Positions 1-64,000 of a stretch of 64,000 bases of DNA are shown piece after piece. The position numbers and the translations under genes were made by a program. The DNA is taken from assembly GCF_021531255.1 (NCBI RefSeq), contig NZ_JAFBIO010000001.1, positions 496,001-560,000 of the forward strand. The letters run 5' to 3'. How positions within the stretch are numbered: position 1 is the first letter of the stretch; the number at the start of each line of letters is the position of its first letter. A model generated the notes under the pieces. The model saw nothing but the letters and a program-made list of their open reading frames with translations. It did no database searches and had not been told where the DNA came from. The DNA comes from Allofournierella massiliensis (GTDB lineage: Bacteria; Bacillota; Clostridia; Oscillospirales; Ruminococcaceae).

Positions 1-551
1 ACGATGTCGGCCTCCTTGGGCAGGCCGTATTTAAAGCCGAAGGACATGACCGTGAGGGCCATAGGCTTCTGGGCACTGTTCAAAAACAGGCTGCAAATCC
101 GCTCCTTATGCTGGGCGGTGGTGAGCAGAGAGGTATCCACAATGTAATTGGCCCGCTCGTACATGGGCCGCAGGATCCGCCGCTCTTCCCGGATGGCGTC
201 GCTGGTGGAAAGCCCCATGCTCAGGCTGATGGGGTGGCGGCGGCGGGTCTCCTTATAGCGGCGCTCCAGCACATCATCGCTGGCATCCAGAAACAGGATC
301 TGGTACTGGGCATGCTGCTCGTCCAGGCTGGCCAGGGCCGACTGGATCTCCTTGGAGGAGCGGGCTCCCCGGATATCCAGCACCACGGCCACCTTGCTCA
401 GCATATTTTCGCCCTGCTGGGCAAATTCCAGCAGACGAGGTACCAGCCCGGCCGGGATATTGTCGATGCAGAAATAGCCGATATCTTCCAGCACGTTCAC
501 TGCCAGGGACTTGCCCGCCCCGGACAAGCCCGTTACAACCAACAGATCCAT
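1..551 (-). CDS. rapZ: RNase adapter / nucleotide-binding protein RapZ (YvcJ), 3' end outside window
   Basis: The reading frame starts at the ATG at 551 and runs off the left edge, giving about 183 residues of a protein usually near 290. A Walker A motif, GLSGAGKS, lies at residues 8-15, followed by the family-typical stretch IGYFCIDNIPAGLVP and the DASDDVLERRYKETRR region. RapZ/YvcJ proteins are P-loop GTP/ATP-binding proteins; in E. coli RapZ directs RNase E to the small RNA GlmZ, while the role in Firmicutes is less defined. An AAGGAG-type ribosome binding site precedes the start. It follows murB on the same strand, the usual murB-rapZ-whiA order of Clostridia, so the next gene to the left is probably a YvcK-type protein or whiA. 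The identity is secure; only the C-terminal half is unseen. Confidence 0.93.
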   Translation of the reverse strand, partial: MDLLVVTGLSGAGKSLAVNVLEDIGYFCIDNIPAGLVPRLLEFAQQGENMLSKVAVVLDIRGARSSKEIQSALASLDEQHAQYQILFLDASDDVLERRYKETRRRHPISLSMGLSTSDAIREERRILRPMYERANYIVDTSLLTTAQHKERICSLFLNSAQKPMALTVMSFGFKYGLPKEADI

Positions 552-605
552 CCTGTTCTCACTCCTTTTCCTTTCCCCTCATAAATTGCTTTTTCCCAAC
601 CGAAC

Positions 606-1511
606 TCAGCGGATGACCCGGATCTCCTTTTCCAGCAGGTAACCGGTTTTTTCCTGCACGATCCGCTGCACATCCCGGGCCACCTGCAGCACCTGCTCAC
701 AGGTAGCCTGGCCCAGGTTCACCACAAAACCGCTGTGCTTCTCGCTGACGGCGGCGTCCCCCACCCGGTAGCCTTTCAGGCCGCACTGCTCGATGAGAGC
801 GGCGGCAAAGGCCCCTTCGGGCCGCTTGAAGGTGCTGCCCGCGCTGGGGTATTCCAGGGGCTGCTTTTCCTTGCGGCGGGCCAGCAGCTCCTCCATTTTC
901 TTTTGCACCTGGTCGGCCGTGGCGGGCTTGAGCCGCAGCCGGGCTTCCAGGATATACCAGGGCTTCTGGGCAAAGACGCTGGCCCGGTAGCCCAGGCCCA
1001 GCTCCCCGGCGGGCAAGGTGCGGACGCAGCCCTCCTCATCCAAAAAGCGCACCTCTTCCAGCACGTCCTTCATCTCGCCCCCATAGGCGCCTGCGTTCAT
1101 GTAAATCCCCCCGCCCAGAGAGCCGGGGATGCCATAGGCGAATTCCAGCCCGCCCAGGCCCCGCCCGGCCGCAGCCTGGCAGAGCCGGTTCAGCGGGACG
1201 CCGCAGCCGGCGGTGAGGCAATCGCCCTCCCCGCCGATCTCTTCCCGCATGCCGCGGGTGGAGATGACGGCCCCTTCATAGCCTTCATCCGAAAAGAGCA
1301 CGTTGGTGCCCATGCCCAGCACAAAGCTGCGCACCCCCTGCCGCCGGCAGAAGTTGAGCAGCCCGGCCAGCTGGGCCTGATCGGCAGGGCGGCAGAACAA
1401 GGCCGCCGGCCCCCCGATGTGAAAACTGGTGTACTTTTTCAGGGGCTCGTTTGCCGCATAGGCGATCCCCTGCTGATCCGCAAATTCTCTCAGCTCTTTC
1501 AGCTGATCCAT
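606..1511 (-). CDS. murB: UDP-N-acetylenolpyruvoylglucosamine reductase MurB
   Basis: This 301-residue flavoenzyme reduces UDP-GlcNAc-enolpyruvate to UDP-MurNAc with NADPH in cytoplasmic peptidoglycan precursor synthesis. The N-terminal FAD-binding part has TSFHIGGPA and LGMGTNVLFSD. The family signature YGIPGSLGGGIYMNAGAYGG is at about residues 126-145. The substrate-binding domain holds SAGSTFKRP, whose Ser is the usual proton donor, and the C-terminus carries HSGFVVN. The length fits the short type II MurB of Firmicutes. The start has a GGGGAG site 6 nt upstream. It lies between a ROK kinase and rapZ with short gaps and is probably cotranscribed with them from the hprK promoter. Confidence 0.97.
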   Translation of the reverse strand: MDQLKELREFADQQGIAYAANEPLKKYTSFHIGGPAALFCRPADQAQLAGLLNFCRRQGVRSFVLGMGTNVLFSDEGYEGAVISTRGMREEIGGEGDCLTAGCGVPLNRLCQAAAGRGLGGLEFAYGIPGSLGGGIYMNAGAYGGEMKDVLEEVRFLDEEGCVRTLPAGELGLGYRASVFAQKPWYILEARLRLKPATADQVQKKMEELLARRKEKQPLEYPSAGSTFKRPEGAFAAALIEQCGLKGYRVGDAAVSEKHSGFVVNLGQATCEQVLQVARDVQRIVQEKTGYLLEKEIRVIR

Positions 1512-1540
1512 GTATTTCTCCCCTATCTACTGGTTGTGAT

Positions 1541-2494
1541 TCAGCCCCGGGCCAGATACGCCGCCCCGATCAGCCCCGCCTCGTTGTACAATACGCAGGA
1601 GCGCACCTCGGTATGGCGGGTCAGGTTGCGGGCATAGTTCTCCTCTTTCAGGGCCCGGCGAATGGGCTCCAGCAGCACCTCGCCCTGGCGGGATACGCCG
1701 CCCCCGATGCAGACGACCTCCGGCTGGAAGATGTTCACCAGGTTGACCACCCCACAGCTCACATAGCCGATCCAGTCCTCAAAGAGCTGGCGGGCCAGGG
1801 CGTCCCCCTCATGGTAGGCATCAAAGATTTTTTTGGCGTTAAGGGCTTCCGGGCTGCCGGCCAGCCGCCAGAGGGCCGACTCGGGGTGGGACTTCATGGC
1901 CTCGGCCCCAAAGCGCACCAGAGCAGCGGCAGAGGCATACCGCTCCCAGCAGCCGTGCCGCCCGCAGGTGCAGGGCAGGCCGTCCTTGACAATGACGGTA
2001 TGGCCCACCTCGGCCCCCGCCCCGTTGAAGCCGGCCCAGATGCGGCCATCCAAAATAATGCCGCCCCCCACGCCGGTGCCCAGGGTGACCACCACCGCCG
2101 AGCTGCGGCCCTTGGCTGCACCGGCGCAGTATTCCCCGTAAGCGGCCGCGTTTGCGTCGTTCTCGATCCGCACCGGGCAGCCCAGCAGTTCTTCCATGGC
2201 CTTGGCCAGGGGCCAGTGCTCATAGCCGAAGTTGGGATTGAAGCGGACAATGCCGCACTCGCCGTCCACACTGCCGGGGGTGCCGATGCCTACCCCTTTC
2301 AGGTCCTTGAACTCCATGCCCGCCTGGCTGACCAGTTCCCCGCACATCCGGGCCATGGTGGCCTCCACCTCGCTGGCGGGCCGGGGCAGGGCTGTGGGGC
2401 AGGTTTTCTGGGCCAGAATATGGCCCTCGCCGTCCACCAGGCCGGCGGTAATGGTGGTGCCACCCAAATCTATGCCGATGGTGAGGTTCTTCAT
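1541..2494 (-). CDS. ROK family sugar kinase (probable glucokinase)
   Basis: This 317-residue protein of the ROK (repressor, ORF, kinase) family phosphorylates a hexose with ATP, most probably glucose. The N-terminal phosphate-binding motif is DLGGTTITAGLVD at residues 9-21. The ROK zinc site CTCGRHGCWERYAS is present, with its Cys-x-Cys-Gly-x-x-Gly-Cys pattern, and a second glycine-rich motif, GTGVGGGIILDG, follows the catalytic region. No N-terminal helix-turn-helix is present, so it is an enzyme rather than a repressor. It sits directly downstream of hprK, which fits a link with sugar uptake and catabolite control. Substrate specificity between glucose, N-acetylmannosamine and others cannot be read from sequence alone. 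Confidence 0.9.
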   Translation of the reverse strand: MKNLTIGIDLGGTTITAGLVDGEGHILAQKTCPTALPRPASEVEATMARMCGELVSQAGMEFKDLKGVGIGTPGSVDGECGIVRFNPNFGYEHWPLAKAMEELLGCPVRIENDANAAAYGEYCAGAAKGRSSAVVVTLGTGVGGGIILDGRIWAGFNGAGAEVGHTVIVKDGLPCTCGRHGCWERYASAAALVRFGAEAMKSHPESALWRLAGSPEALNAKKIFDAYHEGDALARQLFEDWIGYVSCGVVNLVNIFQPEVVCIGGGVSRQGEVLLEPIRRALKEENYARNLTRHTEVRSCVLYNEAGLIGAAYLARG

Positions 2495-2513
2495 GCCTGT
2501 ATTCTCCTTCTGT

Positions 2514-3443
2514 TCAGCGGACTACGTCCTCTTCCAGGCCAAGGTTTGCCATCAGTTCCTTGGCCGCATTGTAGCCCATGGATTTCTGCCGGTTGTTGAT
2601 GGCGGCCGTCTCGATGATGACGGCCAGGTTACGGCCGGGCATCACCGGAATGACCGTACTGGGGATGTTCACGCCCAGGATGTTATAGAACGAGGTTTCC
2701 AGCCCGGTACGGTTGTACTCCTTGTTCTTATCCCAGGGTTCCAGTTCCACCACCAACTCGACCTTCTCACTTAGTTTGACCGCGCCGATACCAAACATAC
2801 GGGCCACGTTCACAATGCCGATGCCCCGCAGCTCGATAAAATGGCGGATATTTTCAGGGGCGGTGCCCACGATCTCCCGGGCCGATACCCGGCGCAGCTC
2901 TACCGCGTCGTCGGCCACCAGGCGGTGGCCCCGCTTGACCAGCTCGATGGCCGTCTCGCTCTTGCCCACGCCGCTGTCGCCCAGGATCAGGATGCCTTCG
3001 CCGTACACTTCGACCAGCACCCCGTGACGGGTGACACGGGGGGCCAGTTCCACATTCAGAATCCCGATCAGGGAACTCATGAGGGTGGAAGAGGATTCGG
3101 AGGAGCGCAGAAGCGGGATGCCGTACTGTTTGGCAAATTCCAGCATCTCGGGCATGGGCTCCAGGTTGCGGGAAACGATGACTGCCGGGGGATTGAGCCG
3201 GAAGAGCATCTCGATATGCTTGCGGCGGTTTTCGGCGTCGATCTCTTTCAGGTAGTTGATATCCACCTGGCCGCAGATCTGGATGCGGTGGGGATCGAAA
3301 TACTGGTAATATCCCGCCAGGATCAGCCCCGGCCGGTTCACATCAGCACTGCAGATGGGGATCTCCATCAGATCCTTCGGCGTATAGGCCACTTCCAGGT
3401 TCAGCTGCTGGGCAATTTTGCCCAAAGGAAATGAAAACTGCAT
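2514..3443 (-). CDS. hprK: HPr kinase/phosphorylase
   Basis: This 309-residue bifunctional enzyme phosphorylates and dephosphorylates Ser46 of HPr and so sets catabolite repression in Firmicutes. The C-terminal catalytic domain contains the P-loop GDSGVGKSETAIELVKRGH and the HPrK signature around ELRGIGIVNVARMFG. The start is taken at 3443, where MQFSFPLGKI follows a GGTGAGGG site. A longer frame extends upstream, but its extra residues have no family character and would overlap the promoter. A TTTACA-17-TATAAT promoter lies about 130 nt upstream. It is the first gene of the hprK-ROK-murB-rapZ run. No HPr gene is in the window. Confidence 0.96.
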   Translation of the reverse strand: MQFSFPLGKIAQQLNLEVAYTPKDLMEIPICSADVNRPGLILAGYYQYFDPHRIQICGQVDINYLKEIDAENRRKHIEMLFRLNPPAVIVSRNLEPMPEMLEFAKQYGIPLLRSSESSSTLMSSLIGILNVELAPRVTRHGVLVEVYGEGILILGDSGVGKSETAIELVKRGHRLVADDAVELRRVSAREIVGTAPENIRHFIELRGIGIVNVARMFGIGAVKLSEKVELVVELEPWDKNKEYNRTGLETSFYNILGVNIPSTVIPVMPGRNLAVIIETAAINNRQKSMGYNAAKELMANLGLEEDVVR

Positions 3444-3568
3444 ACCCTCACCATTCCTATCCTGCTCCGGTTTGCCGCCGGGAAATCCCCCGCAGGCAAA
3501 ACGTTTTTTCTGCCTGTGCCCCGCATTTTTGAAATCCAGGGCACAGAACCCCAATCTTAATTGTATTT

Positions 3569-3597
3569 ATTATATTTCTTTTTGCTCCTTTTGTAAA
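3569..3597 (-). promoter_or_regulatory. Promoter of hprK operon
   Basis: Minus-strand TTTACA and TATAAT hexamers are separated by 17 nt in the AT-rich divergent region between hprK and the glycosyltransferase gene. Confidence 0.65.
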
Positions 3598-3606
3598 CTC
3601 ACCGCT

Positions 3607-3634
3607 TTGTATTTGCGCGTTGCTGCGGTATACT
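3607..3634 (+). promoter_or_regulatory. Promoter of GT4 glycosyltransferase gene
   Basis: TTGTAT and TATACT are separated by 16 nt and lie about 39 nt before the ATG at 3673. The -35 match is weak and the -10 good. Confidence 0.5.
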
Positions 3635-3672
3635 AAGGGAGGGCGACTCCTGCCGCCCCGGGAGGAAACAAG

Positions 3673-4854
3673 ATGCGTGTTGCCATATTTACCGAGACCT
3701 ATCACCCCTTTATCAGCGGGGTGGTTACCCATATCGAGACCCTGAAAAAAGGGCTGGAAGCCTGCGGCCACAAGGTGCTGATCGTGACCCTGGACCCCAA
3801 AAGCTCCCGGCACTATGTGCGGGACGGGGTGCTGTACTGCCCGGCCATCCCCCTGAAACGGATCTACGGCTATGGGCTGGCCAATCCCCTGAACCTGGAG
3901 CGGCTTCGGTATGTGAAGCTTTTCGGGCCGGATATCATTCATATCCACACGGAATTTTCCATGGGGATCTTCGGAATGTTCGCCGCCCGCCGGCTGGGTC
4001 TGCCCACGGTGTACACCCTACACACCATGTATGATGACTACATGTTCTATCTGGCGCCCCACCGGCCTTTTCAGAAGCTGATGAAGCCGGGGGCTCACCT
4101 GTATTTCCGGTATGTGGCTTCCCGAGCCACCGAGGTGATCGGCCCCTCCCCCAAGGTGGTGGAATACCTGCGCCGGTGCGGGGTACGGCGCCACATCAAT
4201 ATCATCCCCAACACGGTGGATCTGCGGGATTTCCTGCCGGAAAATGTGCCCGAAGACCAGGTGGAGCAAGCCCGCCGCCGGCTGGGTATTTGCCCCGGGG
4301 ACACTACCCTCCTGTTTGTGGGCCGGCTGGGCAAGGAAAAAAGCCTGGATGTACTGATTCAGGATTTTGCCGGGCAGTTTAGGGGCAAGGCCGGATATCG
4401 GCTGATCCTCATCGGGGACGGGCCCGAGCGGGAAAACCTGGGGCAGCTGGTACACTCCCTGGGTGTGCAGGAGCAGGTGCGCCTGCTGGGAAAGATCGAC
4501 CACTCCCTGCTGCCCCCCTATTACCAGGCCTGCGATCTCTTTGCCACCGCCTCCCTTTCCGAAATGAACTCCATCTCCATGCTGGAGGCCATGGCCGGCG
4601 GGCTGTATGTGCTGCAAAGACTGGATGTACACAACAAGGATCAGATCCTGCCCGGGGTAAACGGGGATTTCTTTGAGGATGCCGCCGGCTTTGCCCGGCT
4701 GGTGCAAGAACAGGCGGCCCTCTCGCCCCGGCAGCGCCTGGCCCGCCGGCAATCGGTGAGCAAGTATTCCCGGCGCTACGGGCCCCGGGAATTCACCCAT
4801 TCAGTGCTGAGCGTATACGACCGGGCCATCTTGGAACATCCCCGCTCCCGATAA
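3673..4854 (+). CDS. GT4-family glycosyltransferase
   Basis: This 393-residue GT-B fold glycosyltransferase resembles the diacylglycerol glucosyltransferase / phosphatidylinositol mannosyltransferase group. The N-terminal Rossmann half opens with IFTETYHPFISGVVTHIETL, the acceptor-side glycine loop of GT4 enzymes. The C-terminal half has LLFVGRLGKEKSLDVLI and the nucleotide-sugar E-x7-E motif in SEMNSISMLEAMAGG. There is no signal peptide or membrane segment, so it works at the cytoplasmic face. The start has a GGGAGGAAAC site. It stands alone, divergent from hprK. A role in glycolipid or lipoteichoic-acid anchor synthesis is inferred from family resemblance; acceptor and sugar are unknown. 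Confidence 0.88.
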   Translation: MRVAIFTETYHPFISGVVTHIETLKKGLEACGHKVLIVTLDPKSSRHYVRDGVLYCPAIPLKRIYGYGLANPLNLERLRYVKLFGPDIIHIHTEFSMGIFGMFAARRLGLPTVYTLHTMYDDYMFYLAPHRPFQKLMKPGAHLYFRYVASRATEVIGPSPKVVEYLRRCGVRRHINIIPNTVDLRDFLPENVPEDQVEQARRRLGICPGDTTLLFVGRLGKEKSLDVLIQDFAGQFRGKAGYRLILIGDGPERENLGQLVHSLGVQEQVRLLGKIDHSLLPPYYQACDLFATASLSEMNSISMLEAMAGGLYVLQRLDVHNKDQILPGVNGDFFEDAAGFARLVQEQAALSPRQRLARRQSVSKYSRRYGPREFTHSVLSVYDRAILEHPRSR

Positions 4855-4902
4855 TCGGCCGGCTGCCGGCGTGTCCCCTCCCCCTGTGCCGGATGTTTTT
4901 CA

Positions 4903-4932
4903 TTGACGGACCCCTTCGGCGCAGGATATAAT
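4903..4932 (+). promoter_or_regulatory. Promoter upstream of the 5010 gene
   Basis: TTGACG and TATAAT are separated by 18 nt, about 75 nt before the ribosome binding site of the following gene. Confidence 0.6.
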
Positions 4933-5009
4933 ATAAGGTAAGAAGGGGCTTCTTTTGGCCCCGCCGCCCCACCAGGCGGTATTCCCATGACGAACAGGAG
5001 GATATGGCA

Positions 5010-5498
5010 ATGGAGCAAGCGATGAATCGTCAACCGTCCGCAACGCCCGAAACCAGCAGCGAGGTCAAGGCCCGGATCAACAAGGCTGTTTTCGCCCTTG
5101 TGCAGGAAGTGCTGCCCCTGATGGGCGATACCGATAACCGGGATATCCTTCTGAAGCAGCTGGATCATTTCATGCTGTGGCTGCGTCTGATCCCCCGCCC
5201 CCTCACCGAAAAGCCATGGACCTACGAGGAATTCGAGTCTGCCCTTGCCGGCCTGCAGACCCTCGAGGAGGATCCCCGCTTCGGGGCCTATATGGACGCC
5301 TTCTATGAGGAATACAAGGAGAACCCGGAGGACGAGCTGCAGACCTTCTACAGCGACCTCTTCCAGAACGAGGCGGAGGCCCGGCTGGACTGGGGCGCCG
5401 TTTGGCAGGCTGTGCGTGCCAATTACCAGAGCTGGCTGGAAAACGAGTACAACGACGCCTACCTGAAGAGCGACAGAGAGGAACCTCAGGACGACTGA
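5010..5498 (+). CDS. Hypothetical acidic helical protein
   Basis: This 162-residue protein is not recognised. It has no signal peptide, cysteine cluster or membrane segment. It is acidic, rich in Glu, Asp, Trp and aromatic residues, and looks mainly helical, with repeated W/Y-containing segments such as WTYEEFESAL, YMDAFYEEYKEN and WQAVRANYQSWLENEYNDAYL. The start is placed at 5010 because AGGAGG at 4996-5001 is 8 nt from that ATG and only 2 nt from the ATG at 5004. It has its own promoter and a strong terminator, so it is a single-gene unit. Function is unknown. Confidence 0.7.
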   Translation: MEQAMNRQPSATPETSSEVKARINKAVFALVQEVLPLMGDTDNRDILLKQLDHFMLWLRLIPRPLTEKPWTYEEFESALAGLQTLEEDPRFGAYMDAFYEEYKENPEDELQTFYSDLFQNEAEARLDWGAVWQAVRANYQSWLENEYNDAYLKSDREEPQDD

Positions 5499-5534
5499 TT
5501 TTCCTCGGTCACTTCCCTATTTCTGAAAAAGCAT

Positions 5535-5584
5535 AAAAAGGCCCGGCGGGCCGCTCGGAAAAGAGCAGCCCGCCGGGCCTTTTT
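5535..5584. terminator. Bidirectional intrinsic terminator
   Basis: The arm AAAAAGGCCCGGCGGGC pairs perfectly with its complement at 5568-5584, and A/T tracts on both sides let it serve the plus-strand 5010 gene and the minus-strand fragment to its right. Confidence 0.85.
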
Positions 5585-5609
5585 GTTCTGTGAGATTCCG
5601 CCACCCGGC

Positions 5610-6432
5610 TTACCAGCCCAGAGTGCGAAGAAACCGGTTGTAGTTCACAGGCGTATAAGCCTGGGAATCGGTTCTCTTGTAATACATGTTATCCCGGGTA
5701 AGCATGAGGGAAACACCATAATCCCGGTCGGGCACATCCACCGGGTCAAAGGCCATGCCTTCCTCGGTAACGGCAAAGCCCACGGTGTGGGACTGGCTGT
5801 ACTGATTCTGGAACGCCTCGCTCTGCCAGACGCTGGCCGCAATATCCACCACGGCAGTATTGGCGGTATAATCCAGATCCCGGATATTCATGTTAATGTA
5901 GTAGGTATAGATATCAAAGAGCCATACCCCTTCCGGCCGGTATTCCTGTACCTGGACGGCGCTGGCATCCACCGTTTCCAGAGCCCACTGGCCGGTGGTC
6001 TGGTCAAAGAGGAAGTCCGCTGTCAGGGGGCCGCCCTGCAGGCAGATTTCCGAATCTTTCTGATACTCATATTCCAGATGGTCTTTCAGATTGGCCGTGT
6101 CGGTCTCGTGGCTGTTCAGGGTGAGGGTATAGGTGCTGTCGTACCAGTACTCATCCCCCGGGAAGCCGCCGTCGAACACCTCCACATCTGCCTTGATCTC
6201 GGATGTCCCCAGTTCCTCCGCCATGGTCTCATCCACACCGGTTTTGGGGTAAAGCTGATAGCTGATCACCGAGTGATCCTGGAGAGTCCACTCTCCGTCA
6301 TCGTACAGGACCATATCCAGGCGATACTCCTGTACGGCGGTGTACTGATCGTTTTCCATCTGAACCGTGCAGTAGGTGGTGTTCTTTCGATCCTCGGTCA
6401 GCTGGTCCCCGATTTCCAGCGAGGATATGATA
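5610..6432 (-). pseudogene. Secreted/lipoprotein-like gene lacking its 5' end
   Basis: The first in-frame ATG is at 6359 (249 residues), but coherent coding continues upstream through LEIGDQLTEDRKNTTYCTVQ to about 6432. There the frame reaches a stop (TGA) inside unrelated sequence, so the N-terminus, with any signal peptide, is missing. The remaining part is rich in Tyr, Asp and Thr, alternates beta-strand-like segments, and ends in PVNYNRFLRTLGW, which suggests an extracytoplasmic beta-rich domain. It ends at the bidirectional terminator. No family is recognised. The lost start and the abrupt change at about 6435 show that this is a remnant. See the junction finding. Confidence 0.6.
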
Positions 6433-6437
6433 ACCGT

Positions 6438-6815
6438 CGTTTTTCAAGCTACTGGAATTCCGATAGCCAGATGACCTATCCCCTGATTCTGGCCAAAATC
6501 CCGGTGAAAAATCCTTGGGAAATTTTTGCCTATCTGCCCTTTAGCGGCTGGAATGAATGCCCTAACACGCCGGAGTTAATGGCAGTAGTAAAAGGCTGGT
6601 TTGAGCAGCATGGCGCCATGCCCGCAGTTATGACCCACGATGAGCTGGAGCTCCTTCTCCCGGCTCCTGTTCCCCGGGGAAAAGCCATGGATGTGGCGAC
6701 GGAGCTATACGGCTTCTGCCCTGATGTGGTTGATCAGGGCCCGGGAGAAGCCACTGTAGGCACTCTGGCAGATGTGCTGCGGCAATCCGCCATTTGGTAT
6801 TTTGGGTGGGATTGA
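6438..6815 (+). pseudogene. DUF4253-family protein, 3' fragment
   Basis: From about 6438 the plus strand encodes roughly 125 residues matching the C-terminal half of DUF4253 proteins: VKNPWEIFAYLPFSGWNECP, then MTHDELELLLP and the family-typical ending SAIWYFGWD. No start codon or ribosome binding site of its own exists; the frame runs back into the antisense of the neighbouring gene. Base composition is visibly less GC-rich than the flanking core genes. It ends just before a plus-strand terminator. It is the right-hand partner of a deletion junction. DUF4253 proteins have no established function. Confidence 0.7.
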
Positions 6816-6931
6816 TATGCGCGCAAACAGGTCCTTATCTTATCTTGTCAACCCTATGAAAGAGTAAGAACAGGAGCAAAGAGCATATCCGCTGCGGAAA
6901 TCAGAACAAAAGCAAATTGCCGGGACACAAA

Positions 6932-6967
6932 ACGGAGCGTCCGCTGCAAAGCGGGTGCTCCGTTTTT
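6932..6967 (+). terminator. Intrinsic terminator after DUF4253 fragment
   Basis: A 13-bp stem with one mismatch (ACGGAGCGTCCGC against GCGGGTGCTCCGT) and a 6-nt loop is followed by a T-run. The 360 bases from 6816 to 7175 hold only this and the terminator at 7055; no gene is seen there. Confidence 0.8.
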
Positions 6968-7054
6968 CTGTTCAGAGTGCGTTGAAGGGCTATGATTTCT
7001 CCATAAACACAGGCTGCAAAAAATCATCCCCATGCAGCCTGCGGCCAGCAAAAA

Positions 7055-7100
7055 AAGAATCCCGAATCCCCCTGTATTTTCAAGGGTTTTCGGGATTCTT
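7055..7100 (-). terminator. Intrinsic terminator of zinc-ribbon gene
   Basis: AAGAATCCCGAA pairs with its complement, and on the minus strand the stem is followed by a run of seven T. Confidence 0.75.
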
Positions 7101-7175
7101 GCACTCCGGATTTGTCATTCCCACTCGATCCGCCCATCCTTGCGGCGGACCAGAGCGCGGACTTTTTTGCCTCTC

Positions 7176-7574
7176 TTAGAGCTGCGCCCCACAATGATTG
7201 CAAAAGAGGGCATCCTCTTCCACCTCGGCGCCGCACTGGGGGCAGTAACGCCCGTGGGCCTCTTCCCCGGTAACATCGGTGAATTCAGGGTCGGAAACGT
7301 CGGCATCCGCCTCGGTCTTCAGCCGCTCGATATTGGCCTCGATCTCCGCCACTGCCTGGATATATTTTTCCACCAGGGGCTGGTTCTCCTCGCCGTTCAC
7401 ATGCAGGCTGTACACCAGTGCGCCCAGCTGCCGCTGAGCCCGGGCCAACTTGGACTGCTCGTTCACTAGGTTGACCTGCTTTTTGCCCTTATCCGCCAGC
7501 TCAGCCGCGGTCTTTTTTGCCGACTCGGCCGCCTTGCTGCCGGCCCGCAGGATCTTATCAAAATCGATAGTCAT
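7176..7574 (-). CDS. Zinc-ribbon domain protein with N-terminal coiled coil
   Basis: This is a 132-residue cytoplasmic protein. The N-terminal two thirds (MTIDFDKILRAGSKAAESAK onward, rich in Ala, Lys, Glu) looks like a long amphipathic helix or coiled coil. The C-terminal zinc ribbon is YCPQCGAEVEEDALFCNHCG, with two CxxC pairs. The start at 7574 is preceded by AGAGGTG and a TTGCTT-17-TATAAT promoter; a longer upstream frame would run through that promoter. Proteins of this layout are common in Clostridia and have no assigned role. It has its own promoter and terminator although it follows the nucleoside kinase closely. Confidence 0.8.
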   Translation of the reverse strand: MTIDFDKILRAGSKAAESAKKTAAELADKGKKQVNLVNEQSKLARAQRQLGALVYSLHVNGEENQPLVEKYIQAVAEIEANIERLKTEADADVSDPEFTDVTGEEAHGRYCPQCGAEVEEDALFCNHCGAQL

Positions 7575-7614
7575 GACGAAACACCTCTTTTTTCCGGGCA
7601 GAGCCCTTTTTCCT

Positions 7615-7643
7615 ATTATATCCCCATCCCTCGATTTAAGCAA
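7615..7643 (-). promoter_or_regulatory. Promoter of zinc-ribbon gene
   Basis: Minus-strand TTGCTT and TATAAT hexamers are separated by 17 nt, about 40 nt before the start codon at 7574. Confidence 0.6.
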
Positions 7644-7672
7644 CCGCGGGCGGGACAAAACCTACTGCTGCC

Positions 7673-8602
7673 TCAGGCGAAGAACTCCCGCAGCATGCTG
7701 TTCTGGGGCACCATTTCCAGGGGCAGAGGGTTGCACAGGGAGTAGCGCCCGGCCAGGTCGTTGAGCTTTTCGCAGCAGGGACTGCTGGAGGGCAGCTTGC
7801 CTGCCAGGGGGGCGATCTGCCCGGCCAGCACGCAGACCTCATAGCTGAAGGAGGTATCCACCAACAGGTCTGCCTGGGATTTGAAGATCTTGATGTACTG
7901 GTCTTCACCAGCGCAGACCTGGCTCCACATGCTCAGGGTCTTTTCCAGGCTGTGGCCCCGGAAATTGTAGTCCCGCACCATCCGGCGACCCAGGCGGATA
8001 TCCCGGGTGGGCAGGATGCGCTGGCCCCGGTGGCTGTATTCCTCCCGCAGGCCGGCATAGATGCGGTAGACGCTGCCGGTGGGCAGCTTCTGGGTAAGCA
8101 TGGGGTTGAGGGCATGGATGCCTTCCACCACGCAGACGCCCCCCTCGCCCAGCTCGATGTGGTTGCGCTCGGCCTTGCGGTTCTCGGTCTTGAAATCGAA
8201 GATGGGCAGGTTGGTCTCCCCCTTGCCCACCAGCTCGTTGAGGCAGCGGTGGATCTCCTCGATATCCAGGGCGGTGACATTCTCGTAATCCTTGCTGCCG
8301 TCCGGCAGACGGGGATAGGAATCCAGGTTTTTATAGAAATCGTCCAGGCTCACCACCTGGGCCTTGCCGCCCCGCATCCCGATGGCTGCGGCGATCTTGT
8401 GGGCCGTAGTGGTCTTGCCCGAGGCCGAGGGCCCGGTGAGCATGACGATCCTGCAGCCGGAGGCAATGATCTCCCCCGCCGCCGCAAAGACACGGCTCTC
8501 ATATTCCAACTCACAGTGGCGCACAAAGCTCTGGGCGCTCTCGGCAGCCGTGTTGACAAGGGTCGTTTCAACCAACCGTTTGGGGATCCAGATAGCAGGC
8601 AT
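7673..8602 (-). CDS. Uridine kinase-like nucleoside kinase
   Basis: This is a P-loop kinase of about 309 residues in the uridine kinase / phosphoribulokinase family. The Walker A motif is GPSASGKTT, followed by VVSLDDFYKN, whose Asp is the expected catalytic or substrate-binding residue, and VVEGIHALNP, the Walker B region. The C-terminal part ends in EMVPQNSMLREFF. It probably phosphorylates a nucleoside, such as uridine, with ATP or GTP in pyrimidine salvage. Two starts are possible: ATG at 8602 with GGTGA nearby, or GTG at 8611 with AAGGAAGG upstream. Both overlap the end of hemZ, so translation is probably coupled. The exact substrate is not readable. Confidence 0.85.
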   Translation of the reverse strand: MPAIWIPKRLVETTLVNTAAESAQSFVRHCELEYESRVFAAAGEIIASGCRIVMLTGPSASGKTTTAHKIAAAIGMRGGKAQVVSLDDFYKNLDSYPRLPDGSKDYENVTALDIEEIHRCLNELVGKGETNLPIFDFKTENRKAERNHIELGEGGVCVVEGIHALNPMLTQKLPTGSVYRIYAGLREEYSHRGQRILPTRDIRLGRRMVRDYNFRGHSLEKTLSMWSQVCAGEDQYIKIFKSQADLLVDTSFSYEVCVLAGQIAPLAGKLPSSSPCCEKLNDLAGRYSLCNPLPLEMVPQNSMLREFFA

Positions 8603-10025
8603 AAAATTCACCTATTCCTTCCTTACGTTTTAAGATCGTTTCAAAATCCCGGATATACTCGGCGGGGTATTTGTAATTGAAGATGCGCTGGATCTTGTCG
8701 CCCCCCGGCTGGCAGAGCTTGGTGGAGCCGCCCGCCCCCGCCGAGAGGATGGAGTGGATCTCCTCCATAATGTAGATATTGTAATAGCACTCCTTGCCGG
8801 GCTTACTCCAGCCGGTGTTTTCCAGGTTCTGCAGGGTGTTCTTCTGGCGATAGAGATAGTAGGGCCGGTAGCCTTTTTGGGCCAGAACCTCGCACCGGTC
8901 GATCATGGCCGACACATCGGCGTACTCCTCGCTGCGCTTTTCGATCACCAGGTTGGAGGCACGCTTGAGGGTGAGGGTGTGGACGGTGATGTTTTCCGGG
9001 TCCAGCTCCAGGGTGCGCTGCAACGAGCGCTCAAAGCCCTCCACCGTATCGGAGGGCAGGCCGGCGATCAGATCCATATTGATATTGTCATGGCCTTCCA
9101 GCCGGGCCTCTTCAAAGCAGCGCACCACCGCTTCGGCGGAATGGCGCCGGCCGATCTCCTCCAGCACCGACTGCTCGAAGGTCTGAGGATTGATGGAGAT
9201 GCGGCTGGCCCCCAGCTGCTTCATGATATGCAGCTTTTCCCGGTCGGTGCAGTCGGGGCGGCCCGCCTCCACCGTGTATTCCTGCAGGGAATCCAGATCA
9301 AAGTTTTGGGCCAGGGTTTCCATCAGCTGGCGCAGCTGGGCCGCGTTCAGGCTGGTGGGGGTGCCGCCCCCGATGTAGATGGTGCGCAGCCGCAGGCCGC
9401 AGAGTTCCATCTGGCGGCGGATGGCCACGATCTCCTCACAGAGCTTATCCACATAGGGCTGCACCAGGGCCCGCTCCCGCTCGATGGTGCGGGAAACAAA
9501 GCTGCAGAAGCTGCACCGGGAGGGGCAGAAGGGAATGCCCACATAGAGGCTGCAGTCCCGGGGCTGGTTATCCCGGATGAGGGGGGCCTGCAGGTCGGCA
9601 ATGCCCTTCACCAGCCGGAATTTTGCCGGGGTACAGTCGTAGTGATCCAAAAATAGGCTTTGGATCTGCTCCTCACTCATACCCGCGGCCCGGTTGTCGT
9701 GGATGATGCGCACCGGGCGCACCCCGGTGAGCATGCCCCAGGGCGGCCGGCGGCCGGTGGCCTTGCGCAGCAGCTCATACAACAGCCGGCAGAAGCGGTA
9801 TTCCTCTTCCTTGGCGGTTTCCTGCCGGCGGGGCAGCCTTGCCCGGAAGCAGGTTCCCTCCAGCCGGACGGCGGCAAACAGGCTTTTTTTGCTCTTGCCT
9901 GCCCGCACCAGGTTCTGCCTGGCCCGGGCGGGGCGCTGGGTGAGCAGCCGGGCCCCCGGGAAAAACAGGCGGGCCAGGTGCTCCAGTTCATAACCCGACT
10001 CTAAGCCGGTCAGCCAAATTTCCAT
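8568..10025 (-). CDS. hemZ: Radical-SAM coproporphyrinogen dehydrogenase HemZ-like
   Basis: This 485-residue radical SAM enzyme is of the HemZ/HemN type. A CxxxCxxC cluster motif lies in GIPFCPSRCSFCSFVS (about residues 167-182), followed by the HemN-like IYIGGGTPTSLN and EYTVEAGRPD. The roughly 160-residue N-terminal extension before the cluster is characteristic of HemZ of Firmicutes rather than HemN. The family oxidatively decarboxylates coproporphyrinogen III without oxygen; in Clostridia that lack haem synthesis HemZ-like proteins may do other methylation or transfer chemistry, and no other haem gene is in this window. The start has an AAGGAG site. It lies between an MBL hydrolase and the nucleoside kinase in the long cdaA-led operon. 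Confidence 0.88.
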   Translation of the reverse strand: MEIWLTGLESGYELEHLARLFFPGARLLTQRPARARQNLVRAGKSKKSLFAAVRLEGTCFRARLPRRQETAKEEEYRFCRLLYELLRKATGRRPPWGMLTGVRPVRIIHDNRAAGMSEEQIQSLFLDHYDCTPAKFRLVKGIADLQAPLIRDNQPRDCSLYVGIPFCPSRCSFCSFVSRTIERERALVQPYVDKLCEEIVAIRRQMELCGLRLRTIYIGGGTPTSLNAAQLRQLMETLAQNFDLDSLQEYTVEAGRPDCTDREKLHIMKQLGASRISINPQTFEQSVLEEIGRRHSAEAVVRCFEEARLEGHDNINMDLIAGLPSDTVEGFERSLQRTLELDPENITVHTLTLKRASNLVIEKRSEEYADVSAMIDRCEVLAQKGYRPYYLYRQKNTLQNLENTGWSKPGKECYYNIYIMEEIHSILSAGAGGSTKLCQPGGDKIQRIFNYKYPAEYIRDFETILKRKEGIGEFYACYLDPQTVG

Positions 10026-10034
10026 GGTCTCTCC

Positions 10035-10625
10035 TTAAAACTGTAAAAAACCGTTGGTTTTCTTTTCTCTGCCGAAGGTGGAGAACTCCCCGTGCCCCGG
10101 CAGTACCTGGGCCTGGTCCGGCACAGGCAGGCTCAGAAGGCGGGCCAGGCTCTTTTCCATCTCCGGGTAGCTGCCCCCCTCCAGGTCGGTGCGGCCAATG
10201 CTGCCCGCAAAGAGGGTGTCGCCGGTGATGAAGAGATCCCCGCACAAGAAGCAATAGGAACCGGGGGTGTGGCCCGGGGTGTGCCAGCAGCGGATCTTCA
10301 GCTCATCCAGTTCCAGGAGCATCTCGTCCTTGAGCAGAAGGTCGGCCGAGGCCACCGGGAAAAGGCGGCTGCCCTTGAGGTCCTCCCCGGCAGCCACCAC
10401 CTGGGCGCCGGTGGCCTTTTTCAGCTCTTCCAGGGTGCCGATGTGGTCAAAATGGCCGTGGGTGAGCAGGATATAGCGCAGCTTGGCGCCGGCCTGGTCC
10501 AGCGCTTTCTGGTAATAGGCCGGGGCAGCCACCGGGTCTACCGCCAGGGCATTGCCTGCCTCGCTGCACAGCACAAAACTGTTGGTGTAATAGGGCGCGG
10601 GGCCCATCAAGTGAAAGGTCTTCAT
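10035..10625 (-). CDS. MBL-fold metallo-hydrolase (glyoxalase II-like)
   Basis: This is a 196-residue single-domain metallo-beta-lactamase fold protein. The metal-binding motif is THGHFDHIG (HxHxDH), with further ligands in CWHTPGHTPGS, FITGDTLF and LPGHGE. The length and motifs match the small hydroxyacylglutathione-hydrolase-like proteins that commonly stand next to relA, dtd and hemZ in Clostridia. The substrate is unknown; a thioester or other small-molecule hydrolase is likely. It is separated from hemZ by 9 nt. Confidence 0.88.
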   Translation of the reverse strand: MKTFHLMGPAPYYTNSFVLCSEAGNALAVDPVAAPAYYQKALDQAGAKLRYILLTHGHFDHIGTLEELKKATGAQVVAAGEDLKGSRLFPVASADLLLKDEMLLELDELKIRCWHTPGHTPGSYCFLCGDLFITGDTLFAGSIGRTDLEGGSYPEMEKSLARLLSLPVPDQAQVLPGHGEFSTFGREKKTNGFLQF

Positions 10626-10652
10626 CCTATTCCCCTCCTTGGGATGGGGCCC

Positions 10653-11108
10653 TCAATGGCCCCAGTCGTCGGTATCCACCACCAGGGTGACCGGGCCGTC
10701 GTTGACCAGGGAGATCTGCATATCCGCCCCGAAACGGCCCCGCACCACCTCTTTGAGGCCCTGCTGTTCCAGCTCGGCGGCGAACTGCTCCCACATGGGC
10801 TCGGCCAGTTCGGGGGCCGCCGCCCGGGTAAAGCTGGGGCGCATCCCCTTATCGGTGTTGGCGTACAGGGTGAAATTGCTGGCCGCCAGGGCCGAATAGC
10901 CCAGCTGGACGGCGCTCAGGTTCATGCGGCCCTCATCGTCGGAAAAGATGCGCATATTGGCGCATTTTTTGGCCAGTTTGGGGATCAGGTCGGGGGTATC
11001 CCCCTCCCGCACCCCAAACAGAAGCACCAGCCCCGGGCCGATGCTCTGGGCAGGGGCCCCATCGATGGAGATGGAGGCCTCCTTCACCCGCTGCAGTACC
11101 ACTCGCAT
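10653..11108 (-). CDS. dtd: D-aminoacyl-tRNA deacylase
   Basis: This is a 151-residue DTD. It removes D-amino acids (and glycine) from mischarged tRNAs as a homodimer. Family motifs are present: MRVVLQRVKEASISIDG at the N-terminus, LAASNFTLYANTDKGMRPSF in the middle, where bacterial DTD normally has SQFTLY, and the cross-subunit motif near NDGPVTLVVDT. In the middle motif the usual Ser-Gln preceding Phe-Thr-Leu is Ser-Asn, a mild change. It lies 10 nt downstream of relA, the classical relA-dtd pair of Firmicutes. Confidence 0.94.
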   Translation of the reverse strand: MRVVLQRVKEASISIDGAPAQSIGPGLVLLFGVREGDTPDLIPKLAKKCANMRIFSDDEGRMNLSAVQLGYSALAASNFTLYANTDKGMRPSFTRAAAPELAEPMWEQFAAELEQQGLKEVVRGRFGADMQISLVNDGPVTLVVDTDDWGH

Positions 11109-11118
11109 AAAAACCTCC

Positions 11119-13287
11119 TCAGCTCCGGGTCACGCTGATCACATCCCGGATGCGGCGCAGCCGGGCGATGACATTGTTCAGATGTTCGGTGTTGGCGGTG
11201 CCGAAGGTGATGTTCATCACCGCCTTGTGGTTTTCCACCTGGCGGGCGTTCATGGCATAGATGGGCACCCGCATATCCGAGAAGGCCGAGGTGATATCCC
11301 CCAGCAGGCCGTCCCGGTTGAGGGCGGTGATCTCCAGGGTGGCGTTGAACTGCTCCTGTACACTGTCCTCCCAGCTGGCCTTGACCCAGCGCTTGGCGTT
11401 TTCCGGGTCCTTCATGCTGGCCTGGACGTTGGCGCAGTCCCGCTTGTGGATGGAAACGCCGAAGCCCCGGGTGATGAAGCCCACGATCTCGTCGCCGGGC
11501 AGGGGCGAACAGCACTTGGCAAACTTGACCGGGCAGTTGTCGATGCCCTCTACAATTACGCCCTCGCTGCTGTGGTGGCGCTTGACCGGCACCTCCTCGA
11601 TGCTCACCGGCTTGGGCTCGGCAGCCTGGAGCTTGGCGTATTCCTCCTTCATCTTGGCGGATACACGGCTCATCTGCAGCCCGCCGTAACCGATGGCGGC
11701 ATACATCTCATCGGGGGTGTTCATCCGGTTGCGCCGGGCCAGCTCGGTAACAAAGCCTTCCAGCTTTTCGGGGGGCAGGTTGATGAAGTTGCGGCGCATT
11801 TCCCGCTCAAAGGCTTCCTTGCCCTGCTGGATATTCTCTTCCCTGCGTTCTTTTTTGAACCAGGCGCGGATCTTGTTCTTGGCCTGGCTGGTGGCTGCCA
11901 GCTTGAGCCAGTCCCGGCTGGGGCCCTTGTCGGCAGGGCCGGTGAGGATCTCGATGATCTCGCCGGTGACCACCTTGTGGTCGATGGGCACGATATGGCT
12001 GTTGACCTTGGCGCCCACCATCCGGTTGCCCACCGCCGAATGGATGGCATAGGCAAAGTCAATGACGCTGGCCCCGGCGGGCAGGTTGATCACGTCCCCC
12101 TTGGGGGTGAAGGCGAACACCTCTTCGGGCAGCAGATCGCTCTTGATATCCCGCAGAAGGTCCCCCGCGTCGGCGCTGTCCCGTTGGCTTTCCAGCAGCT
12201 GGCGCACCCAGGCGAGCCGTTCTTCCAGGGGGTTCTTGCCCTGGATGCCCTCCTTGTACTTCCAGTGGGCAGCCACGCCGTACTCGGCCATCTGATCCAT
12301 CTCCTTGGTGCGGATCTGCACCTCGAAGGGGATGCCCTCATGCCCGATGACGGTGGTGTGCAGGGACTGGTACATGTTGGGCTTGGGGGTGGAGATATAG
12401 TCCTTGAACCGGTTGGGGATGGGGTGGAACATATCATGGATAACGCCCAGGGCGTTGTAGCATTCCGCCACCGTATCCAGGATGATGCGCACCGCGTAGA
12501 TGTCGTAGATCTCATCAAAGGAGCGGTTCTGCACAAAGGTCTTGCGGTAGATGCCGTAGACGCTCTTGACCCGGCTCTTCATATGGGCATCGTGGATGCC
12601 GTTTTCTTCCAGGTGCTTCTGGATGACCGCCGAGATGTTCTTCAGGAACTCCTCGCCGTTTTTCTGGTCCAGCAGGCTGCGGATCTCGGCATAGCCCACC
12701 GGGTCCAGGAACTGCAGGCTCCGGTCTTCCAGCTCCTCCTTGATATTGCTGATGCCCAGCCGGTGGGCGATGGGGGCGTAGACCTCCATGGTCTCCAGGG
12801 CCTTATCCCGCCGCTTCTGTTCGGGCCAGGCATCGCCGGTGCGCATGTTGTGCAACCGGTCGCAGAGCTTGATGATCATGACCCGCACGTCCTGGCTCAT
12901 GGCCAGCAGCATCTTGCGGATGCTCTCGGCCCGCTGCTCCTCCACCGAGGAAAACTGCATCTTGGTGAGCTTGGTGACACCATCCACCAGCCGCATCACA
13001 CCCGGGCCGAACTTGCTCTCGATGGTGGAAAGGTCCACCGAGGTGTCCTCCACCACATCGTGGAGCAGGCCGGCCTCCACGCTTTCGGAATCCATCCCCA
13101 GCTCCACCAGGAGCTTTGCCACATTGAGGGGGTGGCTGATATAGGGTTCACCGCTGCGGCGCTTCTGGTCGGCGTGGGCCTCATTGGCCAGGTTGTAGGC
13201 CGCGGTGATGTTTTCCATGTTATAGCCGCGGCCGGATTCTTCCAATGCTTTTTTCAGATCTTCAAAGGTCATATAGGTAGGACTCAT
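11119..13287 (-). CDS. relA: Bifunctional (p)ppGpp synthetase/hydrolase RelA/SpoT
   Basis: This is a 722-residue long RSH protein. The N-terminal HD hydrolase domain contains the motif LLHDVVEDT. The synthetase domain (about 230-350) has VYGIYRKT and the catalytic-region sequence DIYAVRIILDT followed by YISTPKPNMYQSLHTTV. A TGS domain (around 395-460), a cysteine-containing stretch with KCCSPLPGDEIVGF and a C-terminal ACT domain follow. Both catalytic centres look intact, so it should make and degrade (p)ppGpp. It overlaps the recJ stop by the ATGA arrangement, indicating translational coupling. The start has GGAGG seven nt away. Confidence 0.96.
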   Translation of the reverse strand: MSPTYMTFEDLKKALEESGRGYNMENITAAYNLANEAHADQKRRSGEPYISHPLNVAKLLVELGMDSESVEAGLLHDVVEDTSVDLSTIESKFGPGVMRLVDGVTKLTKMQFSSVEEQRAESIRKMLLAMSQDVRVMIIKLCDRLHNMRTGDAWPEQKRRDKALETMEVYAPIAHRLGISNIKEELEDRSLQFLDPVGYAEIRSLLDQKNGEEFLKNISAVIQKHLEENGIHDAHMKSRVKSVYGIYRKTFVQNRSFDEIYDIYAVRIILDTVAECYNALGVIHDMFHPIPNRFKDYISTPKPNMYQSLHTTVIGHEGIPFEVQIRTKEMDQMAEYGVAAHWKYKEGIQGKNPLEERLAWVRQLLESQRDSADAGDLLRDIKSDLLPEEVFAFTPKGDVINLPAGASVIDFAYAIHSAVGNRMVGAKVNSHIVPIDHKVVTGEIIEILTGPADKGPSRDWLKLAATSQAKNKIRAWFKKERREENIQQGKEAFEREMRRNFINLPPEKLEGFVTELARRNRMNTPDEMYAAIGYGGLQMSRVSAKMKEEYAKLQAAEPKPVSIEEVPVKRHHSSEGVIVEGIDNCPVKFAKCCSPLPGDEIVGFITRGFGVSIHKRDCANVQASMKDPENAKRWVKASWEDSVQEQFNATLEITALNRDGLLGDITSAFSDMRVPIYAMNARQVENHKAVMNITFGTANTEHLNNVIARLRRIRDVISVTRS

Positions 13288-15320
13288 CTTGATACCTCCA
13301 AGCTGTGCAGGATGGGCGCGCTGGCAAGATCCTTCTTTTCGGTAGTGCGCACCGCCCTGTACACGGACGCCTGCTCATCCCGGGCCAGCTCCACCAGATT
13401 GAGCTGGCGCAGGGCGCACAGGCCCGCCAATATTTTGCCGGTGCGGCCCTCGCCCAGGCGGGCGAAAAGGGGCTGCAGATCCTCGGCCGGTACCCCGCCG
13501 GCCCGGATCTCCCGGTAAACTGCGGCCACATCCTCCCGGCTGGGCCGCAGCAAGGATTTTTCCTGTTCGTTCAGGGCCGCCTGCCCTTCCAGTGCCCGGA
13601 AAAGCGCCGCCTGACGGGGCACCTCATCGGTCTGGCCGGCCGGGCGCAGGGCCCGCAGCCGCCCCGAAAGCATGGGGCCGCTGCGCCCCTGGTAGACGCT
13701 CACCGTGAGGGCCGCGTCCACCCGGTCGCCCACCCGGTAGGGCAGCTGCTCGGGCTGCACCCCGAAATAGGCCGCATACAGGCTGACCCCGTCCTGGGTC
13801 AGGCGAAGGCGAGAGTGCTTCTCCCCCGCCGGATAGATCCCTGTGATCTCCAACCCCCGGGCCAGAAAGCTGGGGGTGGGGTTGCCCTGGCCGTAGGGTT
13901 CCAGGGCGTGGAGGGCCAGAACCCCCTCCATATCCAGCTGGTTCAGGCGAACTTCCAGATCCAGCTCCAGGGGAGGCAGCTGGGGCACCGGGCAGGTGGC
14001 CAGGGCCCAGGCGTTGAGCCGGCGGCGCAGCTCCTCCAGATTTTCCCGCCGCACCGTGAGGCCCGCCGCCAGGGCGTGGCCCCCGTACCGCACCAGCAGA
14101 TCGGCGCAGCCGGCCAGGGCGTCGTGCAGGTTGAGCCCCGGGACGCTCCGCCCCGAGCCTCTCCCCTCCTCCCCCTGCAGGGAGAGCACCAGGGCAGGGC
14201 GGCCGTACTGCTCCACCAGGCGGCTGGCCACAATGCCGATGACGCCGGGGTGATAATCCTCCCCCCAGACCACCAGCACCCGGTCGTTCTGCCGGCCGGG
14301 TTCCTCTTCCAGCTGGCGGCGCACCTGGGCCAGGATGCGGCCTTCCTCTTCCTGCCGGGCCTGATTGCTGCGGCAGAGCTCTTCGGCCAGGGCCTGAGCC
14401 CGGTCGTAGTCCTCGCAGAGCAAAAGGCTGAGGGCGGTGGAGGCTTTTCCCATCCGGCCCGCCGCGTTCAGCCGGGGGGCCAGGATATAGCTGACATTTT
14501 CGGCGGAAATATCCTTATCCCCCAGCCCGGAGGCCTGGATCAGGGCCCGCAGGCCGGGACGGTCCGGGTTCTGCAGGCTTTGCACGCCCCAGCGCACCAG
14601 GGTGCGGTTCTCGCCCCGCAGGTCCATCACGTCGGCAATGGTGCCGATGGCCGCCAGGTCCCCGCAGAATTCCAGCAGCTCCCCGGGGTCGCAGCCATCC
14701 AGGGCGGCGCAGAGCTTGAAGGCTACCCCCGCCCCGCACAGGCTCTTGCAGGGGCTTTGGTCGTCGGCCCGCATGGGGTCCACCACGGCCACCGCCGGGG
14801 GCAGCTGCTCGGGGGGCAGGTGGTGGTCGGTGATGACCAGGTCCACCCCCAGCTGGGCGGCCAGCTGAGCCTCGGCCAGGGCCGAGATGCCGTTATCCAC
14901 CGTGATGATGAGGGAAAAGCCCTTTTCGGCCGCGGTGCGCACCGCCTTTTCCGAAAGGCCGTAGCCCTCCCCTTCCCGGCTGGGCAGCATGCATTTCACA
15001 TTGGCCCCCATCCCCCGCAGATGGTCGGCCAGAAGGGCGGTGGCAGTAACCCCGTCCACATCATAATCCCCAAAAATGAGGATATTCTCTCCCCCGTCCA
15101 CCGCCTGCAGGATCCGGGCCACCGCCTTATCCATATCCTTGAGCAGGAAGGGGTCGCTGAGGGGGGTGTTTTCCATCAGGATCTCGTTGGCCTGAGTCTC
15201 GCTTTCCACCCCCCGGGCCGCCAACAGCCGCGCCAGCAGCGGCGGCAGTCCCATCTGTTTTTCCAAAAGCTGCAGGGCCTTTTGGCTGGCCCCGCACACT
15301 TTCCAACTGCGATATTCCAT
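13284..15320 (-). CDS. recJ: Single-stranded-DNA-specific exonuclease RecJ
   Basis: This is a 678-residue DHH-family 5'-3' single-strand exonuclease used in recombination and repair. Motif I is IFGDYDVDGVTATALL, motif III is ITDHHLPPEQ with the DHH triad, and the DHHA1 domain includes RYGGHALAAGLTV. An OB-fold follows (about 450-560). The C-terminal extension of about 100 residues, rich in charged residues, resembles the winged-helix-like tail seen in clostridial RecJ. It sits between the FAD oxidoreductase and relA, and its stop overlaps the relA start. Confidence 0.94.
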   Translation of the reverse strand: MEYRSWKVCGASQKALQLLEKQMGLPPLLARLLAARGVESETQANEILMENTPLSDPFLLKDMDKAVARILQAVDGGENILIFGDYDVDGVTATALLADHLRGMGANVKCMLPSREGEGYGLSEKAVRTAAEKGFSLIITVDNGISALAEAQLAAQLGVDLVITDHHLPPEQLPPAVAVVDPMRADDQSPCKSLCGAGVAFKLCAALDGCDPGELLEFCGDLAAIGTIADVMDLRGENRTLVRWGVQSLQNPDRPGLRALIQASGLGDKDISAENVSYILAPRLNAAGRMGKASTALSLLLCEDYDRAQALAEELCRSNQARQEEEGRILAQVRRQLEEEPGRQNDRVLVVWGEDYHPGVIGIVASRLVEQYGRPALVLSLQGEEGRGSGRSVPGLNLHDALAGCADLLVRYGGHALAAGLTVRRENLEELRRRLNAWALATCPVPQLPPLELDLEVRLNQLDMEGVLALHALEPYGQGNPTPSFLARGLEITGIYPAGEKHSRLRLTQDGVSLYAAYFGVQPEQLPYRVGDRVDAALTVSVYQGRSGPMLSGRLRALRPAGQTDEVPRQAALFRALEGQAALNEQEKSLLRPSREDVAAVYREIRAGGVPAEDLQPLFARLGEGRTGKILAGLCALRQLNLVELARDEQASVYRAVRTTEKKDLASAPILHSLEVSR

Positions 15321-15367
15321 GCAATTCCCTTCCCGTTTTGCCCCGCGCCCTTCCCGGGCGGCTTGCT

Positions 15368-16957
15368 TTAAAGGGCTACTTCCCCGTATTTTGCCAGAAT
15401 GGCCCGGGCCACCCGCAGCCCGTCCACGGCGGCGCTGACGATGCCGCCCGCATAGCCTGCCCCCTCGCCGCAGGGGTAAAGCCCCTCCAGCTGGCGGCAG
15501 GCAAATTCCTCGTTCCGTTCCAGGCGCACCGGGCTGGAGGTTCGGGTCTCCACACCGGTGAGCACCGTATCCGCCGCCCCGTAACCGGGCAGGCGCTTAT
15601 CAAAATCCGCCAGGCCCCGGCGCAGCAGCTCGGCCAGTTCCCCGGGGAAAAGCTCGCCCATCCGGCAGGCCCGTACCCCCCGGGCATAGCTGGGCTGCAC
15701 ACGGCCCAGTTCCAGCCGGCCCCGGTCCTCCAAAAAGCTGCCCAGGGTCTCGGCCGGGGCGGTATAATCTCCGCCGCCGGCCCGGAAGGCGGCCTGCTCC
15801 AGCTGGCGCTGGAAGCCGATGGCCCGGCGGGGGTCCTGGCCGAAATCCCGGCCGTCCACGCTCACCACCACTGCCGCGTTGGCGTTGGCGCCGTCCCGGG
15901 CGTGGTAGCTCATGCCGTTGGTGACCACACCGCCTTCTTCGCTGGCAGCGGGCACCACCTGGCCCCCCGGGCACATACAGAAAGTATAGACACACCGCTC
16001 GCCGTAATGCCGGCTGAGCTGATATTCCCCTCTGGGCAGGGCAGGGTGACCCGCCGCGGCATGGTAGAGCCCTTCTTCTATGGAAGATTGCAGGTGCTCG
16101 GCCCGCACCCCCACCGAAAAGGGTTTGCAGGTGAGGGTAAGGCCCTGCTCCATCAGCATATCAAAGGTATCCCGGGCGGAATGGCCCACTGCCAGGATCA
16201 GGACTTCGCAGGGGATCTGGCCCTGGCTGGTCTGCACCCCGCACAGCCGCCCCTCCCGGCGGATCAGGCCGGTGAGCCGGGTATCAAAGAGGACCTCGCC
16301 CCCCAGGGCCTGGATCTCGCCCCGGATGGAGCGGATCACATCCCGCAGCTTGTCGGTGCCCACATGGGGCTTCTGGCGCACCGCAATATCGGCCGGGGCG
16401 CCGTGTTCCAGCAGGATGCGGGTAACAAAGCCGCACAGCTCATCCCCGATGCGGGTGGTGAGCTTGCCGTCCGAAAAGGTGCCGGCGCCCCCTTCCCCAA
16501 ACTGGATATTGGCCTGGGGGTCCAGCGGGCTGCCTTCGAAGAAGCGATCCACCGCCTCCACCCGTTTTTCCAGGCAGGGGCCCCGTTCCAGCACCAGGGG
16601 GCGCAGGCCCTGGCGGGCCAGCAGCAGGGCCGCAAAGAGCCCGGCGGGCCCGAGACCGCAGACCACCGGCCGGTGGGCCAGCTTTTCGGTGCCCCGCAAC
16701 AGCTCCAGCGGCTTTTGGCGGATTACAGCAACGCAGGGCGCAGACCCAGCGAAGGCCGTTTCTGCACCCTTGTCTTTCAGCGTCACCGCCACCGTATAGA
16801 CCAGCCGGGGGCTGCCGTGCCGGGCGTCCACCGAAATTTTGGAAATCTCCGCCCCTTCCACCAGGCGGCGGGAGAGGCGGAGCGTCTTGAGCGCGCTTTC
16901 CACTGCCTGCCCCTGGGGGGCAGACAGCGGAAGGCGTATGTCACGAACAAAAATCAT
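15368..16957 (-). CDS. FAD-dependent oxidoreductase (COG2509 type)
   Basis: This 529-residue protein is of the uncharacterised FAD-dependent dehydrogenase group. After an N-terminal alpha/beta region (about 90 residues, starting MIFVRDIRLPL) comes the dinucleotide-binding motif VVCGLGPAGLFAALLLARQG. Further family marks are FGEGGAGTFSDGKLTTR, PHVGTDKLRDVIRSIR and a C-terminal GEGAGYAGGIVSAAVDG. The start at 16957 is chosen because AAAAGGA precedes it and the longer frame overlaps cdaR. The family is widespread and is proposed to act on a lipid or quinone-like substrate, but no reaction is established. It lies 10 nt after cdaR in the same operon. Confidence 0.88.
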   Translation of the reverse strand: MIFVRDIRLPLSAPQGQAVESALKTLRLSRRLVEGAEISKISVDARHGSPRLVYTVAVTLKDKGAETAFAGSAPCVAVIRQKPLELLRGTEKLAHRPVVCGLGPAGLFAALLLARQGLRPLVLERGPCLEKRVEAVDRFFEGSPLDPQANIQFGEGGAGTFSDGKLTTRIGDELCGFVTRILLEHGAPADIAVRQKPHVGTDKLRDVIRSIRGEIQALGGEVLFDTRLTGLIRREGRLCGVQTSQGQIPCEVLILAVGHSARDTFDMLMEQGLTLTCKPFSVGVRAEHLQSSIEEGLYHAAAGHPALPRGEYQLSRHYGERCVYTFCMCPGGQVVPAASEEGGVVTNGMSYHARDGANANAAVVVSVDGRDFGQDPRRAIGFQRQLEQAAFRAGGGDYTAPAETLGSFLEDRGRLELGRVQPSYARGVRACRMGELFPGELAELLRRGLADFDKRLPGYGAADTVLTGVETRTSSPVRLERNEEFACRQLEGLYPCGEGAGYAGGIVSAAVDGLRVARAILAKYGEVAL

Positions 16958-16967
16958 AAACGTCCTT

Positions 16968-18239
16968 TTAGTTGGAGGTGATATCGCACTGCACCGTGTA
17001 GGAGCCGATGGCGAAGATGCTGGAAGAAGAGGGAACGTAGATCTGCACCGCCACCGTCTGCTGGCCCACCGCCACCTGGATATCTTCGGCGTCGATCTGG
17101 GCCACCACGCTGGAGGCGGAAAGCTTTTCAATCTCCTCCTTGGGGCCCACCAGGGTCACATTGCTGATGCTGCGGCTGCGCACATTGATCTGATAGTTGG
17201 CGGGCACATTGATGGCCCGGATGTTGCTCACATTCAGGGTCTTTTGGGCCAGCCCCGAGGAATCAAAGCTGAGGGTGACCGAGGTGAGGTTTTCCTGGCT
17301 GACGATGCCGTCGGGCAGGTTGACGTTGAGCTGATAATCCTTATCCATGGCGAAAGTGGACAGATCGAAGTAGCCCACCGACAGCTCGGTCAGGTTGGAG
17401 ATAATGCTGGCCGGGCCGGATACTTCCAGGGTTTTCCGGGAGAGGGCGTAGGGCAGCGAGGCAATGTCAAAGCCGGGCGGGGTGTTGATGAACTCCACCG
17501 CCAGGGGCAATTCGGCCAGCTGGTGCACCGAGAGCTGCACCTCGGCATTCTGGCTGGGAAGGGTGGTGTACTTAAGGGGTACTTCCAGCCCTTCTTTGTT
17601 GAGCACCTGCAGCTTGACCGGGATGTTCCGGCTGCTGTCGATCTCCTCATCCACTTCCACCACGGCCACGATCTTGTCGATCTGCTCGATCTCACTGGTG
17701 GGGCCGGAAACGGTCACCGAGGAGGGAGAACTGCTGGTCTTGTTGAGCACATAGCCCTCGGCCATCTTCAGGTCGGTGGCTTCCACCGTCACCGGGATAT
17801 CCTTGGTCTCCACCGTGTCAAAGACCACATCCACCGTGGTGGCCTCGCCGGGGGCCAGTTCCAGGGTGACCCGGTTTTCCAGCTGGGAATTGGTGATCTT
17901 GACCACCAGGCTGAGGGTGGCCTCCCCCGCCGACTTGACGGCGGTGTAATCCGGGTAGACCACATAGTCGCTGGAACTGAGGGTGCCCAGCACCGAGCCG
18001 TCCCCCGAAGCCCGCAGGTTCACGGTGGCGGAGGTTTCGTTGATGATATCCAGCCCCAGGGCGGTGTACTTGGCGGAATCGTAATCGAAATTCACCTGTA
18101 CGTTTCGGATGGGGATGTCGGTATCCGGCCGGATGAACAGGGTGACCACCGACCAGATAAAGACGGCGATGATCAGGGAGATCGCCACCAGGATGCGGGG
18201 GTCATCCAGCAGGGCCGAGATCTTACGTTTTTTCTTCAT
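16968..18239 (-). CDS. cdaR: CdaA regulatory protein CdaR (YbbR domains)
   Basis: This is a 423-residue membrane-anchored protein. One N-terminal transmembrane helix (about residues 15-35, ILVAISLIIAVFIWSVVTLF) is followed by an extracytoplasmic region built of several YbbR repeats, each with conserved patterns such as VTVSGPTSEIEQIDKIVAVV and VSGPASIISNL. In Firmicutes CdaR binds and modulates the diadenylate cyclase CdaA. The start at 18239 has AGGAG eight nt upstream and lies inside the cdaA 3' end (17-nt overlap), so the two are translationally coupled. Confidence 0.92.
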   Translation of the reverse strand: MKKKRKISALLDDPRILVAISLIIAVFIWSVVTLFIRPDTDIPIRNVQVNFDYDSAKYTALGLDIINETSATVNLRASGDGSVLGTLSSSDYVVYPDYTAVKSAGEATLSLVVKITNSQLENRVTLELAPGEATTVDVVFDTVETKDIPVTVEATDLKMAEGYVLNKTSSSPSSVTVSGPTSEIEQIDKIVAVVEVDEEIDSSRNIPVKLQVLNKEGLEVPLKYTTLPSQNAEVQLSVHQLAELPLAVEFINTPPGFDIASLPYALSRKTLEVSGPASIISNLTELSVGYFDLSTFAMDKDYQLNVNLPDGIVSQENLTSVTLSFDSSGLAQKTLNVSNIRAINVPANYQINVRSRSISNVTLVGPKEEIEKLSASSVVAQIDAEDIQVAVGQQTVAVQIYVPSSSSIFAIGSYTVQCDITSN

Positions 18240-19101
18240 TGGCTTTTCTCCTGCCGAAGAAACGGCTTTGGGAATTTTTTTCCGGTTCGGAGGGGGCAAT
18301 ATCCTCTTCCAGCAGGTTGTACAGGCTCTGGCGGTCCAGCCGGCGGATCAGTACCCCGTTTTTGGCCAGGGAGATGATGCCGGTCTCCTCGCTGACCACC
18401 ACGATCACCGCGTCGGAGTTTTCGCTCATGCCCAGGGCCGCCCGGTGCCGTGTGCCCATATCCTTGCCGATTTCCAGGTTGTTGGAAAGGGGCAAAAGGC
18501 AGCCCGCCGCCTTGAGCATGCCGTCCCGCACCACCACGGCGCCGTCGTGCAGAGGGGTGCCCTCATAGAAGATGGTCCCCAGCATCTCGCAGTTCACGTC
18601 CGCGTTCAGCGGGGTGCCGGTACGGATGATCTCGGAAAGATTGACCCGCCGTTCCAACACAATGAGGGCCCCGGTGTGGGTATCGCTGAGCTGCTCGGCC
18701 GCGTCACAGATGGCCACCGCAGCCTTCTTCCACTGGGCCCGCAGGGAGGGATCGGTGCGCTGGAACCGAAAGAGGGTGGAGACCCACACATCGGTGCGGC
18801 CCAGCTTTTCCAGGGCCCGGCGAAGCTCGGGCTGGAACATGACCACCATGGCCAGAAAGCCCAGCTGAAGGATGTTGTCCAGGATCCAGGTGACGGTGCG
18901 CAGATCGAAATAGCGGGCAAAACCGTAGGTAAACAGCAAAAACAGCGCGCCCTGGGCGATCTGGCCGGCACGGGTCTTGCGGACAAAGATGATGACCTCG
19001 TAGACCACAAAGGCCACGATGATAATATCCAGCACGTCGGAAGGCGTTATGGATTTGAAATTATAGACCACCGTACTGAAGGTATCTCCCAGTTTATCCA
19101 A
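18223..19101 (-). CDS. cdaA: Diadenylate cyclase CdaA
   Basis: This is a 292-residue membrane cyclase that makes c-di-AMP from two ATP. The N-terminal part has three hydrophobic helices (residues about 10-90) and the DAC domain follows. Catalytic motifs are intact: DGA in TPLHDGAVVVRDG and RHR in GTRHRAALGMSE. No ATG exists near the N-terminus; a TTG at 19101, with AAAGGAGG upstream, is the best start. A weak promoter with a perfect TATAAT lies about 75 nt upstream. It is the first gene of a run that goes through cdaR, recJ, relA and hemZ, so c-di-AMP and (p)ppGpp enzymes share the operon. Confidence 0.94.
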   Translation of the reverse strand: MDKLGDTFSTVVYNFKSITPSDVLDIIIVAFVVYEVIIFVRKTRAGQIAQGALFLLFTYGFARYFDLRTVTWILDNILQLGFLAMVVMFQPELRRALEKLGRTDVWVSTLFRFQRTDPSLRAQWKKAAVAICDAAEQLSDTHTGALIVLERRVNLSEIIRTGTPLNADVNCEMLGTIFYEGTPLHDGAVVVRDGMLKAAGCLLPLSNNLEIGKDMGTRHRAALGMSENSDAVIVVVSEETGIISLAKNGVLIRRLDRQSLYNLLEEDIAPSEPEKNSQSRFFGRRKANEEKT

Positions 19102-19173
19102 AAAGCACCCTCCTCCTTTGTACCCGCCGAAAAAAGGGCAGAAAGCCCCCCCCGGGCGGCATTTACAGCAAAA

Positions 19174-19202
19174 ATTATACCACATTTCCCGCCAAAAGAA
19201 AA
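19174..19202 (-). promoter_or_regulatory. Candidate promoter of cdaA operon
   Basis: A perfect TATAAT lies on the minus strand 17 nt from a poor -35 hexamer (TTTTCT), in an AT-rich stretch between cdaA and ispDF. Confidence 0.4.
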
Positions 19203-19264
19203 CGTCCCTGCGGATTTCTCTTTCCCCTGCCCCGCGCCCGGGTGTGCCGGGTGCAAAAGAGGGC

Positions 19265-19306
19265 AAAAAGGCGGGCCTCCCCGGCAAAAAAGGGGACGGC
19301 CCGCCG
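19265..19306 (-). terminator. Intrinsic terminator of ispDF
   Basis: GGCGGGCC pairs with GGCCCGCC around a 20-nt loop, followed on the minus strand by TTTTT, just after the ispDF stop. Confidence 0.75.
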
Positions 19307-19320
19307 ATGATTCCGGGATT

Positions 19321-20445
19321 TTACCGGGTGATGAGGGCCACCGCATGGGCGGCGATGCCCTGGCCCAGGCCGGTGAAGCCCAGGCCCTCCTCGGTGGTGG
19401 CCTTGATGTTCACCTGCCCCGGCTCTGCCCCCAGCCGGGCGGCAATATTGCGGCCCATGGCCTCGATGTGGGGGGCCAGCTTGGGCGCCTGGCAAAGGAT
19501 GGTGGCGTCCAGATTTTCCAGCTTCCAGCCCTCCTTTTCCAGCAGAGCACGGACCTCTTCCATCAGTTTCAGGCTGTCGGCCCCCTTATAGGCCGGGTCG
19601 CTGTCCGGGAAATGGCGGCCGATGTCCCCCAGGGCGGCGGCGCCCAGCAGGGCATCCATCACCGCGTGGGCCAGCACGTCCGCGTCGGAATGGCCCAAAA
19701 GCCCCTTTTCGTAGGGGATGTTGACCCCGCCCAGGATGAGGGGCCGGCCCTCTACCAGTTTGTGTACGTCGTAGCCATGGCCGATGCGCATCTGCCTGTC
19801 CTCCCTCAAATCTTCCGGTGTGGTGATCTTGAAATTGGCGTAATCCCCCGGGGTGAGCAGCACCGGCCGCCCTGCCTGCTCGAACAGCTGGCAGTCGTCG
19901 GTCAAATCTGCCCCATCGGCGGCCCGGGCCGCTTCCAGGTAGGCCGCCCGGTCAAAGCACTGGGGCGTCTGCACCGCAAAGAGGGCGCTGCGGGGGGGCG
20001 TTGCCTCTACAAATTCCCCGCTGGTCTGCTTGATGGTATCCTTCACCGGCACGGCCGGGGCCGCCGCCCCGCACCGGAAGGCCCCTTCCAGAGCCTGGCG
20101 GATGACCTCTTCGCTTACAAACGGCCGAGCCCCGTCATGGATGGCCACCCACCGGCCCCGGGCCGCCTGTACGCCGTTCAGAACGCTGCGGGCCCGGGTA
20201 TCCCCGCCCCGCACCAGCCGCACCGGCTTGCGGCAGCCCCCGGCCAGCCGGGCAGCCAGGGTCTGGTCCTGGCCGGTGACCAGGATAATCTCCTCCACCA
20301 TGGGATGACTGTCGAAGGCTTCCAGGCTGCGGGCCAGCACCGTCTTGCCCTGCCAGCAGTAGCTGAGCTTGTCAAAGCCCATCCGCCGGGAAGAGCCCGC
20401 CGCCACGATCACCGCGCTCACGCGGATTTCCTGTTCTCCGTTCAC
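19321..20445 (-). CDS. ispDF: Bifunctional IspD/IspF fusion
   Basis: This single 374-residue protein carries two MEP-pathway enzymes. Residues 1-215 are IspD (2-C-methyl-D-erythritol 4-phosphate cytidylyltransferase) with [12 protein letters not shown] and [16 protein letters not shown]. Residues 217-374 are IspF (2-C-methyl-D-erythritol 2,4-cyclodiphosphate synthase) with [45 protein letters not shown] and the C-terminal [13 protein letters not shown]. The metal-binding DxH (GYDVH) and the His of HSDAD are present. An internal Met opens the IspF part, so a separate IspF could also be made. It follows cotH by 3 nt. IspD-IspF fusions are known, but separate proteins are commoner in Firmicutes. 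Confidence 0.94.
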
Positions 20446-20448
20446 GGC

Positions 20449-22170
20449 TCATTCTCCTTTTTCCAGTTCCTCAAAATATTCATCCAGGTAAGAAAGGCGC
20501 AGAAGGGTAAATTCGCAGATGGCCTCGTAGGTATCCTCCGGCTCCCCTTCGCCCCAGTTCTCCCTTTCCCGGGTCAGGGCGCCGCTCTCTTCCAGCTGGT
20601 TCTGGCTTTCCGTGAGAAGGCCGATCACCGACTCGTCGCTGAACACCCCTGCCCGCAGCTGCTTCCAGCGGCGCAGCAGTTCCCCGTTGCCCGCCTGGCT
20701 CTGGGCCAGGGCCGGCAGCTGGGTATCCACCTCATAGCCGTCCCCGCTGGCCTCATCCCTCCCCAGGATCAGGGAGGCCGTGCTGTTCATGGTGCCATCG
20801 TTGTGGCAGGCCCGCCAGCCATTGCCGAAGGTCTGATCCAGATCCCAGGGAATATAGGTGATCTTCCAGCCGGTATTGGTCTTTTGGGCGTAATAATAGT
20901 TGTTGTTGGTGAGGTTATCCCAGCCGAAAATCACCTGCCGGAACAGGGAAACATCAATGAGATTGCTGCGCTCGCACCAGTCGTCAATCGTTTCCAGGTC
21001 GGTATCCGGCTGGTGCATCAGGCTGATAAAACTGCGCAGGGGCTGCCAGGGGTCTTCCATATCTTCCGGGAAGAATTCCACCGACAGCTTGGCCGTATGC
21101 TTGTTGATCTTAAGGTAGACGGGGTTCCAGGAATACTCGGTCTCCCCGTCCTGCCAGGCCCAGCGATCCTCTTCCACCAGGATCTCATATTCGCCCTCCT
21201 GCCAGCCCAGGCCCAGGATGTACTCGAATTCCTCCTCGGTGGGCCAGCGGTGACCGCTGGATTTATACAGGACGTCCTGACTGGAAGCATCCAGCTGCTT
21301 GCGATCGATGGGTTCCTGCAGGCCATACACGCCCAGATACTGTTCGTCCGCCACCAGCTCCACATAGGCGCACCGGCTGCCCGCCTCATCGGCAGGGTTA
21401 TCGGCGGCCACCTGGTTCCACAGGGCCAGGCCGGTTTTCTCGCGGATCCGGCTGGCATCGGCCGAGAATGCGTTCAAAAACCACTTTCCGTCACTGCGCA
21501 ACCCGCACAGGCTTTCTTTCCGTTCGCCTCCCTTGGAATCCAGCAGATCCATCCGGAAGGATTTCTTATCCGCATAGCGGGAGGAGTTGCCCCGGATCCG
21601 GCTGTGCATCCGGCTGGTGAGGATGCGGTAACCGCTGTTGCCGTCGCCGGGGTCAAAAATAGTCACCGTGCCGTCATATTCTCCTTCCAGCACGCTGCCG
21701 TCGATGGTATCCCATTGCTGGGGCGAATCCAGATGCCAGCTGATCATGGCCATGCCGGTGGCTACCAGATAGCCCTTATCCAGCAGCTGGCCATCCCGGC
21801 TCAGCACCACATACCGGAAGGGATGATTCTCCCGTATGGCCCCCTGCTTATCCTCCATCCACTCATCCCGGATGAAATACAGCCGGCAGCCATTCCCCGC
21901 CTGCAGCCCTCCCTGCCATTCGGAAGTCTGCAGGCTCTGGGGCAGAAAAGTGACATCGGAAGCGCTGTTCCGGGGCAGCGCCGTGCCCTGCAGGGTAAGA
22001 GAACAGGCCTGAACAGGGGTTTGGCCCCAATATTCCTCGCCCTGTTCCGTTTCCAGGATCCGAGCCCCCAGGAAGGTGTTCCGATCCAGCCGAATCGCGA
22101 ACAGAACGCAGGCCAGCAGCGCCAGCAGGCACAGCAGGAGAAGCCATTTTTTCTGAATCTGTTTTTTCAT
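20449..22170 (-). CDS. CotH-type spore coat protein kinase, membrane anchored
   Basis: This 573-residue protein has one N-terminal transmembrane segment (KWLLLLCLLALLACVLFAI). The body is a CotH kinase domain: IRGNSSRYADKKSFRMDLLD (the glycine loop and lysine of the atypical kinase fold), an AYVELVADEQYLGVYGLQE segment, and WDLDQTFGNGW with the metal-binding Asp pair. CotH kinases phosphorylate spore coat proteins with ATP. Other CotH-like proteins are secreted and not tied to spores, but spo0A and a ger operon are in this window. Starts at 22176 and 22170 are both possible. It shares a transcript with ispDF. The promoter TTGTTA-17-TATACT is within the terminator of spo0A. Confidence 0.82.
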   Translation of the reverse strand: MKKQIQKKWLLLLCLLALLACVLFAIRLDRNTFLGARILETEQGEEYWGQTPVQACSLTLQGTALPRNSASDVTFLPQSLQTSEWQGGLQAGNGCRLYFIRDEWMEDKQGAIRENHPFRYVVLSRDGQLLDKGYLVATGMAMISWHLDSPQQWDTIDGSVLEGEYDGTVTIFDPGDGNSGYRILTSRMHSRIRGNSSRYADKKSFRMDLLDSKGGERKESLCGLRSDGKWFLNAFSADASRIREKTGLALWNQVAADNPADEAGSRCAYVELVADEQYLGVYGLQEPIDRKQLDASSQDVLYKSSGHRWPTEEEFEYILGLGWQEGEYEILVEEDRWAWQDGETEYSWNPVYLKINKHTAKLSVEFFPEDMEDPWQPLRSFISLMHQPDTDLETIDDWCERSNLIDVSLFRQVIFGWDNLTNNNYYYAQKTNTGWKITYIPWDLDQTFGNGWRACHNDGTMNSTASLILGRDEASGDGYEVDTQLPALAQSQAGNGELLRRWKQLRAGVFSDESVIGLLTESQNQLEESGALTRERENWGEGEPEDTYEAICEFTLLRLSYLDEYFEELEKGE

Positions 22171-22226
22171 ATGCACCTTTCCGCCGCGCGTATTTTATGG
22201 TCTTGCTTGCCCGAGGCATCTTTTAA

Positions 22227-22255
22227 AGTATAACACAGGGCCGGGCGGATAACAA
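22227..22255 (-). promoter_or_regulatory. Promoter of cotH-ispDF
   Basis: TTGTTA and TATACT are separated by 17 nt on the minus strand. The spacer contains the left arm of the hairpin that ends spo0A transcription. Confidence 0.5.
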
Positions 22256-22268
22256 TTCCGCCCGGCCC
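22238..22268 (-). terminator. GC-rich hairpin after spo0A
   Basis: A 12-bp perfect stem (GGGCCGGGCGGA) with a 7-nt loop. The following minus-strand sequence has only a short T-rich tract, so termination may be partial, and the hairpin overlaps the next promoter. Confidence 0.5.
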
Positions 22269-22322
22269 CGCTTTTGCGCAAAAATCAGGATTTCTTCTTT
22301 TCCGCCTGCCGCACTGGCTGCT

Positions 22323-23075
22323 TCAGGCCCTTTTCTGCTTTTTATCCAGCCGCATCCTGTCGGCGATCATGGCAATAAACTCGGAGTTGGTGGGTTTGCC
22401 CCGCAGGTTGTGGATGGTGTAACCGAAATAGCTGTTGAGGGTATCCACATCGCCCCGATCCCAGGCCACCTCGATGGCGTGGCGGATGGCCCGCTCCACC
22501 CGGGAGGGGGTGGTGCCGTTCTGCTTGGCAATTTCCGGGTAAAGGCGCTTGGTCACCGCGTTGATGTACTCAGGGTCGTCCATGGTAAGGAGGATGGCAT
22601 TGCGCAGGAACTGATAGCCCTTGATGTGGGCCGGCACCCCGATCTGGTGCAGGATCTCGGTGACGGTGACCTCGTCGCTCTCATCCGGGAATGCCTGGAC
22701 ACGGGCCGGGGAGGCCATTTTTACCACCCGGGCTGCCAGCACCTGATGGTCGAAGGGCTTGACGAAGTAGAAGGCAAAGCCGCTGTCCATCAGTTCCCCT
22801 TCCATCTGCTCGCTCTGGAAGGTGCCCATGACCAGGAATACCGTGCCGCTACCGGCGGCCTCCTCATAGCGCTGCTTGATGGTGATGGCATCCAGCCCGG
22901 GCATGAAGGCATCCAGCAGGGCCACCTGGGGCCGCACCTGCAGCAGGCTTTTCAGGGCCTTTTCGCCCTCCTTCTCACAGACGGTCACCTCCACCCCCTT
23001 CTGCTCCAGAGCCTGACGGCACAGGGATGTGAAGGGCTCGCCGGTCTCGTTCATGACAAATCTGATTTTTTCCAT
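22323..23075 (-). CDS. spo0A: Sporulation master regulator Spo0A with altered receiver
   Basis: This 250-residue protein has a receiver domain (1-125) and the Spo0A C-terminal DNA-binding domain (about 145-250). The C-terminal domain is typical: RVERAIRHAIEVAWDRG for the recognition helix and FGYTIHNLRGKPTNSEF at the end. The phosphoacceptor Asp is present in ALLDAFMPGLD and the Lys in FVKPFD. The acidic pair of the Mg site, Asp-Asp in other Spo0A, is Glu-Thr here (FVMNETGEPF), and the switch Thr/Ser is Gly (VMGTFQ). The start at 23075 has GGAGG 8 nt upstream. A palindrome overlaps its promoter. The identity is secure; how it is activated is open. Confidence 0.92.
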   Translation of the reverse strand: MEKIRFVMNETGEPFTSLCRQALEQKGVEVTVCEKEGEKALKSLLQVRPQVALLDAFMPGLDAITIKQRYEEAAGSGTVFLVMGTFQSEQMEGELMDSGFAFYFVKPFDHQVLAARVVKMASPARVQAFPDESDEVTVTEILHQIGVPAHIKGYQFLRNAILLTMDDPEYINAVTKRLYPEIAKQNGTTPSRVERAIRHAIEVAWDRGDVDTLNSYFGYTIHNLRGKPTNSEFIAMIADRMRLDKKQKRA

Positions 23076-23109
23076 TGTAATATCCTCCAATGTTTGTGTT
23101 TCCCTCAAC

Positions 23110-23137
23110 GTTGGTAATATTACCATATTTTACCAAC
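23110..23137. promoter_or_regulatory. Palindromic operator in spo0A promoter
   Basis: GTTGGTAA and TTACCAAC form an 8-bp inverted repeat with a 12-nt spacer, and inside it GGTAATATTACC (23113-23124) is a perfect 12-bp palindrome. It covers the spacer and -10 (TAATAT) of a TTGCAT-17-TAATAT minus-strand promoter (23117-23145), so a bound protein would block transcription. The binding protein is unknown. Confidence 0.55.
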
Positions 23138-23145
23138 CGATGCAA
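23117..23145 (-). promoter_or_regulatory. Promoter of spo0A
   Basis: TTGCAT and TAATAT are separated by 17 nt on the minus strand, about 40 nt before the start codon at 23075. Confidence 0.5.
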
Positions 23146-23215
23146 GCCGATCAGCCGGGATTTTTCCATTTTTTTGGCAATTTCGTTTTCCCTTTTTTGA
23201 CATCCCCAGACCAAA

Positions 23216-23260
23216 AAAAACACAAAAACGGGGCGCAGCGACAAACTGCGTCCCGTTTTT
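23216..23260 (-). terminator. Intrinsic terminator of polC operon
   Basis: A 15-bp stem (AAAAACGGGGCGCAG with its near-perfect complement) and a 7-nt loop, followed on the minus strand by GTTTTTGTGTTTTTTTT. Confidence 0.85.
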
Positions 23261-23269
23261 CTCTCTTTT

Positions 23270-26200
23270 TCAGCCGAAAAAGCTCACCTGGTTGCTTTCG
23301 GGCAGATTGCCCAGCGCCCCCACCGAGCGCAGGGTCTCCATCACCGAGCTGGAAACGCCGCTGGCCATCTGCAGTTCCTCAATGGAGAGGTACTCGCCGC
23401 TGGCGGCGGCCTTTTCCAGGGCGATGGCTGCCGCCTCGCCCACCCCTTTCAGGGCGGTGAAAGGCAGGCGGACCTTGCCGTCCTCCACCATATAGCGGGT
23501 GGCCCGGCTCTTGCCCAGCTGAATGGGCAGGAAGCTGTAGCCCCGCTGCAGCATCTCGTTCACCAGCTGGAGAGATACCTGGATATCCTCGTTCTTGGCG
23601 GTCTTTTCCTCCTTGAGGCGGGCGTCGATCTCCTTGAGGTGCTGCCAGGCCACGCTCTTGCCGCCCACGGCCGCCTCATAGTCGATGTCATCGCCCCGAA
23701 CAGTGAAATACACCGCATAGAAGGCCTGGGGATGATAGACCTTATACCACATCATCCGGATGGCCGCGATCAGGTAGGCCACCGCATGGGCCTTGGGGAA
23801 CATATACTTGATCTTGCGGCAGGAATCCATATACCATTCCGGCACGTCATGTTCCCGCATGGCCTCCTCGGCCCCCTCGGGGAAGCCGTTCTTGGCCACC
23901 TTGCCCTTTCGGGTCAGCTCCATGATGTTGAAGGCCAGCTTGGGTTCCAGCCCCTTGTGGAGCAGGTAGGTCATGATGCTGTCACGGCAGCCGATCACCT
24001 CGGAAATGGTGCAGGTGCCGCTCTTGATGAGATCCTGGGCGTTGCCGTTCCACACGTCGGTGCCGTGGGAAAGGCCCGAGATCTGGATCAGGTCGCTGAA
24101 GCTCTTGGGCTGGGCTTCCAGCAGCATCTGGCGCACAAAGGGGGTGCCCAGCTCGGGGATGCCGAAGGTGCCGGTCTTGCTGCCGATCTGCTCTTCGGTG
24201 ACGCCCAGGGCCGCCGGCGAAGTAAGCAGGCTGATCACGTCCGGGTCGTTCATGGGCACCTGCTCCACCGGGATGCCGGTGAGCTCCTCAAAATACTTGT
24301 ACATGGTGGGCACATCGTGGCCCAGCTCGTCCAGCTTGAGGAGGGTGTCGTGAAGGTATTTGAATTCAAAGTGGGTGGTGAGCACCCCTTTTTCCCGGTC
24401 ATCGGCCGGGTGCTGGATGGGGCAGAAATCGTAGATCTCGTTGGTGGAGGGCACCACCACCATGCCGCCGGGGTGCTGGCCGGTGGTGCGCTTGACCCCG
24501 GTGCAGCCCAGGGCCAGGCGGGTCTCCTCGGCGTGGTTGACGGTGCGGCCCCGCTCCTCCAGATATTTCTTCACATAGCCGAAGGCGGTCTTATCCTGCA
24601 GGCCCGAAACGGTGCCCGCCTTAAAGACGAATTCCTTGCCGAAGAGTTCCTCGGTATAGCGGTGCACCGTGCTCTGGTATTCGCCCGAGAAGTTCAGGTC
24701 GATATCCGGCTCCTTGTCTCCGTAGAAGCCCAGGAAGGTCTCGAAGGGGATGTCGTGGCCGTCCACCAGCATCTTGGCTCCGCATTCCGGGCAGTTTTTA
24801 TCCGGCAGGTCGAAGCCGTCCCCCACACTGCCGTCGGTGATGAACTCGCTGTGCTTGCACTTGGGGCAAAGGTAGTGGGGCGGCAGGCTGTTCACCTCGG
24901 AAATGCCCGAGAAGTGGGCCACTGCCGAAGAGCCCACCGAACCACGGCTGCCCACCTGGTAGCCCCCCGCGTTGGAGAAGGCCACCAGCTTGACCGCGAT
25001 CACATACAGCACCGCATAGCCGTGGCCGCAGATGGAATCCAGCTCTTTCTGGAGCCGTTCCTCCACCAGCTTGGGCAGCGGGTCGCCGTAGGCGGCCTTG
25101 GCGTGTTCCCAGGTGGCGCTGCGGAGCTGCTCCTCGGCGCCCTCGATGGAGGGCGGATAGGTGCCCCAGGGAATGGCCCGAAAGGAACCGTCGATCCGGT
25201 CGGCCAGAAGGTTGGGGTTGGTGACCACCACCTCCATGGCCTTTTCCCTGCCCAGATACTCGAATTCCTTGAGCATATCCTGGGTGGTGCGGAAATAGAG
25301 GGGCGGCTGGTTGTCCGCATCCTTGAAGCCGTTGCCGGCCTGAAGGATGGAGCGGTAGATGGCGTCCTCCGGCTCCTGGAAATGCACGTCGCCGGTAGCT
25401 ACCACCGGCTTGTTCAGCGCTTCGCCCAGCCGTACCACCGTGCGGTTGAACTCCCGGATCTGCTCGGGGGAATCCACGATTTTTTCCCGCACCATGTACA
25501 TATTGTTGCCCACCGGCTGGATCTCGAGAAAATCGTAGTAGGAGGCGATCTGTTTGAGCTGCTCGAAGCTGCGCCCCTCCACAATCGCCTTGTAAAGTTC
25601 ACCTGCTTCACAGGCAGAACCGATGAGCAGACCCTCCCGGTACTGGTTCAGGAGGCTGCGGGGAACCCGGGGCCGCTTGTGGAAGTACTTGGTGTGGGCC
25701 TCGCTGACAATGCGGTAGAGATTTTTCAGGCCTACCTGGTTTTTCACCAGGATGATCAGGTGGTGATACTTCTTTTTCAGCACCTCCCGGTTACCGCCCA
25801 GGCCAGTGTTGATGTCCTCCACCGAGGTGATGGCTTTCAGGTTCAGGTCTTCCAGCATCTTGCAGAAGACCCGGGCCAGGGCGGCGGCGTCCTCGTCGGC
25901 CCGGTGATGGCGGAATTCCTCCAGTTCCAGGTGCTTATTGAGGGCGTCCAGCCTGTAGCTGTACAGGCCCGGGTAGAGGGCCTGAGCCATGGAAAGGCTG
26001 TCGATATAGGGCGGGTCGTATTCCAGCCCCTCGCCGGCGGCAGCCTGGGCCAGCACCCGCATATCAAAGCCGTGGGCATTGTGGGCCACCAGTATATCCT
26101 TGCCCGCAAACTCCATAAAGGCCCGCAGGGCCTGGCCGGGAGAGGGGGCGTCCCGCACCATATCGTCGGTGATGCCGGTGAGCTCCACCACCTTGGCGGG

Positions 26201-27559
26201 GATGGGCTTGCCCGGGTTGACAAAGGTGGAAAAGCTATCGGTGATCTGCCCGTTCTCCACCGTCACCGCGCTGATCTGGGTGAGAGGGTCGATGAGGGGG
26301 TTGAGGCCGGTGGTCTCGGTGTCAAAGACCACGAACCGCTGGTTCAGCCCGCCCTTGGCCTGACCATAAAGCACCGGGATCATATCGTCCACAAAATAGG
26401 CCTCGCAGCCGTAGAGCAGCTTGAAGTCCGGGTCTTTTTTCTTGATGGCGTCGGCGGCCAGGGTGGCTTCCGGGTACCCCTGCACCACTCCATGGTCGGT
26501 GATGGCCAGGGCCTTGTGGCCCATCCGGTGGGCCACCCGGACGATCTCGCCCGGGTCGCAGAAGCCGTCCATGCTGCTGAGCTTGGTATGCAGGTGGAGC
26601 TCCACCCGCTTTTGTTCGGCGGTATCCTCCCGGGCCTTGCGCTCCACGATCATCACATCATAGGGGTAGATCACATAGTCCCGCTCGTATTTATCGAAGG
26701 CGCAGTCCCCCCGCACCACCAGGGTGGAGCCGTTCTTGATGCCATCCCATTTGGCTGCGTGCTCGTCGTCCTCGCTCTGGGCCCGCACCTTCAGGTTGAT
26801 GGAACCGGTGTAGTCGGTGATGGAGACCGAATAGATCTTTTTGAAGTTGCCCTTGACCTCGCTGGCGAACACATCGCCCCAGACGGTGACCTTGCCGCCC
26901 TCGCCTCCCACCTGCTTGAGGGGGGTGAGGCCCGCAGGCTTGAAGGCCTTGCCCCAGAACACGGTGGCGGGCTTGTCCGTCAGGGCCACCCCCGGCAGGG
27001 TGACGGTGGGGCCCGAGGGGGCCGAGGCCTTGAACTGGACGGTCGGCACCTTCTCCTTCATCCGCTTTTCCCAGTCCTCGGGCTTGATTTTTTCGTCCAG
27101 CCGCAGCCGGACGGTGGGGCGCACGCCGGTGCGCTCGGCCAGCCGGTCGGCCAGCTTGCCGGGAAAACCGATGCTGTCCAGGATGCCCTTGCCGGTGGGG
27201 ATGGTGAGGTCCAGGTCGGTATTTTCCAGTTCCAGCTTGGCATGATCCAGGAAGCCGTTGACCGGCAGGCCCTCTTCCTTCATCTCGTCGATCATCTCAA
27301 AGACGGATTCCCGGGTGATCTGGGGGAAGGCAAAATAATTGTGCACCCGCAGCTCAAAACCGGCGAATTCATCCTTTAAAGAGAGGGCCAGGCGCTCACA
27401 CTGCGCCCGGCCCAGAGGGGCAGCGCTGCGCAGGTCGATCACGGCCTGCCGGCTGCCCCGTTTCAGTTCTACTTTTTCTACCAGCACCTGGCCAAAGCTG
27501 CGGCAGAATTCCTCGTCTGCCCCAAACTGGGGCCAGAGCTGGGTAACAAGTGGTTTCAC
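23270..27559 (-). CDS. polC: DNA polymerase III PolC-type alpha subunit
   Basis: This 1429-residue Gram-positive replicative polymerase has an N-terminal domain, an OB-fold (about 225-310), a split PHP domain beginning VELHLHTKLSSMDG, and an inserted 3'-5' proofreading exonuclease with FVVFDTETTGLNP and a later HHRADEDAAALARVF. The polymerase part includes a zinc motif with CPKCKHSEF and CPECGAKM, the catalytic DKEPDIDLNFSGEYQ, and GQHPGGMVVVP. The protein looks complete. It is last in the pyrH-to-polC block, 46 nt after ispG, and ends at a strong terminator. Confidence 0.97.
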   Translation of the reverse strand: MKPLVTQLWPQFGADEEFCRSFGQVLVEKVELKRGSRQAVIDLRSAAPLGRAQCERLALSLKDEFAGFELRVHNYFAFPQITRESVFEMIDEMKEEGLPVNGFLDHAKLELENTDLDLTIPTGKGILDSIGFPGKLADRLAERTGVRPTVRLRLDEKIKPEDWEKRMKEKVPTVQFKASAPSGPTVTLPGVALTDKPATVFWGKAFKPAGLTPLKQVGGEGGKVTVWGDVFASEVKGNFKKIYSVSITDYTGSINLKVRAQSEDDEHAAKWDGIKNGSTLVVRGDCAFDKYERDYVIYPYDVMIVERKAREDTAEQKRVELHLHTKLSSMDGFCDPGEIVRVAHRMGHKALAITDHGVVQGYPEATLAADAIKKKDPDFKLLYGCEAYFVDDMIPVLYGQAKGGLNQRFVVFDTETTGLNPLIDPLTQISAVTVENGQITDSFSTFVNPGKPIPAKVVELTGITDDMVRDAPSPGQALRAFMEFAGKDILVAHNAHGFDMRVLAQAAAGEGLEYDPPYIDSLSMAQALYPGLYSYRLDALNKHLELEEFRHHRADEDAAALARVFCKMLEDLNLKAITSVEDINTGLGGNREVLKKKYHHLIILVKNQVGLKNLYRIVSEAHTKYFHKRPRVPRSLLNQYREGLLIGSACEAGELYKAIVEGRSFEQLKQIASYYDFLEIQPVGNNMYMVREKIVDSPEQIREFNRTVVRLGEALNKPVVATGDVHFQEPEDAIYRSILQAGNGFKDADNQPPLYFRTTQDMLKEFEYLGREKAMEVVVTNPNLLADRIDGSFRAIPWGTYPPSIEGAEEQLRSATWEHAKAAYGDPLPKLVEERLQKELDSICGHGYAVLYVIAVKLVAFSNAGGYQVGSRGSVGSSAVAHFSGISEVNSLPPHYLCPKCKHSEFITDGSVGDGFDLPDKNCPECGAKMLVDGHDIPFETFLGFYGDKEPDIDLNFSGEYQSTVHRYTEELFGKEFVFKAGTVSGLQDKTAFGYVKKYLEERGRTVNHAEETRLALGCTGVKRTTGQHPGGMVVVPSTNEIYDFCPIQHPADDREKGVLTTHFEFKYLHDTLLKLDELGHDVPTMYKYFEELTGIPVEQVPMNDPDVISLLTSPAALGVTEEQIGSKTGTFGIPELGTPFVRQMLLEAQPKSFSDLIQISGLSHGTDVWNGNAQDLIKSGTCTISEVIGCRDSIMTYLLHKGLEPKLAFNIMELTRKGKVAKNGFPEGAEEAMREHDVPEWYMDSCRKIKYMFPKAHAVAYLIAAIRMMWYKVYHPQAFYAVYFTVRGDDIDYEAAVGGKSVAWQHLKEIDARLKEEKTAKNEDIQVSLQLVNEMLQRGYSFLPIQLGKSRATRYMVEDGKVRLPFTALKGVGEAAAIALEKAAASGEYLSIEELQMASGVSSSVMETLRSVGALGNLPESNQVSFFG

Positions 27560-27604
27560 CCGGACGCTTCCTTTCCCTTGCGGGCAGGCCCTGGGCGCTG
27601 CCCC

Positions 27605-28648
27605 TTACAGTTTATAGATCTCTTCCACCAGTTGGCCCACGATATCGCCCCGCAGCATCCGGATCTTTTCGCCCCGGATGAAGAGCAGGGCCTCGTTCTT
27701 GCCGCCGGCAATGCCGATGTCCGCCTCCCGGGCTTCCCCGGGGCCGTTCACCACGCAGCCCATCACGGCCACTTTTATGGGCTTTTTGTAGCCCCGCAGC
27801 CGCTTTTCCACCTCTTCGGCAATGGCCGCCACCTGGATGTTGGTGCGCCCGCAGGTGGGGCAGCTGATGATCTCGGGCCCGCCCACCGGGTGGCCGGCCG
27901 CCCGCAGGATGTCAAAGCCTGCCTGCACTTCCTTTTCCGGCTCGTCGGTGAGGGAGACACGCAGGGTATCGCCGATGCCTTCCAGCAAAAGGCCCCCGAT
28001 GCCCATGCCCGATTTGATCAGGCCCATCCGGTAGGTGCCCGCCTCGGTGACTCCCAGATGCAGGGGGTAATCGCACCGCTCGCTAAGCATCCGGTAGGCC
28101 TGCATCATGGTGGGCACGTTGCTGGACTTGATGGAGATGACAATGTTGTTGAAATCGTGCTTTTCCAAAAGGCGCACATGGTACAAGGCGCTTTCCACCA
28201 GGGCCTCGGGCACCGGTGCGCCGTACTTGGCCAGGATGTTCTTTTCCAGGCTGCCGGCATTGACCCCGATGCGGATGGGGATGTTTTTGGCGTTGCAGGC
28301 CCGGGCCACCGCCCGCACGTTCTCGTCCTCTCCGATGTTGCCCGGGTTGATGCGGATCTTATCCGCCCCTGCGTCCACACAGGCCAGGGCGATGCGGTAG
28401 TCAAAATGGATATCCGCCACAAAGGGAATATCCACCGCCGACTTCACCGCATCCACCACCCGCACATCCTCCAGGCTGGGCACGCTGGCCCGCAGGATCT
28501 GGCAGCCGGCCTCGGCCACCCGTTTTGCCTGGGCCACATTGCCCTCGATATCCTTGATGGGCACGCAGAGCATGGTCTGCACCGCCACCGGGTGATTGCC
28601 GCCGATGGTGAGATTGCCGATCTTTACTTCCCGCTTTACTTTTCTCAT
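27605..28648 (-). CDS. ispG: 4-hydroxy-3-methylbut-2-enyl diphosphate synthase (IspG)
   Basis: This is a 347-residue iron-sulfur enzyme of the MEP pathway, converting methylerythritol cyclodiphosphate to HMBPP. The N-terminal TIM-barrel has VAQAKRVAEAGCQILRASVP and NPGNIG. The C-terminal ferredoxin-like domain supplies the [4Fe-4S] ligands in ISCPTCGRTN and GCVVNGPGEA. The length is that of the short bacterial type. It is 14 nt after rseP in the conserved operon. Confidence 0.96.
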   Translation of the reverse strand: MRKVKREVKIGNLTIGGNHPVAVQTMLCVPIKDIEGNVAQAKRVAEAGCQILRASVPSLEDVRVVDAVKSAVDIPFVADIHFDYRIALACVDAGADKIRINPGNIGEDENVRAVARACNAKNIPIRIGVNAGSLEKNILAKYGAPVPEALVESALYHVRLLEKHDFNNIVISIKSSNVPTMMQAYRMLSERCDYPLHLGVTEAGTYRMGLIKSGMGIGGLLLEGIGDTLRVSLTDEPEKEVQAGFDILRAAGHPVGGPEIISCPTCGRTNIQVAAIAEEVEKRLRGYKKPIKVAVMGCVVNGPGEAREADIGIAGGKNEALLFIRGEKIRMLRGDIVGQLVEEIYKL

Positions 28649-28662
28649 AATTCCGTCCTTTT

Positions 28663-29781
28663 TTAGGTAAGCCGCAAAACGTCCTGGAAGGTGACGAACA
28701 CCATCAATGCCATAAGCAGGGCCATGCCTGCCATGTTGATAAAGCTTTCCGCCTTTTTGGGCACCGGGCGGCGGGCGATTCCTTCGGCCACCAGCAGCAC
28801 CAGCCTTCCCCCATCCAGTGCCGGGAAAGGCAGCAGATTGAAGATACCCAGGTTGACGGTGATCAGGGCCATCAGGCTGAACAGGTCCTTCCAGCCATAG
28901 CTGACCGCCGTGTTGATGGCGCTGACAATGCCCACCGGGCCGGAAAGGTCGTTGACGCTCACCCGGCCCCGGGCCAGGTCTACCAGAGAAGAGACGACCA
29001 GCTGCCCGTAATAGAGGGTCTGGCTGAAGGCCTCCTTGATGACCGCCACCGGTGTTTTTTCAACGGCATAGACCCGGAAGCCCAGCGCCATGGTCACCGA
29101 GCCGTCCTCCTGGGTCTGGGTATCAAAGGTAACGCCGGGCACCGAGACCTTCTGGTCGTCCCGCTTCACCACAAAATCGGCGGTATAATTTTCGGTGCGG
29201 GAGAGCTCATACAGGATATCCCCCGCCACAAAACACCGGTGGCCGTTCACCGAAAGGATCACGTCATCCACCTGCAGGCCGCTGGCCTGGCTGGAAGCGC
29301 CCTCGGTGAAATCGTGGATCTGCCGACTGGTGATATAGGGCTGGCTGCTCACCAGGATGAGCAGGATCAGAAAGCCCAGCACAAAGTTCATGATCGCGCC
29401 GGCGGCCACCACCGCCATCCGCCGCGGCACCGAGACCTCCCCGAAGGGGCGGCCGGGAGGTACTTCCATCGCCAGCTGGTCGGGCTCTCTCTGGCCCGGC
29501 AGCCGGAACAGCCCCCGGGGCGGGCCGGAGGGTTCTTCCTCCTCCTCTTCTTCCTCTCCGTTCTCCCCTTCCATGCTCACATAGCCGCCGATGGGCAGCA
29601 GCCGCAGGCTGTACTGGATGCCGTTTTTCACCCAGCAGACCAGGGCCGGGCCCATCCCGATGGAAAACTCGTTCACCCGGATGCCGCAGCGGCGGGCCGT
29701 CCAGTAATGGCCGAACTCATGGATGAGGATAACAACGCTGAATACAAAGATGGACGCTATTGTGGTGATGATCACCGACAT
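28663..29781 (-). CDS. rseP: Site-2 protease RseP/RasP family zinc metalloprotease
   Basis: This 372-residue M50B intramembrane protease has a first transmembrane helix with the zinc motif HEFGH, a central PDZ domain (ASSQASGLQVDDVILSVNGH) and, near the C-terminus, FNLLPFPALDGGRLVLL, which carries the third zinc ligand Asp. Between the first helix and the PDZ domain lies an unusual acidic run of about nine Glu (GEEEEEEEPSGPP) at roughly residues 75-85. The family cleaves anti-sigma factors and signal peptide remnants. It lies between dxr and ispG. Confidence 0.94.
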   Translation of the reverse strand: MSVIITTIASIFVFSVVILIHEFGHYWTARRCGIRVNEFSIGMGPALVCWVKNGIQYSLRLLPIGGYVSMEGENGEEEEEEEEPSGPPRGLFRLPGQREPDQLAMEVPPGRPFGEVSVPRRMAVVAAGAIMNFVLGFLILLILVSSQPYITSRQIHDFTEGASSQASGLQVDDVILSVNGHRCFVAGDILYELSRTENYTADFVVKRDDQKVSVPGVTFDTQTQEDGSVTMALGFRVYAVEKTPVAVIKEAFSQTLYYGQLVVSSLVDLARGRVSVNDLSGPVGIVSAINTAVSYGWKDLFSLMALITVNLGIFNLLPFPALDGGRLVLLVAEGIARRPVPKKAESFINMAGMALLMALMVFVTFQDVLRLT

Positions 29782-29806
29782 GAATGCCTCCCTTTTTCCG
29801 GTGGGT

Positions 29807-30958
29807 TTACAGATGGCTCAGCACATAGTCCCGGGCCATCCGGTCGCAGTCATACACGTCCTTCAGGGTATAGGTGCCGCCGTAGGTATCGCTGTCCACC
29901 ACCGCTTCCACCAGACGGCCAATATCTAGAAAGCCGATCTTATCTTCCAAAAACAGCCGCACGGCCTCCTCGTTGGCGCCGTTGGCCGCGCAGGGGCCCA
30001 GGCCCCCCTTGGCGATGGCCTTTTTGCAGGCGGCCAGGCAGCGGAAGGTCTCCTCGTCGGCCACGTCGAAGGTCAGGGTCTTGAGGGCAGCAAAATCCAA
30101 TTCGCCCACCGGGCTGGGCAGACGGTCCGGCCAGGTGAGGGCGTACTGGATGGGGATGCGCATATCCGGCAGGCCCAGCTGGGCCAGCACCGAGTTATCG
30201 CTGAACTGCACCATGGAATGGATGATGCTCTGGCGCTGCACCACGATCTGGATCTTCTCCGGCGGCAGGCCGAAGAGCCAGACCGCCTCGATCAGCTCCA
30301 GCCCCTTGTTCATCAGAGTGGCGGAGTCGATGGTGATCTTGGCGCCCATGTTCCAGTTGGGGTGCTTGAGGGCATCGGCCCGGGTCTTGCCGGCCAGCTC
30401 CTCCTTTTTCATCCCGAAGAAGGGCCCGCCCGAGGCGGTGAGGAGGATTTTGGTGAGGGTCTTGGCCGAGTGGGCGTCCTGCAGGCACTGGAAGATGGCG
30501 GAATGCTCACTGTCCACCGGCAGCAGCTTTACCCCGGCAGCCTTGACCGCCTGGGTGACCAGATGGCCGCCGGTGACCAGACTCTCCTTGTTGGCCAGGG
30601 CCACGTCGGTGCCGCTTTCCAGGGCGGCCAGGGTGGCGGGAAGCCCCGCGATGCCCACCACCGCGTTGAGCACCACATCCGCCTCGCCCAGGCCGGCCAA
30701 CTGGCGCAGGCCCTCGGGCCCCCGCAGAAGCTGGGGCGGGTTTTCAAAGCCGGCCAGTTCCCGCTCTACCCGGTCGGCGGCAGCCTCATCCACCACCGCC
30801 GCATAGCGGGGATGGAACTCCCGGATCTGCTCCAGCAGCTTTTCGGCACGGGAATGGGCAGCCAGGCCCACCACTTCATAGCCTTGCATCCGGGCCACAT
30901 CCAGGCTCTGGGTGCCGATGGAACCGGTGGAGCCCAGCAGAATGATCTTTTTAGCCAT
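29807..30958 (-). CDS. dxr: 1-deoxy-D-xylulose 5-phosphate reductoisomerase
   Basis: This 383-residue NADPH-dependent enzyme carries out the second step of the MEP pathway. The NADPH motif ILLGSTGSIGTQSLDV is at the N-terminus, ALANKESLVTGGHLV and VDSEHSAIFQCL form the metal and substrate site, and LTASGGPFFG is the flexible catalytic loop. The start at 30958 is preceded by AAAGGAGC; a longer frame upstream lacks family character. The protein is complete. Confidence 0.96.
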   Translation of the reverse strand: MAKKIILLGSTGSIGTQSLDVARMQGYEVVGLAAHSRAEKLLEQIREFHPRYAAVVDEAAADRVERELAGFENPPQLLRGPEGLRQLAGLGEADVVLNAVVGIAGLPATLAALESGTDVALANKESLVTGGHLVTQAVKAAGVKLLPVDSEHSAIFQCLQDAHSAKTLTKILLTASGGPFFGMKKEELAGKTRADALKHPNWNMGAKITIDSATLMNKGLELIEAVWLFGLPPEKIQIVVQRQSIIHSMVQFSDNSVLAQLGLPDMRIPIQYALTWPDRLPSPVGELDFAALKTLTFDVADEETFRCLAACKKAIAKGGLGPCAANGANEEAVRLFLEDKIGFLDIGRLVEAVVDSDTYGGTYTLKDVYDCDRMARDYVLSHL

Positions 30959-31044
30959 ATGATACGCTCCTTTTTCCCTGCCCGGGGTATTTTGCCCACC
31001 CAAAGAGGGGCGGCAAAAACCGGCCCGGGCGGCAGTACGCCCCT

Positions 31045-31914
31045 TTACTTGCGCAGGGCGTAGAACACCGAGGTGACGCAGCTGGTCACAAAGGGGGCGA
31101 TGAACATGACACTGTCGAACCGGTCCAGGATGCCCCCATGCCCCGGGAAGATGGTACCGTAATCCTTAATGCCGCACTGACGCTTGACCGCCGAGGCGAA
31201 CAGATCCCCCAGAATGCCCAGCACCGAGGAGAAGGCCGCCAGGATGGCCAGCAGGAAATAGAGCTCGGGGCCGATGGAACCGGCGGTAAAGGCCTCCACC
31301 CGGTTGGCGATATCCCCGTATACGGCGGTGAGGGCCAGGGCCAGGATCACCGAACCCAGCACCCCGCCCACGGCGCCCTCCACCGTCTTGTGGGGGCTTA
31401 CCTCCGGGGCCAGCTTGTGCTTGCCCAGGGCCCGGCCGGTAAAGTAGGCCGCCGAATCCCCGCCCCAGGCGATGCAGAGCACCAGCAATACGAAATACAC
31501 CGCGTCGCTGTGGTACTCGGCAGCGGGCAGCACCCGCTTGAGCTCCACCAGGGAATAGAAACAGAGTTCGATGACGGCGTTGAAAAGCAAAAAGCCGCCC
31601 AGTTTTTCCACCGACAGCGTCCGATGGTTTTTGATGACGCAGAGGCAGTAATACAGCGCCAGGCAGAAGGACAGGGGCAGGATGGCCTGCCGGGCTGCCC
31701 CCGCGTGGCCGAACATCACCACCAGGGTAAAGGGGATGGCGGGCAGGTACAGGTACAGATCCTTTTTGCGGAAACCGAAGGCCTCGTATGCCTCATGCAC
31801 GGCCACCAGACAGATCAGCGCCACCGCCACATCAAAAACGGCGGTATTGAAATTGATCAGCACAACGGCAAGCACCGCCAGGCCGACGATGGAAGTCAGT
31901 ATGCGGGTTTTCAA
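31045..31914 (-). CDS. cdsA: Phosphatidate cytidylyltransferase CdsA
   Basis: This 289-residue integral membrane enzyme with about eight hydrophobic segments makes CDP-diacylglycerol from phosphatidic acid and CTP for phospholipid synthesis. The family signature is near the C-terminus: SAVKRQCGIKDYGTIFPGHG followed by GILDRFD. The sequence GDSAAYFTGRALGKHKLAP also matches the family. It is 30 nt after uppS in the operon. Confidence 0.95.
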   Translation of the reverse strand: MKTRILTSIVGLAVLAVVLINFNTAVFDVAVALICLVAVHEAYEAFGFRKKDLYLYLPAIPFTLVVMFGHAGAARQAILPLSFCLALYYCLCVIKNHRTLSVEKLGGFLLFNAVIELCFYSLVELKRVLPAAEYHSDAVYFVLLVLCIAWGGDSAAYFTGRALGKHKLAPEVSPHKTVEGAVGGVLGSVILALALTAVYGDIANRVEAFTAGSIGPELYFLLAILAAFSSVLGILGDLFASAVKRQCGIKDYGTIFPGHGGILDRFDSVMFIAPFVTSCVTSVFYALRK

Positions 31915-31944
31915 TGGAATTTCCTCACTTTTGTTACTCCCGGC

Positions 31945-32658
31945 TCAGAGCCCGCCGAAACGGCGGGAACGCCGGTTGAATTCTTCAATGGCCAGATCCA
32001 GATCGTGCCGGGTGAAATCCGGCCACAAGACGTCCATTTCCACCATTTCGGAATAAGCTGCCTGCCAGAGCATGAAGTTGGACAGCCGTTTTTCCCCGCT
32101 GGGCCGCAGGATAAAATCCGGGTCCTTCTGGCCGCGGGTATACATGGCAGCCGAGAGGGCCGCCTCGTCGATCTGCTCCGGGCTCATCTCGCCCCGCTGC
32201 ACCTTTTCGGCCAGCAGTCTTGCCGCCCGCACGATCTCGGGCCGGCCGCCGTAGTTGACGGCGATGTTCAGGGTCATCCCGGTATTATTTTGGGTCTTTC
32301 CCTCGATTTCATCCATCAGGGACTGATAGCGGGGCTCCAGCGCCGTGCGGTCGCCCATAAAGACCACCCGGTTGTTTTCTTTCTGGTAATCAAAGGCCTT
32401 GTGCAGGTATTCGCCGAACAGTTTCATGATGGCGCTTACCTCTTCGAAGGGGCGCTTCCAGTTTTCGGTGGAGAAGGCGTAGAAAAAGACGCTTTCCACC
32501 CCCAGCTCGTTGCAGTAGCGGGTGATATCCTGGAATACCTCGGCCCCCCGCTTGTGGCCCGCGGTGCGGGGCAGCCCCCGCTGTTTTGCCCAGCGGCCGT
32601 TGCCGTCCATAATAATACCTATGCTCAGGCCCTGGGCAAAATGTTCTTTATCCGCCAT
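31945..32658 (-). CDS. uppS: Isoprenyl transferase / undecaprenyl diphosphate synthase
   Basis: This 237-residue cis-prenyltransferase makes the C55 carrier lipid for cell wall synthesis. The catalytic Asp is in GIIMDGNGRWAKQRGLP at the N-terminus. AFSTENWKRP and the C-terminal LRPSGEKRLSNFMLWQAAYSE complete the family pattern. AGGAGG lies 8 nt before the ATG. It joins the MEP-pathway genes dxr and ispG in the same operon. Confidence 0.96.
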   Translation of the reverse strand: MADKEHFAQGLSIGIIMDGNGRWAKQRGLPRTAGHKRGAEVFQDITRYCNELGVESVFFYAFSTENWKRPFEEVSAIMKLFGEYLHKAFDYQKENNRVVFMGDRTALEPRYQSLMDEIEGKTQNNTGMTLNIAVNYGGRPEIVRAARLLAEKVQRGEMSPEQIDEAALSAAMYTRGQKDPDFILRPSGEKRLSNFMLWQAAYSEMVEMDVLWPDFTRHDLDLAIEEFNRRSRRFGGL

Positions 32659-32681
32659 TGCGGTTTTTCCTCCTGTGGAAA

Positions 32682-32714
32682 CCCCGTGCCGCGCAGCCAG
32701 AGCGCGGCACGGGG
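32682..32714. repeat. 13-bp perfect GC-rich hairpin between frr and uppS
   Basis: CCCCGTGCCGCGC pairs perfectly with its complement around a 7-nt loop in the 98-nt gap. There is no T-run on either strand, so it is not a normal terminator. It may be a processing or mRNA-stability element. Confidence 0.6.
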
Positions 32715-32756
32715 CTCGTGGGTCCGGATCTTCCGGGCAAAGGCCAGAACCCTTGC

Positions 32757-33311
32757 TCAGATCTCCATGATTTCCTTTTCTTTCTCGGCGCAGATCTTGT
32801 CCACCTGCTTGATGTACTTGTCGGTGGCCTTCTGCATGGCCTCTTCTTCGGTCTTCAGGTCGTCCTCGGTGAGCTCGCCGGCCTTCTTCTTGGCTTTGAA
32901 CTTATCCAGGGCGTCACGCCGCACATTGCGGATGGCCACCTTGGATTCCTCGCCCATCTTGAGCATATCCTTCTTGAGCTGCTTGCGGCGTTCCTCGGTG
33001 GGGGCGGGGAAAACCAGCCGCAGCACCCGGCCGTCGTTGGTGGGGTTGATGCCCACATCGCTGCTCAGGATGGCCTTCTCGATGGCACGCACCAGAGAGC
33101 TGTCCCAGGGGGTAATGGTGAGGACCCGAGCCTCGGCCACGGCCACGGCTGCCACCTGGTTGATGGGGGTGGGGGTACCATAGTAGTCTACAGTGACCTT
33201 GTCCAGCACCGCGGGGTTGGCCCGCCCGGCACGGATGGCCGCCAGATCCTTTTCCAGGTGGCGGAGGGTGCTTTCCATTTTATCCTCGTAGGGTTTGGTG
33301 TTGGCGCTCAT
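32757..33311 (-). CDS. frr: Ribosome recycling factor
   Basis: This 184-residue factor, with EF-G, splits post-termination ribosomes. It has the full two-domain pattern: the helical N-terminus LRHLEKDLAAIRAGRANPAVLD, the beta-rich middle VDYYGTPTPINQVA, and the C-terminal helix with RRDALDKFKAKKKAGELTED. The start is placed at 33311 because AGGAG is 8 nt from that ATG and only 2 nt from the ATG at 33317. It is 60 nt after pyrH. Confidence 0.96.
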   Translation of the reverse strand: MSANTKPYEDKMESTLRHLEKDLAAIRAGRANPAVLDKVTVDYYGTPTPINQVAAVAVAEARVLTITPWDSSLVRAIEKAILSSDVGINPTNDGRVLRLVFPAPTEERRKQLKKDMLKMGEESKVAIRNVRRDALDKFKAKKKAGELTEDDLKTEEEAMQKATDKYIKQVDKICAEKEKEIMEI

Positions 33312-33371
33312 AATCATTACTCCTTTTCATACAGTTTTGGGGAAAAGCCGGGCCCATGCCCCGGCGATATC

Positions 33372-34079
33372 TTATTCTTTTACCAGGGTGCCCACCGCAT
33401 CGCCCCGCACGGCGCGGGCGATATTTTCGGGCTGGCCCAGATCAAACACCAGCACCGGCAGGCCATTGTCCCGGCAGAGGCTGGCGGCGGTGCCGTCCAT
33501 CACGGCCAGGCGATCTTCCAGCACCCGGGTGAAGGTGAGGGTGTCGTAGCGCACCGCGTCCGGGTACTTGTGGGGGTCCTTGTCATATACGCCATCCACC
33601 ATGGTGGCCTTGAACATGGCGTCGGCGCCGATCTCCAGCGCCCGCAGGGCCGAGGCCGTATCGGTGGAGAAGAAGGGGTTGCCGGTGCCGCCGCCGAAGA
33701 GGACCACCTGGCCCGCCTCCAGGGCTTTCACCGCCTCATCCCGCACAAAGGGGGCCGCCACCTGGGGCATGGCCATGGCGGTCTGCACCGTGCTTTCCAC
33801 CCCCAGCTGCCGCAGCATATCCGAAACGGCCAGGCAGTTCATCACCGTGGCCAGCATGCCGATCTTATCGGCGCAGGTGCGCTCCATATCGCCGCTGGAA
33901 CGGCCACGCCAGAAGTTGCCGCCCCCGACCACAATGCCCACCTGGGCGCCCAGGTCCCGGGCCTGTTTGACTCCTTCGCAGATGGAGCGCATGACATTTT
34001 CGTCAAAACCGGAGCCCTTCTCGCCGGCAAGCGCCTCGCCGCTCAGCTTTAACAGGATCCGATGGTATTTGATATTCAT
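33372..34079 (-). CDS. pyrH: UMP kinase
   Basis: This 235-residue bacterial UMP kinase of the amino-acid-kinase fold converts UMP to UDP. The glycine-rich N-terminus is ILLKLSGEALAGEKGSGFD; VGIVVGGGNFWRGR and GTGNPFFSTDTAS are the diagnostic motifs. It is the first gene of the pyrH-frr-uppS-cdsA-dxr-rseP-ispG-polC run; the usual rpsB and tsf do not precede it. A TTTACA-17-TAAAAT promoter stands about 45 nt upstream. Confidence 0.96.
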   Translation of the reverse strand: MNIKYHRILLKLSGEALAGEKGSGFDENVMRSICEGVKQARDLGAQVGIVVGGGNFWRGRSSGDMERTCADKIGMLATVMNCLAVSDMLRQLGVESTVQTAMAMPQVAAPFVRDEAVKALEAGQVVLFGGGTGNPFFSTDTASALRALEIGADAMFKATMVDGVYDKDPHKYPDAVRYDTLTFTRVLEDRLAVMDGTAASLCRDNGLPVLVFDLGQPENIARAVRGDAVGTLVKE

Positions 34080-34118
34080 CCCTTATTTCACCGCCTGACA
34101 GTTTCATTATTAAGCTTT

Positions 34119-34147
34119 ATTTTACAATAAAACCAGGTGGATGTAAA
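34119..34147 (-). promoter_or_regulatory. Promoter of pyrH operon
   Basis: Minus-strand TTTACA and TAAAAT are separated by 17 nt in an AT-rich stretch 40 nt before pyrH. Confidence 0.6.
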
Positions 34148-34152
34148 CCACA

Positions 34153-34194
34153 AAAAGCGCGCCCCCGGGAGAATGTCCCCAAAGGCGCGCTTTT
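34153..34194 (-). terminator. Terminator of the Spo0A-like operon
   Basis: AAAAGCGCGCC pairs with GGCGCGCTTTT, with a T-run on the minus strand, directly after the kinase-like gene and before the pyrH promoter. Confidence 0.75.
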
Positions 34195-34218
34195 CAAGGT
34201 TTTGCGGATGGCATGGCC

Positions 34219-35028
34219 TTACAGCCGGCCGAAGATCCGCTCCATTTCCCGGCGAAGGCGCAGGCTGCGGCGCTTGTTTTTAAAGGCGTTTTCGTCCGCC
34301 GAGCAGAGCCTGGCCCCCGCAGCCGGGGCGCAGGGCGCCCAGAGGGCGAAGCCGGCGTTTTCCTGCCCTTGGGCCGCTTCCAGCCGCCAGCCCATGGCAC
34401 GGCAGAACTCCCCTGCCAGCACAAGGCCCGCCTTCTGACCGGCAAAGCCCTCGGCCAGGGGCCCTTCCCCCAAAATCGCCCGGCCCGGGCCCTGGCAGGG
34501 CCTGAGATCCCGCAGGCTCAGGGCGGCCTCCTCCCCTTCCAGGGAAAGGCTCAGGCGAAGGGAACCCCGGCCCATGCCCGCCGTTACCAGGGAGCCGATG
34601 AGCCAGACCAGCACCCGCTCGGAAAGGGCCGGGTCACCCCGGACCCAGAGTTCTTCCGGGGCTTTCACCTCCAGGCTCACCCCTTCCCGCCGGGCGTAAG
34701 GGGTGATGACCCCGGCCAGGCTTCGCAGTTGGGCGGCCAGGTCCATCTCGGTAAGGGCCAGCCCTTCCTGCCGGCAGAGGGAAAGATCCCGCATATTGCC
34801 GGCGTACTGGTTGAGCACCACCAGGCTGTCATAGGCGGCGTCCAGCAGCTGCAGGGCCTTGCTGCTCAGGGGTTCGGGCTGTTTTTCCATCACCAGCTTC
34901 AGCAGGCTGATGGCGTTCATGGCGTTATTCAAAGGCGGATACAGGTCCTCGGTGAGCAAGCTGTACAGCTGCGCCTCACTCAGGTTCTGCCCGCTCAGCA
35001 ATTTTTCCAGGGGCGTACGTTCCTCCAT
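34219..35028 (-). CDS. Histidine-kinase-like protein lacking the phospho-His
   Basis: This 269-residue soluble protein has the layout of the kinase core of a sensor histidine kinase. The segment LLTEDLYPPLNNAMNAISLL aligns with the H-box of HisKA domains, but the position of the phosphorylated His is Glu. The C-terminal part, GLVLAGEFCRAMGWRLEAAQ, resembles the G2 box and last helix of an HATPase domain. The N-box (VWLIGSLVTAG) lacks the usual Asn pair and no clear DxG box is seen. No sensor or membrane region is present. The start at 35028 follows GGAG; it overlaps the preceding gene by 53 nt. It probably acts by binding its operon partner rather than as an active kinase. Confidence 0.6.
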   Translation of the reverse strand: MEERTPLEKLLSGQNLSEAQLYSLLTEDLYPPLNNAMNAISLLKLVMEKQPEPLSSKALQLLDAAYDSLVVLNQYAGNMRDLSLCRQEGLALTEMDLAAQLRSLAGVITPYARREGVSLEVKAPEELWVRGDPALSERVLVWLIGSLVTAGMGRGSLRLSLSLEGEEAALSLRDLRPCQGPGRAILGEGPLAEGFAGQKAGLVLAGEFCRAMGWRLEAAQGQENAGFALWAPCAPAAGARLCSADENAFKNKRRSLRLRREMERIFGRL

Positions 35029-35749
35029 TTGTTCTCCATTCTTCCTTTGCGATCTGCATGGCAAGGCGGCGCAGGAACCGGCCGTTGGATACATTGCCCC
35101 GCTCGTCCATATAGGGGCGCATCTTCTCCGGCTGTTCCTGGGCAAGATGCTGCACCGTGCGCCGAATGCCGCTTTCCACCGCGGCTGGCCGCACATTCTC
35201 CTTGCGCCCTACCTCCTGATAAACGGCGCTCACCAGCTTGCAGTCCATCTGATGAAAGAGAAGGACTTCCACCGCCAGCACCAGGTACCGGCCGCCCACA
35301 TCCTCGCTCATCAGCCCGTTGCGGCGAAGATAGGCCCGGATCTGCCCTTCCCCGGGCGTGGGCAGCACCCGTTCCCGGCAGAGCAGCTGGGCTGCCCGGC
35401 GGAAGATCTCCCCCGCGTCGGCGGGCTGGGGCATACAGTAATAGGCCCCGGCGGCATAAAGCTGGCTTTCCAGCCCCGGCCGGAGGGCAGGCAAAAGCAC
35501 CATCACCCGGGGCCTGCGGGGCGCCGGCAGGGCCTTTAAACGTTCCAGCAGACCGAAGGCGTCGGTATCCCGCACCGAAAGGCTGGTGATGAGCATATCA
35601 CAGCTCTGGGCCCCGCGGCTGGCCAGCATCTCCCGCACCGAAGTAAAGCTGCCTCGGATCTCCATGGGCAACCCTTCCATAGCGTTCAGCTGCTGGCGCA
35701 GCAGGCTCAGACGGGAAAGCCGGCCATCCAGCAGGATCAGTTTCCACAT
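34976..35749 (-). CDS. Spo0A-like transcription factor with pseudo-receiver
   Basis: This 257-residue protein has two domains. Residues 1-125 have the receiver fold pattern (WKLILLDGRLSRL, then CDMLITSLSVRDTDAFGLLE), but Ser stands where the phosphoacceptor Asp belongs and the conserved Lys region reads YYCMPQPAD. Residues about 135-240 resemble the Spo0A DNA-binding domain: YLRRNGL, YLVLAVEVLLFHQMD, the recognition-helix segment VRPAAVESGIRRTVQHLAQ, and NGRFLRRLAMQI. The true spo0A of the genome is at 22323. It starts 1 nt after the 105-residue gene. A phosphorylation-independent paralogue of Spo0A is the best reading; the target genes are unknown. Confidence 0.7.
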   Translation of the reverse strand: MWKLILLDGRLSRLSLLRQQLNAMEGLPMEIRGSFTSVREMLASRGAQSCDMLITSLSVRDTDAFGLLERLKALPAPRRPRVMVLLPALRPGLESQLYAAGAYYCMPQPADAGEIFRRAAQLLCRERVLPTPGEGQIRAYLRRNGLMSEDVGGRYLVLAVEVLLFHQMDCKLVSAVYQEVGRKENVRPAAVESGIRRTVQHLAQEQPEKMRPYMDERGNVSNGRFLRRLAMQIAKEEWRTNGGTYAPGKIAERAEPE

Positions 35750-35750
35750 C

Positions 35751-36068
35751 TCAGAGCCCCTTTCCCGGCGGCTCCTGACCCGGCAGGCAGTCCTCGTTCA
35801 TATACAGCTCCAGCGACTGGGTCAGGATCTCTTTCCAGTTGGCCAGCAGCACCGCGTTTTCGTACAGAAACCGCACCAGCTGCGCCGCGCATTCCTCGCC
35901 CAGGCCCCGCAGACAGAGCTCTTCCCTTTCGGCCCGATCGCCGCTGCAGCTCAGCACAAAACGGGTCTGCCCGCCGGGGCCCTTTTCCGCTTCATAACAG
36001 AGCTGGCACGCTTTTTGCAGGGGAAGGATCTCTGAAAAATCGCGTTTGAAGCTGCATATTTTCGACAC
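35751..36068 (-). CDS. Small hypothetical protein, first gene of Spo0A-like operon
   Basis: This is a 105-residue protein with a GTG start and AGGAG 8 nt upstream. It has no membrane segment or signal peptide. It contains five cysteines, including a CxxC in KACQLCYE, and a C-terminal helical part VRFLYENAVLLANWKEILTQSLELY. It recalls short clostridial proteins of unknown function that are found near regulators (possibly the DUF6514 type, low confidence). Its position as the first gene of a three-gene transcript with a Spo0A-like factor and a kinase-like protein suggests a regulatory link. Confidence 0.6.
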   Translation of the reverse strand: MSKICSFKRDFSEILPLQKACQLCYEAEKGPGGQTRFVLSCSGDRAEREELCLRGLGEECAAQLVRFLYENAVLLANWKEILTQSLELYMNEDCLPGQEPPGKGL

Positions 36069-36107
36069 AAAAAACGCTCCTTTTCCGTTTTTATGTAAGC
36101 CAGTCTC

Positions 36108-36136
36108 ATTGTAGCGTAGATATCGGGCCGTTTCAA
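36108..36136 (-). promoter_or_regulatory. Promoter of the Spo0A-like operon
   Basis: Minus-strand TTGAAA and TACAAT are separated by 17 nt, about 40 nt before the GTG start at 36068. Confidence 0.65.
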
Positions 36137-36202
36137 CCAGATTCTTCCATTATTTTTCGTCGTCTTTTCGCCGCCGGGCCGTCGCCCGGGCCCCGGCTTC
36201 CT

Positions 36203-37234
36203 TTACGGCAGCTGAGCGAAATCCAGGGCAAAATCCGGCCCTTCCAGGGGCGCGCCCTCCCCCAGCAGACAGCGATAAGCCTCTACCATCAGGTCCAGGC
36301 GAGGGGTGGGCACCCCGTATTTTTTGCCCAGACGGCTCACTGCCCCATACCCATAGGGCACATCCTCGGTGAGGAAGCGATGGTAGGGGGTCTTGGGCAG
36401 CTTCACATGCTGCAGGCTGGGGTTATTCAGGGCCAGCTCTTTCAGATTATCGTACTTGACCTCCCAGACATCGTTCATCAGTTCCAGGATGGTGCGGGGC
36501 TCGGCCCCCACCTCCCGGCTTACCTGGCAGCGCTCGGCATCGGCAGCCATGACGAAATCCAGCAGCAGCGGAGGCAGGCATTCCCCGTAGAACTGGGCAT
36601 CCTCCCCGTTGGCCATCCGGGTGATGTTGAAGATGCAGAAGGGCACATGCACCGGGGGATTGGTGTTGTTCATGGAGGTATCCAGCACGCTGGCCACCGG
36701 GTAAAATTCCGGGAAGGCCTGGCGCAGCTCCCGCACTACCCCGGGGGCTGCCGCCCGGGGAATGGTGGCAAAGCTCATTTTCTTTTTGGAATGGCCCATC
36801 ACGGTGGTGGCCGGACGGTGCAGCACCGGCGAAACCGCCAGGTTGCCGCTGGTCTCCCCGATGATCACCCCTTTTTCCCGGACCTCCTGTTCCAGAACCG
36901 TATAGAACTCATAGGCGCCCCAGTTGCCGGTGAGGATGATGATCCGCTGTTCCGGCTGCAGAAGGCCCCGCAGGCTCTGGGCCAGGGGCTTGTGGCCCGC
37001 CGCCGTGGTGGTGACCACCAAAAATCGGGCTCCCTCCACCGCTTCGGCCAGATCGGTGGTGGCCCTGACCTGGAAATTCCCGTTGAGGGTGCCGGTGACC
37101 GTGATGCCGAACCGGTTTACGTCCTCCGCTTTGGCGGCGTCCCGGGTATAGCCGATGACCTCATACCCCCGGGCCGTGAGCAGGGCCGCGGTGTTGTGGC
37201 CGATCTTGCCCAGGCCGAGAACTGCGATCTTCAT
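36203..37234 (-). CDS. Opine (octopine/nopaline) dehydrogenase family protein
   Basis: This 343-residue NAD(P)-dependent dehydrogenase begins with the Rossmann motif KIAVLGLGKIGHNTAALL. The C-terminal half is the octopine-dehydrogenase helical domain, with NTNPPVHVPFCIFNI supplying the conserved His and YGYGAVSRLGKKYGVPTPR near the end. Family members reductively couple an amino acid with a 2-oxo acid or run the reverse reaction, or act on related substrates. The start at 37234 follows AGAGGAG at 8 nt; a longer frame upstream has no family character. A TATAAT lies 50 nt upstream. It is monocistronic. The substrate is not readable. Confidence 0.85.
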   Translation of the reverse strand: MKIAVLGLGKIGHNTAALLTARGYEVIGYTRDAAKAEDVNRFGITVTGTLNGNFQVRATTDLAEAVEGARFLVVTTTAAGHKPLAQSLRGLLQPEQRIIILTGNWGAYEFYTVLEQEVREKGVIIGETSGNLAVSPVLHRPATTVMGHSKKKMSFATIPRAAAPGVVRELRQAFPEFYPVASVLDTSMNNTNPPVHVPFCIFNITRMANGEDAQFYGECLPPLLLDFVMAADAERCQVSREVGAEPRTILELMNDVWEVKYDNLKELALNNPSLQHVKLPKTPYHRFLTEDVPYGYGAVSRLGKKYGVPTPRLDLMVEAYRCLLGEGAPLEGPDFALDFAQLP

Positions 37235-37305
37235 GGTTTTCGCTCCTCTTCCGTTCCGGGCGTGGCCCGGCTTTGTTTTTTTCATTATACCTCTTTCCCG
37301 GGCGC

Positions 37306-37349
37306 AAAAAAAGCCGGCAGCCGCTTTTTTTAAGCGTCCGCCGGCTTTT
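37306..37349 (-). terminator. Terminator after sulfotransferase fragment
   Basis: AAAGCCGGC and GCCGGCTTT arms with an inner AAGCG pairing and a long T-run on the minus strand. Confidence 0.75.
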
Positions 37350-37361
37350 CCCGTTTTTTGT

Positions 37362-37905
37362 TCAGGCAAACCACAGCTCCATGGGATACTTGAAGGTGCG
37401 GTAATTCTGCATGGTGTACTCATAGGCGTATTCCCGTATCAGGGTACCCGACAAATCATATTCGCCGAACACCATGGCCACACCGCTGTTCACCACCCAG
37501 TTTTCCCCGCTGATGCTGGCATTGGAGACAATGCTGGAATAGGGCACGTCAAAGGATCCCTCCAGGGAGAAGGCGCGCTGGTTTTCGTCGATGCGGTAGA
37601 TATAAACCTGGCTGCTCTCGCTGCCCGAGGAATACAGCCCGGTGCCCACGCTGGGGTCCACCTCCAGGGTGAAATCCCGGCTGTTCAGGGACCAATAGTT
37701 GTTATTAAAGAAGGAAAGATAGCAGACCCCTTCCTCCTCGCCGGAGCCATAGTGTTCCACACAGTGCTGGCCGTACTGGGGCAGGAACTCCCCTGCCTGG
37801 GTCAGGCAGTCCTGGGCATAAGGGGTGTCCTGCCAGAAGCGGTCATCCCCCGCGATCCACTCCAGCTGGGGATCCCCGTGCAGGTCGGTGAGTTTTGAGC
37901 AGTTC
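37362..37905 (-). pseudogene. Aryl-sulfate sulfotransferase, 3' fragment
   Basis: About 175 residues match the C-terminal part of arylsulfotransferase-type proteins: HGDPQLEWIAGDDRFWQD, YGQHCVEHYG, FFNNNYWSLNSRDFTL, then SFDVPYSSIVSNASISG, GVAMVFGEYDLSGTLIREY and the end MQNYRTFKYPMELWFA. The family is normally about 500 or more residues, with the catalytic region upstream, so more than half is lost. To the right of about 37905 the frame enters antisense of a LysR fragment. The first usable ATG (37958) belongs to that unrelated sequence. It is probably not functional. Confidence 0.6.
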
Positions 37906-37912
37906 TGTCGGC

Positions 37913-38264
37913 AGCCCCAGATCATGCTGGAACACGGCAGCAACTTGCGCAGCACCATGGATCAGATCTTTGCCCAGCGGGATGTTATCCCCCAGATCGT
38001 TCTTGAGGTACGGGAATGCAACGCCGCCCTCCAATATGTGGGCCTTGGGTTCGGGGTATCGGTGCTGCCCTATGTACCGGCCATGGAGTCGGATAAGGTG
38101 GCCGTGCTGCCCATTGCCGACTAGGAACGGGAGTTCATCCGCACCGTCTACCTGCTCAGCCATAAAAACCACCCTATCTCCCCTGCCGCCAAGGCCGTGC
38201 GGGACTATATCGTCCAGCATTTTTCGGTGCAGGAAGAAGAACCGGCCTCCCGGCCCGGCCGCTG
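37913..38264 (+). pseudogene. LysR-family regulator, 3' fragment with in-frame stop
   Basis: The plus strand encodes the C-terminal half of a LysR substrate-binding domain: IMLEHGSNLRSTMDQIF, then ECNAALQYVGLGFGVSVLPY and DKVAVLPIAD. A TAG stop at 38122-38124 interrupts it, and the same frame continues with FIRTVYLLSHKNHPISPAA and DYIVQHF, the normal LysR ending. The helix-turn-helix and the first half of the ligand domain are missing at the left junction. It therefore carries two lesions, a 5' deletion and a nonsense mutation. Confidence 0.75.
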
Positions 38265-38281
38265 AGCCAAAACTGAAAACC

Positions 38282-38317
38282 AAAAGCCCCCGGCGCAAAA
38301 ATCGCGCCGGGGGCTTT
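38282..38317. terminator. Intrinsic terminator between LysR fragment and pxpC
   Basis: AAAGCCCCCGGCGC and its perfect complement around a 7-nt loop, usable from both sides. Confidence 0.75.
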
Positions 38318-38355
38318 GATCTCGCATGCGGGCAGGCGCCTGTCAAAAAGCCTGC

Positions 38356-39390
38356 TCAGCTCTCTGTCACCTGAATGGAAAGCTGGTATTCCTTCCCGTT
38401 CAGGGAAATACGATAATGGTTTTCCCTGCTCTTTTTCTCGGGCAGGGGCCCGTTCAGTTTCTGCTCCAGCTCCTCCAGCCGGGCCTGCTGCTCCCGCCAG
38501 GCCTGATGGGCCTGGGCCACCGAAACCGCCTGGAAGCGTATGATATCCCCCGGGCGGGCCTGGCCGATGACCGGCAGATCGGCGGAGATCACCGCGGCGA
38601 TCTTGGTATATCCGCCCACCGTCTGGCGCTCGGCCAGCATGATGATGGGCAGGCCGGAGGTGGGCACCTGGATGGCCCCCGTGACCATGCCGTCCGAGAT
38701 GATGTTGCCGTCCCCCTTGTGCTGAATCACCGGCCCGTCCAGCCGGCAGCCCATCCGGTCAAAGTCATTGGTGATGGTATAGGGCTGGCTCAGGAAGGTC
38801 TCAATGCCCTGGGCAGTAAACGCGTCCTCCTGGGGGCCCAGGATCACCCGCAGCACCCGCTCCTTCCCCCGGGCTTCAAGGGGCTCGGCCCGGCGCTGTT
38901 CCATCCGGGGAAGGCTGCTTCTGGGGGAAGAAAATCCGACCCTGTCCCCCTTGGCCAGCTTGCGGCCCTGCAGGCCGCCCATCTTGTTCTGCACACCGGT
39001 GGCCCGGCTGCCCATGACCACCGGAACTTCCAGCCCACCCGCAAAGGCCAGGTAGGTCCGGCAGCCGGTGCGGGCAGCGCCCAGCCGCAGCACTGAGCCC
39101 GCTTTTACCAGGACCGCGCAGTTCATGGGCAGGGGCTGCCCGTCCAGCTGAGGCGCCATATCCCCGCCGGTGATGGCGATCACATTTTCCTGCTCAAAGC
39201 GCAGGGCCGGCCCCAGCAGGGTGACCTCCAAAGCGCTTGCGTCCCGGGGATTGCCCACCAGGATATTGGCCGTCTGGAAAGAAACACGATCCATGGGGCC
39301 GGAGGGCGAAACGCCGAACTGTTCGTACCCGAATCTTCCCCCGTCCTGCACCGTGGTCAGAACGCCGGGATTTTCTACCAAAATGCCCAT
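38356..39390 (-). CDS. pxpC: 5-oxoprolinase subunit C / KipA-family carboxyltransferase-like protein
   Basis: This is a 344-residue protein of the biotin-dependent carboxyltransferase-like family (KipA/PxpC). The N-terminal signature is VENPGVLTTVQDGGRFGYEQ, followed by SPSGPMDRVSFQTANILVGN; later come the conserved FDRMGCRLDGP and GAIQVPTSGLPIIMLAERQT. With PxpA and PxpB it forms the ATP-dependent bacterial 5-oxoprolinase that opens pyroglutamate to glutamate. It starts 2 nt after pxpB, showing a tight operon. The last 50 residues (QQARLEELEQKLNG onward) add a coiled-coil-like segment. Confidence 0.9.
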   Translation of the reverse strand: MGILVENPGVLTTVQDGGRFGYEQFGVSPSGPMDRVSFQTANILVGNPRDASALEVTLLGPALRFEQENVIAITGGDMAPQLDGQPLPMNCAVLVKAGSVLRLGAARTGCRTYLAFAGGLEVPVVMGSRATGVQNKMGGLQGRKLAKGDRVGFSSPRSSLPRMEQRRAEPLEARGKERVLRVILGPQEDAFTAQGIETFLSQPYTITNDFDRMGCRLDGPVIQHKGDGNIISDGMVTGAIQVPTSGLPIIMLAERQTVGGYTKIAAVISADLPVIGQARPGDIIRFQAVSVAQAHQAWREQQARLEELEQKLNGPLPEKKSRENHYRISLNGKEYQLSIQVTES

Positions 39391-39392
39391 GA

Positions 39393-40121
39393 TCAGCCCT
39401 CCTTCTCGTAGGTTCTGGGCTGATAGCAGCCCAGCTCCACCCGCCTCTTGATATCCAGGAATTCCGCCTTATCCACCGGGATATGGCGGATCCATTGCCC
39501 GGCTTTCAGCAAGAAGGGATTGTCTTTGCGGTAGTCACAGGCCAACAGGGGGGTGGTGCCGATGATATTCCAGCCGCAGGGCTGCTCGAAGGGGATGATA
39601 TCGCTCAGCCCCAGCTGCACCACTATGCTCCCGGCCGGGATCTTCACCCGGGGCGTTTCCCGGCGCTTGAAGGAAAAGGGATTCTCAAACCGGGCCGTGT
39701 AGGGGTGCCCGGGGGCAAAGCCCAGCATATATACATAGTAGTCGCTCTGGCTGTGGATGCGGATGATCTCTTCCTCGGTTTTGCCCTCGATGCGGGCGAT
39801 CTCTTCCAGATCCAGGGCGTACTCCCCCTCGTACAGCACCGGGATCTCGGTGACGATCGCTTTGGGCAATGCGGAAAGATCCAGGTGCCGCACACTCTGG
39901 GCGATCGCTTCCTTCAGCTGTTCCGGGTCTGCTTTGAGGGGATCGTAATGCAGTAGCAGAGACCGGTATGTGGGCACCATCTCGCCCACGCCGAAAAGCC
40001 GCTGTTCTTCCAGCGCCCGCTTGAGTGCCACCACCTTCCGGTTCACTTCTATACTGATCTTGTTTTCGAATTCCACCAGCAGCGCCTGGTCCCCCACATC
40101 GTGCAAGGTATAGGTATCCAT
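39393..40121 (-). CDS. pxpB: 5-oxoprolinase subunit B / KipI-family protein
   Basis: This is a 242-residue protein of the allophanate-hydrolase subunit 1-like family. Marks are DVGDQALLVEFENKISIEVN at the N-terminus, EIARIEGKTEEEIIRIHSQ, and the motif GFAPGHPYTARF with RRETPRVKIPAGSIVVQ. It pairs with PxpC. The start at 40121 follows GGAGG, and MDTYTLHDVG is the family-typical beginning. The catalytic partner pxpA is not seen; upstream lies the edge of a foreign block, so it may have been lost or be elsewhere in the genome. Confidence 0.9.
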   Translation of the reverse strand: MDTYTLHDVGDQALLVEFENKISIEVNRKVVALKRALEEQRLFGVGEMVPTYRSLLLHYDPLKADPEQLKEAIAQSVRHLDLSALPKAIVTEIPVLYEGEYALDLEEIARIEGKTEEEIIRIHSQSDYYVYMLGFAPGHPYTARFENPFSFKRRETPRVKIPAGSIVVQLGLSDIIPFEQPCGWNIIGTTPLLACDYRKDNPFLLKAGQWIRHIPVDKAEFLDIKRRVELGCYQPRTYEKEG

Positions 40122-40215
40122 CGAATTTTCCTCCGCTGATCCGCCGGCCCTGAGCCCAGGCCGGCCGGGATGATGTATAAATGGATAAACCCGCCCCAAA
40201 CAGGGCGCCGCGCAG

Positions 40216-40251
40216 GCAGCCGGCACCGGCGGCCGGGCGAGTGCCGGCTGC
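40216..40251. repeat. 11-bp perfect inverted repeat upstream of pxpB
   Basis: GCAGCCGGCAC and its complement are separated by 14 nt. No T-run follows on either strand. It lies between the block junction and pxpB and could be the remnant of an operator or leader. Confidence 0.5.
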
Positions 40252-40274
40252 GTTTCGCGCCGTTGCTGCTTCGC

Positions 40275-42504
40275 CAAGCTCAATGATTTTTGAGATTAGG
40301 TCATTTTTTATCTCCCGTTCCAACAGAGGCTTCAGGATATCATAGTTTTCTACAAACGGCATCACAAGTCCGTCCGGTTCGGCGTCGGAAAGTGCCTTTC
40401 TCAGCCATGCGCGGGCTTCCTCGCTCTTTCCCAGGCGTTCATAGGCTGCCGCTGTCTGGATGCGGATGTGCAGGGCCACCAGCGCATAGTGCATGGCTTC
40501 GCAGACGGCCAGCAGCTCTGCGCTGCGTCCCACTACCTTGGCATAAGCGCCCTGGGCAAGATACACCTGATTTTCGATTATTTCCATCATGGGCTTGCCC
40601 GGCGCAAGCATATTGACGGCGGAGAGCCGGTGCTGCGAAAAAATCTCCGGGATTTTGCCCGTTTCGCCCAGCAGCGCATGGTAGTAAGCACTGGTGGCAC
40701 TCCAGATGTTGATCCACGACGCATCGTGGTAGCGCAGCAGCGCCGCGTATCGCTCCTCAAAGGTATATCGTTGTTCCACACCGGTATGCAGCGAGAGCCG
40801 CCGCGACAGAAAATCGCAGCAGAGTGCCATGTTGATCTGCCCGTTGTCCTTCACCTGCGCGTAGGCGCACTCCAATTCGATGTGCGCATCGGTGAAACGG
40901 CCCTGACAGAACAGTGCCTCTGCGCGCATGATGGTTTCCGCGCCCTGCCCGTGGTGGTTGGTGACCTTATAGTAATGGGGCATACATTCGTCCATTTCGG
41001 CAAGCTCGCTTTGCAGTTCTCCCGGCGCGCGATAGAACATCATCAGAACGGAAGGAGAGCCAAAGGTCCAGCCGCCGCTATTCTGGATGCTGATGGCGGG
41101 GCGGGACATCTGTGTGCTGGCACTGCGGTGCAGACGGCTCATGGCGCTGATGTCATTGTAGCAGAGAAAGCTCAGAATGAGATCACACTCGCCCAGCAGG
41201 TTGCCGCGCTCTTCCTTGGGCAGCTCCGGGTGTTCCTCAATGGCTGTCAGCAGCAGCGCCTTCAGCTCCAGCATTTTCGGGATCTGCCGCCATGTGAACA
41301 TCCGGCGCATCAGCACCAGAATGGCAAAGGGATGTGACTTCAATGTTTTCGCCGGACACCCATCCAGTATCTCCAGTACCTCCGAGGGCTTCAACGATGC
41401 CAGCAGGATGCCCGCATCGCTGCGAATGACCCGCAGCAGTGCATCGTAGTTTTCGCTTTTCCGGTAAGCAGCGATGGCATGGAGATACTGCCGGTGCTCT
41501 TCATACCAGAGACCAAAACGCTCCCAATAGAGCTTCTGCGTTTCAGACTCCATCGCCAGAAAACTCCGCTCGGCGCACTCCTTCATCATGTGGTGGAAAC
41601 GATAGGTCGCGCCGTCCGGCAGGCGCGTAACAAAGGCGTTCTGCTCGGTCAGCATGGAGAGAATTTGCCCCGCGTCCGCGTCGCCTGTGATGCGCTGCGC
41701 CATTTCGACGGTAAATTCATCGGCAAGTCCCATGACCGCCAAAAACTCCCGCTGTTTTTCCGGCAGCGGATCGATCATGGCGGCGGTAAAGGTGGTATAG
41801 ATGTCGGAATTGCGGCTGGGCAGCACGCCGCGCTCAGAGAGCGTTCGCAGATTCAGGTACACGGCGGAGAACCAGCCCTCGCTGGAATAGAGGAGACTTT
41901 CGACCTGCGCTTCGGAAAGCTCCGTGCCGCAGCGATGGGCATAGACGGCAAGCTCCGTATGGTTCAGGCGCAGTTGCTCCGTGCCGATTTGATAGACCTT
42001 TGCCCCCAGCCGCAACGTCTCCGCAGCGGGCAGAAAACGGTCCCGGCTGGCGACGATCAAATGCACATTGACGGGCAGCCGGTTTGCCAGCATACAGAGG
42101 AAGGTCGAGGCACGTCTGTCCGTCAGCAGATGAAAATCGTCAATGAAAATGTAGCAGGATGTTTCTCCCGCCAGCTCATGGCAGAGGTCATCCACCATCA
42201 GTCCGCCGCCTGCTGCGTCCGTGGGGCAAGGATATTCCCGCAGGAAGGGAAAGCCCGCGCGGGCAAACGCCTCCTGTACGCTTTTCCAGAAGATCGCAAG
42301 GTTATCGGAATACACGCTGATGCGGATGATTTTCAGGGTTTCCGCCTTGGCGCGCTCCTCCAGATACCAGTTCACCGCCGTGGTCTTTCCGTAGCCCATG
42401 GGGGCGACCACGGTGGTCATGGCGCAGCGGGAGATGGGCCGCAGGCTCTCCTGCAGCCGCTCGGATATGTAAATGGTATTCAAATTCCATTTCGGTTTTG
42501 GCAT
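40275..42504 (-). pseudogene. MalT-like ATP-dependent regulator missing its LuxR DNA-binding end
   Basis: The protein starts at 42504 (GGAGGT 7 nt upstream). It has a STAND-type ATPase with Walker A TVVAPMGYGKTTAV at about residues 30-43 and CYIFIDDFHLL as Walker B, then RFHHMMKECAE and a long helical-repeat region (about 300-740), as in MalT and related LuxR regulators. The matching part ends at DLISKIIELGE near 40275. The C-terminal LuxR helix-turn-helix that should follow is absent; the frame instead reads about 195 residues of noise through the pxpB region to 39685. The protein may be made but should not bind DNA. The break is the left edge of the foreign block. Confidence 0.72.
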
Positions 42505-42523
42505 AATGCGTACCTCCGACGAT

Positions 42524-43315
42524 TTATTCTCCCAAAGTCTCCGACTCAAACGGCACGATTACGGATCTCAGCATCCGTACCTCCGGCAAACTCTGGATAT
42601 ATCGCATTGCTGTCTTAGCAAAGACATTGGATTTTATCGTGTCCCAATCTGCCAGCTTCACAATCTCCGCTGTGCCGTTTTCAAAATCAAACCGAATCTC
42701 ACCCCATTCGCCGTCGTTGTCCGCCCGATACAGGTAGACAGCGGCGGCTATTTTTTTGTTCTTTTTGCGGCACTCGGTCTGCTTCAGCGTTACGGTATGA
42801 ACAAGGCCGCTTTCCAGCAGCTTCAGGCGTAGCTTGTCAAGCGTGCGCCGGTAAAACCTCTCCGCGCCGCTGGCTGTCGTTCCCTCAAAATCCACCGCCA
42901 AGTCCTCAAAGGTGGACTGCGTAGACAAAGTGCTGACGCGCCCGCAGGTCATGCAGATGGCGTTCCGCTTTTCCAGATACCATTGCTCTTTATAGGATAG
43001 CGGCTCAAATGCCGCCGCGACCGTCTTTGCCTGAATCCCGTTCCAGAGGATTTCGGCATAGTTCCAGCTATCGTCGCGCGTCACATCCTCGCCAGTTTCC
43101 TCACTGTCCTCGTCCTGCTCCATTCGATAGAGGGAAACGATACTGCGGTTGCGCCGGGCAATGGTCAGCAGCTCGTCCGCAGAAACGCTTTCGCCCTTAT
43201 ATCCGCTTTGGGCGGCGAACTCAGAAATGACCTCTGCGCGGCTTTTACCCGAATTGTTATATATCGCGCCAATCTGCCGCACACGCCGGTACTCCGCAAG
43301 GCTGGCAGCGGTCAT
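42524..43315 (-). pseudogene. Sigma-factor-like protein, C-terminal part
   Basis: This frame (263 residues) starts at an ATG at 43315 inside the end of the 43598 gene. It contains EYRRVRQIGAIYNNSGKSRA, DVTRDDSWNYAEILWNGIQA, a cysteine pair in ICMTCGRVS and ASGAERFYRRTLDKLRLKLL, and ends in a divergent beta-like region. From memory, intact relatives in clostridial elements are single sigma-70-like proteins whose first part corresponds to the 43598 frame. The missing middle would be the sigma region 2 segment. No good ribosome binding site precedes the ATG at 43315, which supports a broken gene. Confidence 0.5.
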
Positions 43316-43598
43316 ATCCGTTGCGGGTGAGAAAGCGGTAAATTACACCGTTCAGCCGCTTTTCAAAGTGGTGCAGGAAGAAGAAAAGTATGCAAGGTCT
43401 TTGCGATGGGCTGGCTTCGCGTATGTAGTCGTTCAGTTTCATTTGCGGCGGTTCCGGGTCAAGCTGAAAGACGTTCTGGACTTCGCGCATGGTCAGATCA
43501 TCGGCATTATAGAACGGTACTTTTGCCACATAGCCGGTCAAATCCCATGCCCAGTCCGCAAACTGCGCTGGTATCATCTCATTACGATTATCCTTCAT
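43257..43598 (-). pseudogene. Sigma-factor-like protein, N-terminal part
   Basis: This 113-residue frame starts at 43598 with a strong AAGGAGGTG site. It begins MKDNRNEMIPAQFADWAWD and continues through REVQNVFQLDPEPP and HHFEKRLNGVIYRFLTRNG. After that the frame runs out into about 15 residues with no family character while the C-terminal part is in another frame. A deletion with a frameshift between the two halves, near 43310, is the simplest explanation. It belongs to the same broken gene as the preceding entry. Confidence 0.5.
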
Positions 43599-43628
43599 CT
43601 CCGCACCTCCTTCCGCTGTGGGTTTTGA

Positions 43629-44756
43629 TTACTGCTTCCTATTTGCTTTCGCTTCTGCCAACAAAGCCGCCTGCTCCATTTCGGCGGCGTAGCTGCCCTG
43701 CGCATAGTCGTTGTCTTGCAGCGCCTTTTCCAGCTTGCTTTTTGCAAGTACTTTCATCACAGCGGCGGTCTGCTCGTCCAGCGTGCCGCGCCCAAGATAC
43801 TGCGTGATCGTGTTGAACCGCTTTGTATAGATTTTCTTGATAGGATGGTCAGGGGCAAGCTCCCGCTGCTCCCGCCCGCGAAGATTTCCGACCTGACGGC
43901 AGGTGCGACCGCGTTTGTCATTTGGCGCGTAGCCGCTGCAATATTTCGTGTGCCGCGCGTCGGTGGTCAGGAACCATTTCCCGCAGACGGCGCATTTTCT
44001 CGGCGCGTGCCCGACGCATAACCCCTCAAAAAGATCGGCGCGAAACATCCCAACAAAGGATACAAAGTGCATCCGCTTGACGAGCTGCGCCTCCGCATTG
44101 CCGGGATGGATCGCGGGAACATACTGCACCGTCGCATTGGTCAGTGCCATCCACGAGGGATTGCTTTCTTCCAAGGTGGCGTTCTCCCTGAAAAACTGCC
44201 CAAACGCGGCGGCATATCCAATGGGCGTCCGTATTTCGGCGTTTTTTTGCAAGAACTCTGCAAATGCAGTCAACGTCATTTTATACTGTCGCAGGGAATA
44301 GCTCAGATGCCCCAGCACCGGAATGACGCGGATCAGGAGTGCCGCCAAAGGCTGTGTGCCCATGACACCGCTGAGCGCCTGCTGCTCCATCGAAAGCTGC
44401 AAATAATTGTTCAGTTCGGCAAACGCTTCTTCGGAAAACGCCGGCGTGAGGTAATCTTCAAACTGTTTTCTGTCCAAATGGGAAAACGGCTGGACATCGT
44501 GCAGCTCGTGAATGATAGCCCGTCCCGCCTCCTGCGCTTTCGGGAGAAGCTGCATATCTACATTCTTTAAGCCAATGCCGGTCAGCAGTTGATTCAGGAT
44601 CCTGCACGGCGCGTCCAATCGCGTGATCGTTTCGTCGGGAATGTTCAATACCGCGCAGCCGATCGTTCCGGTCGGCATGACGCTGCCCGCGTAAGTCACG
44701 GTATCCTGCCAGAAATCCAAAGATAAAACCTCGTGGCTGATAAGCTCCTGTGCCAT
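43629..44756 (-). CDS. DUF6076-like zinc-finger protein of mobile elements
   Basis: This 375-residue cytoplasmic protein starts at 44756 with AGGAGG 7 nt upstream; a longer start at 44774 is less likely. The first 240 residues are helical and unrecognised. Residues about 255-300 hold a cysteine-rich segment, RKCAVCGKWFLTTDARHTKY followed by CSG and, 14 residues on, CRQVGN, probably a zinc-binding site with an attached helical tail. I recall this pattern from DUF6076 proteins next to primases in clostridial elements. Function is unknown. It lies behind a divergent promoter region shared with the primase pair. Confidence 0.65.
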   Translation of the reverse strand: MAQELISHEVLSLDFWQDTVTYAGSVMPTGTIGCAVLNIPDETITRLDAPCRILNQLLTGIGLKNVDMQLLPKAQEAGRAIIHELHDVQPFSHLDRKQFEDYLTPAFSEEAFAELNNYLQLSMEQQALSGVMGTQPLAALLIRVIPVLGHLSYSLRQYKMTLTAFAEFLQKNAEIRTPIGYAAAFGQFFRENATLEESNPSWMALTNATVQYVPAIHPGNAEAQLVKRMHFVSFVGMFRADLFEGLCVGHAPRKCAVCGKWFLTTDARHTKYCSGYAPNDKRGRTCRQVGNLRGREQRELAPDHPIKKIYTKRFNTITQYLGRGTLDEQTAAVMKVLAKSKLEKALQDNDYAQGSYAAEMEQAALLAEAKANRKQ

Positions 44757-44766
44757 ACTGCGTCCT

Positions 44767-44851
44767 CCTGTCACGTTTTTCTATTTTCATTATACCACGA
44801 GAATATGAACGTGGAAGGACCTGTCATGTTTTTTGAAATGAACTTGTCATG
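44767..44851. repeat. Three copies of C(C/T)TGTCA(C/T)G in a divergent promoter region
   Basis: CCTGTCACG (44767-44775), CCTGTCATG (44820-44828) and CTTGTCATG (44843-44851) lie in the same orientation between the DUF6076-like gene and the CHC2 primase gene. A minus-strand TATAAT is at 44789-44794 and CCACG/CGTGG arms at 44795-44814. They could be binding sites for an element regulator or short iterons. Confidence 0.5.
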
Positions 44852-44940
44852 CCATCCGCCTGTTATTTACGAATCCGAACATAAAACAGACAGAGAGGGA
44901 AGAAAACTTTCTCTTGAATCTATTTTACGGAGGATACAGC

Positions 44941-45570
44941 ATGAACCTTTTTCAAAACGTCAAGTATGGCGTGAGCTGTCGGGAAGCTGCGGAACGGTAC
45001 GGGGTATCTGTCAACCGGCAGGGCAAAGCCCTCTGTCCGTTTCACTACGACCGGCACCCCAGCCTGTATGTGGCAGACAATCATTATTTTTGTTTTGCCT
45101 GCGGCGCACATGGGGACGTGATTGACTTTGCCGCAGACTTTTTTGATTTGCCGCTTTACGAAGCCGCCCAGCGGCTTGCGGCAGACTTCGGCATTGACAC
45201 GGACCGACCGCCAACAAAGAAAATTCTTGAAAAGCGCAGACAGCAAACAGAAGCACAGCAGCTCACGGAAAACGAGCGGCTGTGCTTTTCTGTTCTGTCC
45301 GATTACGCCCGCGTACTGCGGGAGTGGAAGTTGCGGTATGCGCCGCAGTCGTCTGACGAGACCGTTCACGCACGGTTTACGGAAGCCTGTCACAAACTCG
45401 ACGAAACGGAATACTATCTGGATATTTTGTGCGCCGGGAATTCTCACGAACGTGCCGAAGTGGTGCAGCAGCAGATGGCGGACGGCAAGCTGGACAGGCT
45501 GCAAAGAAGATTAGAGGAAATTCACAAGGAGGAATTGGAAGATGGATATGACAGCGCAGGCGTGGCCTGA
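44941..45570 (+). CDS. CHC2 zinc-finger primase-like protein
   Basis: This 209-residue protein starts at 44941 (CGGAGG 7 nt upstream). The N-terminal CHC2 zinc finger is seen as ALCPFHYDRHPSLYV and HYFCFACGAHGDVIDFAADF (Cys-His-Cys-Cys). Residues after about 85 are helical and charged, without the TOPRIM domain of full primases, so this is the zinc-finger subunit type used by plasmids and integrated elements. It overlaps the following primase-helicase by 29 nt and surely works with it in replication of the element. Confidence 0.88.
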   Translation: MNLFQNVKYGVSCREAAERYGVSVNRQGKALCPFHYDRHPSLYVADNHYFCFACGAHGDVIDFAADFFDLPLYEAAQRLAADFGIDTDRPPTKKILEKRRQQTEAQQLTENERLCFSVLSDYARVLREWKLRYAPQSSDETVHARFTEACHKLDETEYYLDILCAGNSHERAEVVQQQMADGKLDRLQRRLEEIHKEELEDGYDSAGVA

Positions 45571-46573
45571 ATGGTACGAAGGCAGGCATATCAATGAGGT
45601 GCTGTTCTGCCAGCAGTTTTTGGACAAGCACCCCATGAAATGCGTGCGCGGTCGGCTGTTCACGGTGGATGGGCTGATCGAGGACGAGGGGCAGATCGGC
45701 AATCTCATTCTGGAGGAAATCTCCGGGGTGCTGACCGCCAACCTATCCAAGACGGTTGCAAACCTGCTTGCCAGCATCAAGCTGCAAGCATATTCGCCGC
45801 CGCTGCCCATTGAGATGGATCGCATCCATGTTGCCAACGGGACGTGTTTCATGGACGGCAGCTTTACCGCCGACAAGAGCTACTGTAACAACCGGCTGAC
45901 GGTCGCCTACAACCCTGACGCACCCACCCCGAAAAAGTGGCTGCAATTCCTATCGGAGCTGCTGCAACCGGAGGACATTCCCACCTTGCAGGAGTTTTTG
46001 GGTTACTGTCTGCTGCCGACCACCAAGGGGCAGAAGATGCTCATGCTCATCGGCAAGGGCGGCGAGGGCAAAAGCCGCATCGGGCTTGTCATGCGCTCGC
46101 TGCTGGGCGACAGCATGAATACCACCAGCATCCAGAAGGTCGAGAGCGACCGGTTCCGCCGTGCGGATTTGGAAAACAAGCTCCTGATGGTGGACGACGA
46201 TATGGATATGAGCGCCCTGCCCAAGACCAACTATATCAAATCCATCGTCACATCTGAGTGCAAGATGGACATGGAGCGCAAGGGCGTTCAGAGCTATCAG
46301 AGCCAGCTTTATGTGCGCTTTCTCTGCTTCGGCAACGGTGCGCTGACCGCCTTACACGATAAGTCCGACGGTTTCTTTCGCCGCCAGATCGTGCTGACCA
46401 CCAAAGATCGGCCTGCAGGCAGAGCAGATGATCCGTTTCTGGTGGACAAGCTGCTGCGAGAAAAAGAGGGTATCTTTCTCTGGTGTCTGGAGGGGCTGCA
46501 CCGGCTGATCGGGAACAACTATCTCCAATCCCTTCAACAGTTCATAGAGTTCGTCCAGCTCCTTTTGGGATAG
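45542..46573 (+). pseudogene. P4/D5-type phage or plasmid primase-helicase, 3' truncated
   Basis: It starts at 45542 with AGGAGG 9 nt upstream. The D5 N-terminal region is present, then an SF3-type ATPase: Walker A MLIGKGGEGKSRIGL, Walker B KLLMVDDDMD, sensor region RFLCFGNGALTAL and FFRRQIVLTT. Authentic sequence ends at WCLEGLHRLIGNNY (46521). The last 17 residues to the stop at 46573 are antisense of blaI. Relatives continue by another 50-100 residues, so the helicase C-terminus is lost. Whether the protein is active is doubtful. Confidence 0.8.
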
Positions 46574-46897
46574 GGCCTGCTTCCGGGTCAGGGAGCTTAC
46601 CATCAGGCTCAGGCTTCCCTGATACACCCGGCTGAGAAAATCCCTGGTTTCCCCCAGGGCGGCATCCTCCCGCATCAAAAGGGGCGAGAACACCTTGGGG
46701 CCTTTCTCTGCCGGCAGGCTTTCCAGCGCGCCCTTGTGCTCCAGCCGTCTCAAAAGGGTAAGGGTGGTGCTCCGGTTCCAGCCGCAGCGCTCTTCCATCT
46801 GCCGGGTGACCTCCCGCCCGGTGAGCGGCCCCGCCTCCCACAGGCACTCCATAACGCTCCATTCTGCCTGCGTCAGGCCGATCTGCTTTTCTTCCAT
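46352..46897 (-). CDS. BlaI/MecI-type repressor with replaced C-terminal tail
   Basis: The start is at 46897, AAAGGAGG 8 nt upstream. Residues 1-125 are a BlaI/MecI/CopY winged-helix repressor: LTQAEWSVMECLWEAGPLTG, then GWNRSTTLTLLRRLEHKGAL and the dimerisation part LSQKELDELYELLKGLE. After this point (46522) the frame crosses into the inserted block and reads about 57 foreign residues to a stop at 46352. An inverted-repeat operator precedes it. No BlaR1-type sensor or beta-lactamase adjoins; the downstream neighbour was cut off by the block. The DNA-binding part should still fold. Confidence 0.82.
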   Translation of the reverse strand: MEEKQIGLTQAEWSVMECLWEAGPLTGREVTRQMEERCGWNRSTTLTLLRRLEHKGALESLPAEKGPKVFSPLLMREDAALGETRDFLSRVYQGSLSLMVSSLTRKQALSQKELDELYELLKGLEIVVPDQPVQPLQTPEKDTLFFSQQLVHQKRIICSACRPIFGGQHDLAAKETVGLIV

Positions 46898-46911
46898 CTG
46901 CTTCCCTCCTT

Positions 46912-46933
46912 TGTGTTTACTTTTGTAAACACA
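46912..46933. promoter_or_regulatory. BlaI-type operator
   Basis: TGTGTTTAC and GTAAACACA form a 9-bp perfect inverted repeat with a 4-nt spacer, starting 15 nt upstream of the blaI start, as expected for autorepression. Confidence 0.65.
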
Positions 46934-47118
46934 TTGCATCAAAAGCAGTCTGCATCTGTCAACACATCATATTTGTACAGGCGAATTTTTCCCTGGGAAA
47001 ACCGCCTTGGAGAAAGGGGCAAAAAACTAAAGGCATGGCGGCCGGGCAGACGCAAGATCCGCACACCGAAAAAAGGCAGCGTAATATATCCAAAAGCAGC
47101 ACGCCTCACAAAGAAAAA

Positions 47119-47159
47119 AGCGGCGCAGGCAATCCCAACAAGGGGTTGCCTGCGCCGCT
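47119..47159 (-). terminator. Strong orphan terminator
   Basis: A 14-bp perfect stem (AGCGGCGCAGGCAA) followed on the minus strand by TTTTTTCTTTG. No gene is seen between it and the next minus-strand terminator at 47330; 46934-47329 otherwise shows nothing coding. Confidence 0.7.
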
Positions 47160-47329
47160 GCCTATACGCTTACAAAGCCTGATATAAAAATTTTTAAGGA
47201 ACCAGGAATGCCCAAAATCACGGGCAGCCCTTCCCTCCCATATTCCGGATGTATGTGTTCGTTTATGAGGGCCTATGCACATTTATGGGGCGGGGGATTC
47301 TTCCCCGGCCCTGTTTTTTAACAAAAGAA

Positions 47330-47369
47330 AAAGCCGATATCCAACGTCTTTCAGTTGAATATCGGTTTT
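47330..47369 (-). terminator. Original tRNA-Thr operon terminator, displaced by the island
   Basis: CCGATAT-C-CAAC pairs with GTTG-A-ATATCGG and is followed on the minus strand by TTTTTCTTTT. It lies 4 nt beyond the left copy of the tRNA 3' repeat, where the terminator of the tRNA operon would be without the insertion. Confidence 0.75.
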
Positions 47370-47372
47370 AGG

Positions 47373-47417
47373 TGGAGCTGCTATCCAGATTCGAACTGGA
47401 GACCTCATCCTTACCAA
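47373..47417 (-). repeat. Left attachment repeat (45 bp of the tRNA-Thr 3' end)
   Basis: The 45 bases are identical to 53420-53464, the 3' part of the intact tRNA-Thr gene including CCA. It is not a complete tRNA. Confidence 0.93.
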
Positions 47418-47694
47418 CCGGAATTTGAAACTTTTTATAATATTTTCCGTTCGTTTATGGTCATTTCTGTTCCGTTTCATTTGCTTTCCAGCACTTTTTA
47501 AATCTGTCGTTTCCACATATTCCACGCAGGTCTGTGGCTGTTTGTGTGGTCAAACGCCTTACGTAAAAAAGGCTTCATCGTTCACTCGCTTTTGAAAAGG
47601 ATTCCAAATGTGTGGGAAGCCCTTGTTTTAGCAGGAAACTCTGTTAAATTTTGCGATGCTGTAGACAAAGAGAAAAGAGAGTTCTATATCAGCG

Positions 47695-48020
47695 TTCGTT
47701 ATGGCACTGGGAATATCGGGGCCGAAGCGTTCATTGGCATATTCCACCCAGGAGAGGCAGTCCAGCCGTTCCCGTATTCCGAAAGTGATGGTCGTTCCAC
47801 TGCTTCTGCCATGGGCGCGCTGATCCACTACAAGGGTATTCTGCCCAGACTCCCGCGCCAGCTTGTTGCCACCGCAGAAATCCCGCAGGGCGGTTCCACG
47901 GTAACCGTGAAACTGGATCTGAAGCAGCGCTCCGTCCCGGACATGATAGTACCGGGCTGCCAGCTTTGTTCCATCCTGGGCGGAGATGGTCACGGCTTCA
48001 TGTCTGTCCTCCTATCAGTT
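47695..48020 (-). pseudogene. Alpha/beta hydrolase fragment
   Basis: About 95 residues of an alpha/beta hydrolase N-terminal region are readable: VTISAQDGTKLAARYYHV, LQIQFHGYRGTALRDF and LVVDQRAHGRSSG, ending around VEYANERFGPDIP. The nucleophile motif GxSxG that should follow is missing; after about 47700 the sequence changes. The 5' side is also damaged: the in-frame codon row meets a TAG just upstream. The piece from 47418 to 47694 holds nothing I can identify. Confidence 0.65.
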
Positions 48021-48069
48021 ATTAAACCGCTGCTTGTAAGCTGATGAGAGGCCTTCACTCAAATTAGGC

Positions 48070-48098
48070 TTGACAGCTGAATGGTGGAGCGATATAAT
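48070..48098 (+). promoter_or_regulatory. Consensus promoter of marR
   Basis: TTGACA and TATAAT are separated by exactly 17 nt, a perfect sigma-A promoter, immediately followed by the CTAACATCATTAG operator. Confidence 0.85.
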
Positions 48099-48100
48099 TC

Positions 48101-48113
48101 CTAACATCATTAG
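48101..48113. promoter_or_regulatory. MarR operator copy 1
   Basis: CTAACATCATTAG is an inverted repeat (CTAA/TTAG, 5-nt centre) placed at the expected transcription start of marR. A near-identical copy stands before the next gene. Confidence 0.65.
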
Positions 48114-48129
48114 CAATCGAGGCGACTAT

Positions 48130-48552
48130 ATGTATTATGAAACGCTTGCGGATGAACTTCTGCATATCCGCACAAATCTACTTCGCGTACCCGCGCATCA
48201 AAAGTTGTCAAATATGCTTCGCGGGGAGTTGTTTGTTCTCAACTACCTGCACGACCATGACACCATCGTCCACCCGAAAGATCTCAGCGAGAATCTGTCT
48301 GTCAGTACAGCAAGAATCGCAAGCCTGCTTAAGCACATGGAGGAAAAGAATTTAATCGTTCGGGAGCCGGACTCAGAAGATTCCAGACAAATCATTGTAC
48401 ATCTGACATCAGATGGGGAACATGTCATCCAAAAATGCAAAGAGGAAGTTTTGTACTATCTTGCAAGGACATTGGAAAGCCTCGGTCCGGATGATGCGCG
48501 GGAATATATCAGAATCCAGAAAAAGATTTATTGCAACTATATCGAAAAATAA
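48130..48552 (+). CDS. MarR-family transcriptional regulator
   Basis: This 140-residue winged-helix regulator starts at 48130 with GAGG 8 nt upstream; a longer frame begins inside the promoter. The DNA-binding region is VHPKDLSENLSVSTARIASL followed by the wing LIVREPDSEDSRQIIVHLTS. The N- and C-terminal helices should form the dimer and ligand pocket. It has a consensus promoter, an operator at its own start and an operator copy before the membrane-protein gene, so it probably represses itself and the transporter unit until a ligand, perhaps the transported compound, binds. A short terminator follows. Confidence 0.88.
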   Translation: MYYETLADELLHIRTNLLRVPAHQKLSNMLRGELFVLNYLHDHDTIVHPKDLSENLSVSTARIASLLKHMEEKNLIVREPDSEDSRQIIVHLTSDGEHVIQKCKEEVLYYLARTLESLGPDDAREYIRIQKKIYCNYIEK

Positions 48553-48559
48553 AAGGAAA

Positions 48560-48585
48560 AGCTATGGCACAGGCCATAGTTTTTC
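48560..48585 (+). terminator. Short terminator after marR
   Basis: CTATGGC and GCCATAG with a 4-nt loop are followed by TTTTT. Confidence 0.6.
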
Positions 48586-48598
48586 TCAGCCTAATTAA

Positions 48599-48611
48599 CT
48601 AACATTATTAG
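48599..48611. promoter_or_regulatory. MarR operator copy 2
   Basis: CTAACATTATTAG differs from copy 1 by one base, and the next bases (CAA then GAGG) are also shared. It lies 16 nt before the start of the membrane-protein gene. Confidence 0.6.
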
Positions 48612-48627
48612 CAAACAGAGGTGCGAT

Positions 48628-49266
48628 ATGAAAAGCAAGGAAGACGTTCAAACCATCATTAGACGCACTCCCATTTCCAGAGCGTTCAACATTGCCCACA
48701 CTTCCACCGCAAATACAACGGTCGGTCGGGCTTATGCCCTCGTACTCATTCTGTCGGGTGCAGCCTGCATCCTGATGACTCAAAAGGTTTACCACGCACT
48801 TCCGTTTATCCTGGGGATCGGCATGATGGTAATTGGCACGACTCATACGATTTGCGGGCTTTGGGCAAAGGAATATCAGAGTAAGGAAACGAAGCTGACC
48901 GCAAACGGAATCGTATATGTTGCTTTGGGACTGGTGATCCTGGCCCATCACGCGGATGCAGACTCCGTAATCAGCAGTATTTGGGGTGTTCTTGGCCTGA
49001 TGAAGGGCTCTGAGGCGCTGAATGGAGCCCTGTTCCACGCCTCCAGAAAGGAACCCTTTGCGGCCTTAGGAATCCAGGCGATCATAGAATTGGCGCTGGG
49101 ATTTTTGCTTTTGATCGACCCCTCCGCAGTTCAGCATCACGTATTGCTGTTAGGCCTGGAACTGGTGGCAGTGGGCTGGCAGACCCTGCGGGAATCAAAA
49201 CAGTCAGAGCAAGAAGAATCACATCAAACGGCAGACGGGAAAGGAGTCATTCGTGAATCATTCTGA
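48628..49266 (+). CDS. Small integral membrane protein (HdeD/DUF308-like)
   Basis: This 212-residue protein has about six hydrophobic helices: AYALVLILSGAACIL, ALPFILGIGMMVIGTTHTIC, GIVYVALGLVILAHH, IIELALGFLLLID and HHVLLLGLELVAVGW. Paired helices with Gly-rich turns resemble the HdeD/DUF308 group, an inference from pattern only. GAGGTG precedes the ATG. It overlaps the symporter gene by 14 nt, so the two are cotranscribed and translationally coupled, and it may be an accessory subunit of the transporter. Confidence 0.7.
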   Translation: MKSKEDVQTIIRRTPISRAFNIAHTSTANTTVGRAYALVLILSGAACILMTQKVYHALPFILGIGMMVIGTTHTICGLWAKEYQSKETKLTANGIVYVALGLVILAHHADADSVISSIWGVLGLMKGSEALNGALFHASRKEPFAALGIQAIIELALGFLLLIDPSAVQHHVLLLGLELVAVGWQTLRESKQSEQEESHQTADGKGVIRESF

Positions 49267-50710
49267 AATCAGTGTGTGGGATTTGGTAATCATTGGCGTA
49301 TATTTGATTACAATGATCAGTATCGGCGTCTATTGCATCAAGCGCGTCAAAAACAGCGGAGACTACTATGTCGCTGGCCGATCTTTCGGCCCCCTGGTAC
49401 TCATGGCTACCGTGTGCGCCACCATCATTGGCGGCAGCGGCCTGATGGGCCGGGCGGGCGTCGCTTATTCCAGCGGCTTCAAGGCCATCATTACGGCAGT
49501 GCCGTATCTCCTGGGGATGCTGATCTTTTCCGGGATAGCCGGCAGAATTTCCGATATCGGCATGAAGTACAACATCACGTCCATTCCGGAACTCTTTGAA
49601 ATGCGCTTCGGCAAAACCGCCAAGCTGCTTCTGTCCCTAATGATTGCCTTCACCATGATGGGTACGGTAGCGTCCCAGGTGACGGCCACGGCCACCATCG
49701 TGAAGATGCTGGGCGGCCAAATCGGCCTGTCCTATGAGATCGGCGCCCTGATTGCCTGCGTGGTATTTATGCTCTATACGGCGACCTCCGGCCTGTACGG
49801 TGTGGTCTATACTGATGTGCTGCAGTTTTATATTTTGATTTTGTTTGTCTATATTCTGATTCCGGTGGCATCCCTTCTGAACGTGGGTGGTTTCTCCAAC
49901 TTTACCGCCAATTTGGATCCCGGCCTGGTGCAGCCGTATGTCAACGGCAGCATTCTGGGCGATATTGTGACCTATCTGGTCTTTACCATGGCGGGTGCGG
50001 AGATGTGGCAGCGGGCTTTTGCGGCGAAGGACCGCAAATCCGCTAAGAAGGGCATGTTCCTTGGCACGGCTGTCTACGGTGTCACGATCTTCCTGGTGTT
50101 CTTCATGGGCATCATCGCGCACCAGATCATCGGCGATGATGTTCTGGCCCAGTACGGCTCCACGGATGCTGTAATCCCGGCACTGGCCATCAAGGTGCTG
50201 CCCATTGGTCTGACTGGTATCGCGCTGGCCGGCATGCTCTCCGTCATTATGTCCACGGCGGACAGCTATCTGCTGGTTTCCGTACAGACCTGTGTCAGCG
50301 ATATTGGCAAAACGATCTCTCCCGGAATGAGCGAGAAAACAGAGCTGCGGCTTTCCCGAATCTTTGCCGTGATTCTGCCCATTGGTGCCCTGGTGATCGC
50401 CCTTTATATCAAGAACGCCTACGCCACCTTGATGTTTGCCTGGTGCTTCTATGCCGCGGCGGCAGGCATTCCGGCCTTTGCCGCTCTGTTCTGGAAGAAA
50501 GCGACGAAGCAGGGAATCATCGCGGCAATGGTCAGCGGATTTACAGTTTGCATTGCATGGAAACTGCTGGGACAACCCTTTGGTCTGGGTGCAGCTGTGC
50601 CGGGCACCATCGCCTGCGCCATCGCACTGGTCACGGTGAGTCTTGCCACGTATCAAAAGCACCCGGCACCGTTCTTGAGCGCCTCGGAGGATGTCCCCGT
50701 CGCCGAGTAA
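49253..50710 (+). CDS. Sodium:solute symporter (SSS family)
   Basis: This 485-residue transporter has about 13 transmembrane helices. Family marks are DYYVAGRSFGPLVLMATV near the N-terminus, GGSGLMGRAGVAYSSGFKA, SGLYGVVYTDVLQFYIL and, in the middle, GMLSVIMSTADSYLLV, the sodium-binding region. A GTG start at 49253 has AAAGGAG 6 nt upstream. It imports a small solute such as an amino acid, sugar, acid or vitamin with Na+; the substrate cannot be read. It is the main intact cargo of the island and probably under the MarR protein. Confidence 0.9.
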   Translation: MNHSEISVWDLVIIGVYLITMISIGVYCIKRVKNSGDYYVAGRSFGPLVLMATVCATIIGGSGLMGRAGVAYSSGFKAIITAVPYLLGMLIFSGIAGRISDIGMKYNITSIPELFEMRFGKTAKLLLSLMIAFTMMGTVASQVTATATIVKMLGGQIGLSYEIGALIACVVFMLYTATSGLYGVVYTDVLQFYILILFVYILIPVASLLNVGGFSNFTANLDPGLVQPYVNGSILGDIVTYLVFTMAGAEMWQRAFAAKDRKSAKKGMFLGTAVYGVTIFLVFFMGIIAHQIIGDDVLAQYGSTDAVIPALAIKVLPIGLTGIALAGMLSVIMSTADSYLLVSVQTCVSDIGKTISPGMSEKTELRLSRIFAVILPIGALVIALYIKNAYATLMFAWCFYAAAAGIPAFAALFWKKATKQGIIAAMVSGFTVCIAWKLLGQPFGLGAAVPGTIACAIALVTVSLATYQKHPAPFLSASEDVPVAE

Positions 50711-50751
50711 TCATATCCGTTTGTTTCTACACATTGTCTGAAATTAGCTAA

Positions 50752-50794
50752 ATGACCCGTCAGCTATTGTGCTTCGCAATAGCTGACGGGTCAT
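50752..50794. repeat. 18-bp perfect inverted repeat with 7-nt loop
   Basis: ATGACCCGTCAGCTATTG and its exact complement flank TGCTTCG after the symporter gene. No T-run follows on the plus strand. The 199 bases from 50711 to 50909 hold nothing else recognisable. Confidence 0.8.
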
Positions 50795-50909
50795 GGTCTA
50801 TCTCTGTAGCTGTGAATGTGGGATTAGTCCAAACGTCATCCCGAAGCAAAAGCGTCTCAATGAAAAGTGGGCCGTCGCAATTTCACAGAGAAAAGTGTAA
50901 GTCTATGGT

Positions 50910-51488
50910 ATGGAATATCCCAACAGTTTTTTGGATATTACCTATCCGGATTCCAATACGGAAACAGAACGCCCCACGCTGTTCTATTTCCACGGCGGCG
51001 GATTCTTTGGCGGCAGCAAGAACATGGGCGACCCCATGGCTGCCAACGAGGCAACGGCGCTGCTGGATGATCTCTGCGCACAGGGCTACAACATTGTCAA
51101 TGTGGATTATGCGCTTGTTCCGGATTATCATTTTCCGGTTCCGCTGATCCAGATAAATGATGCGATTCGCTTTATCGCAGAATATAAAGACGAGTATCAT
51201 ATCAACACGGACAACATCATTCTGATGGGAAGCTCCGCCGGAGCAATTATGACTGCACAATACGGAACGGTCCTGTCCAATCCCGCATATGCGGCGCTTC
51301 TGAACATTGAGCCGGCGTTGAACCTGGAACAGGTTTCCGCGGTGGTCATTGACGATGCCCCGATTGACTACGGAAATATGGTTCTGGGCTGCAAAATGCT
51401 GATCGGCAACTATGTCAAGGGTTCCATCTATCTGAATAAAGAGGAGCTGAACCGGTACGAGTGCATCCCGCACATGACCATGAGATAG
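50910..51488 (+). pseudogene. Alpha/beta hydrolase (esterase-like), truncated
   Basis: About 190 residues of an HSL/BD-FAE-like esterase remain: the oxyanion motif FYFHGGGFFGGSKN and the nucleophile elbow LMGSSAGAIMTAQYG are present. Coding stops at RYECIPHMT, where relatives continue with the Asp and His of the triad. A stop codon (TAA) lies a few codons before the ATG in the same frame and no ribosome binding site is seen, so the 5' end is also doubtful. It is inactive by loss of the catalytic His. Confidence 0.65.
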
Positions 51489-51571
51489 AGGTTACGCCTA
51501 CATTTTATCACAAACCTCTTTCACAAAATCATATAGCTTTTTCCCTCTGGTTGTGCTATCCCCGTTCCGCA

Positions 51572-51865
51572 TACGGTCACCTGAAGGCCTTGCTGGACTC
51601 CGCTGGCCTGCCCAGCATTCGGTTCCACGACCTTCGTCATACCTTCGCCACCCACGCCCTGTCCAGCGGCGTCGATGCCAAGACCCTGTCCGGAATTCTG
51701 GGCCACACCAAGGCGTCCTTCACACTGGACACCTACACCCACGTCACTGGAGATATGCAGCAGAGGGCCGCCGATATCGTCGGCGGATTCATGACAGATT
51801 TCTTCGGAGAGGAGTTGAAACCATGGCAAAGCGCAGGAAACGGGGCACCGGAAGCATCCACCTGA
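51572..51865 (+). pseudogene. Tyrosine integrase, C-terminal fragment
   Basis: About 97 residues of the catalytic domain remain: [19 protein letters not shown] (HxxR), [19 protein letters not shown] (second His and the nucleophile Tyr), and a tail to NGAPEAST. The N-terminal and core-binding parts are missing. Its 3' end overlaps the start of the full integrase by 43 nt, the arrangement of tandem integrase pairs, so the first of two integrases has been deleted. Confidence 0.75.
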
Positions 51866-53259
51866 GAAAAGATGGCCGCTGGGAGGGCCGGTGTCTCATC
51901 GGCTACGACGAAAAAGGCCTTCCCAAAACTAAAAATGTTCTGGCTAAGACCAAGTCAGAATGTATTGAAAAATTGAAGGCACTACAGCAAACGCTGGCCG
52001 CACCCACTCCCAGTCAGGCCAAGCCCCGGATGACTGTCCGCGAATGGCTGGACTTCTGGTATCAGACCCACAAAAAGCCCACGCTTCGTCCCAACACCCA
52101 GATGTCCTATGAACAGCGAATCTACGGCCACATCATCCCGGCCCTGGGCAACATCCCGCTGGACAAACTGACGCAGAATGACCTGCAGCAGTTCTATACA
52201 AACCTCAAGCAAAGCGGCAGGCGGAAGGATGCGGACCGCTACGGCGAAGGGCTATCCGACCAAACAGTACGCGGCTGTCACAGTACCCTGCGTTCCGCAC
52301 TGGCAAAGGCTGTGGAAGAAAAGCTGATCATCCGAAACCCCGCGGACGGCTGCAGGCTTCCCTCCGCCAAGGCCAGGGAGATGCAGGTGCTAACCCCGGA
52401 GGAAATGCAGCGTCTCTTGATTCAAGCCAAAGAGGACGGCTGTTACGAGCTTCTCTTGCTGGAACTGTCCACCGGATTGCGGCGGGGCGAAATTCTAGCC
52501 CTGCAATGGGATGACCTGAACTTCAACACAGGGGCGCTCCGGGTGGAACGGCAGGTCCATCGTGTAAAAGGAGAGCTTGTCGTCTCACAGCCCAAAACCC
52601 ACAGTTCCAACCGGACGGTCATTCTTCCCTCCCCTGTCTTGAAAGTTCTGAAGGAATACCGTCAAACCGTGACCTCCCGCTGGATGTTCCCATCTCCTGT
52701 CATGGAGGATTCTCCTCTGGACCCAGCTTCCGTCCGCAAACGGCTCCAGACTGTGCTGGAACGGGCTGGATGCAAAAAGGTTCGTTTCCATGATCTCCGG
52801 CACACCTTCGCAACCACCGCTCTGGAACGCGGAATGGACACCAAGACTCTCTCCACCATCATCGGCCACGTCTCCACCTCCACCACGCTGAACATCTACG
52901 CCCATGTGACAGATGAGATGCGGCGCACAGCGGCTGTGAAGATCGACCGCGGTATCAGCAAAACAGAGCCGCAGAAAGCAAACGATAGCGCTGCACCCAG
53001 AAAGCCAGCCCCATCCACCTTCCAGCCGTACAAGGGCCAGCGACGCAAGCCAGGCACAGGCTGTGTCTCACAGGTCAACGACAAGCTCTGGGAGGGCCGC
53101 TACTCCCCTATCTGGCCCGACGGAAAAAAGCACCCGCGCAACGTCTACGCCCACAGCAAAGAGGAGTGTGAGCGGTTACTGGCAGAGATGATACAAGAAG
53201 TGAAAACGGAGATTGCCGCCGAAAAGGAGCGGCTGAACCTCAGCAAACAGGCAGGCTGA
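51823..53259 (+). CDS. Tyrosine recombinase (integrase) with a repeated arm-binding-like domain
   Basis: This 478-residue site-specific integrase starts at 51823 (AGGAG 8 nt upstream). Its N-terminal arm-binding-like segment is [20 protein letters not shown]. The core-binding domain (about 65-170) opens with [20 protein letters not shown]. In the catalytic domain the Arg is in [12 protein letters not shown], HxxR in [15 protein letters not shown], then [18 protein letters not shown] with the Tyr nucleophile. After the catalytic domain, residues about 420-478 repeat the first domain: [20 protein letters not shown] and [13 protein letters not shown]. It should integrate the island at the adjacent tRNA-Thr. 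Confidence 0.92.
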
Positions 53260-53270
53260 CAAAAAAATCC

Positions 53271-53308
53271 CGGCCTCCGGAACAAACAATTCCGGAGGCC
53301 GTTTTTTT
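53271..53308 (+). terminator. Terminator of integrase gene
   Basis: CGGCCTCCGGAA and its perfect complement with a 7-nt loop are followed by seven T. Confidence 0.85.
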
Positions 53309-53383
53309 CTGTCTGTGGGCAGCGCTGTGGTCAAAAATAATCCACAATTTTTAATTGCCCCTAAAAGTTGCAAAAAGTAAAGA

Positions 53384-53418
53384 AAAACAGCCTATTTCCG
53401 AAGAAATAAGCTGTTTTC
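53384..53418 (-). terminator. Element-borne terminator after tRNA-Thr
   Basis: AAAACAG-x-x-TATTTC pairs with GAAATA-AGCTGTTTT, with a T-rich minus-strand tail, just inside the island end. It replaces the displaced original at 47330. Confidence 0.65.
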
Positions 53419-53419
53419 T

Positions 53420-53495
<76 letters not shown>

Positions 53496-53497
53496 AA

Positions 53498-53574
53498 TGG
53501 CGACCCGGATCAGGCTCGAACTGACGACCTCTAGCGTGACAGGCTAGCGTTCTAACCAACTGAACTACCGGGCC
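53498..53574 (-). tRNA. tRNA-Asp (anticodon GTC)
   Basis: It is about 77 nt with encoded CCA; the anticodon stem CTAGC/GCTAG with loop CTGTCAC and T arm GTCAG/CTGAT pair. It is cotranscribed with tRNA-Thr from the promoter at 53618. The left boundary may be off by one base. Confidence 0.95.
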
Positions 53575-53617
53575 TCATTTGTTTGGTTTGTTGTGAGTGT
53601 CACTCGCAACGCTGTTT

Positions 53618-53646
53618 ATTATACGGGATGGATCGCATTTTGTCAA
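53618..53646 (-). promoter_or_regulatory. Consensus promoter of tRNA-Asp/tRNA-Thr
   Basis: Minus-strand TTGACA and TATAAT are separated by exactly 17 nt. Confidence 0.88.
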
Positions 53647-53701
53647 CAACTTTTTTAAATTTTTTCCAAAAAAGTTTTTTGTTTTTTCCGGCCCTTTCCT
53701 C

Positions 53702-53730
53702 TTGACAAAAGGCCTCTTTTTTTGTATCAT
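53702..53730 (+). promoter_or_regulatory. Promoter of tRNA-Trp
   Basis: TTGACA and TATCAT are separated by 17 nt, 17 nt before the tRNA. Confidence 0.85.
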
Positions 53731-53747
53731 ATGCAAGTAGCCTTTTT

Positions 53748-53823
53748 AGGGGTATAGCTCAGCTGGTAGAGCAGCGGTCTCCAAAACCGCGTGCCGAGGG
53801 TTCGAATCCTTCTGCCCCTGCCA
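53748..53823 (+). tRNA. tRNA-Trp (anticodon CCA)
   Basis: It is 76 nt with encoded CCA. The acceptor AGGGGTA/TGCCCCT, anticodon stem GCGGT/ACCGC with loop CTCCAAA and T arm GAGGG/CCTTC pair. Confidence 0.96.
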
Positions 53824-53825
53824 AA

Positions 53826-53858
53826 AAGCCATGCGGTTCGCCGCATGGCTTCTTTTTT
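53826..53858 (+). terminator. Terminator of tRNA-Trp
   Basis: AAGCCATGCGG and its complement with a TTCG tetraloop are followed by a C and seven T. Confidence 0.88.
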
Positions 53859-53903
53859 TCTGCGGGTCTGCCCGGGTATCTTCCCGGGCGGGCCCTTTTG
53901 CGT

Positions 53904-54935
53904 TTATTCCCACAACAGCAGGCCGGCGCTTACCTGGCGGCTGTACAAATCCCGGCCCTCCCCGGCGGCCCGGTGGCTGTCGGCAAAGCCGAACCGCTGC
54001 CCAAAGCCGAACACATCCGCCCCCGGGGCCCAGGTCTGGCTTATCAGTTCTTCCAGCTCCTTCTGCACCTGGGCTTCCAGCTCCCCGGCCCGGCGCTCCT
54101 CCCCGGTCTTGAGCCGGACAAAGGCATCCAGGCTCAGGCTGAGGGACCAATCCTTGCCCCCCTGGATCCGGTAGGTGATGAGGGCCGGTTCCAGCTGGAT
54201 CCGGCTGCCGCCCTCCCCCTGCCAGACCACCGAGTGGGTCTGCCCGTCCAGAAGGGCCGCCAGGGCTGCCAGGTTGCCCTCCCAGAGCCGGGGCTCGGTA
54301 TCCCCTTCCCGGTAGAAATCCAGCCCCTGGCAGGTGAGCAGGCCTTTTTCCCCTTCCCAGGCCAGCAGGGGCACCAGGGCAGGGCTACCCTGGCTGCTGA
54401 GCCGGTAGGCATAGGCCCGGTAGCTTCCCTCTTCCTCCAGCCGGGAAAGGCCCGCCGTCAGGGCCTGCCAGTCGGTATCCTCTTTTTCCAGCAGAGCGGC
54501 CTCGGCCTGGTACTCATACACCCGCAGGTTGCCGCAGCCCCGTTCCGGCTTTCGCCAGAAAGCCGAGGCCTGCCGGATTCCTTCCCGGCCGGCGTTCCCT
54601 TCCAGCAGCAGATACTCGCAGTGGCCGAAGTAGAATTTTCCTCCCGCCTGCTGCTGAATCTCTTCCAGCGCCTTGCCCTCGTCCTCTGCCCCGGCCGTGA
54701 ACAGGCTCCACTTTTCCTCCGATTCCCCCGGGCCCACCGAGCGGCAGAGCAGCCCCAGCCGCACCGTCTCGCCGGGGGCCTCCAGCACGGCCTGAACAAT
54801 CCAGGAATCCTTTTGTGAGACGTCCCGGCATCCGGCCAGGCTCAGGGCAAAAAGGGCCAGAAAAGCCGCCAGCAGGGCTTTCAGCCCGCCTTTTTTGTTT
54901 TGGGCCCCATGAGATACAATACCGCCGCCAGCCAT
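53904..54935 (-). CDS. gerC: Ger(x)C-type spore germination lipoprotein
   Basis: This is about 343 residues with a lipoprotein signal: a hydrophobic run ALLAAFLALFALSLAGCRD with the lipobox Cys. The mature part is diverged but has the GerC end pattern, QVQKELEELISQTWAPGADV followed by FGFGQRFG. GerC subunits anchor the germinant receptor at the outer face of the spore inner membrane. The start is uncertain: ATG at 54935 lacks a well-spaced ribosome binding site, and translation may be coupled to the gerB stop at 54881. It is last in the gerA-gerB-gerC operon. Confidence 0.75.
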   Translation of the reverse strand: MAGGGIVSHGAQNKKGGLKALLAAFLALFALSLAGCRDVSQKDSWIVQAVLEAPGETVRLGLLCRSVGPGESEEKWSLFTAGAEDEGKALEEIQQQAGGKFYFGHCEYLLLEGNAGREGIRQASAFWRKPERGCGNLRVYEYQAEAALLEKEDTDWQALTAGLSRLEEEGSYRAYAYRLSSQGSPALVPLLAWEGEKGLLTCQGLDFYREGDTEPRLWEGNLAALAALLDGQTHSVVWQGEGGSRIQLEPALITYRIQGGKDWSLSLSLDAFVRLKTGEERRAGELEAQVQKELEELISQTWAPGADVFGFGQRFGFADSHRAAGEGRDLYSRQVSAGLLLWE

Positions 54936-55855
54936 AAGAGCGCCTGTTCCCCTCCCCGCAGATAGTTTTCCGGGCTGCCGCTGTACAGGAAAGCCGAACC
55001 GGCCAGGGTCAGCCCGCCCGCCCACCAAAGGCAGGAGCCAGGCAGCCCCAGCCGGCGGCGCAGACGGGCCAGCCAAAGGGCCCCCAGCACCAGCCGGCTG
55101 TAAAAAAGCAGCAGCAAAACCGGCATATACAGAATATCGAACCGACGGAACACCGACAGAAGCCCCAGGCGGGCCGCGTCGAAGGCGCCTCCTTCCTCCT
55201 GCCAGATGAGGGCCGCCAATACCCACAACAGGCTCTGGGCCGCCCATATCGTGCCCAGGTACCGTCCGCTTTGGGCCAGAAAGCCGGGCCTGCGGCCCTC
55301 TTTTTCCGCCCAATAGAGCAGTTCCGGCAGAAAGAAGAGGGCGCTGCCCGCCGCACCCGCCAGGGCCCCGGCCTCAATAGGTTCGTCGGGCAGGTTGGTG
55401 ATCCGGCACTGCCCCGCCAGGGAGAAAAGCACCAGCACCCCCTCCCCGGCCGCCAGCCAGAGGGCCACGCTGCCGGCCCGGTAGGCCGCCCTCTCCCCCC
55501 AATACACGCCCCAGCCGGCCGCCAGCAGGGCCAGAGCCCCAAAGATGAGCAGGTCGCTGTCCTCATCCGCATAGAGGGTATAAAAGCGCCAGCCCTCCTT
55601 TAAGGTGCGCATCAGGGCCAGCAGTACCGCGGCCCCGGCCAGGGCCCCATACAGCCGCCTGCCCCCCGGCCTGCGGCCGGACAGAAGGGCCAAAAGGCCC
55701 CAGAAACCCAGCAGGGCCAGGCCCAGGCCCCAGATCCTCTCCCGCAAAGGGTAGGCCGAAGCGGCCCCGTAGCCCCAGGAAAAAAAGACCTCGGCAAGGG
55801 AGGCCGCCAGCACCAGGGCCAGGGGGGAGGGTTGGTTTTGGGCTGCTTTCTCCAT
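54881..55855 (-). CDS. gerB: GerB-type germination permease subunit
   Basis: This 324-residue integral membrane protein has about ten hydrophobic helices and is related to amino-acid/polyamine permeases. The marker region in the fifth to sixth helix, GSVALWLAAGEGVLVLFSLA followed by ITNLPDEP, matches the GerAB pattern. It is short and strongly diverged, with many Ala, Leu and Trp. GerB subunits carry the germinant-binding site. The gene begins 1 nt after gerA and overlaps gerC, so position supports the call more than similarity does. Confidence 0.75.
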   Translation of the reverse strand: MEKAAQNQPSPLALVLAASLAEVFFSWGYGAASAYPLRERIWGLGLALLGFWGLLALLSGRRPGGRRLYGALAGAAVLLALMRTLKEGWRFYTLYADEDSDLLIFGALALLAAGWGVYWGERAAYRAGSVALWLAAGEGVLVLFSLAGQCRITNLPDEPIEAGALAGAAGSALFFLPELLYWAEKEGRRPGFLAQSGRYLGTIWAAQSLLWVLAALIWQEEGGAFDAARLGLLSVFRRFDILYMPVLLLLFYSRLVLGALWLARLRRRLGLPGSCLWWAGGLTLAGSAFLYSGSPENYLRGGEQALLWLAAVLYLMGPKTKKAG

Positions 55856-55856
55856 C

Positions 55857-57299
55857 TTACTTCTCCATCTCTTTCAGGTCATAGGAACTTTCGTTGAGGG
55901 CCGGCCAGGAAAACCGGAGCAGGCCATCCCGCACCGCCCCCCGGCGCAGGGGCAGGAAGGGATAGGCAAAGGGGTATTCCGCCTCCCCCGAGCCGCAGAC
56001 CGACAGGATCAGCACCATGAGAAGGGCCGAGAGCCCCACCGGCCCGAACCAGCCCCCCGCCAGCAGGAACAGGATCCGCAGGATGGTGATCTGCTCGTAG
56101 AGGGAGGGCAGCACGAACATGGAGATGGCCGTAAAGGCGGTGACGATGAGCACCGGGGTACTGAGAATGCCGGCCGCCACCGCCGAATCCCCGATGAGCA
56201 GGGCCGAAAACAGCCCCACCGTGTGGCCGATGGGCTTGGGCAGCCGCAGGCCCGCCTCCCGGATGATCTCCAGCATGAGGGTGACCAGGACGACCTCCAC
56301 CATCAGGGGCCAGGGGGTGGATTGCTCCGCCCCCAGCACCTTCATCATCAGCGCCTGGGGCAGGATCTGGGGGGCATACTGGGCGGCGCAGACATACACC
56401 CCCGGCAGCAGGATGGACAGAAAAAAGGCCCCGTATTTCAAAAGCCGGAGAAAGCTGGCAAAAAAGGCTTTCTGGGCGTAGTCATCCAGGCTTTGGAAAT
56501 GCTCGGCAAAAAAATAGGGCAGGATGAGGGCGAAGGGGCTGCCGTTCACCAACAGCACCACCTTGCCCTCGCAGAGCTTGGCGCAGGCGGTCACCGGCCG
56601 CTCGGTATACCCCACCCCCTGGAAAAGGCTCCACCGGCGCTTTTGCAGGTAGGGGGTGAGATAGCTGCTGTCAAACAGGACCGGCAGCCGGGCATTCTGC
56701 AGCCGGCGGCGCACCTGGTCCACCAGGCGGCGGGGGGCATGGAGGGGGGAATAGCAGAGGGCCACCTCGGTCTTGGTGCGCTCGCCCAGCTGCAGAATTT
56801 CCATATTCAGCCCGCCGCCCCGCATCAGCCGGCGCAGAAGGCCCATATTCACCCGTACCAGGTCGGTAAAACCCTCCCGGGAACCCCGCATATTCCCCTC
56901 CCCCGAGGGCTCCTGCACCGCCCGGTGGGTCATGCTCTGGGCGGCCAGGCAGATGGCCCGGCTGCAGCCCTCGATAAACAAAAGGGCAAAGCCCGCCGTG
57001 AGCCGGTTCATGGCGTCCGAATAAGTGGCGGCCAGCTGGGGCTCCACCGGCAGGTCGGTGCGGGTAAAGATATACCGCAGCAGGGCCTCGCCGCTGGGCT
57101 TGGGGCCCTCCACCTCGGCAAGGTATTCCAAAAGCATCACCCAGAGCTTTTCGGTGCTGGCAATGCCGTCAAACAGACAGACCGCGCAGGGCACCCCCTG
57201 GATTTCCAGCTTCTTTGAATAAAAATCCGCCGAGCCGCCCACGCTCTCCTTCAGCCGGGAAATATTTTCCCCGGCATGGGGCGAAAGTTTTTCCTCCAT
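55857..57299 (-). CDS. gerA: GerA-type spore germination receptor subunit
   Basis: This 480-residue subunit has a soluble N-terminal domain (residues 1-265) and a membrane domain with about five helices. Recognisable GerA segments are DLVRVNMGLLRRLMRGGGLN, CEGKVVLLVNGSPFALILPY, QSLDDYAQKAFFASFLRLL, LRLPKPIGHTVGLFSALLIG and FLLAGGWFGPVGL. The start at 57299 has AGAGGG 8 nt upstream; sequence to the right of it is in the DUF421 gene on the other strand. It forms a germinant receptor with gerB and gerC. The ligand is unknown. Confidence 0.9.
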   Translation of the reverse strand: MEEKLSPHAGENISRLKESVGGSADFYSKKLEIQGVPCAVCLFDGIASTEKLWVMLLEYLAEVEGPKPSGEALLRYIFTRTDLPVEPQLAATYSDAMNRLTAGFALLFIEGCSRAICLAAQSMTHRAVQEPSGEGNMRGSREGFTDLVRVNMGLLRRLMRGGGLNMEILQLGERTKTEVALCYSPLHAPRRLVDQVRRRLQNARLPVLFDSSYLTPYLQKRRWSLFQGVGYTERPVTACAKLCEGKVVLLVNGSPFALILPYFFAEHFQSLDDYAQKAFFASFLRLLKYGAFFLSILLPGVYVCAAQYAPQILPQALMMKVLGAEQSTPWPLMVEVVLVTLMLEIIREAGLRLPKPIGHTVGLFSALLIGDSAVAAGILSTPVLIVTAFTAISMFVLPSLYEQITILRILFLLAGGWFGPVGLSALLMVLILSVCGSGEAEYPFAYPFLPLRRGAVRDGLLRFSWPALNESSYDLKEMEK

Positions 57300-57344
57300 C
57301 CCGTTTTCCCTCTTTTCATGGTTTTGACCGGAAAGGCGCCCGCC

Positions 57345-58037
57345 ATGCTGCTTTTGTTTGCCCGCACGGCTCTGGTATACCTGCTCATCCTGCTGCTTAT
57401 GCGCTTTATGGGCAAGCGGCAGCTGGGGGAACTGCAGCCCTCGGACCTTACCTCCACCATCCTGATCTCCAACCTGGCATCCATCCCCATCGAACAGCCG
57501 GAACTGCCCTTCTGGGCCAGCCTGACCCCCATCCTGCTCATCGCCTGCCTGGAGATCCTGGTTTCCTGGGTGGGCATCCACTGCCGGCCCCTGGGGCGGC
57601 TGCTCAGCGGCAAGCCCATTCCGGTGATCCGGGGCGGACAGATCGACCAGGACGCCCTGAAACAGCTCCGCTTTTCGGCCGCGGACCTGCTGGCCGCCCT
57701 GCGCGCCAAGGATATTTTTTCCCCCGAAGAGGTGGCTTATGCAGTGATCGAGACCGACGGGGCCCTGAATGTCTGCAAATCCCCCCAGGCCGACACCCCC
57801 ACCCGGCAGGATCTGGCCCTGCCCTGCCCGGAGAATTTCCGCCCCACCCTGCCCTTTGTGGTGAACGGGGAGGTGCTGGCCGACAACCTTGGCTGGTGCG
57901 GCCACGACCGGGCCTGGCTGGACAGAATGCTGAAGAAAAAGGGGCTGGAACTGGGTCAGGTTCTTCTGGCGCTGGGAGATGATTCCGAAACTCTGACCCT
58001 GATCCAAAAAGAAAAGGCCTCCGCCCAAAGGCGGTGA
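57345..58037 (+). CDS. DUF421 membrane protein (YetF/YrbG-like)
   Basis: This 230-residue protein opens with the family N-terminus LLLFARTALVYLLILLLMRF, MGKRQLGELQPSDLTSTIL and LASIPIEQPELPFW, followed by two further helices, then the cytosolic DUF421 domain with GKPIPVIRGGQID, RFSAADLLAALRAKDIFSPE and VAYAVIETDGALNV. The start at 57345 has AAAGG 9 nt upstream; earlier in-frame ATG codons lie in the gerA 5' region on the opposite strand. DUF421 proteins are common in spore formers and some have been linked to germination or spore lipid functions, but no reaction is known. Confidence 0.88.
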   Translation: MLLLFARTALVYLLILLLMRFMGKRQLGELQPSDLTSTILISNLASIPIEQPELPFWASLTPILLIACLEILVSWVGIHCRPLGRLLSGKPIPVIRGGQIDQDALKQLRFSAADLLAALRAKDIFSPEEVAYAVIETDGALNVCKSPQADTPTRQDLALPCPENFRPTLPFVVNGEVLADNLGWCGHDRAWLDRMLKKKGLELGQVLLALGDDSETLTLIQKEKASAQRR

Positions 58038-58088
58038 CCCGTCAAGATACAGATATAAAATACAAGCATCACAAGGAGGCGTTTGGAT

Positions 58089-58457
58089 ATGCGGCGTTTT
58101 GCGGCCGCGGCGGCCCTGACCCTTGCCTGCCTGGCGGCGGTGATCTTTGCCTGCCAGTGGACGGACCGCTGCCTGGGAGAATGGGAGGACCTGCTGGAAC
58201 GAACCCGACAGGCCGCCCAGCGGGGCGACCTGGAAGAGGCAAGGCTGCTCACCCAGGCCCTGAACCGCTCCCTGGAAGAGCATGAGGCAGGCCTGACCCT
58301 TTTGTTCCGGAAGGATTTCCTGGCCAACCTGAAGTCCAGGTTCCGGGAAATGGAAAGCTATCTGGCCGCCGAGAGCGACCAGGACCTGCTCAATTCGGTG
58401 GCCCAGGCCGAGATCCAGCTGGAACTTTTGCAGGATTTATTTTTCGGAATTTTTTGA
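58089..58457 (+). CDS. DUF4363 family protein
   Basis: This 122-residue protein has one N-terminal membrane helix or uncleaved signal ([20 protein letters not shown]), followed by an all-helical extracytoplasmic part with [19 protein letters not shown] and a [16 protein letters not shown] segment. It matches the small DUF4363 proteins that are paired with DUF421 genes in clostridial spore formers. AGGAGG lies 9 nt before the ATG. Its 3' end overlaps the convergent nrdR 3' end by 21 nt. Confidence 0.8.
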
Positions 58458-58910
58458 GCGGTTGTCCAGCATTTCCTTCAGTTCATCCATGAAGGTGTTC
58501 AGGTCACTGAACTGGCGGTAGACCGAGGCAAAGCGCACATAGGCCACCTCATCGATCTTTTTCAGTTCGGTCATGGCCAGTTCCCCGATATAGGCGGTGG
58601 GGATCTCCCGGTCGTAGGAGCTGAGCAGCTTCTGCTCAATGTTGTCCACCGCGTTTTCCAGCATTTTATAGCTCACCGGCCGCTTTTCGCAGGCACGCAG
58701 CATTCCGCCCAGCAGCTTCTGCCGGTCGAAGGCCTCCCGGGAGCGGTCCTTCTTGACCACCATCAGGGGCACCGTTTCCACCACCTCATAGGTGGTGAAC
58801 CGCTTCTTGCAGGCCAGGCATTCCCGGCGGCGGCGGATCTTTTCCCCGTCCTCGGTGGGGCGGGAATCAATGACCTTGGAATCGGCCTCTCCGCAAAAGG
58901 GACATTTCAT
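58437..58910 (-). CDS. nrdR: Transcriptional repressor NrdR
   Basis: This is a 157-residue regulator of ribonucleotide reductase genes. The zinc ribbon is [20 protein letters not shown] with the second cysteine pair in CLACKKRF, followed by the ATP-cone domain with [20 protein letters not shown] and the [20 protein letters not shown] segment. ATP/dATP binding controls DNA binding. No nrd genes or NrdR boxes are seen nearby, so the regulon is elsewhere. Confidence 0.96.
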
Positions 58911-58929
58911 AGAGCTGTTTCCTCCTGTT

Positions 58930-59712
58930 TTATATGGTTTGTTCCTTCAGATAGTCAAGGGCGTCCTGCAGTTCTTCCTCGCTGCCGAAATCTCCCCGGT
59001 AAAGCTCGATCACCCCGTTGGCGGTGCAGCCGCCCTCCCGCAGGTAGCGGAAAAAGCCCCGGAAGTCGAAATCCCCCCGGCCAGGCAGGGCGCTCAGGCA
59101 CTGGTCGGTGCGGTCGCTCAGGTGCAGGTGGCAGATATTCTCGGGGCCCATGGCCTCGGCCATTTCCCGGATATCGCAGCCGAAACGGCGGCACTGCTTG
59201 AGGTCCAGCACAAAATGCAGGGGCCGGTCCGCATACTGGCGCAGGGCCCGGATGCTGGCCACATCCCCGCTCTGGCAGCGGTCCACATTTTCCTGGGCCA
59301 CCGTGATCCCAAACCGCTCCCCTTCCTCCACCAGCCGGCCCAGCCGACGGGCGTATTCCTGCAAGGAGACCGCCTTGGCGCGCATATTGCCGTGAAAGAC
59401 CAGGATGGAGGCCCCCAGCAGCCGGCAGGCCTCAAAATACCGCCGGTACAGGGCCAGGCCGTCCTCAAACCGGTTTTCATACTCGGAAAAGAAGAGGAAG
59501 GGTTCCAGGGCGCTGGTAAAGGGATGCACCGAGAGCACCCGCCTGCCGTACTGCCGGGCACAGGCATCCAGCCGGGCCAGATAGTCCGGGTCCAGCTCCC
59601 GGAAGGTGTTCAGGAACACCTCCGCCGCCGGCGAGCCCGCCGCCAGTGCCTTTTCCAGGGAAACCAGGGTGTTCTGGGGATAGTAGCAGGAGGAGGAAAT
59701 GCCGATCTCCAT
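58930..59712 (-). CDS. Sugar-phosphate isomerase/epimerase-like TIM-barrel protein
   Basis: This 260-residue protein is of the xylose-isomerase-like / AP endonuclease 2 TIM-barrel family. Metal-ligand regions are visible: [30 protein letters not shown] with the Glu, [12 protein letters not shown] and [13 protein letters not shown] with the metal His-x-His pattern, and [10 protein letters not shown]. The start at 59712 follows AAAGGAAG. The substrate, sugar phosphate or damaged DNA, is not readable; isomerase/epimerase is the commoner function. It lies after nrdR on the same strand. Confidence 0.8.
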
Positions 59713-59742
59713 AAAGCCGCTTCCTTTCCGTTGGTACAAAAC

Positions 59743-59786
59743 AAGGCAGAGGCACGGGGGGAAATCCTTCCCCGTGCCCCTGCCTT
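59743..59786 (-). terminator. Terminator of secDF
   Basis: AAGGCAGAGGCACGGGG pairs with CCCCGTGCCCCTGCCTT (one mismatch) just after the secDF stop; the minus-strand tail is TTGTTTTG. Confidence 0.7.
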
Positions 59787-59790
59787 TGAA

Positions 59791-62121
59791 TCATTTGGCC
59801 AGTGCCTTCTTGTCTTCGCCGCCCTTCCGGCCTTCCCACCAGCTCCACAGGGAGGTGGTGAGGAAGAGGGAGGTGTACAGGCCGGAGATCATGCCGGCCA
59901 GCAGGGGCAGCGCGAAGGTGAGGATGCTGTCCACATCATAGAGCACCGAGATCACGCAGATGATGGCAAGGGCCGCGCAGGTGGTGATGGTGGTGTTCAT
60001 GGTACGCCAGAAGCTCTGGCGCACGCTGGTATTGATGAGCTGGACAAAATCCATCTTCTTGCCGTAGAGGCTGCGGTTTTCCCGGATGCGGTCGTAGATG
60101 ACCACCGTGTTGTTGATGGAATAGCCCAGGATGGTGAGCATGGCCGCAATGAAGTTGCCGTTGAGGGGCACGCCCATCACCACAAAAGCGCCAAAGACCA
60201 CGATCAGGTCGTTGACCAGGGCCACCACCGCAATGGCGCCGGCGGGCAGGCCGCCGATGTTGCGGAAGCGCACCGAGATATACAGAAGGATCAGCACAAT
60301 GGCTGCCGCCACGGCCACCAGGCACTTGTTCAGGAACTCGCCGCCGATGGTGGGGTTGACGTTGCTCATTTCCAGCTGCTGGAAATTGTTATCCGGGCAG
60401 GCGGCCTGCAGCCCTTCGGTGAGCTGGGTCATCTGCTCGGTGGTCACGGTGGAAACACCGGGCATGGAGATGGTGAGGGTGTTGGCGCCGGTGGCCATGT
60501 TGGTACCGGTCTGCAGGGTGACGCCGCTGCCCAGCACCTCGCTCACCGCGCTGTTCACCGCGGCGGAATCGGCCTCGCCCTCATAGCCCATGGTGATGAC
60601 GGCGCCGCCCTTGAACTGGATATCCAGGCTGACGCCCTTCACCGCGGTCATGACCAGCACGGCGGCCACGATGCAGATCGAGATGCCGAAGAAGACCTTG
60701 CGCTTGGCCACATAGTTCCGCAGGGGCTTTTCCTGCTTTTTGGCGGAAGGCGCGCCGAACAGCCATTCCTTGCGCAGGAACTTGATGCGGGAAGCGCCCC
60801 GCAGCATGATGCGGCAGAGCAGCACCCCGAACAGGAAGTTGAGGATCATGCCCACCAGCAGGGTGTAGCCGAAGGAATAGATGGTGCCGGCGGTGGAGGG
60901 GCCGAAGGCAAAGAAGAGCCAGTGGAGCAGCTTTGCCATCAGGCTGTCGGAGGTGCCGAAGGCGCCCATCAGGATGACGGCCACGATGATGGTGGTGACG
61001 TTGCCGTCGATAACCGGGATCAGGCCCCGGGCGAAGCCGGCGCTGAGGGCGCCGTCAATGGTCTTGCCGTTTTTCAGCTCTTCCTTGATCCGCTCGGCGG
61101 TGATGACGTTGGCGTCCACACCCATGCCGATGGCCAGGATGATACCGGCGATACCGGGCAGGGTGAGGGTAAAGCTGTTGAACACCCCAAAGTAGCCCGA
61201 GATGGCCGCCAGGGTGCCCGCCACCTGGCCCAGCAGGGCGATGGAAGCCACAAAGCCGGGCAGCCGGTAGGCAAAGGTCATGAACAGGAAGATGAAGGCA
61301 AAAGCCAGGCAGCCCGCCAGCACCATGGCCTTCAGGCTCTGGCCGCCCAGGCTGGGGCTGATGGTGGAATAGCTCTCGGCCGAGAGGGCAAAGGGCAGGG
61401 CGCCGGAATTGATCTGGTTGGCCAGGGTGGTGGCGCTTTCCTGATCGAAGCTGCCGCTGATGATGGCCTTGCCGTCGGTAATGGCCTCGTTCACCGAAGC
61501 CACGCTGATATTCTCTTCATCCAGCCAGATGCTGATGGAGCCGCCCTCGGCGCTCAGCCGGGAGGTGGCGTCCGCAAAGGCCTGGGCGCCCTCCTCGTTC
61601 AGCTCCAGGGAAACATAGAACTCAGAGGCTCCCCCCTGCTTGACCGGGCCGTAGCCCACCGAGGCGGATTTTACCTGGGCGCCGTCCAGGATCAGTTCGC
61701 CGTCCGCCGTGCTGCCTTCCCGGAAGGTCATGTAAGCGGTGGTGCCGATCTCGTCAATGGCGCTCTGGGGGTCAAACTCCTCCTCCCCGCTCTTCCAGGG
61801 GAAGCGGACGATGATCCGGTCCTTGTTATAATCGGTGTATACCTCGCTGTCGGTGATGTTCAGGCTCACCAGACGCTTTTCGATGACCAGCTTGGCTGCG
61901 TCCATCTGCTCGTCGGTGGCGTCAAAATCGCCCTCGGGCATAAAGGTCACGTCCACACCGCCCTTGATGTCGATGCCGAACCGGATGTCCGAAGCGCCTT
62001 TCACATAGGTGGTCATTGTGTCGCCGTACTGGCTGCGCACACCGAAAAAGGCGGTGTAGGCAAACGCCAGGATCAGGCCGGCCACCACAAAAAACTGCCA
62101 GGCCTTGCCTCTTTTCTTCAT
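59791..62121 (-). CDS. secDF: SecDF fusion, protein translocase subunit
   Basis: This is one 776-residue protein. The SecD half (1-440) has an N-terminal helix, FGIDIKGGVDVTFMPEG, the extracytoplasmic P1 region, and LTLPGIAGIILAIGMGVDAN with VITAERIKEEL. The SecF half (about 470-776) has VSLDIQFKGGAVITMG, SMPGVSTVTTEQ, AAMLTILGYSINNTVVIYDR and RENRSLYG. Twelve membrane helices are expected. SecDF uses the proton gradient to help pull preproteins through SecYEG. GGAGG lies 8 nt before the ATG at 62121. The fused form is normal in Firmicutes. Confidence 0.96.
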   Translation of the reverse strand: MKKRGKAWQFFVVAGLILAFAYTAFFGVRSQYGDTMTTYVKGASDIRFGIDIKGGVDVTFMPEGDFDATDEQMDAAKLVIEKRLVSLNITDSEVYTDYNKDRIIVRFPWKSGEEEFDPQSAIDEIGTTAYMTFREGSTADGELILDGAQVKSASVGYGPVKQGGASEFYVSLELNEEGAQAFADATSRLSAEGGSISIWLDEENISVASVNEAITDGKAIISGSFDQESATTLANQINSGALPFALSAESYSTISPSLGGQSLKAMVLAGCLAFAFIFLFMTFAYRLPGFVASIALLGQVAGTLAAISGYFGVFNSFTLTLPGIAGIILAIGMGVDANVITAERIKEELKNGKTIDGALSAGFARGLIPVIDGNVTTIIVAVILMGAFGTSDSLMAKLLHWLFFAFGPSTAGTIYSFGYTLLVGMILNFLFGVLLCRIMLRGASRIKFLRKEWLFGAPSAKKQEKPLRNYVAKRKVFFGISICIVAAVLVMTAVKGVSLDIQFKGGAVITMGYEGEADSAAVNSAVSEVLGSGVTLQTGTNMATGANTLTISMPGVSTVTTEQMTQLTEGLQAACPDNNFQQLEMSNVNPTIGGEFLNKCLVAVAAAIVLILLYISVRFRNIGGLPAGAIAVVALVNDLIVVFGAFVVMGVPLNGNFIAAMLTILGYSINNTVVIYDRIRENRSLYGKKMDFVQLINTSVRQSFWRTMNTTITTCAALAIICVISVLYDVDSILTFALPLLAGMISGLYTSLFLTTSLWSWWEGRKGGEDKKALAK

Positions 62122-62246
62122 TGGGGAACCTCCAAACTTAACACCCGCCCCATGGCGGGCAATTTCAGGGCCCGCCTTTGGCGGCGCGCCCTGCCTGTGC
62201 CCCGCCCTGCCCCAAAGGCGCGGAACAAAGTGCGGCACACTAAATA

Positions 62247-62275
62247 ATTATAGTATACTTTGTCCACCAAAACAA
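62247..62275 (-). promoter_or_regulatory. Promoter of secDF
   Basis: Minus-strand TTGTTT and TATAAT are separated by 17 nt, about 130 nt upstream of the start at 62121. Confidence 0.6.
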
Positions 62276-62310
62276 GTGCTAACTTGCATTTACAGCCCCT
62301 GCCGGGGCAA

Positions 62311-62357
62311 AAGAAGGGCGCGGGCAGGGGGTTGCTCCCCTTTCCCGCGCCCTTCTT
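62311..62357 (-). terminator. Terminator of mntP
   Basis: A 14-bp perfect stem (AAGAAGGGCGCGGG) just after mntP, with minus-strand TTCTTTTG following. Confidence 0.8.
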
Positions 62358-62382
62358 CATTATAATAGGTATATATAAGAGC

Positions 62383-62994
62383 TTACAGCACCCCGAAATG
62401 CTCCAGCAGGATCTTGAGGCCCAGCAGGATCAGGATGATGCCGCCGGCCAGCTCGGCCTTGCTCTTGTAGCGGGCGCCGAACACGTTGCCCGCCTTGACG
62501 CCCACCATGGACAGCACGCAAGTGGTGACGCAGATGATCAGGCAGCCCACACAGGTGTTGGCGATGCCGCCCGCCGCGCCGGGCAGAATGGCCACCGGCA
62601 CAAAGGCAAAGGTGATGCCCACGGCCAGGGCGTCGATGCTGGTGGCCACCGCCATCAGAAACATCTCCTTCACGGCCAGGGTGGCGTTCTCCTCTTCCGC
62701 TTCTTCCTCACCGCCGAAGGCTTCCCGCACCATATTAAAGCCGATCAGGCCCAGCAGCACGAAGGCGATCCAGGGGGCAATGGCGGTCACATACTGCTCG
62801 AACTGGGCGCCCAGGATATAACCGATAAAGGGCATCATACCCTGGAACACGCCGAACCAGGCGCCCACAATGAGTGCCTTGCCCCAGGTGAGCTGGCGCA
62901 TGGCCAGGCCCTTGCAGATGGCCACCGCGAAGGCGTCCATGGACAGGCCCACCGCCAGGACAAACAGGGTGAGCAGATTGATCGTTTGACTCAT
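62383..62994 (-). CDS. mntP: Manganese efflux pump MntP
   Basis: This 203-residue membrane protein has six helices in two repeats of the MntP (DUF204) family. The repeated motif with the conserved Asp appears as AVGLSMDAFAVAICKG at the N-terminus and AVATSIDALAVGITFAFV in the middle. The loop between helices 3 and 4 has the acidic stretch FGGEEEAEEENA. It exports Mn2+. The start at 62994 is preceded by GGAAGAG. A yybP-ykoY-type riboswitch and terminator stand in the leader, giving induction by manganese. Confidence 0.92.
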   Translation of the reverse strand: MSQTINLLTLFVLAVGLSMDAFAVAICKGLAMRQLTWGKALIVGAWFGVFQGMMPFIGYILGAQFEQYVTAIAPWIAFVLLGLIGFNMVREAFGGEEEAEEENATLAVKEMFLMAVATSIDALAVGITFAFVPVAILPGAAGGIANTCVGCLIICVTTCVLSMVGVKAGNVFGARYKSKAELAGGIILILLGLKILLEHFGVL

Positions 62995-63022
62995 TCTCTT
63001 CCATCCTTTCCAGCTTTCCGAC

Positions 63023-63060
63023 AAAAAACGGCAGGTATGCTCAACCATACCTGCCGTTTT
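63023..63060 (-). terminator. Riboswitch expression-platform terminator of mntP
   Basis: AAAACGGCAGGTATG and its perfect 15-bp complement with a 6-nt loop, followed on the minus strand by TTTTTTG, lie inside the mntP leader 29 nt before its start. Confidence 0.88.
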
Positions 63061-63109
63061 GGATTCCTTTACAGAAAAAACAGACGCATGTATAGCGAAG
63101 CACACTATA

Positions 63110-63205
63110 CACGAGTCTCATCATTCAAGACAAGCCAGGCCTTGTGCCAGTATGTTGACTTGCCGCATGGCCCCGAAAAACGGGTATGCCGATTACTCCC
63201 TCATG
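63110..63205 (-). ncRNA. yybP-ykoY manganese riboswitch aptamer
   Basis: Read on the minus strand, the leader begins CATGAGGGAGTAATCGGC and ends GAATGATGAGACTCGTG; GGGAGTA and ATGAGAC are the hallmark loops of the yybP-ykoY family. CATGA at the 5' end pairs with TCGTG at the 3' end as P1. A second hairpin (TGTATAG/CTATACA) starts inside the P1 3' strand and could be an alternative fold, and a terminator follows. The gene downstream is mntP, a known target of this class. Confidence 0.82.
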
Positions 63206-63214
63206 ACGGTTCAT

Positions 63215-63244
63215 ACCATATCACAAACCCGGGTTAGTCGTCAA
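63215..63244 (-). promoter_or_regulatory. Promoter of the mntP leader
   Basis: TTGACG and TATGGT are separated by 18 nt on the minus strand; the predicted transcript starts 2-5 nt before P1 of the riboswitch. Confidence 0.6.
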
Positions 63245-63344
63245 TAACCCCAAAAAACTTTGTAGCTTTTGATGAATTCCTTCCCCGTATGGCGGGAAAG
63301 TTCTGCGCAATCCTCCCTTTTGAAAAAATCCTTCCCCCTTCCCC

Positions 63345-63372
63345 TTGACTTTTGGGCCGGCTCTGGTAAAAT
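63345..63372 (+). promoter_or_regulatory. Promoter of acpP
   Basis: TTGACT and TAAAAT are separated by 16 nt, followed within 15 nt by a palindrome. Confidence 0.65.
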
Positions 63373-63384
63373 ACCATCAGCAAA

Positions 63385-63408
63385 TTTATCTAAAATATTT
63401 TAGGTAAA
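63385..63408. promoter_or_regulatory. 24-bp palindromic operator before acpP
   Basis: The arms TTTA-T-CTAAAAT and ATTTTAG-G-TAAA form a 24-bp palindrome broken at only one pair. It lies just downstream of the promoter -10 and is a good candidate for a fatty-acid repressor site; the sequence is not the classical FapR box and resembles MarR/FabT-like sites. Confidence 0.6.
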
Positions 63409-63460
63409 TGTGCTGAGATATTGTTTTGAAAACTACCTGAAACGAAAAGGAGACTGCATC

Positions 63461-63691
63461 ATGGATTTTGAGAAGGTAAAAGAGATCATTGTGGACACCC
63501 TGAGCTGCGACGCCGACAAGGTGACCATGGAAGCCAACCTGTTTGACGATCTGGGCGCCGACAGCCTGGACGCCGTGGAGCTGAACATGGCCCTGGAAGA
63601 CGAGTTCGGTTTTGCCATCCCCGACGAGGAGCTGGGCAACATGAAGACCGTGGCCGACATCTTCAACTACCTGAGCAGCCACGCCGAATAA
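63461..63691 (+). CDS. acpP: Acyl carrier protein
   Basis: This is a 76-residue acidic protein. The phosphopantetheine attachment Ser is in LGADSLDAVELNMALEDEF; the flanking helices match AcpP. AAGGAG lies 10 nt before the ATG at 63461. It carries growing acyl chains in fatty acid synthesis. It is the first gene of a unit continuing into accD, probably the fab cluster beyond the window. Confidence 0.96.
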   Translation: MDFEKVKEIIVDTLSCDADKVTMEANLFDDLGADSLDAVELNMALEDEFGFAIPDEELGNMKTVADIFNYLSSHAE

Positions 63692-63739
63692 GCCCCCCGG
63701 GGCCCCGCCCTTGGCCTTGCAGTAAAAGGAGGTAAACCC

Positions 63740-64000
63740 TTGATCCGCCTTATCAAGCCTATTCTCGACACACCCAAGCAGAAGGCTTTTGAATGGAAAG
63801 CCCGCCGCGAGGCCAACGGCACGGCCCAACCCTGGCAGGAGGCACAGTTCTTCACCTGCCCCAAATGCCAGCGCCGGGCCACCCGCGCCAACTGGAGCGA
63901 GCATCTGTACGTATGCCCCAACTGCGGGCATTATCAGCCCATCGGCGGCTATTACCGCCTGAGCATGATCCTGGATCACGGCAGCTTCAAGGAGCTGAAC
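63740..64000 (+). CDS. accD: Acetyl-CoA carboxylase carboxyltransferase beta subunit AccD, 5' part
   Basis: A TTG start at 63740 has AGGAGG 7 nt upstream. The 87 residues inside the window include the AccD zinc ribbon FFTCPKCQRRATRANW and YVCPNCGHYQPIGG, followed by RLSMILDHGSFKELN, the conserved entry to the carboxyltransferase domain. The N-terminus before the ribbon is short and basic, as usual. The gene continues beyond the right edge. In some Clostridia accD and accA are fused, which cannot be judged here. Confidence 0.9.
   Translation, partial: MIRLIKPILDTPKQKAFEWKARREANGTAQPWQEAQFFTCPKCQRRATRANWSEHLYVCPNCGHYQPIGGYYRLSMILDHGSFKELN

Follow-up and report, generated by a model that had tools for sequence, protein, structure and literature searches.

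Three genes lie close together on the minus strand of the 64,000-nucleotide stretch of DNA analysed here, the whole of which is called the window, and they encode a small protein, a Spo0A-like regulator (RR) and a protein resembling histidine kinases (HK). The genes and the signals around them are as follows.

36068-35751, minus strand: small protein of 105 amino acids, divergent and apparently related to DUF6514; first gene of the operon, GTG start
35749-34976, minus strand: RR, 257 amino acids, modelled pseudo-receiver plus Spo0A_C; Ser56 at the phosphoacceptor position, recognition helix VESGIRR at residues 191-197
35028-34219, minus strand: pseudo-histidine kinase, 269 amino acids; Glu27 in place of the phospho-His, both N-box Asn replaced
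36136-36108, minus strand: operon promoter; -35 TTGAAA at 36136-36131, 17-nt spacer, -10 TACAAT at 36113-36108
36154-36163, minus strand: predicted operator box 1 (ACGACGAAAA), in the register common to the operon family
36144-36153, minus strand: predicted operator box 2, degenerate in the window's genus
34148-34200, minus strand: probable terminator, a strong hairpin followed by a T run, 3' of the kinase-like gene

The RR gene begins 1 nt past the stop of the small gene, its end is overlapped by the kinase-like gene over 53 nt, and the promoter, of the sigma-70 type, sits 40 nt 5' of the small gene. The preliminary description correctly saw three genes transcribed together, a regulator without the phosphoacceptor Asp and a kinase-fold protein with Glu in place of the His. 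The hairpin 3' of the kinase-like gene (-34.7 kcal/mol, z -6.9, none of 200 shuffles equally stable) is absent from the sites of a simple scan. Downstream of the operon in the window come pyrH and then frr. A single transcript of the operon and pyrH was considered and is unlikely because of this hairpin and a further promoter-like site of its own at 34147-34119. A canonical spo0A gene is found at 22323-23126, 11 kb from the operon.

Profiles for the three proteins were built without the window's genus and run on the 841 window ORFs. The small-protein profile (29 relatives) picked out the window protein at 73.3 bits (E 7.2e-22) and the HK profile the kinase-like protein at 127.0 bits, each as the sole match, and the RR profile gave 132.3 bits for RR, with canonical Spo0A as the runner-up at 118.1.

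Folds and phosphotransfer residues

RR passes the Pfam Spo0A_C profile (29.5 bits, cut-off 25), so the domain on which the preliminary description depended is present; a relative of the same genus (L004) reaches 21 bits only. The RR receiver stays below the cut-off of Pfam Response_reg (PF00072; 13.9 against 30.2 bits), and RR scores 22.8 bits with the Spo0A equivalog TIGR02875 of NCBIfam, which has a cut-off of 200. The AlphaFold model of RR has a pLDDT of 87.4, and in a fold comparison whose list covers residues 1-127 the best solved match of the receiver was the Spo0A receiver 1qmp (Z 18.2, rmsd 2.5, 125 residues). Ser56 aligns with the phosphoacceptor position and Gln108 with the Lys position. 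From the model, the N-terminal part of RR clearly has a receiver fold without a phosphorylation site and is a pseudo-receiver. The DNA-binding domain had been said to keep its recognition helix, and this stands in part: VESGIRR is partly Spo0A-like, but differs from the canonical VERAIRH.

The kinase-like protein matches no Pfam family even at an E-value of 1, HATPase and HisKA included. Its model (pLDDT 78) has the DHp plus catalytic-domain fold and matches histidine kinase cores, with an E-value of 4.3e-12 for 6rgy (HK853) and, as the fourth best fold match, 8.3e-12 for the Caulobacter pseudokinase DivL (4q20), so that the proposed kinase fold was upheld by structure and not by Pfam. Glu27 aligns with the phospho-His position, and the N-box Asn positions are taken by Trp142 and Ser146, which leaves the ATP site broken. 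HATPase_c does exceed the Pfam cut-off in the relatives L005, L006, L007, L009 and L031 (L065, L062, L059, L060 and L066, respectively, in the count of pairs below), all five of which lack the His. The alignments offer no substitute Asp in RR or His in the kinase-like protein at shifted positions, and the idea that an intact residue might stand elsewhere can be set aside. The earlier view that both partners lost their phosphotransfer residues and kept their folds is thereby sustained, by Ser56 and Gln108 together with the match to 1qmp on one side and by Glu27, Trp142 and Ser146 together with the match to 6rgy on the other.

The small protein had been described as a cysteine-containing protein, a label that does not survive comparison with its relatives, in which the cysteines are not conserved. 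The window protein itself matches no Pfam family. Two of the five operon relatives tested exceed the cut-off of 23.9 bits for DUF6514 (PF20124), namely L008 (36 bits) and L029 (30.6), and L005 (12 bits), L006 and L009 fall below it. A profile-profile alignment (hhalign) of the small-protein family with DUF6514 gave a probability of 87% and an E-value of 4.2e-6 for that single comparison, and the conserved stretch of the family reads '..FLYENAV..W.DVL'. On sequence similarity, then, the small protein belongs with DUF6514, a family of no known function.

Recurrence of the operon and erosion of the active residues

Across the family to which the window's genus belongs, 36 matches above 118 bits to the RR profile were found in 34 of 396 genomes, a lower bound, as weaker true members score less (111 bits in G274, 86-100 bits at named loci). 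An HK-like gene adjoins all 36 matches, a small-protein match 28 of them, and pyrH lies downstream on the same strand, within the available stretch, in 27. When the window's pyrH was used as bait, an RR/HK pair was seen upstream of pyrH in 24 of 80 named loci, some of which have short upstream sequence; in L111 the pair is about 3 kb from pyrH. The 24 loci comprise 18 from Gemmiger, among them G. formicilis ATCC 27749 (L082), four from Faecalibacterium and one each from Subdoligranulum and an Oscillospiraceae member. At two F. prausnitzii loci (L098, L101) and one of Faecalibacterium sp. (L097), the regulator match in the vicinity proved to be canonical Spo0A. The operon is therefore no local oddity; it recurs across the family of Gemmiger and Faecalibacterium, often beside pyrH, and its hosts include human gut commensals such as G. 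formicilis and Faecalibacterium.

One genome (G046) carries two operons, L053 and L057, each keeping both Asp and His; L057 adjoins pyrH and has a longer kinase, and the contig of L053 stops after the kinase gene. Short proteins of 116 amino acids, consisting of a Spo0A_C-like domain without a receiver, are encoded at L024:1492-1842 and L032:141-491, and more short-frame Spo0A_C matches turned up in the order-wide search.

Both genes could be read in 58 operons, of which seven have Asp and His, 37 Asp only, five His only and nine neither. The His is thus absent in 46 and the Asp in 14, with 44 keeping the Asp. A published survey gives, in the passages seen, 0.9% for HisKA domains without His and 2.0% for receivers without Asp (PMC12632262), rates against which 46/58 and 14/58 are extreme, for a set of operons that are relatives of each other and were gathered with the window as query. 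Loci L068-L071, which hold canonical Spo0A, were left out of the operon counts (L070 from the HK set), the duplicates L073, L079 and L096 were left out of the HK and promoter counts, and L071, L098 and L101 were also left out of the RR tree.

In a quick RR tree the 58 operon rows separate from 21 rows of canonical Spo0A with an SH-aLRT of 100, and the best explanation is that RR is an early paralogue of Spo0A. Unrooted counts give at least four changes of the Asp state on the RR tree and at least three of the His state on the HK tree, seven combined. The intact forms lie nearest to canonical Spo0A in the tree as drawn, the root of which was not inferred, and this fits an intact ancestor. The most likely history is several losses of phosphotransfer in what was an ordinary two-component system. 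The pseudo state of the window is one end of a gradient at whose other end intact forms exist (7/58).

The retention of the Asp in 44 of the 58 operons makes phosphorylation by another kinase possible in most of the family. An alternative reading builds on this: phosphorylation would still matter in most members, another kinase would phosphorylate the Asp-bearing regulators, and the His-less protein with the kinase fold would act as a phosphatase or an ATP-dependent regulator, with the window's genus as an extreme. The 37 operons with Asp and no His speak for it, as do the five His-less relatives in which HATPase_c exceeds the cut-off, but it does not apply to the window, with its Ser56, Gln108 and missing N-box Asn, and the Asp has been lost too in 14 of 58 operons. 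It is regarded as rather unlikely, though a serious competitor.

The computed selection on the operon bears on a simpler explanation, that the genes are decaying and heading for loss in the window's genus. Every catalytic motif examined is lost, and the proteins diverge fast, with 72-80% identity between the two species of the genus against 92% for PyrH. Between the same species, however, dN/dS is 0.255, 0.371 and 0.261 for the three operon genes (0.165 for pyrH and 0.02 for frr), and both species have unbroken frames and the same operon promoter. Within RR the ratio is 0.42 for the receiver, 0.29 for residues 125-232 and 0.16 for the recognition region; the last 25 residues, with 1.07 on few sites, show no constraint. 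Purifying selection acts on the operon genes of this genus, and decay is very improbable.

Tandem promoter boxes and the recognition helix

Spo0A is the master regulator of sporulation in Bacillus and Clostridia, and its targets carry head-to-tail tandem sites near the -35 hexamer, with 0A boxes, of core TGTCGAA, spaced by 10 bp. The promoters of the operon likewise have two head-to-tail 10-bp boxes, which start at -27 and -17 relative to the -35 hexamer. For 46 of 49 promoters, identity at a lag of 10 was 0.530, against 0.18-0.28 (maximum 0.278) at the other lags from 4 to 17, and against a mean of 0.273 and a maximum of 0.339 in 1000 shuffles, which keep composition only and are a weaker control than the other lags. 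Three promoters (L044, L057, L082) were left out for having less than 50 nt upstream of the best-scoring -35, and eight operons without a small-gene match yielded none. Promoters were selected solely by score, and some selections that are probably wrong (L049, L075, L102 and L107 among them) were kept.

The letters of the boxes differ by clade. GACGAAAA is found in several genera including the window's, where box 1 is clear and box 2 degenerate, and CGACGG in g58. Most promoters of the Faecalibacterium type have GACGCATT or GACACATT, one g46 and one g31 operon have GGTCG, and many in Gemmiger have CGTAGG or CGTA. Over the 46 promoters, box distance correlated with distance between recognition helices (r 0.512), and the partial Mantel r was 0.397 once the receiver and the remainder of the C domain were taken into account, with 0 of 999 permutations as high, a P-value that flatters the case because relatives within the 26 clade groups, drawn by hand, are not independent and the register and anchor offset were chosen after the sequences had been viewed. 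The remainder of the C domain contributed nothing (-0.037) and the receiver little (0.064), and control DNA just upstream gave -0.002. Box letters thus co-vary with the RR recognition helix and not with the rest of the protein. The tandem operator and this co-variation, both obtained by computation, are what is new here.

The preliminary description had suggested competition with Spo0A for its sites. This idea found no support: TGTCGAA occurs in the boxes of none of the 46 promoters, helix and boxes having drifted together from the 0A box, and the exact tandem box has a single occurrence in each genome of g9 (four of four) and of g58 (four of four), always at the operon. The operon itself is for this reason the clearest target. 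The g9 genome G240 has one extra match with three mismatches, the g9 pattern has no match in G000, and looser matches in g58 are at or under the control level. With up to three mismatches allowed, the six genomes of the Faecalibacterium group fall into several classes: G120, G367 and G274 have the operon site only, G209 has two three-mismatch matches, of which one lies immediately 5' of its own regulator, and G405 has none; the reversed pattern has no match in any of the six. G325 has the operon site and five more (L188, L190-L193), each of which begins 26 nt 5' of a TTGACA, a spacing one base longer than in the operon. L190-L193 run into a repeat-like element with CATGATTTGAATGA units, and the extra sites may possibly represent a dispersed element under the regulator's control.

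A perfect 0A core over the small-gene start (36061-36067) was considered and dropped. TGTCGAA has three matches in the window against 4.2 expected and lies near two of 49 small-gene starts, against 1.9 in shuffles that do not keep dinucleotides; at such chance levels the core is given no weight as evidence.

The boxes may also be read as variant 0A boxes that make the operon a target of canonical Spo0A, with RR acting elsewhere or by protein contact. The head-to-tail arrangement is the one familiar from Spo0A targets, canonical spo0A is present in the same genome, and TGNCGAA is found in the boxes of 8 of the 46 promoters, so that canonical Spo0A could bind boxes of the GACGAAAA type; in the sense direction TGNCGAA occurs in 10 of 49 promoters, against a mean of 3.4 and a maximum of 9 in 300 dinucleotide shuffles. 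The canonical helix SRVERAIRHA, however, is shared by 68 of the 76 genomes read across the order, and being nearly invariant is hardly what clade-variable boxes follow, whereas the boxes (GACGAAAA, CGACGG, GACGCATT, GGTCG, CGTAGG) track the helix of the operon's own regulator. Control by canonical Spo0A is on this evidence improbable.

Canonical sites gave little to compare with: TGTCGAA was upstream of none of 18 spoIIGA genes, tandem TGTCGAA over 18 genomes had nine matches against 23 for the reversed-pattern control, and none of seven surroundings inspected resembled sporulation targets. Because canonical sites were not shown in these genomes, the contrast between RR and canonical Spo0A rests on the helix. 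The canonical protein was taken as the top Spo0A_C match per genome (L001, L011, L015, L022, L030, L248-L318 and window 22323-23126), with 76 of 79 positive genomes read and G070, G098 and G458 left out for cut or short frames. It lacks the phosphoacceptor Asp in 27 of the 76 (Glu in 13, Asn in 11, Ser in two, Gly in one), against the 2.0% published for receivers. The window's canonical Spo0A keeps the Asp and has an odd stretch, VMNETG, where the acidic pocket is expected, and some genomes carry a second Spo0A_C protein. A link of the operon to loss of sporulation found no support: SpoIVA was found in 29 of 30 genomes (one match, in G259, partial) and SpoIIGA in 18 of 18. The operon was read in 28 of the 30, among them the one miss, G285, which is 77% complete. 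With sporulation genes present, a link of the operon to sporulation itself is conceivable.

A proposed mechanism and related systems

The best reading is that of a phosphorylation-independent regulator with a kinase-fold partner, as first suggested from the sequence, because the phosphotransfer residues are lost, the folds kept, the genes selected (dN/dS 0.26-0.37) and intact forms exist. More fully, the operon would be a degenerate two-component module, in which an autoregulator with a diverged operator of its own is accompanied by a non-catalytic partner resembling DivL, a reading to which we give a probability of about 0.6. We infer that RR would bind the pair of head-to-tail boxes that directly precedes the -35 hexamer of the operon promoter, and so set the level of all three operon proteins; the sign of the regulation, guessed from the position of the sites, may be activation. 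Since neither autophosphorylation nor receiver phosphorylation looks possible in the window's genus, the input would have to be protein binding. The kinase-fold protein could be the docking or sensing partner of the pseudo-receiver, much as DivL is for Caulobacter DivK, and the small protein of the DUF6514 type a third component, probably a modulator of an RR-kinase complex. It counts against this reading that no output can be seen for a module with its own promoter as the sole strict site.

A broader proposal, to be held tentatively and with somewhat less than even odds, is that the phosphate step was dropped repeatedly and replaced by protein contact, with regulator and operator co-evolving in each genus as a private, self-addressed code, as part of an order-wide loosening that reaches canonical Spo0A itself (27/76 without Asp).

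With Spo0A, the operon regulator shares the receiver and Spo0A_C domains, a receiver model closest to 1qmp and tandem head-to-tail sites near the -35. It differs in forming a separate clade, in the missing Asp, in its recognition helix and boxes and in sharing an operon with a kinase-fold partner. DivL (PMC4211667, seen in part) also has a histidine kinase fold without the phospho-His and a response regulator as ligand, a role presumed for RR here, whereas the window's kinase-like protein has no PAS domain by Pfam, its partner is a pseudo-receiver with a DNA-binding domain and both genes are in one operon. Atypical response regulators such as CmrT of C. difficile, as presented in the passages seen of PMC12632262, likewise have a receiver fold without a phosphorylation site and an operon with a kinase, but in the operon family the kinase partner is also without its chemistry, lost in parallel and in many species.

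The statement that no system of this form had been described stands for the operon and not for its parts. The literature search, judged by titles and the starts of abstracts and including papers on Spo0A paralogues, found none on such an operon, and the passages seen of PMC6136694 name neither Ruminococcaceae nor Faecalibacterium; pseudo-receivers and pseudo-histidine kinases in their own right are already described in the parts seen of PMC12632262 and PMC4211667. How pseudo-receivers are switched is called a mystery in the former (PMC12632262, in the part seen). Among the new results, the erosion series and the self-addressed operator stand out as the strongest. One family of gut bacteria offers a natural series in the same operon layout, with an intact two-component system at one end and two catalytically dead partners at the other, which makes the switching of pseudo-receivers directly testable, and the letters of the matched operators predict which protein should bind.

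DUF6514 was also considered as a general partner of Spo0A-like pairs and found no support in that role. The term 'DUF6514' was not found in the literature search. Elsewhere in the order, 30 loci were examined of 64 matches listed, and none has matches to the operon RR/HK profiles within about 1.5 kb. A receiver ORF of another kind was seen by eye near the DUF6514 gene of L181. In contrast to the operon, DUF6514 genes elsewhere often adjoin an nrdR-like gene, recognised by eye through its motif, in at least 14 of the 30 loci (L155, L157, L163, L169-L173, L175-L179 and L182), and this neighbour is a possible clue to the function of DUF6514.
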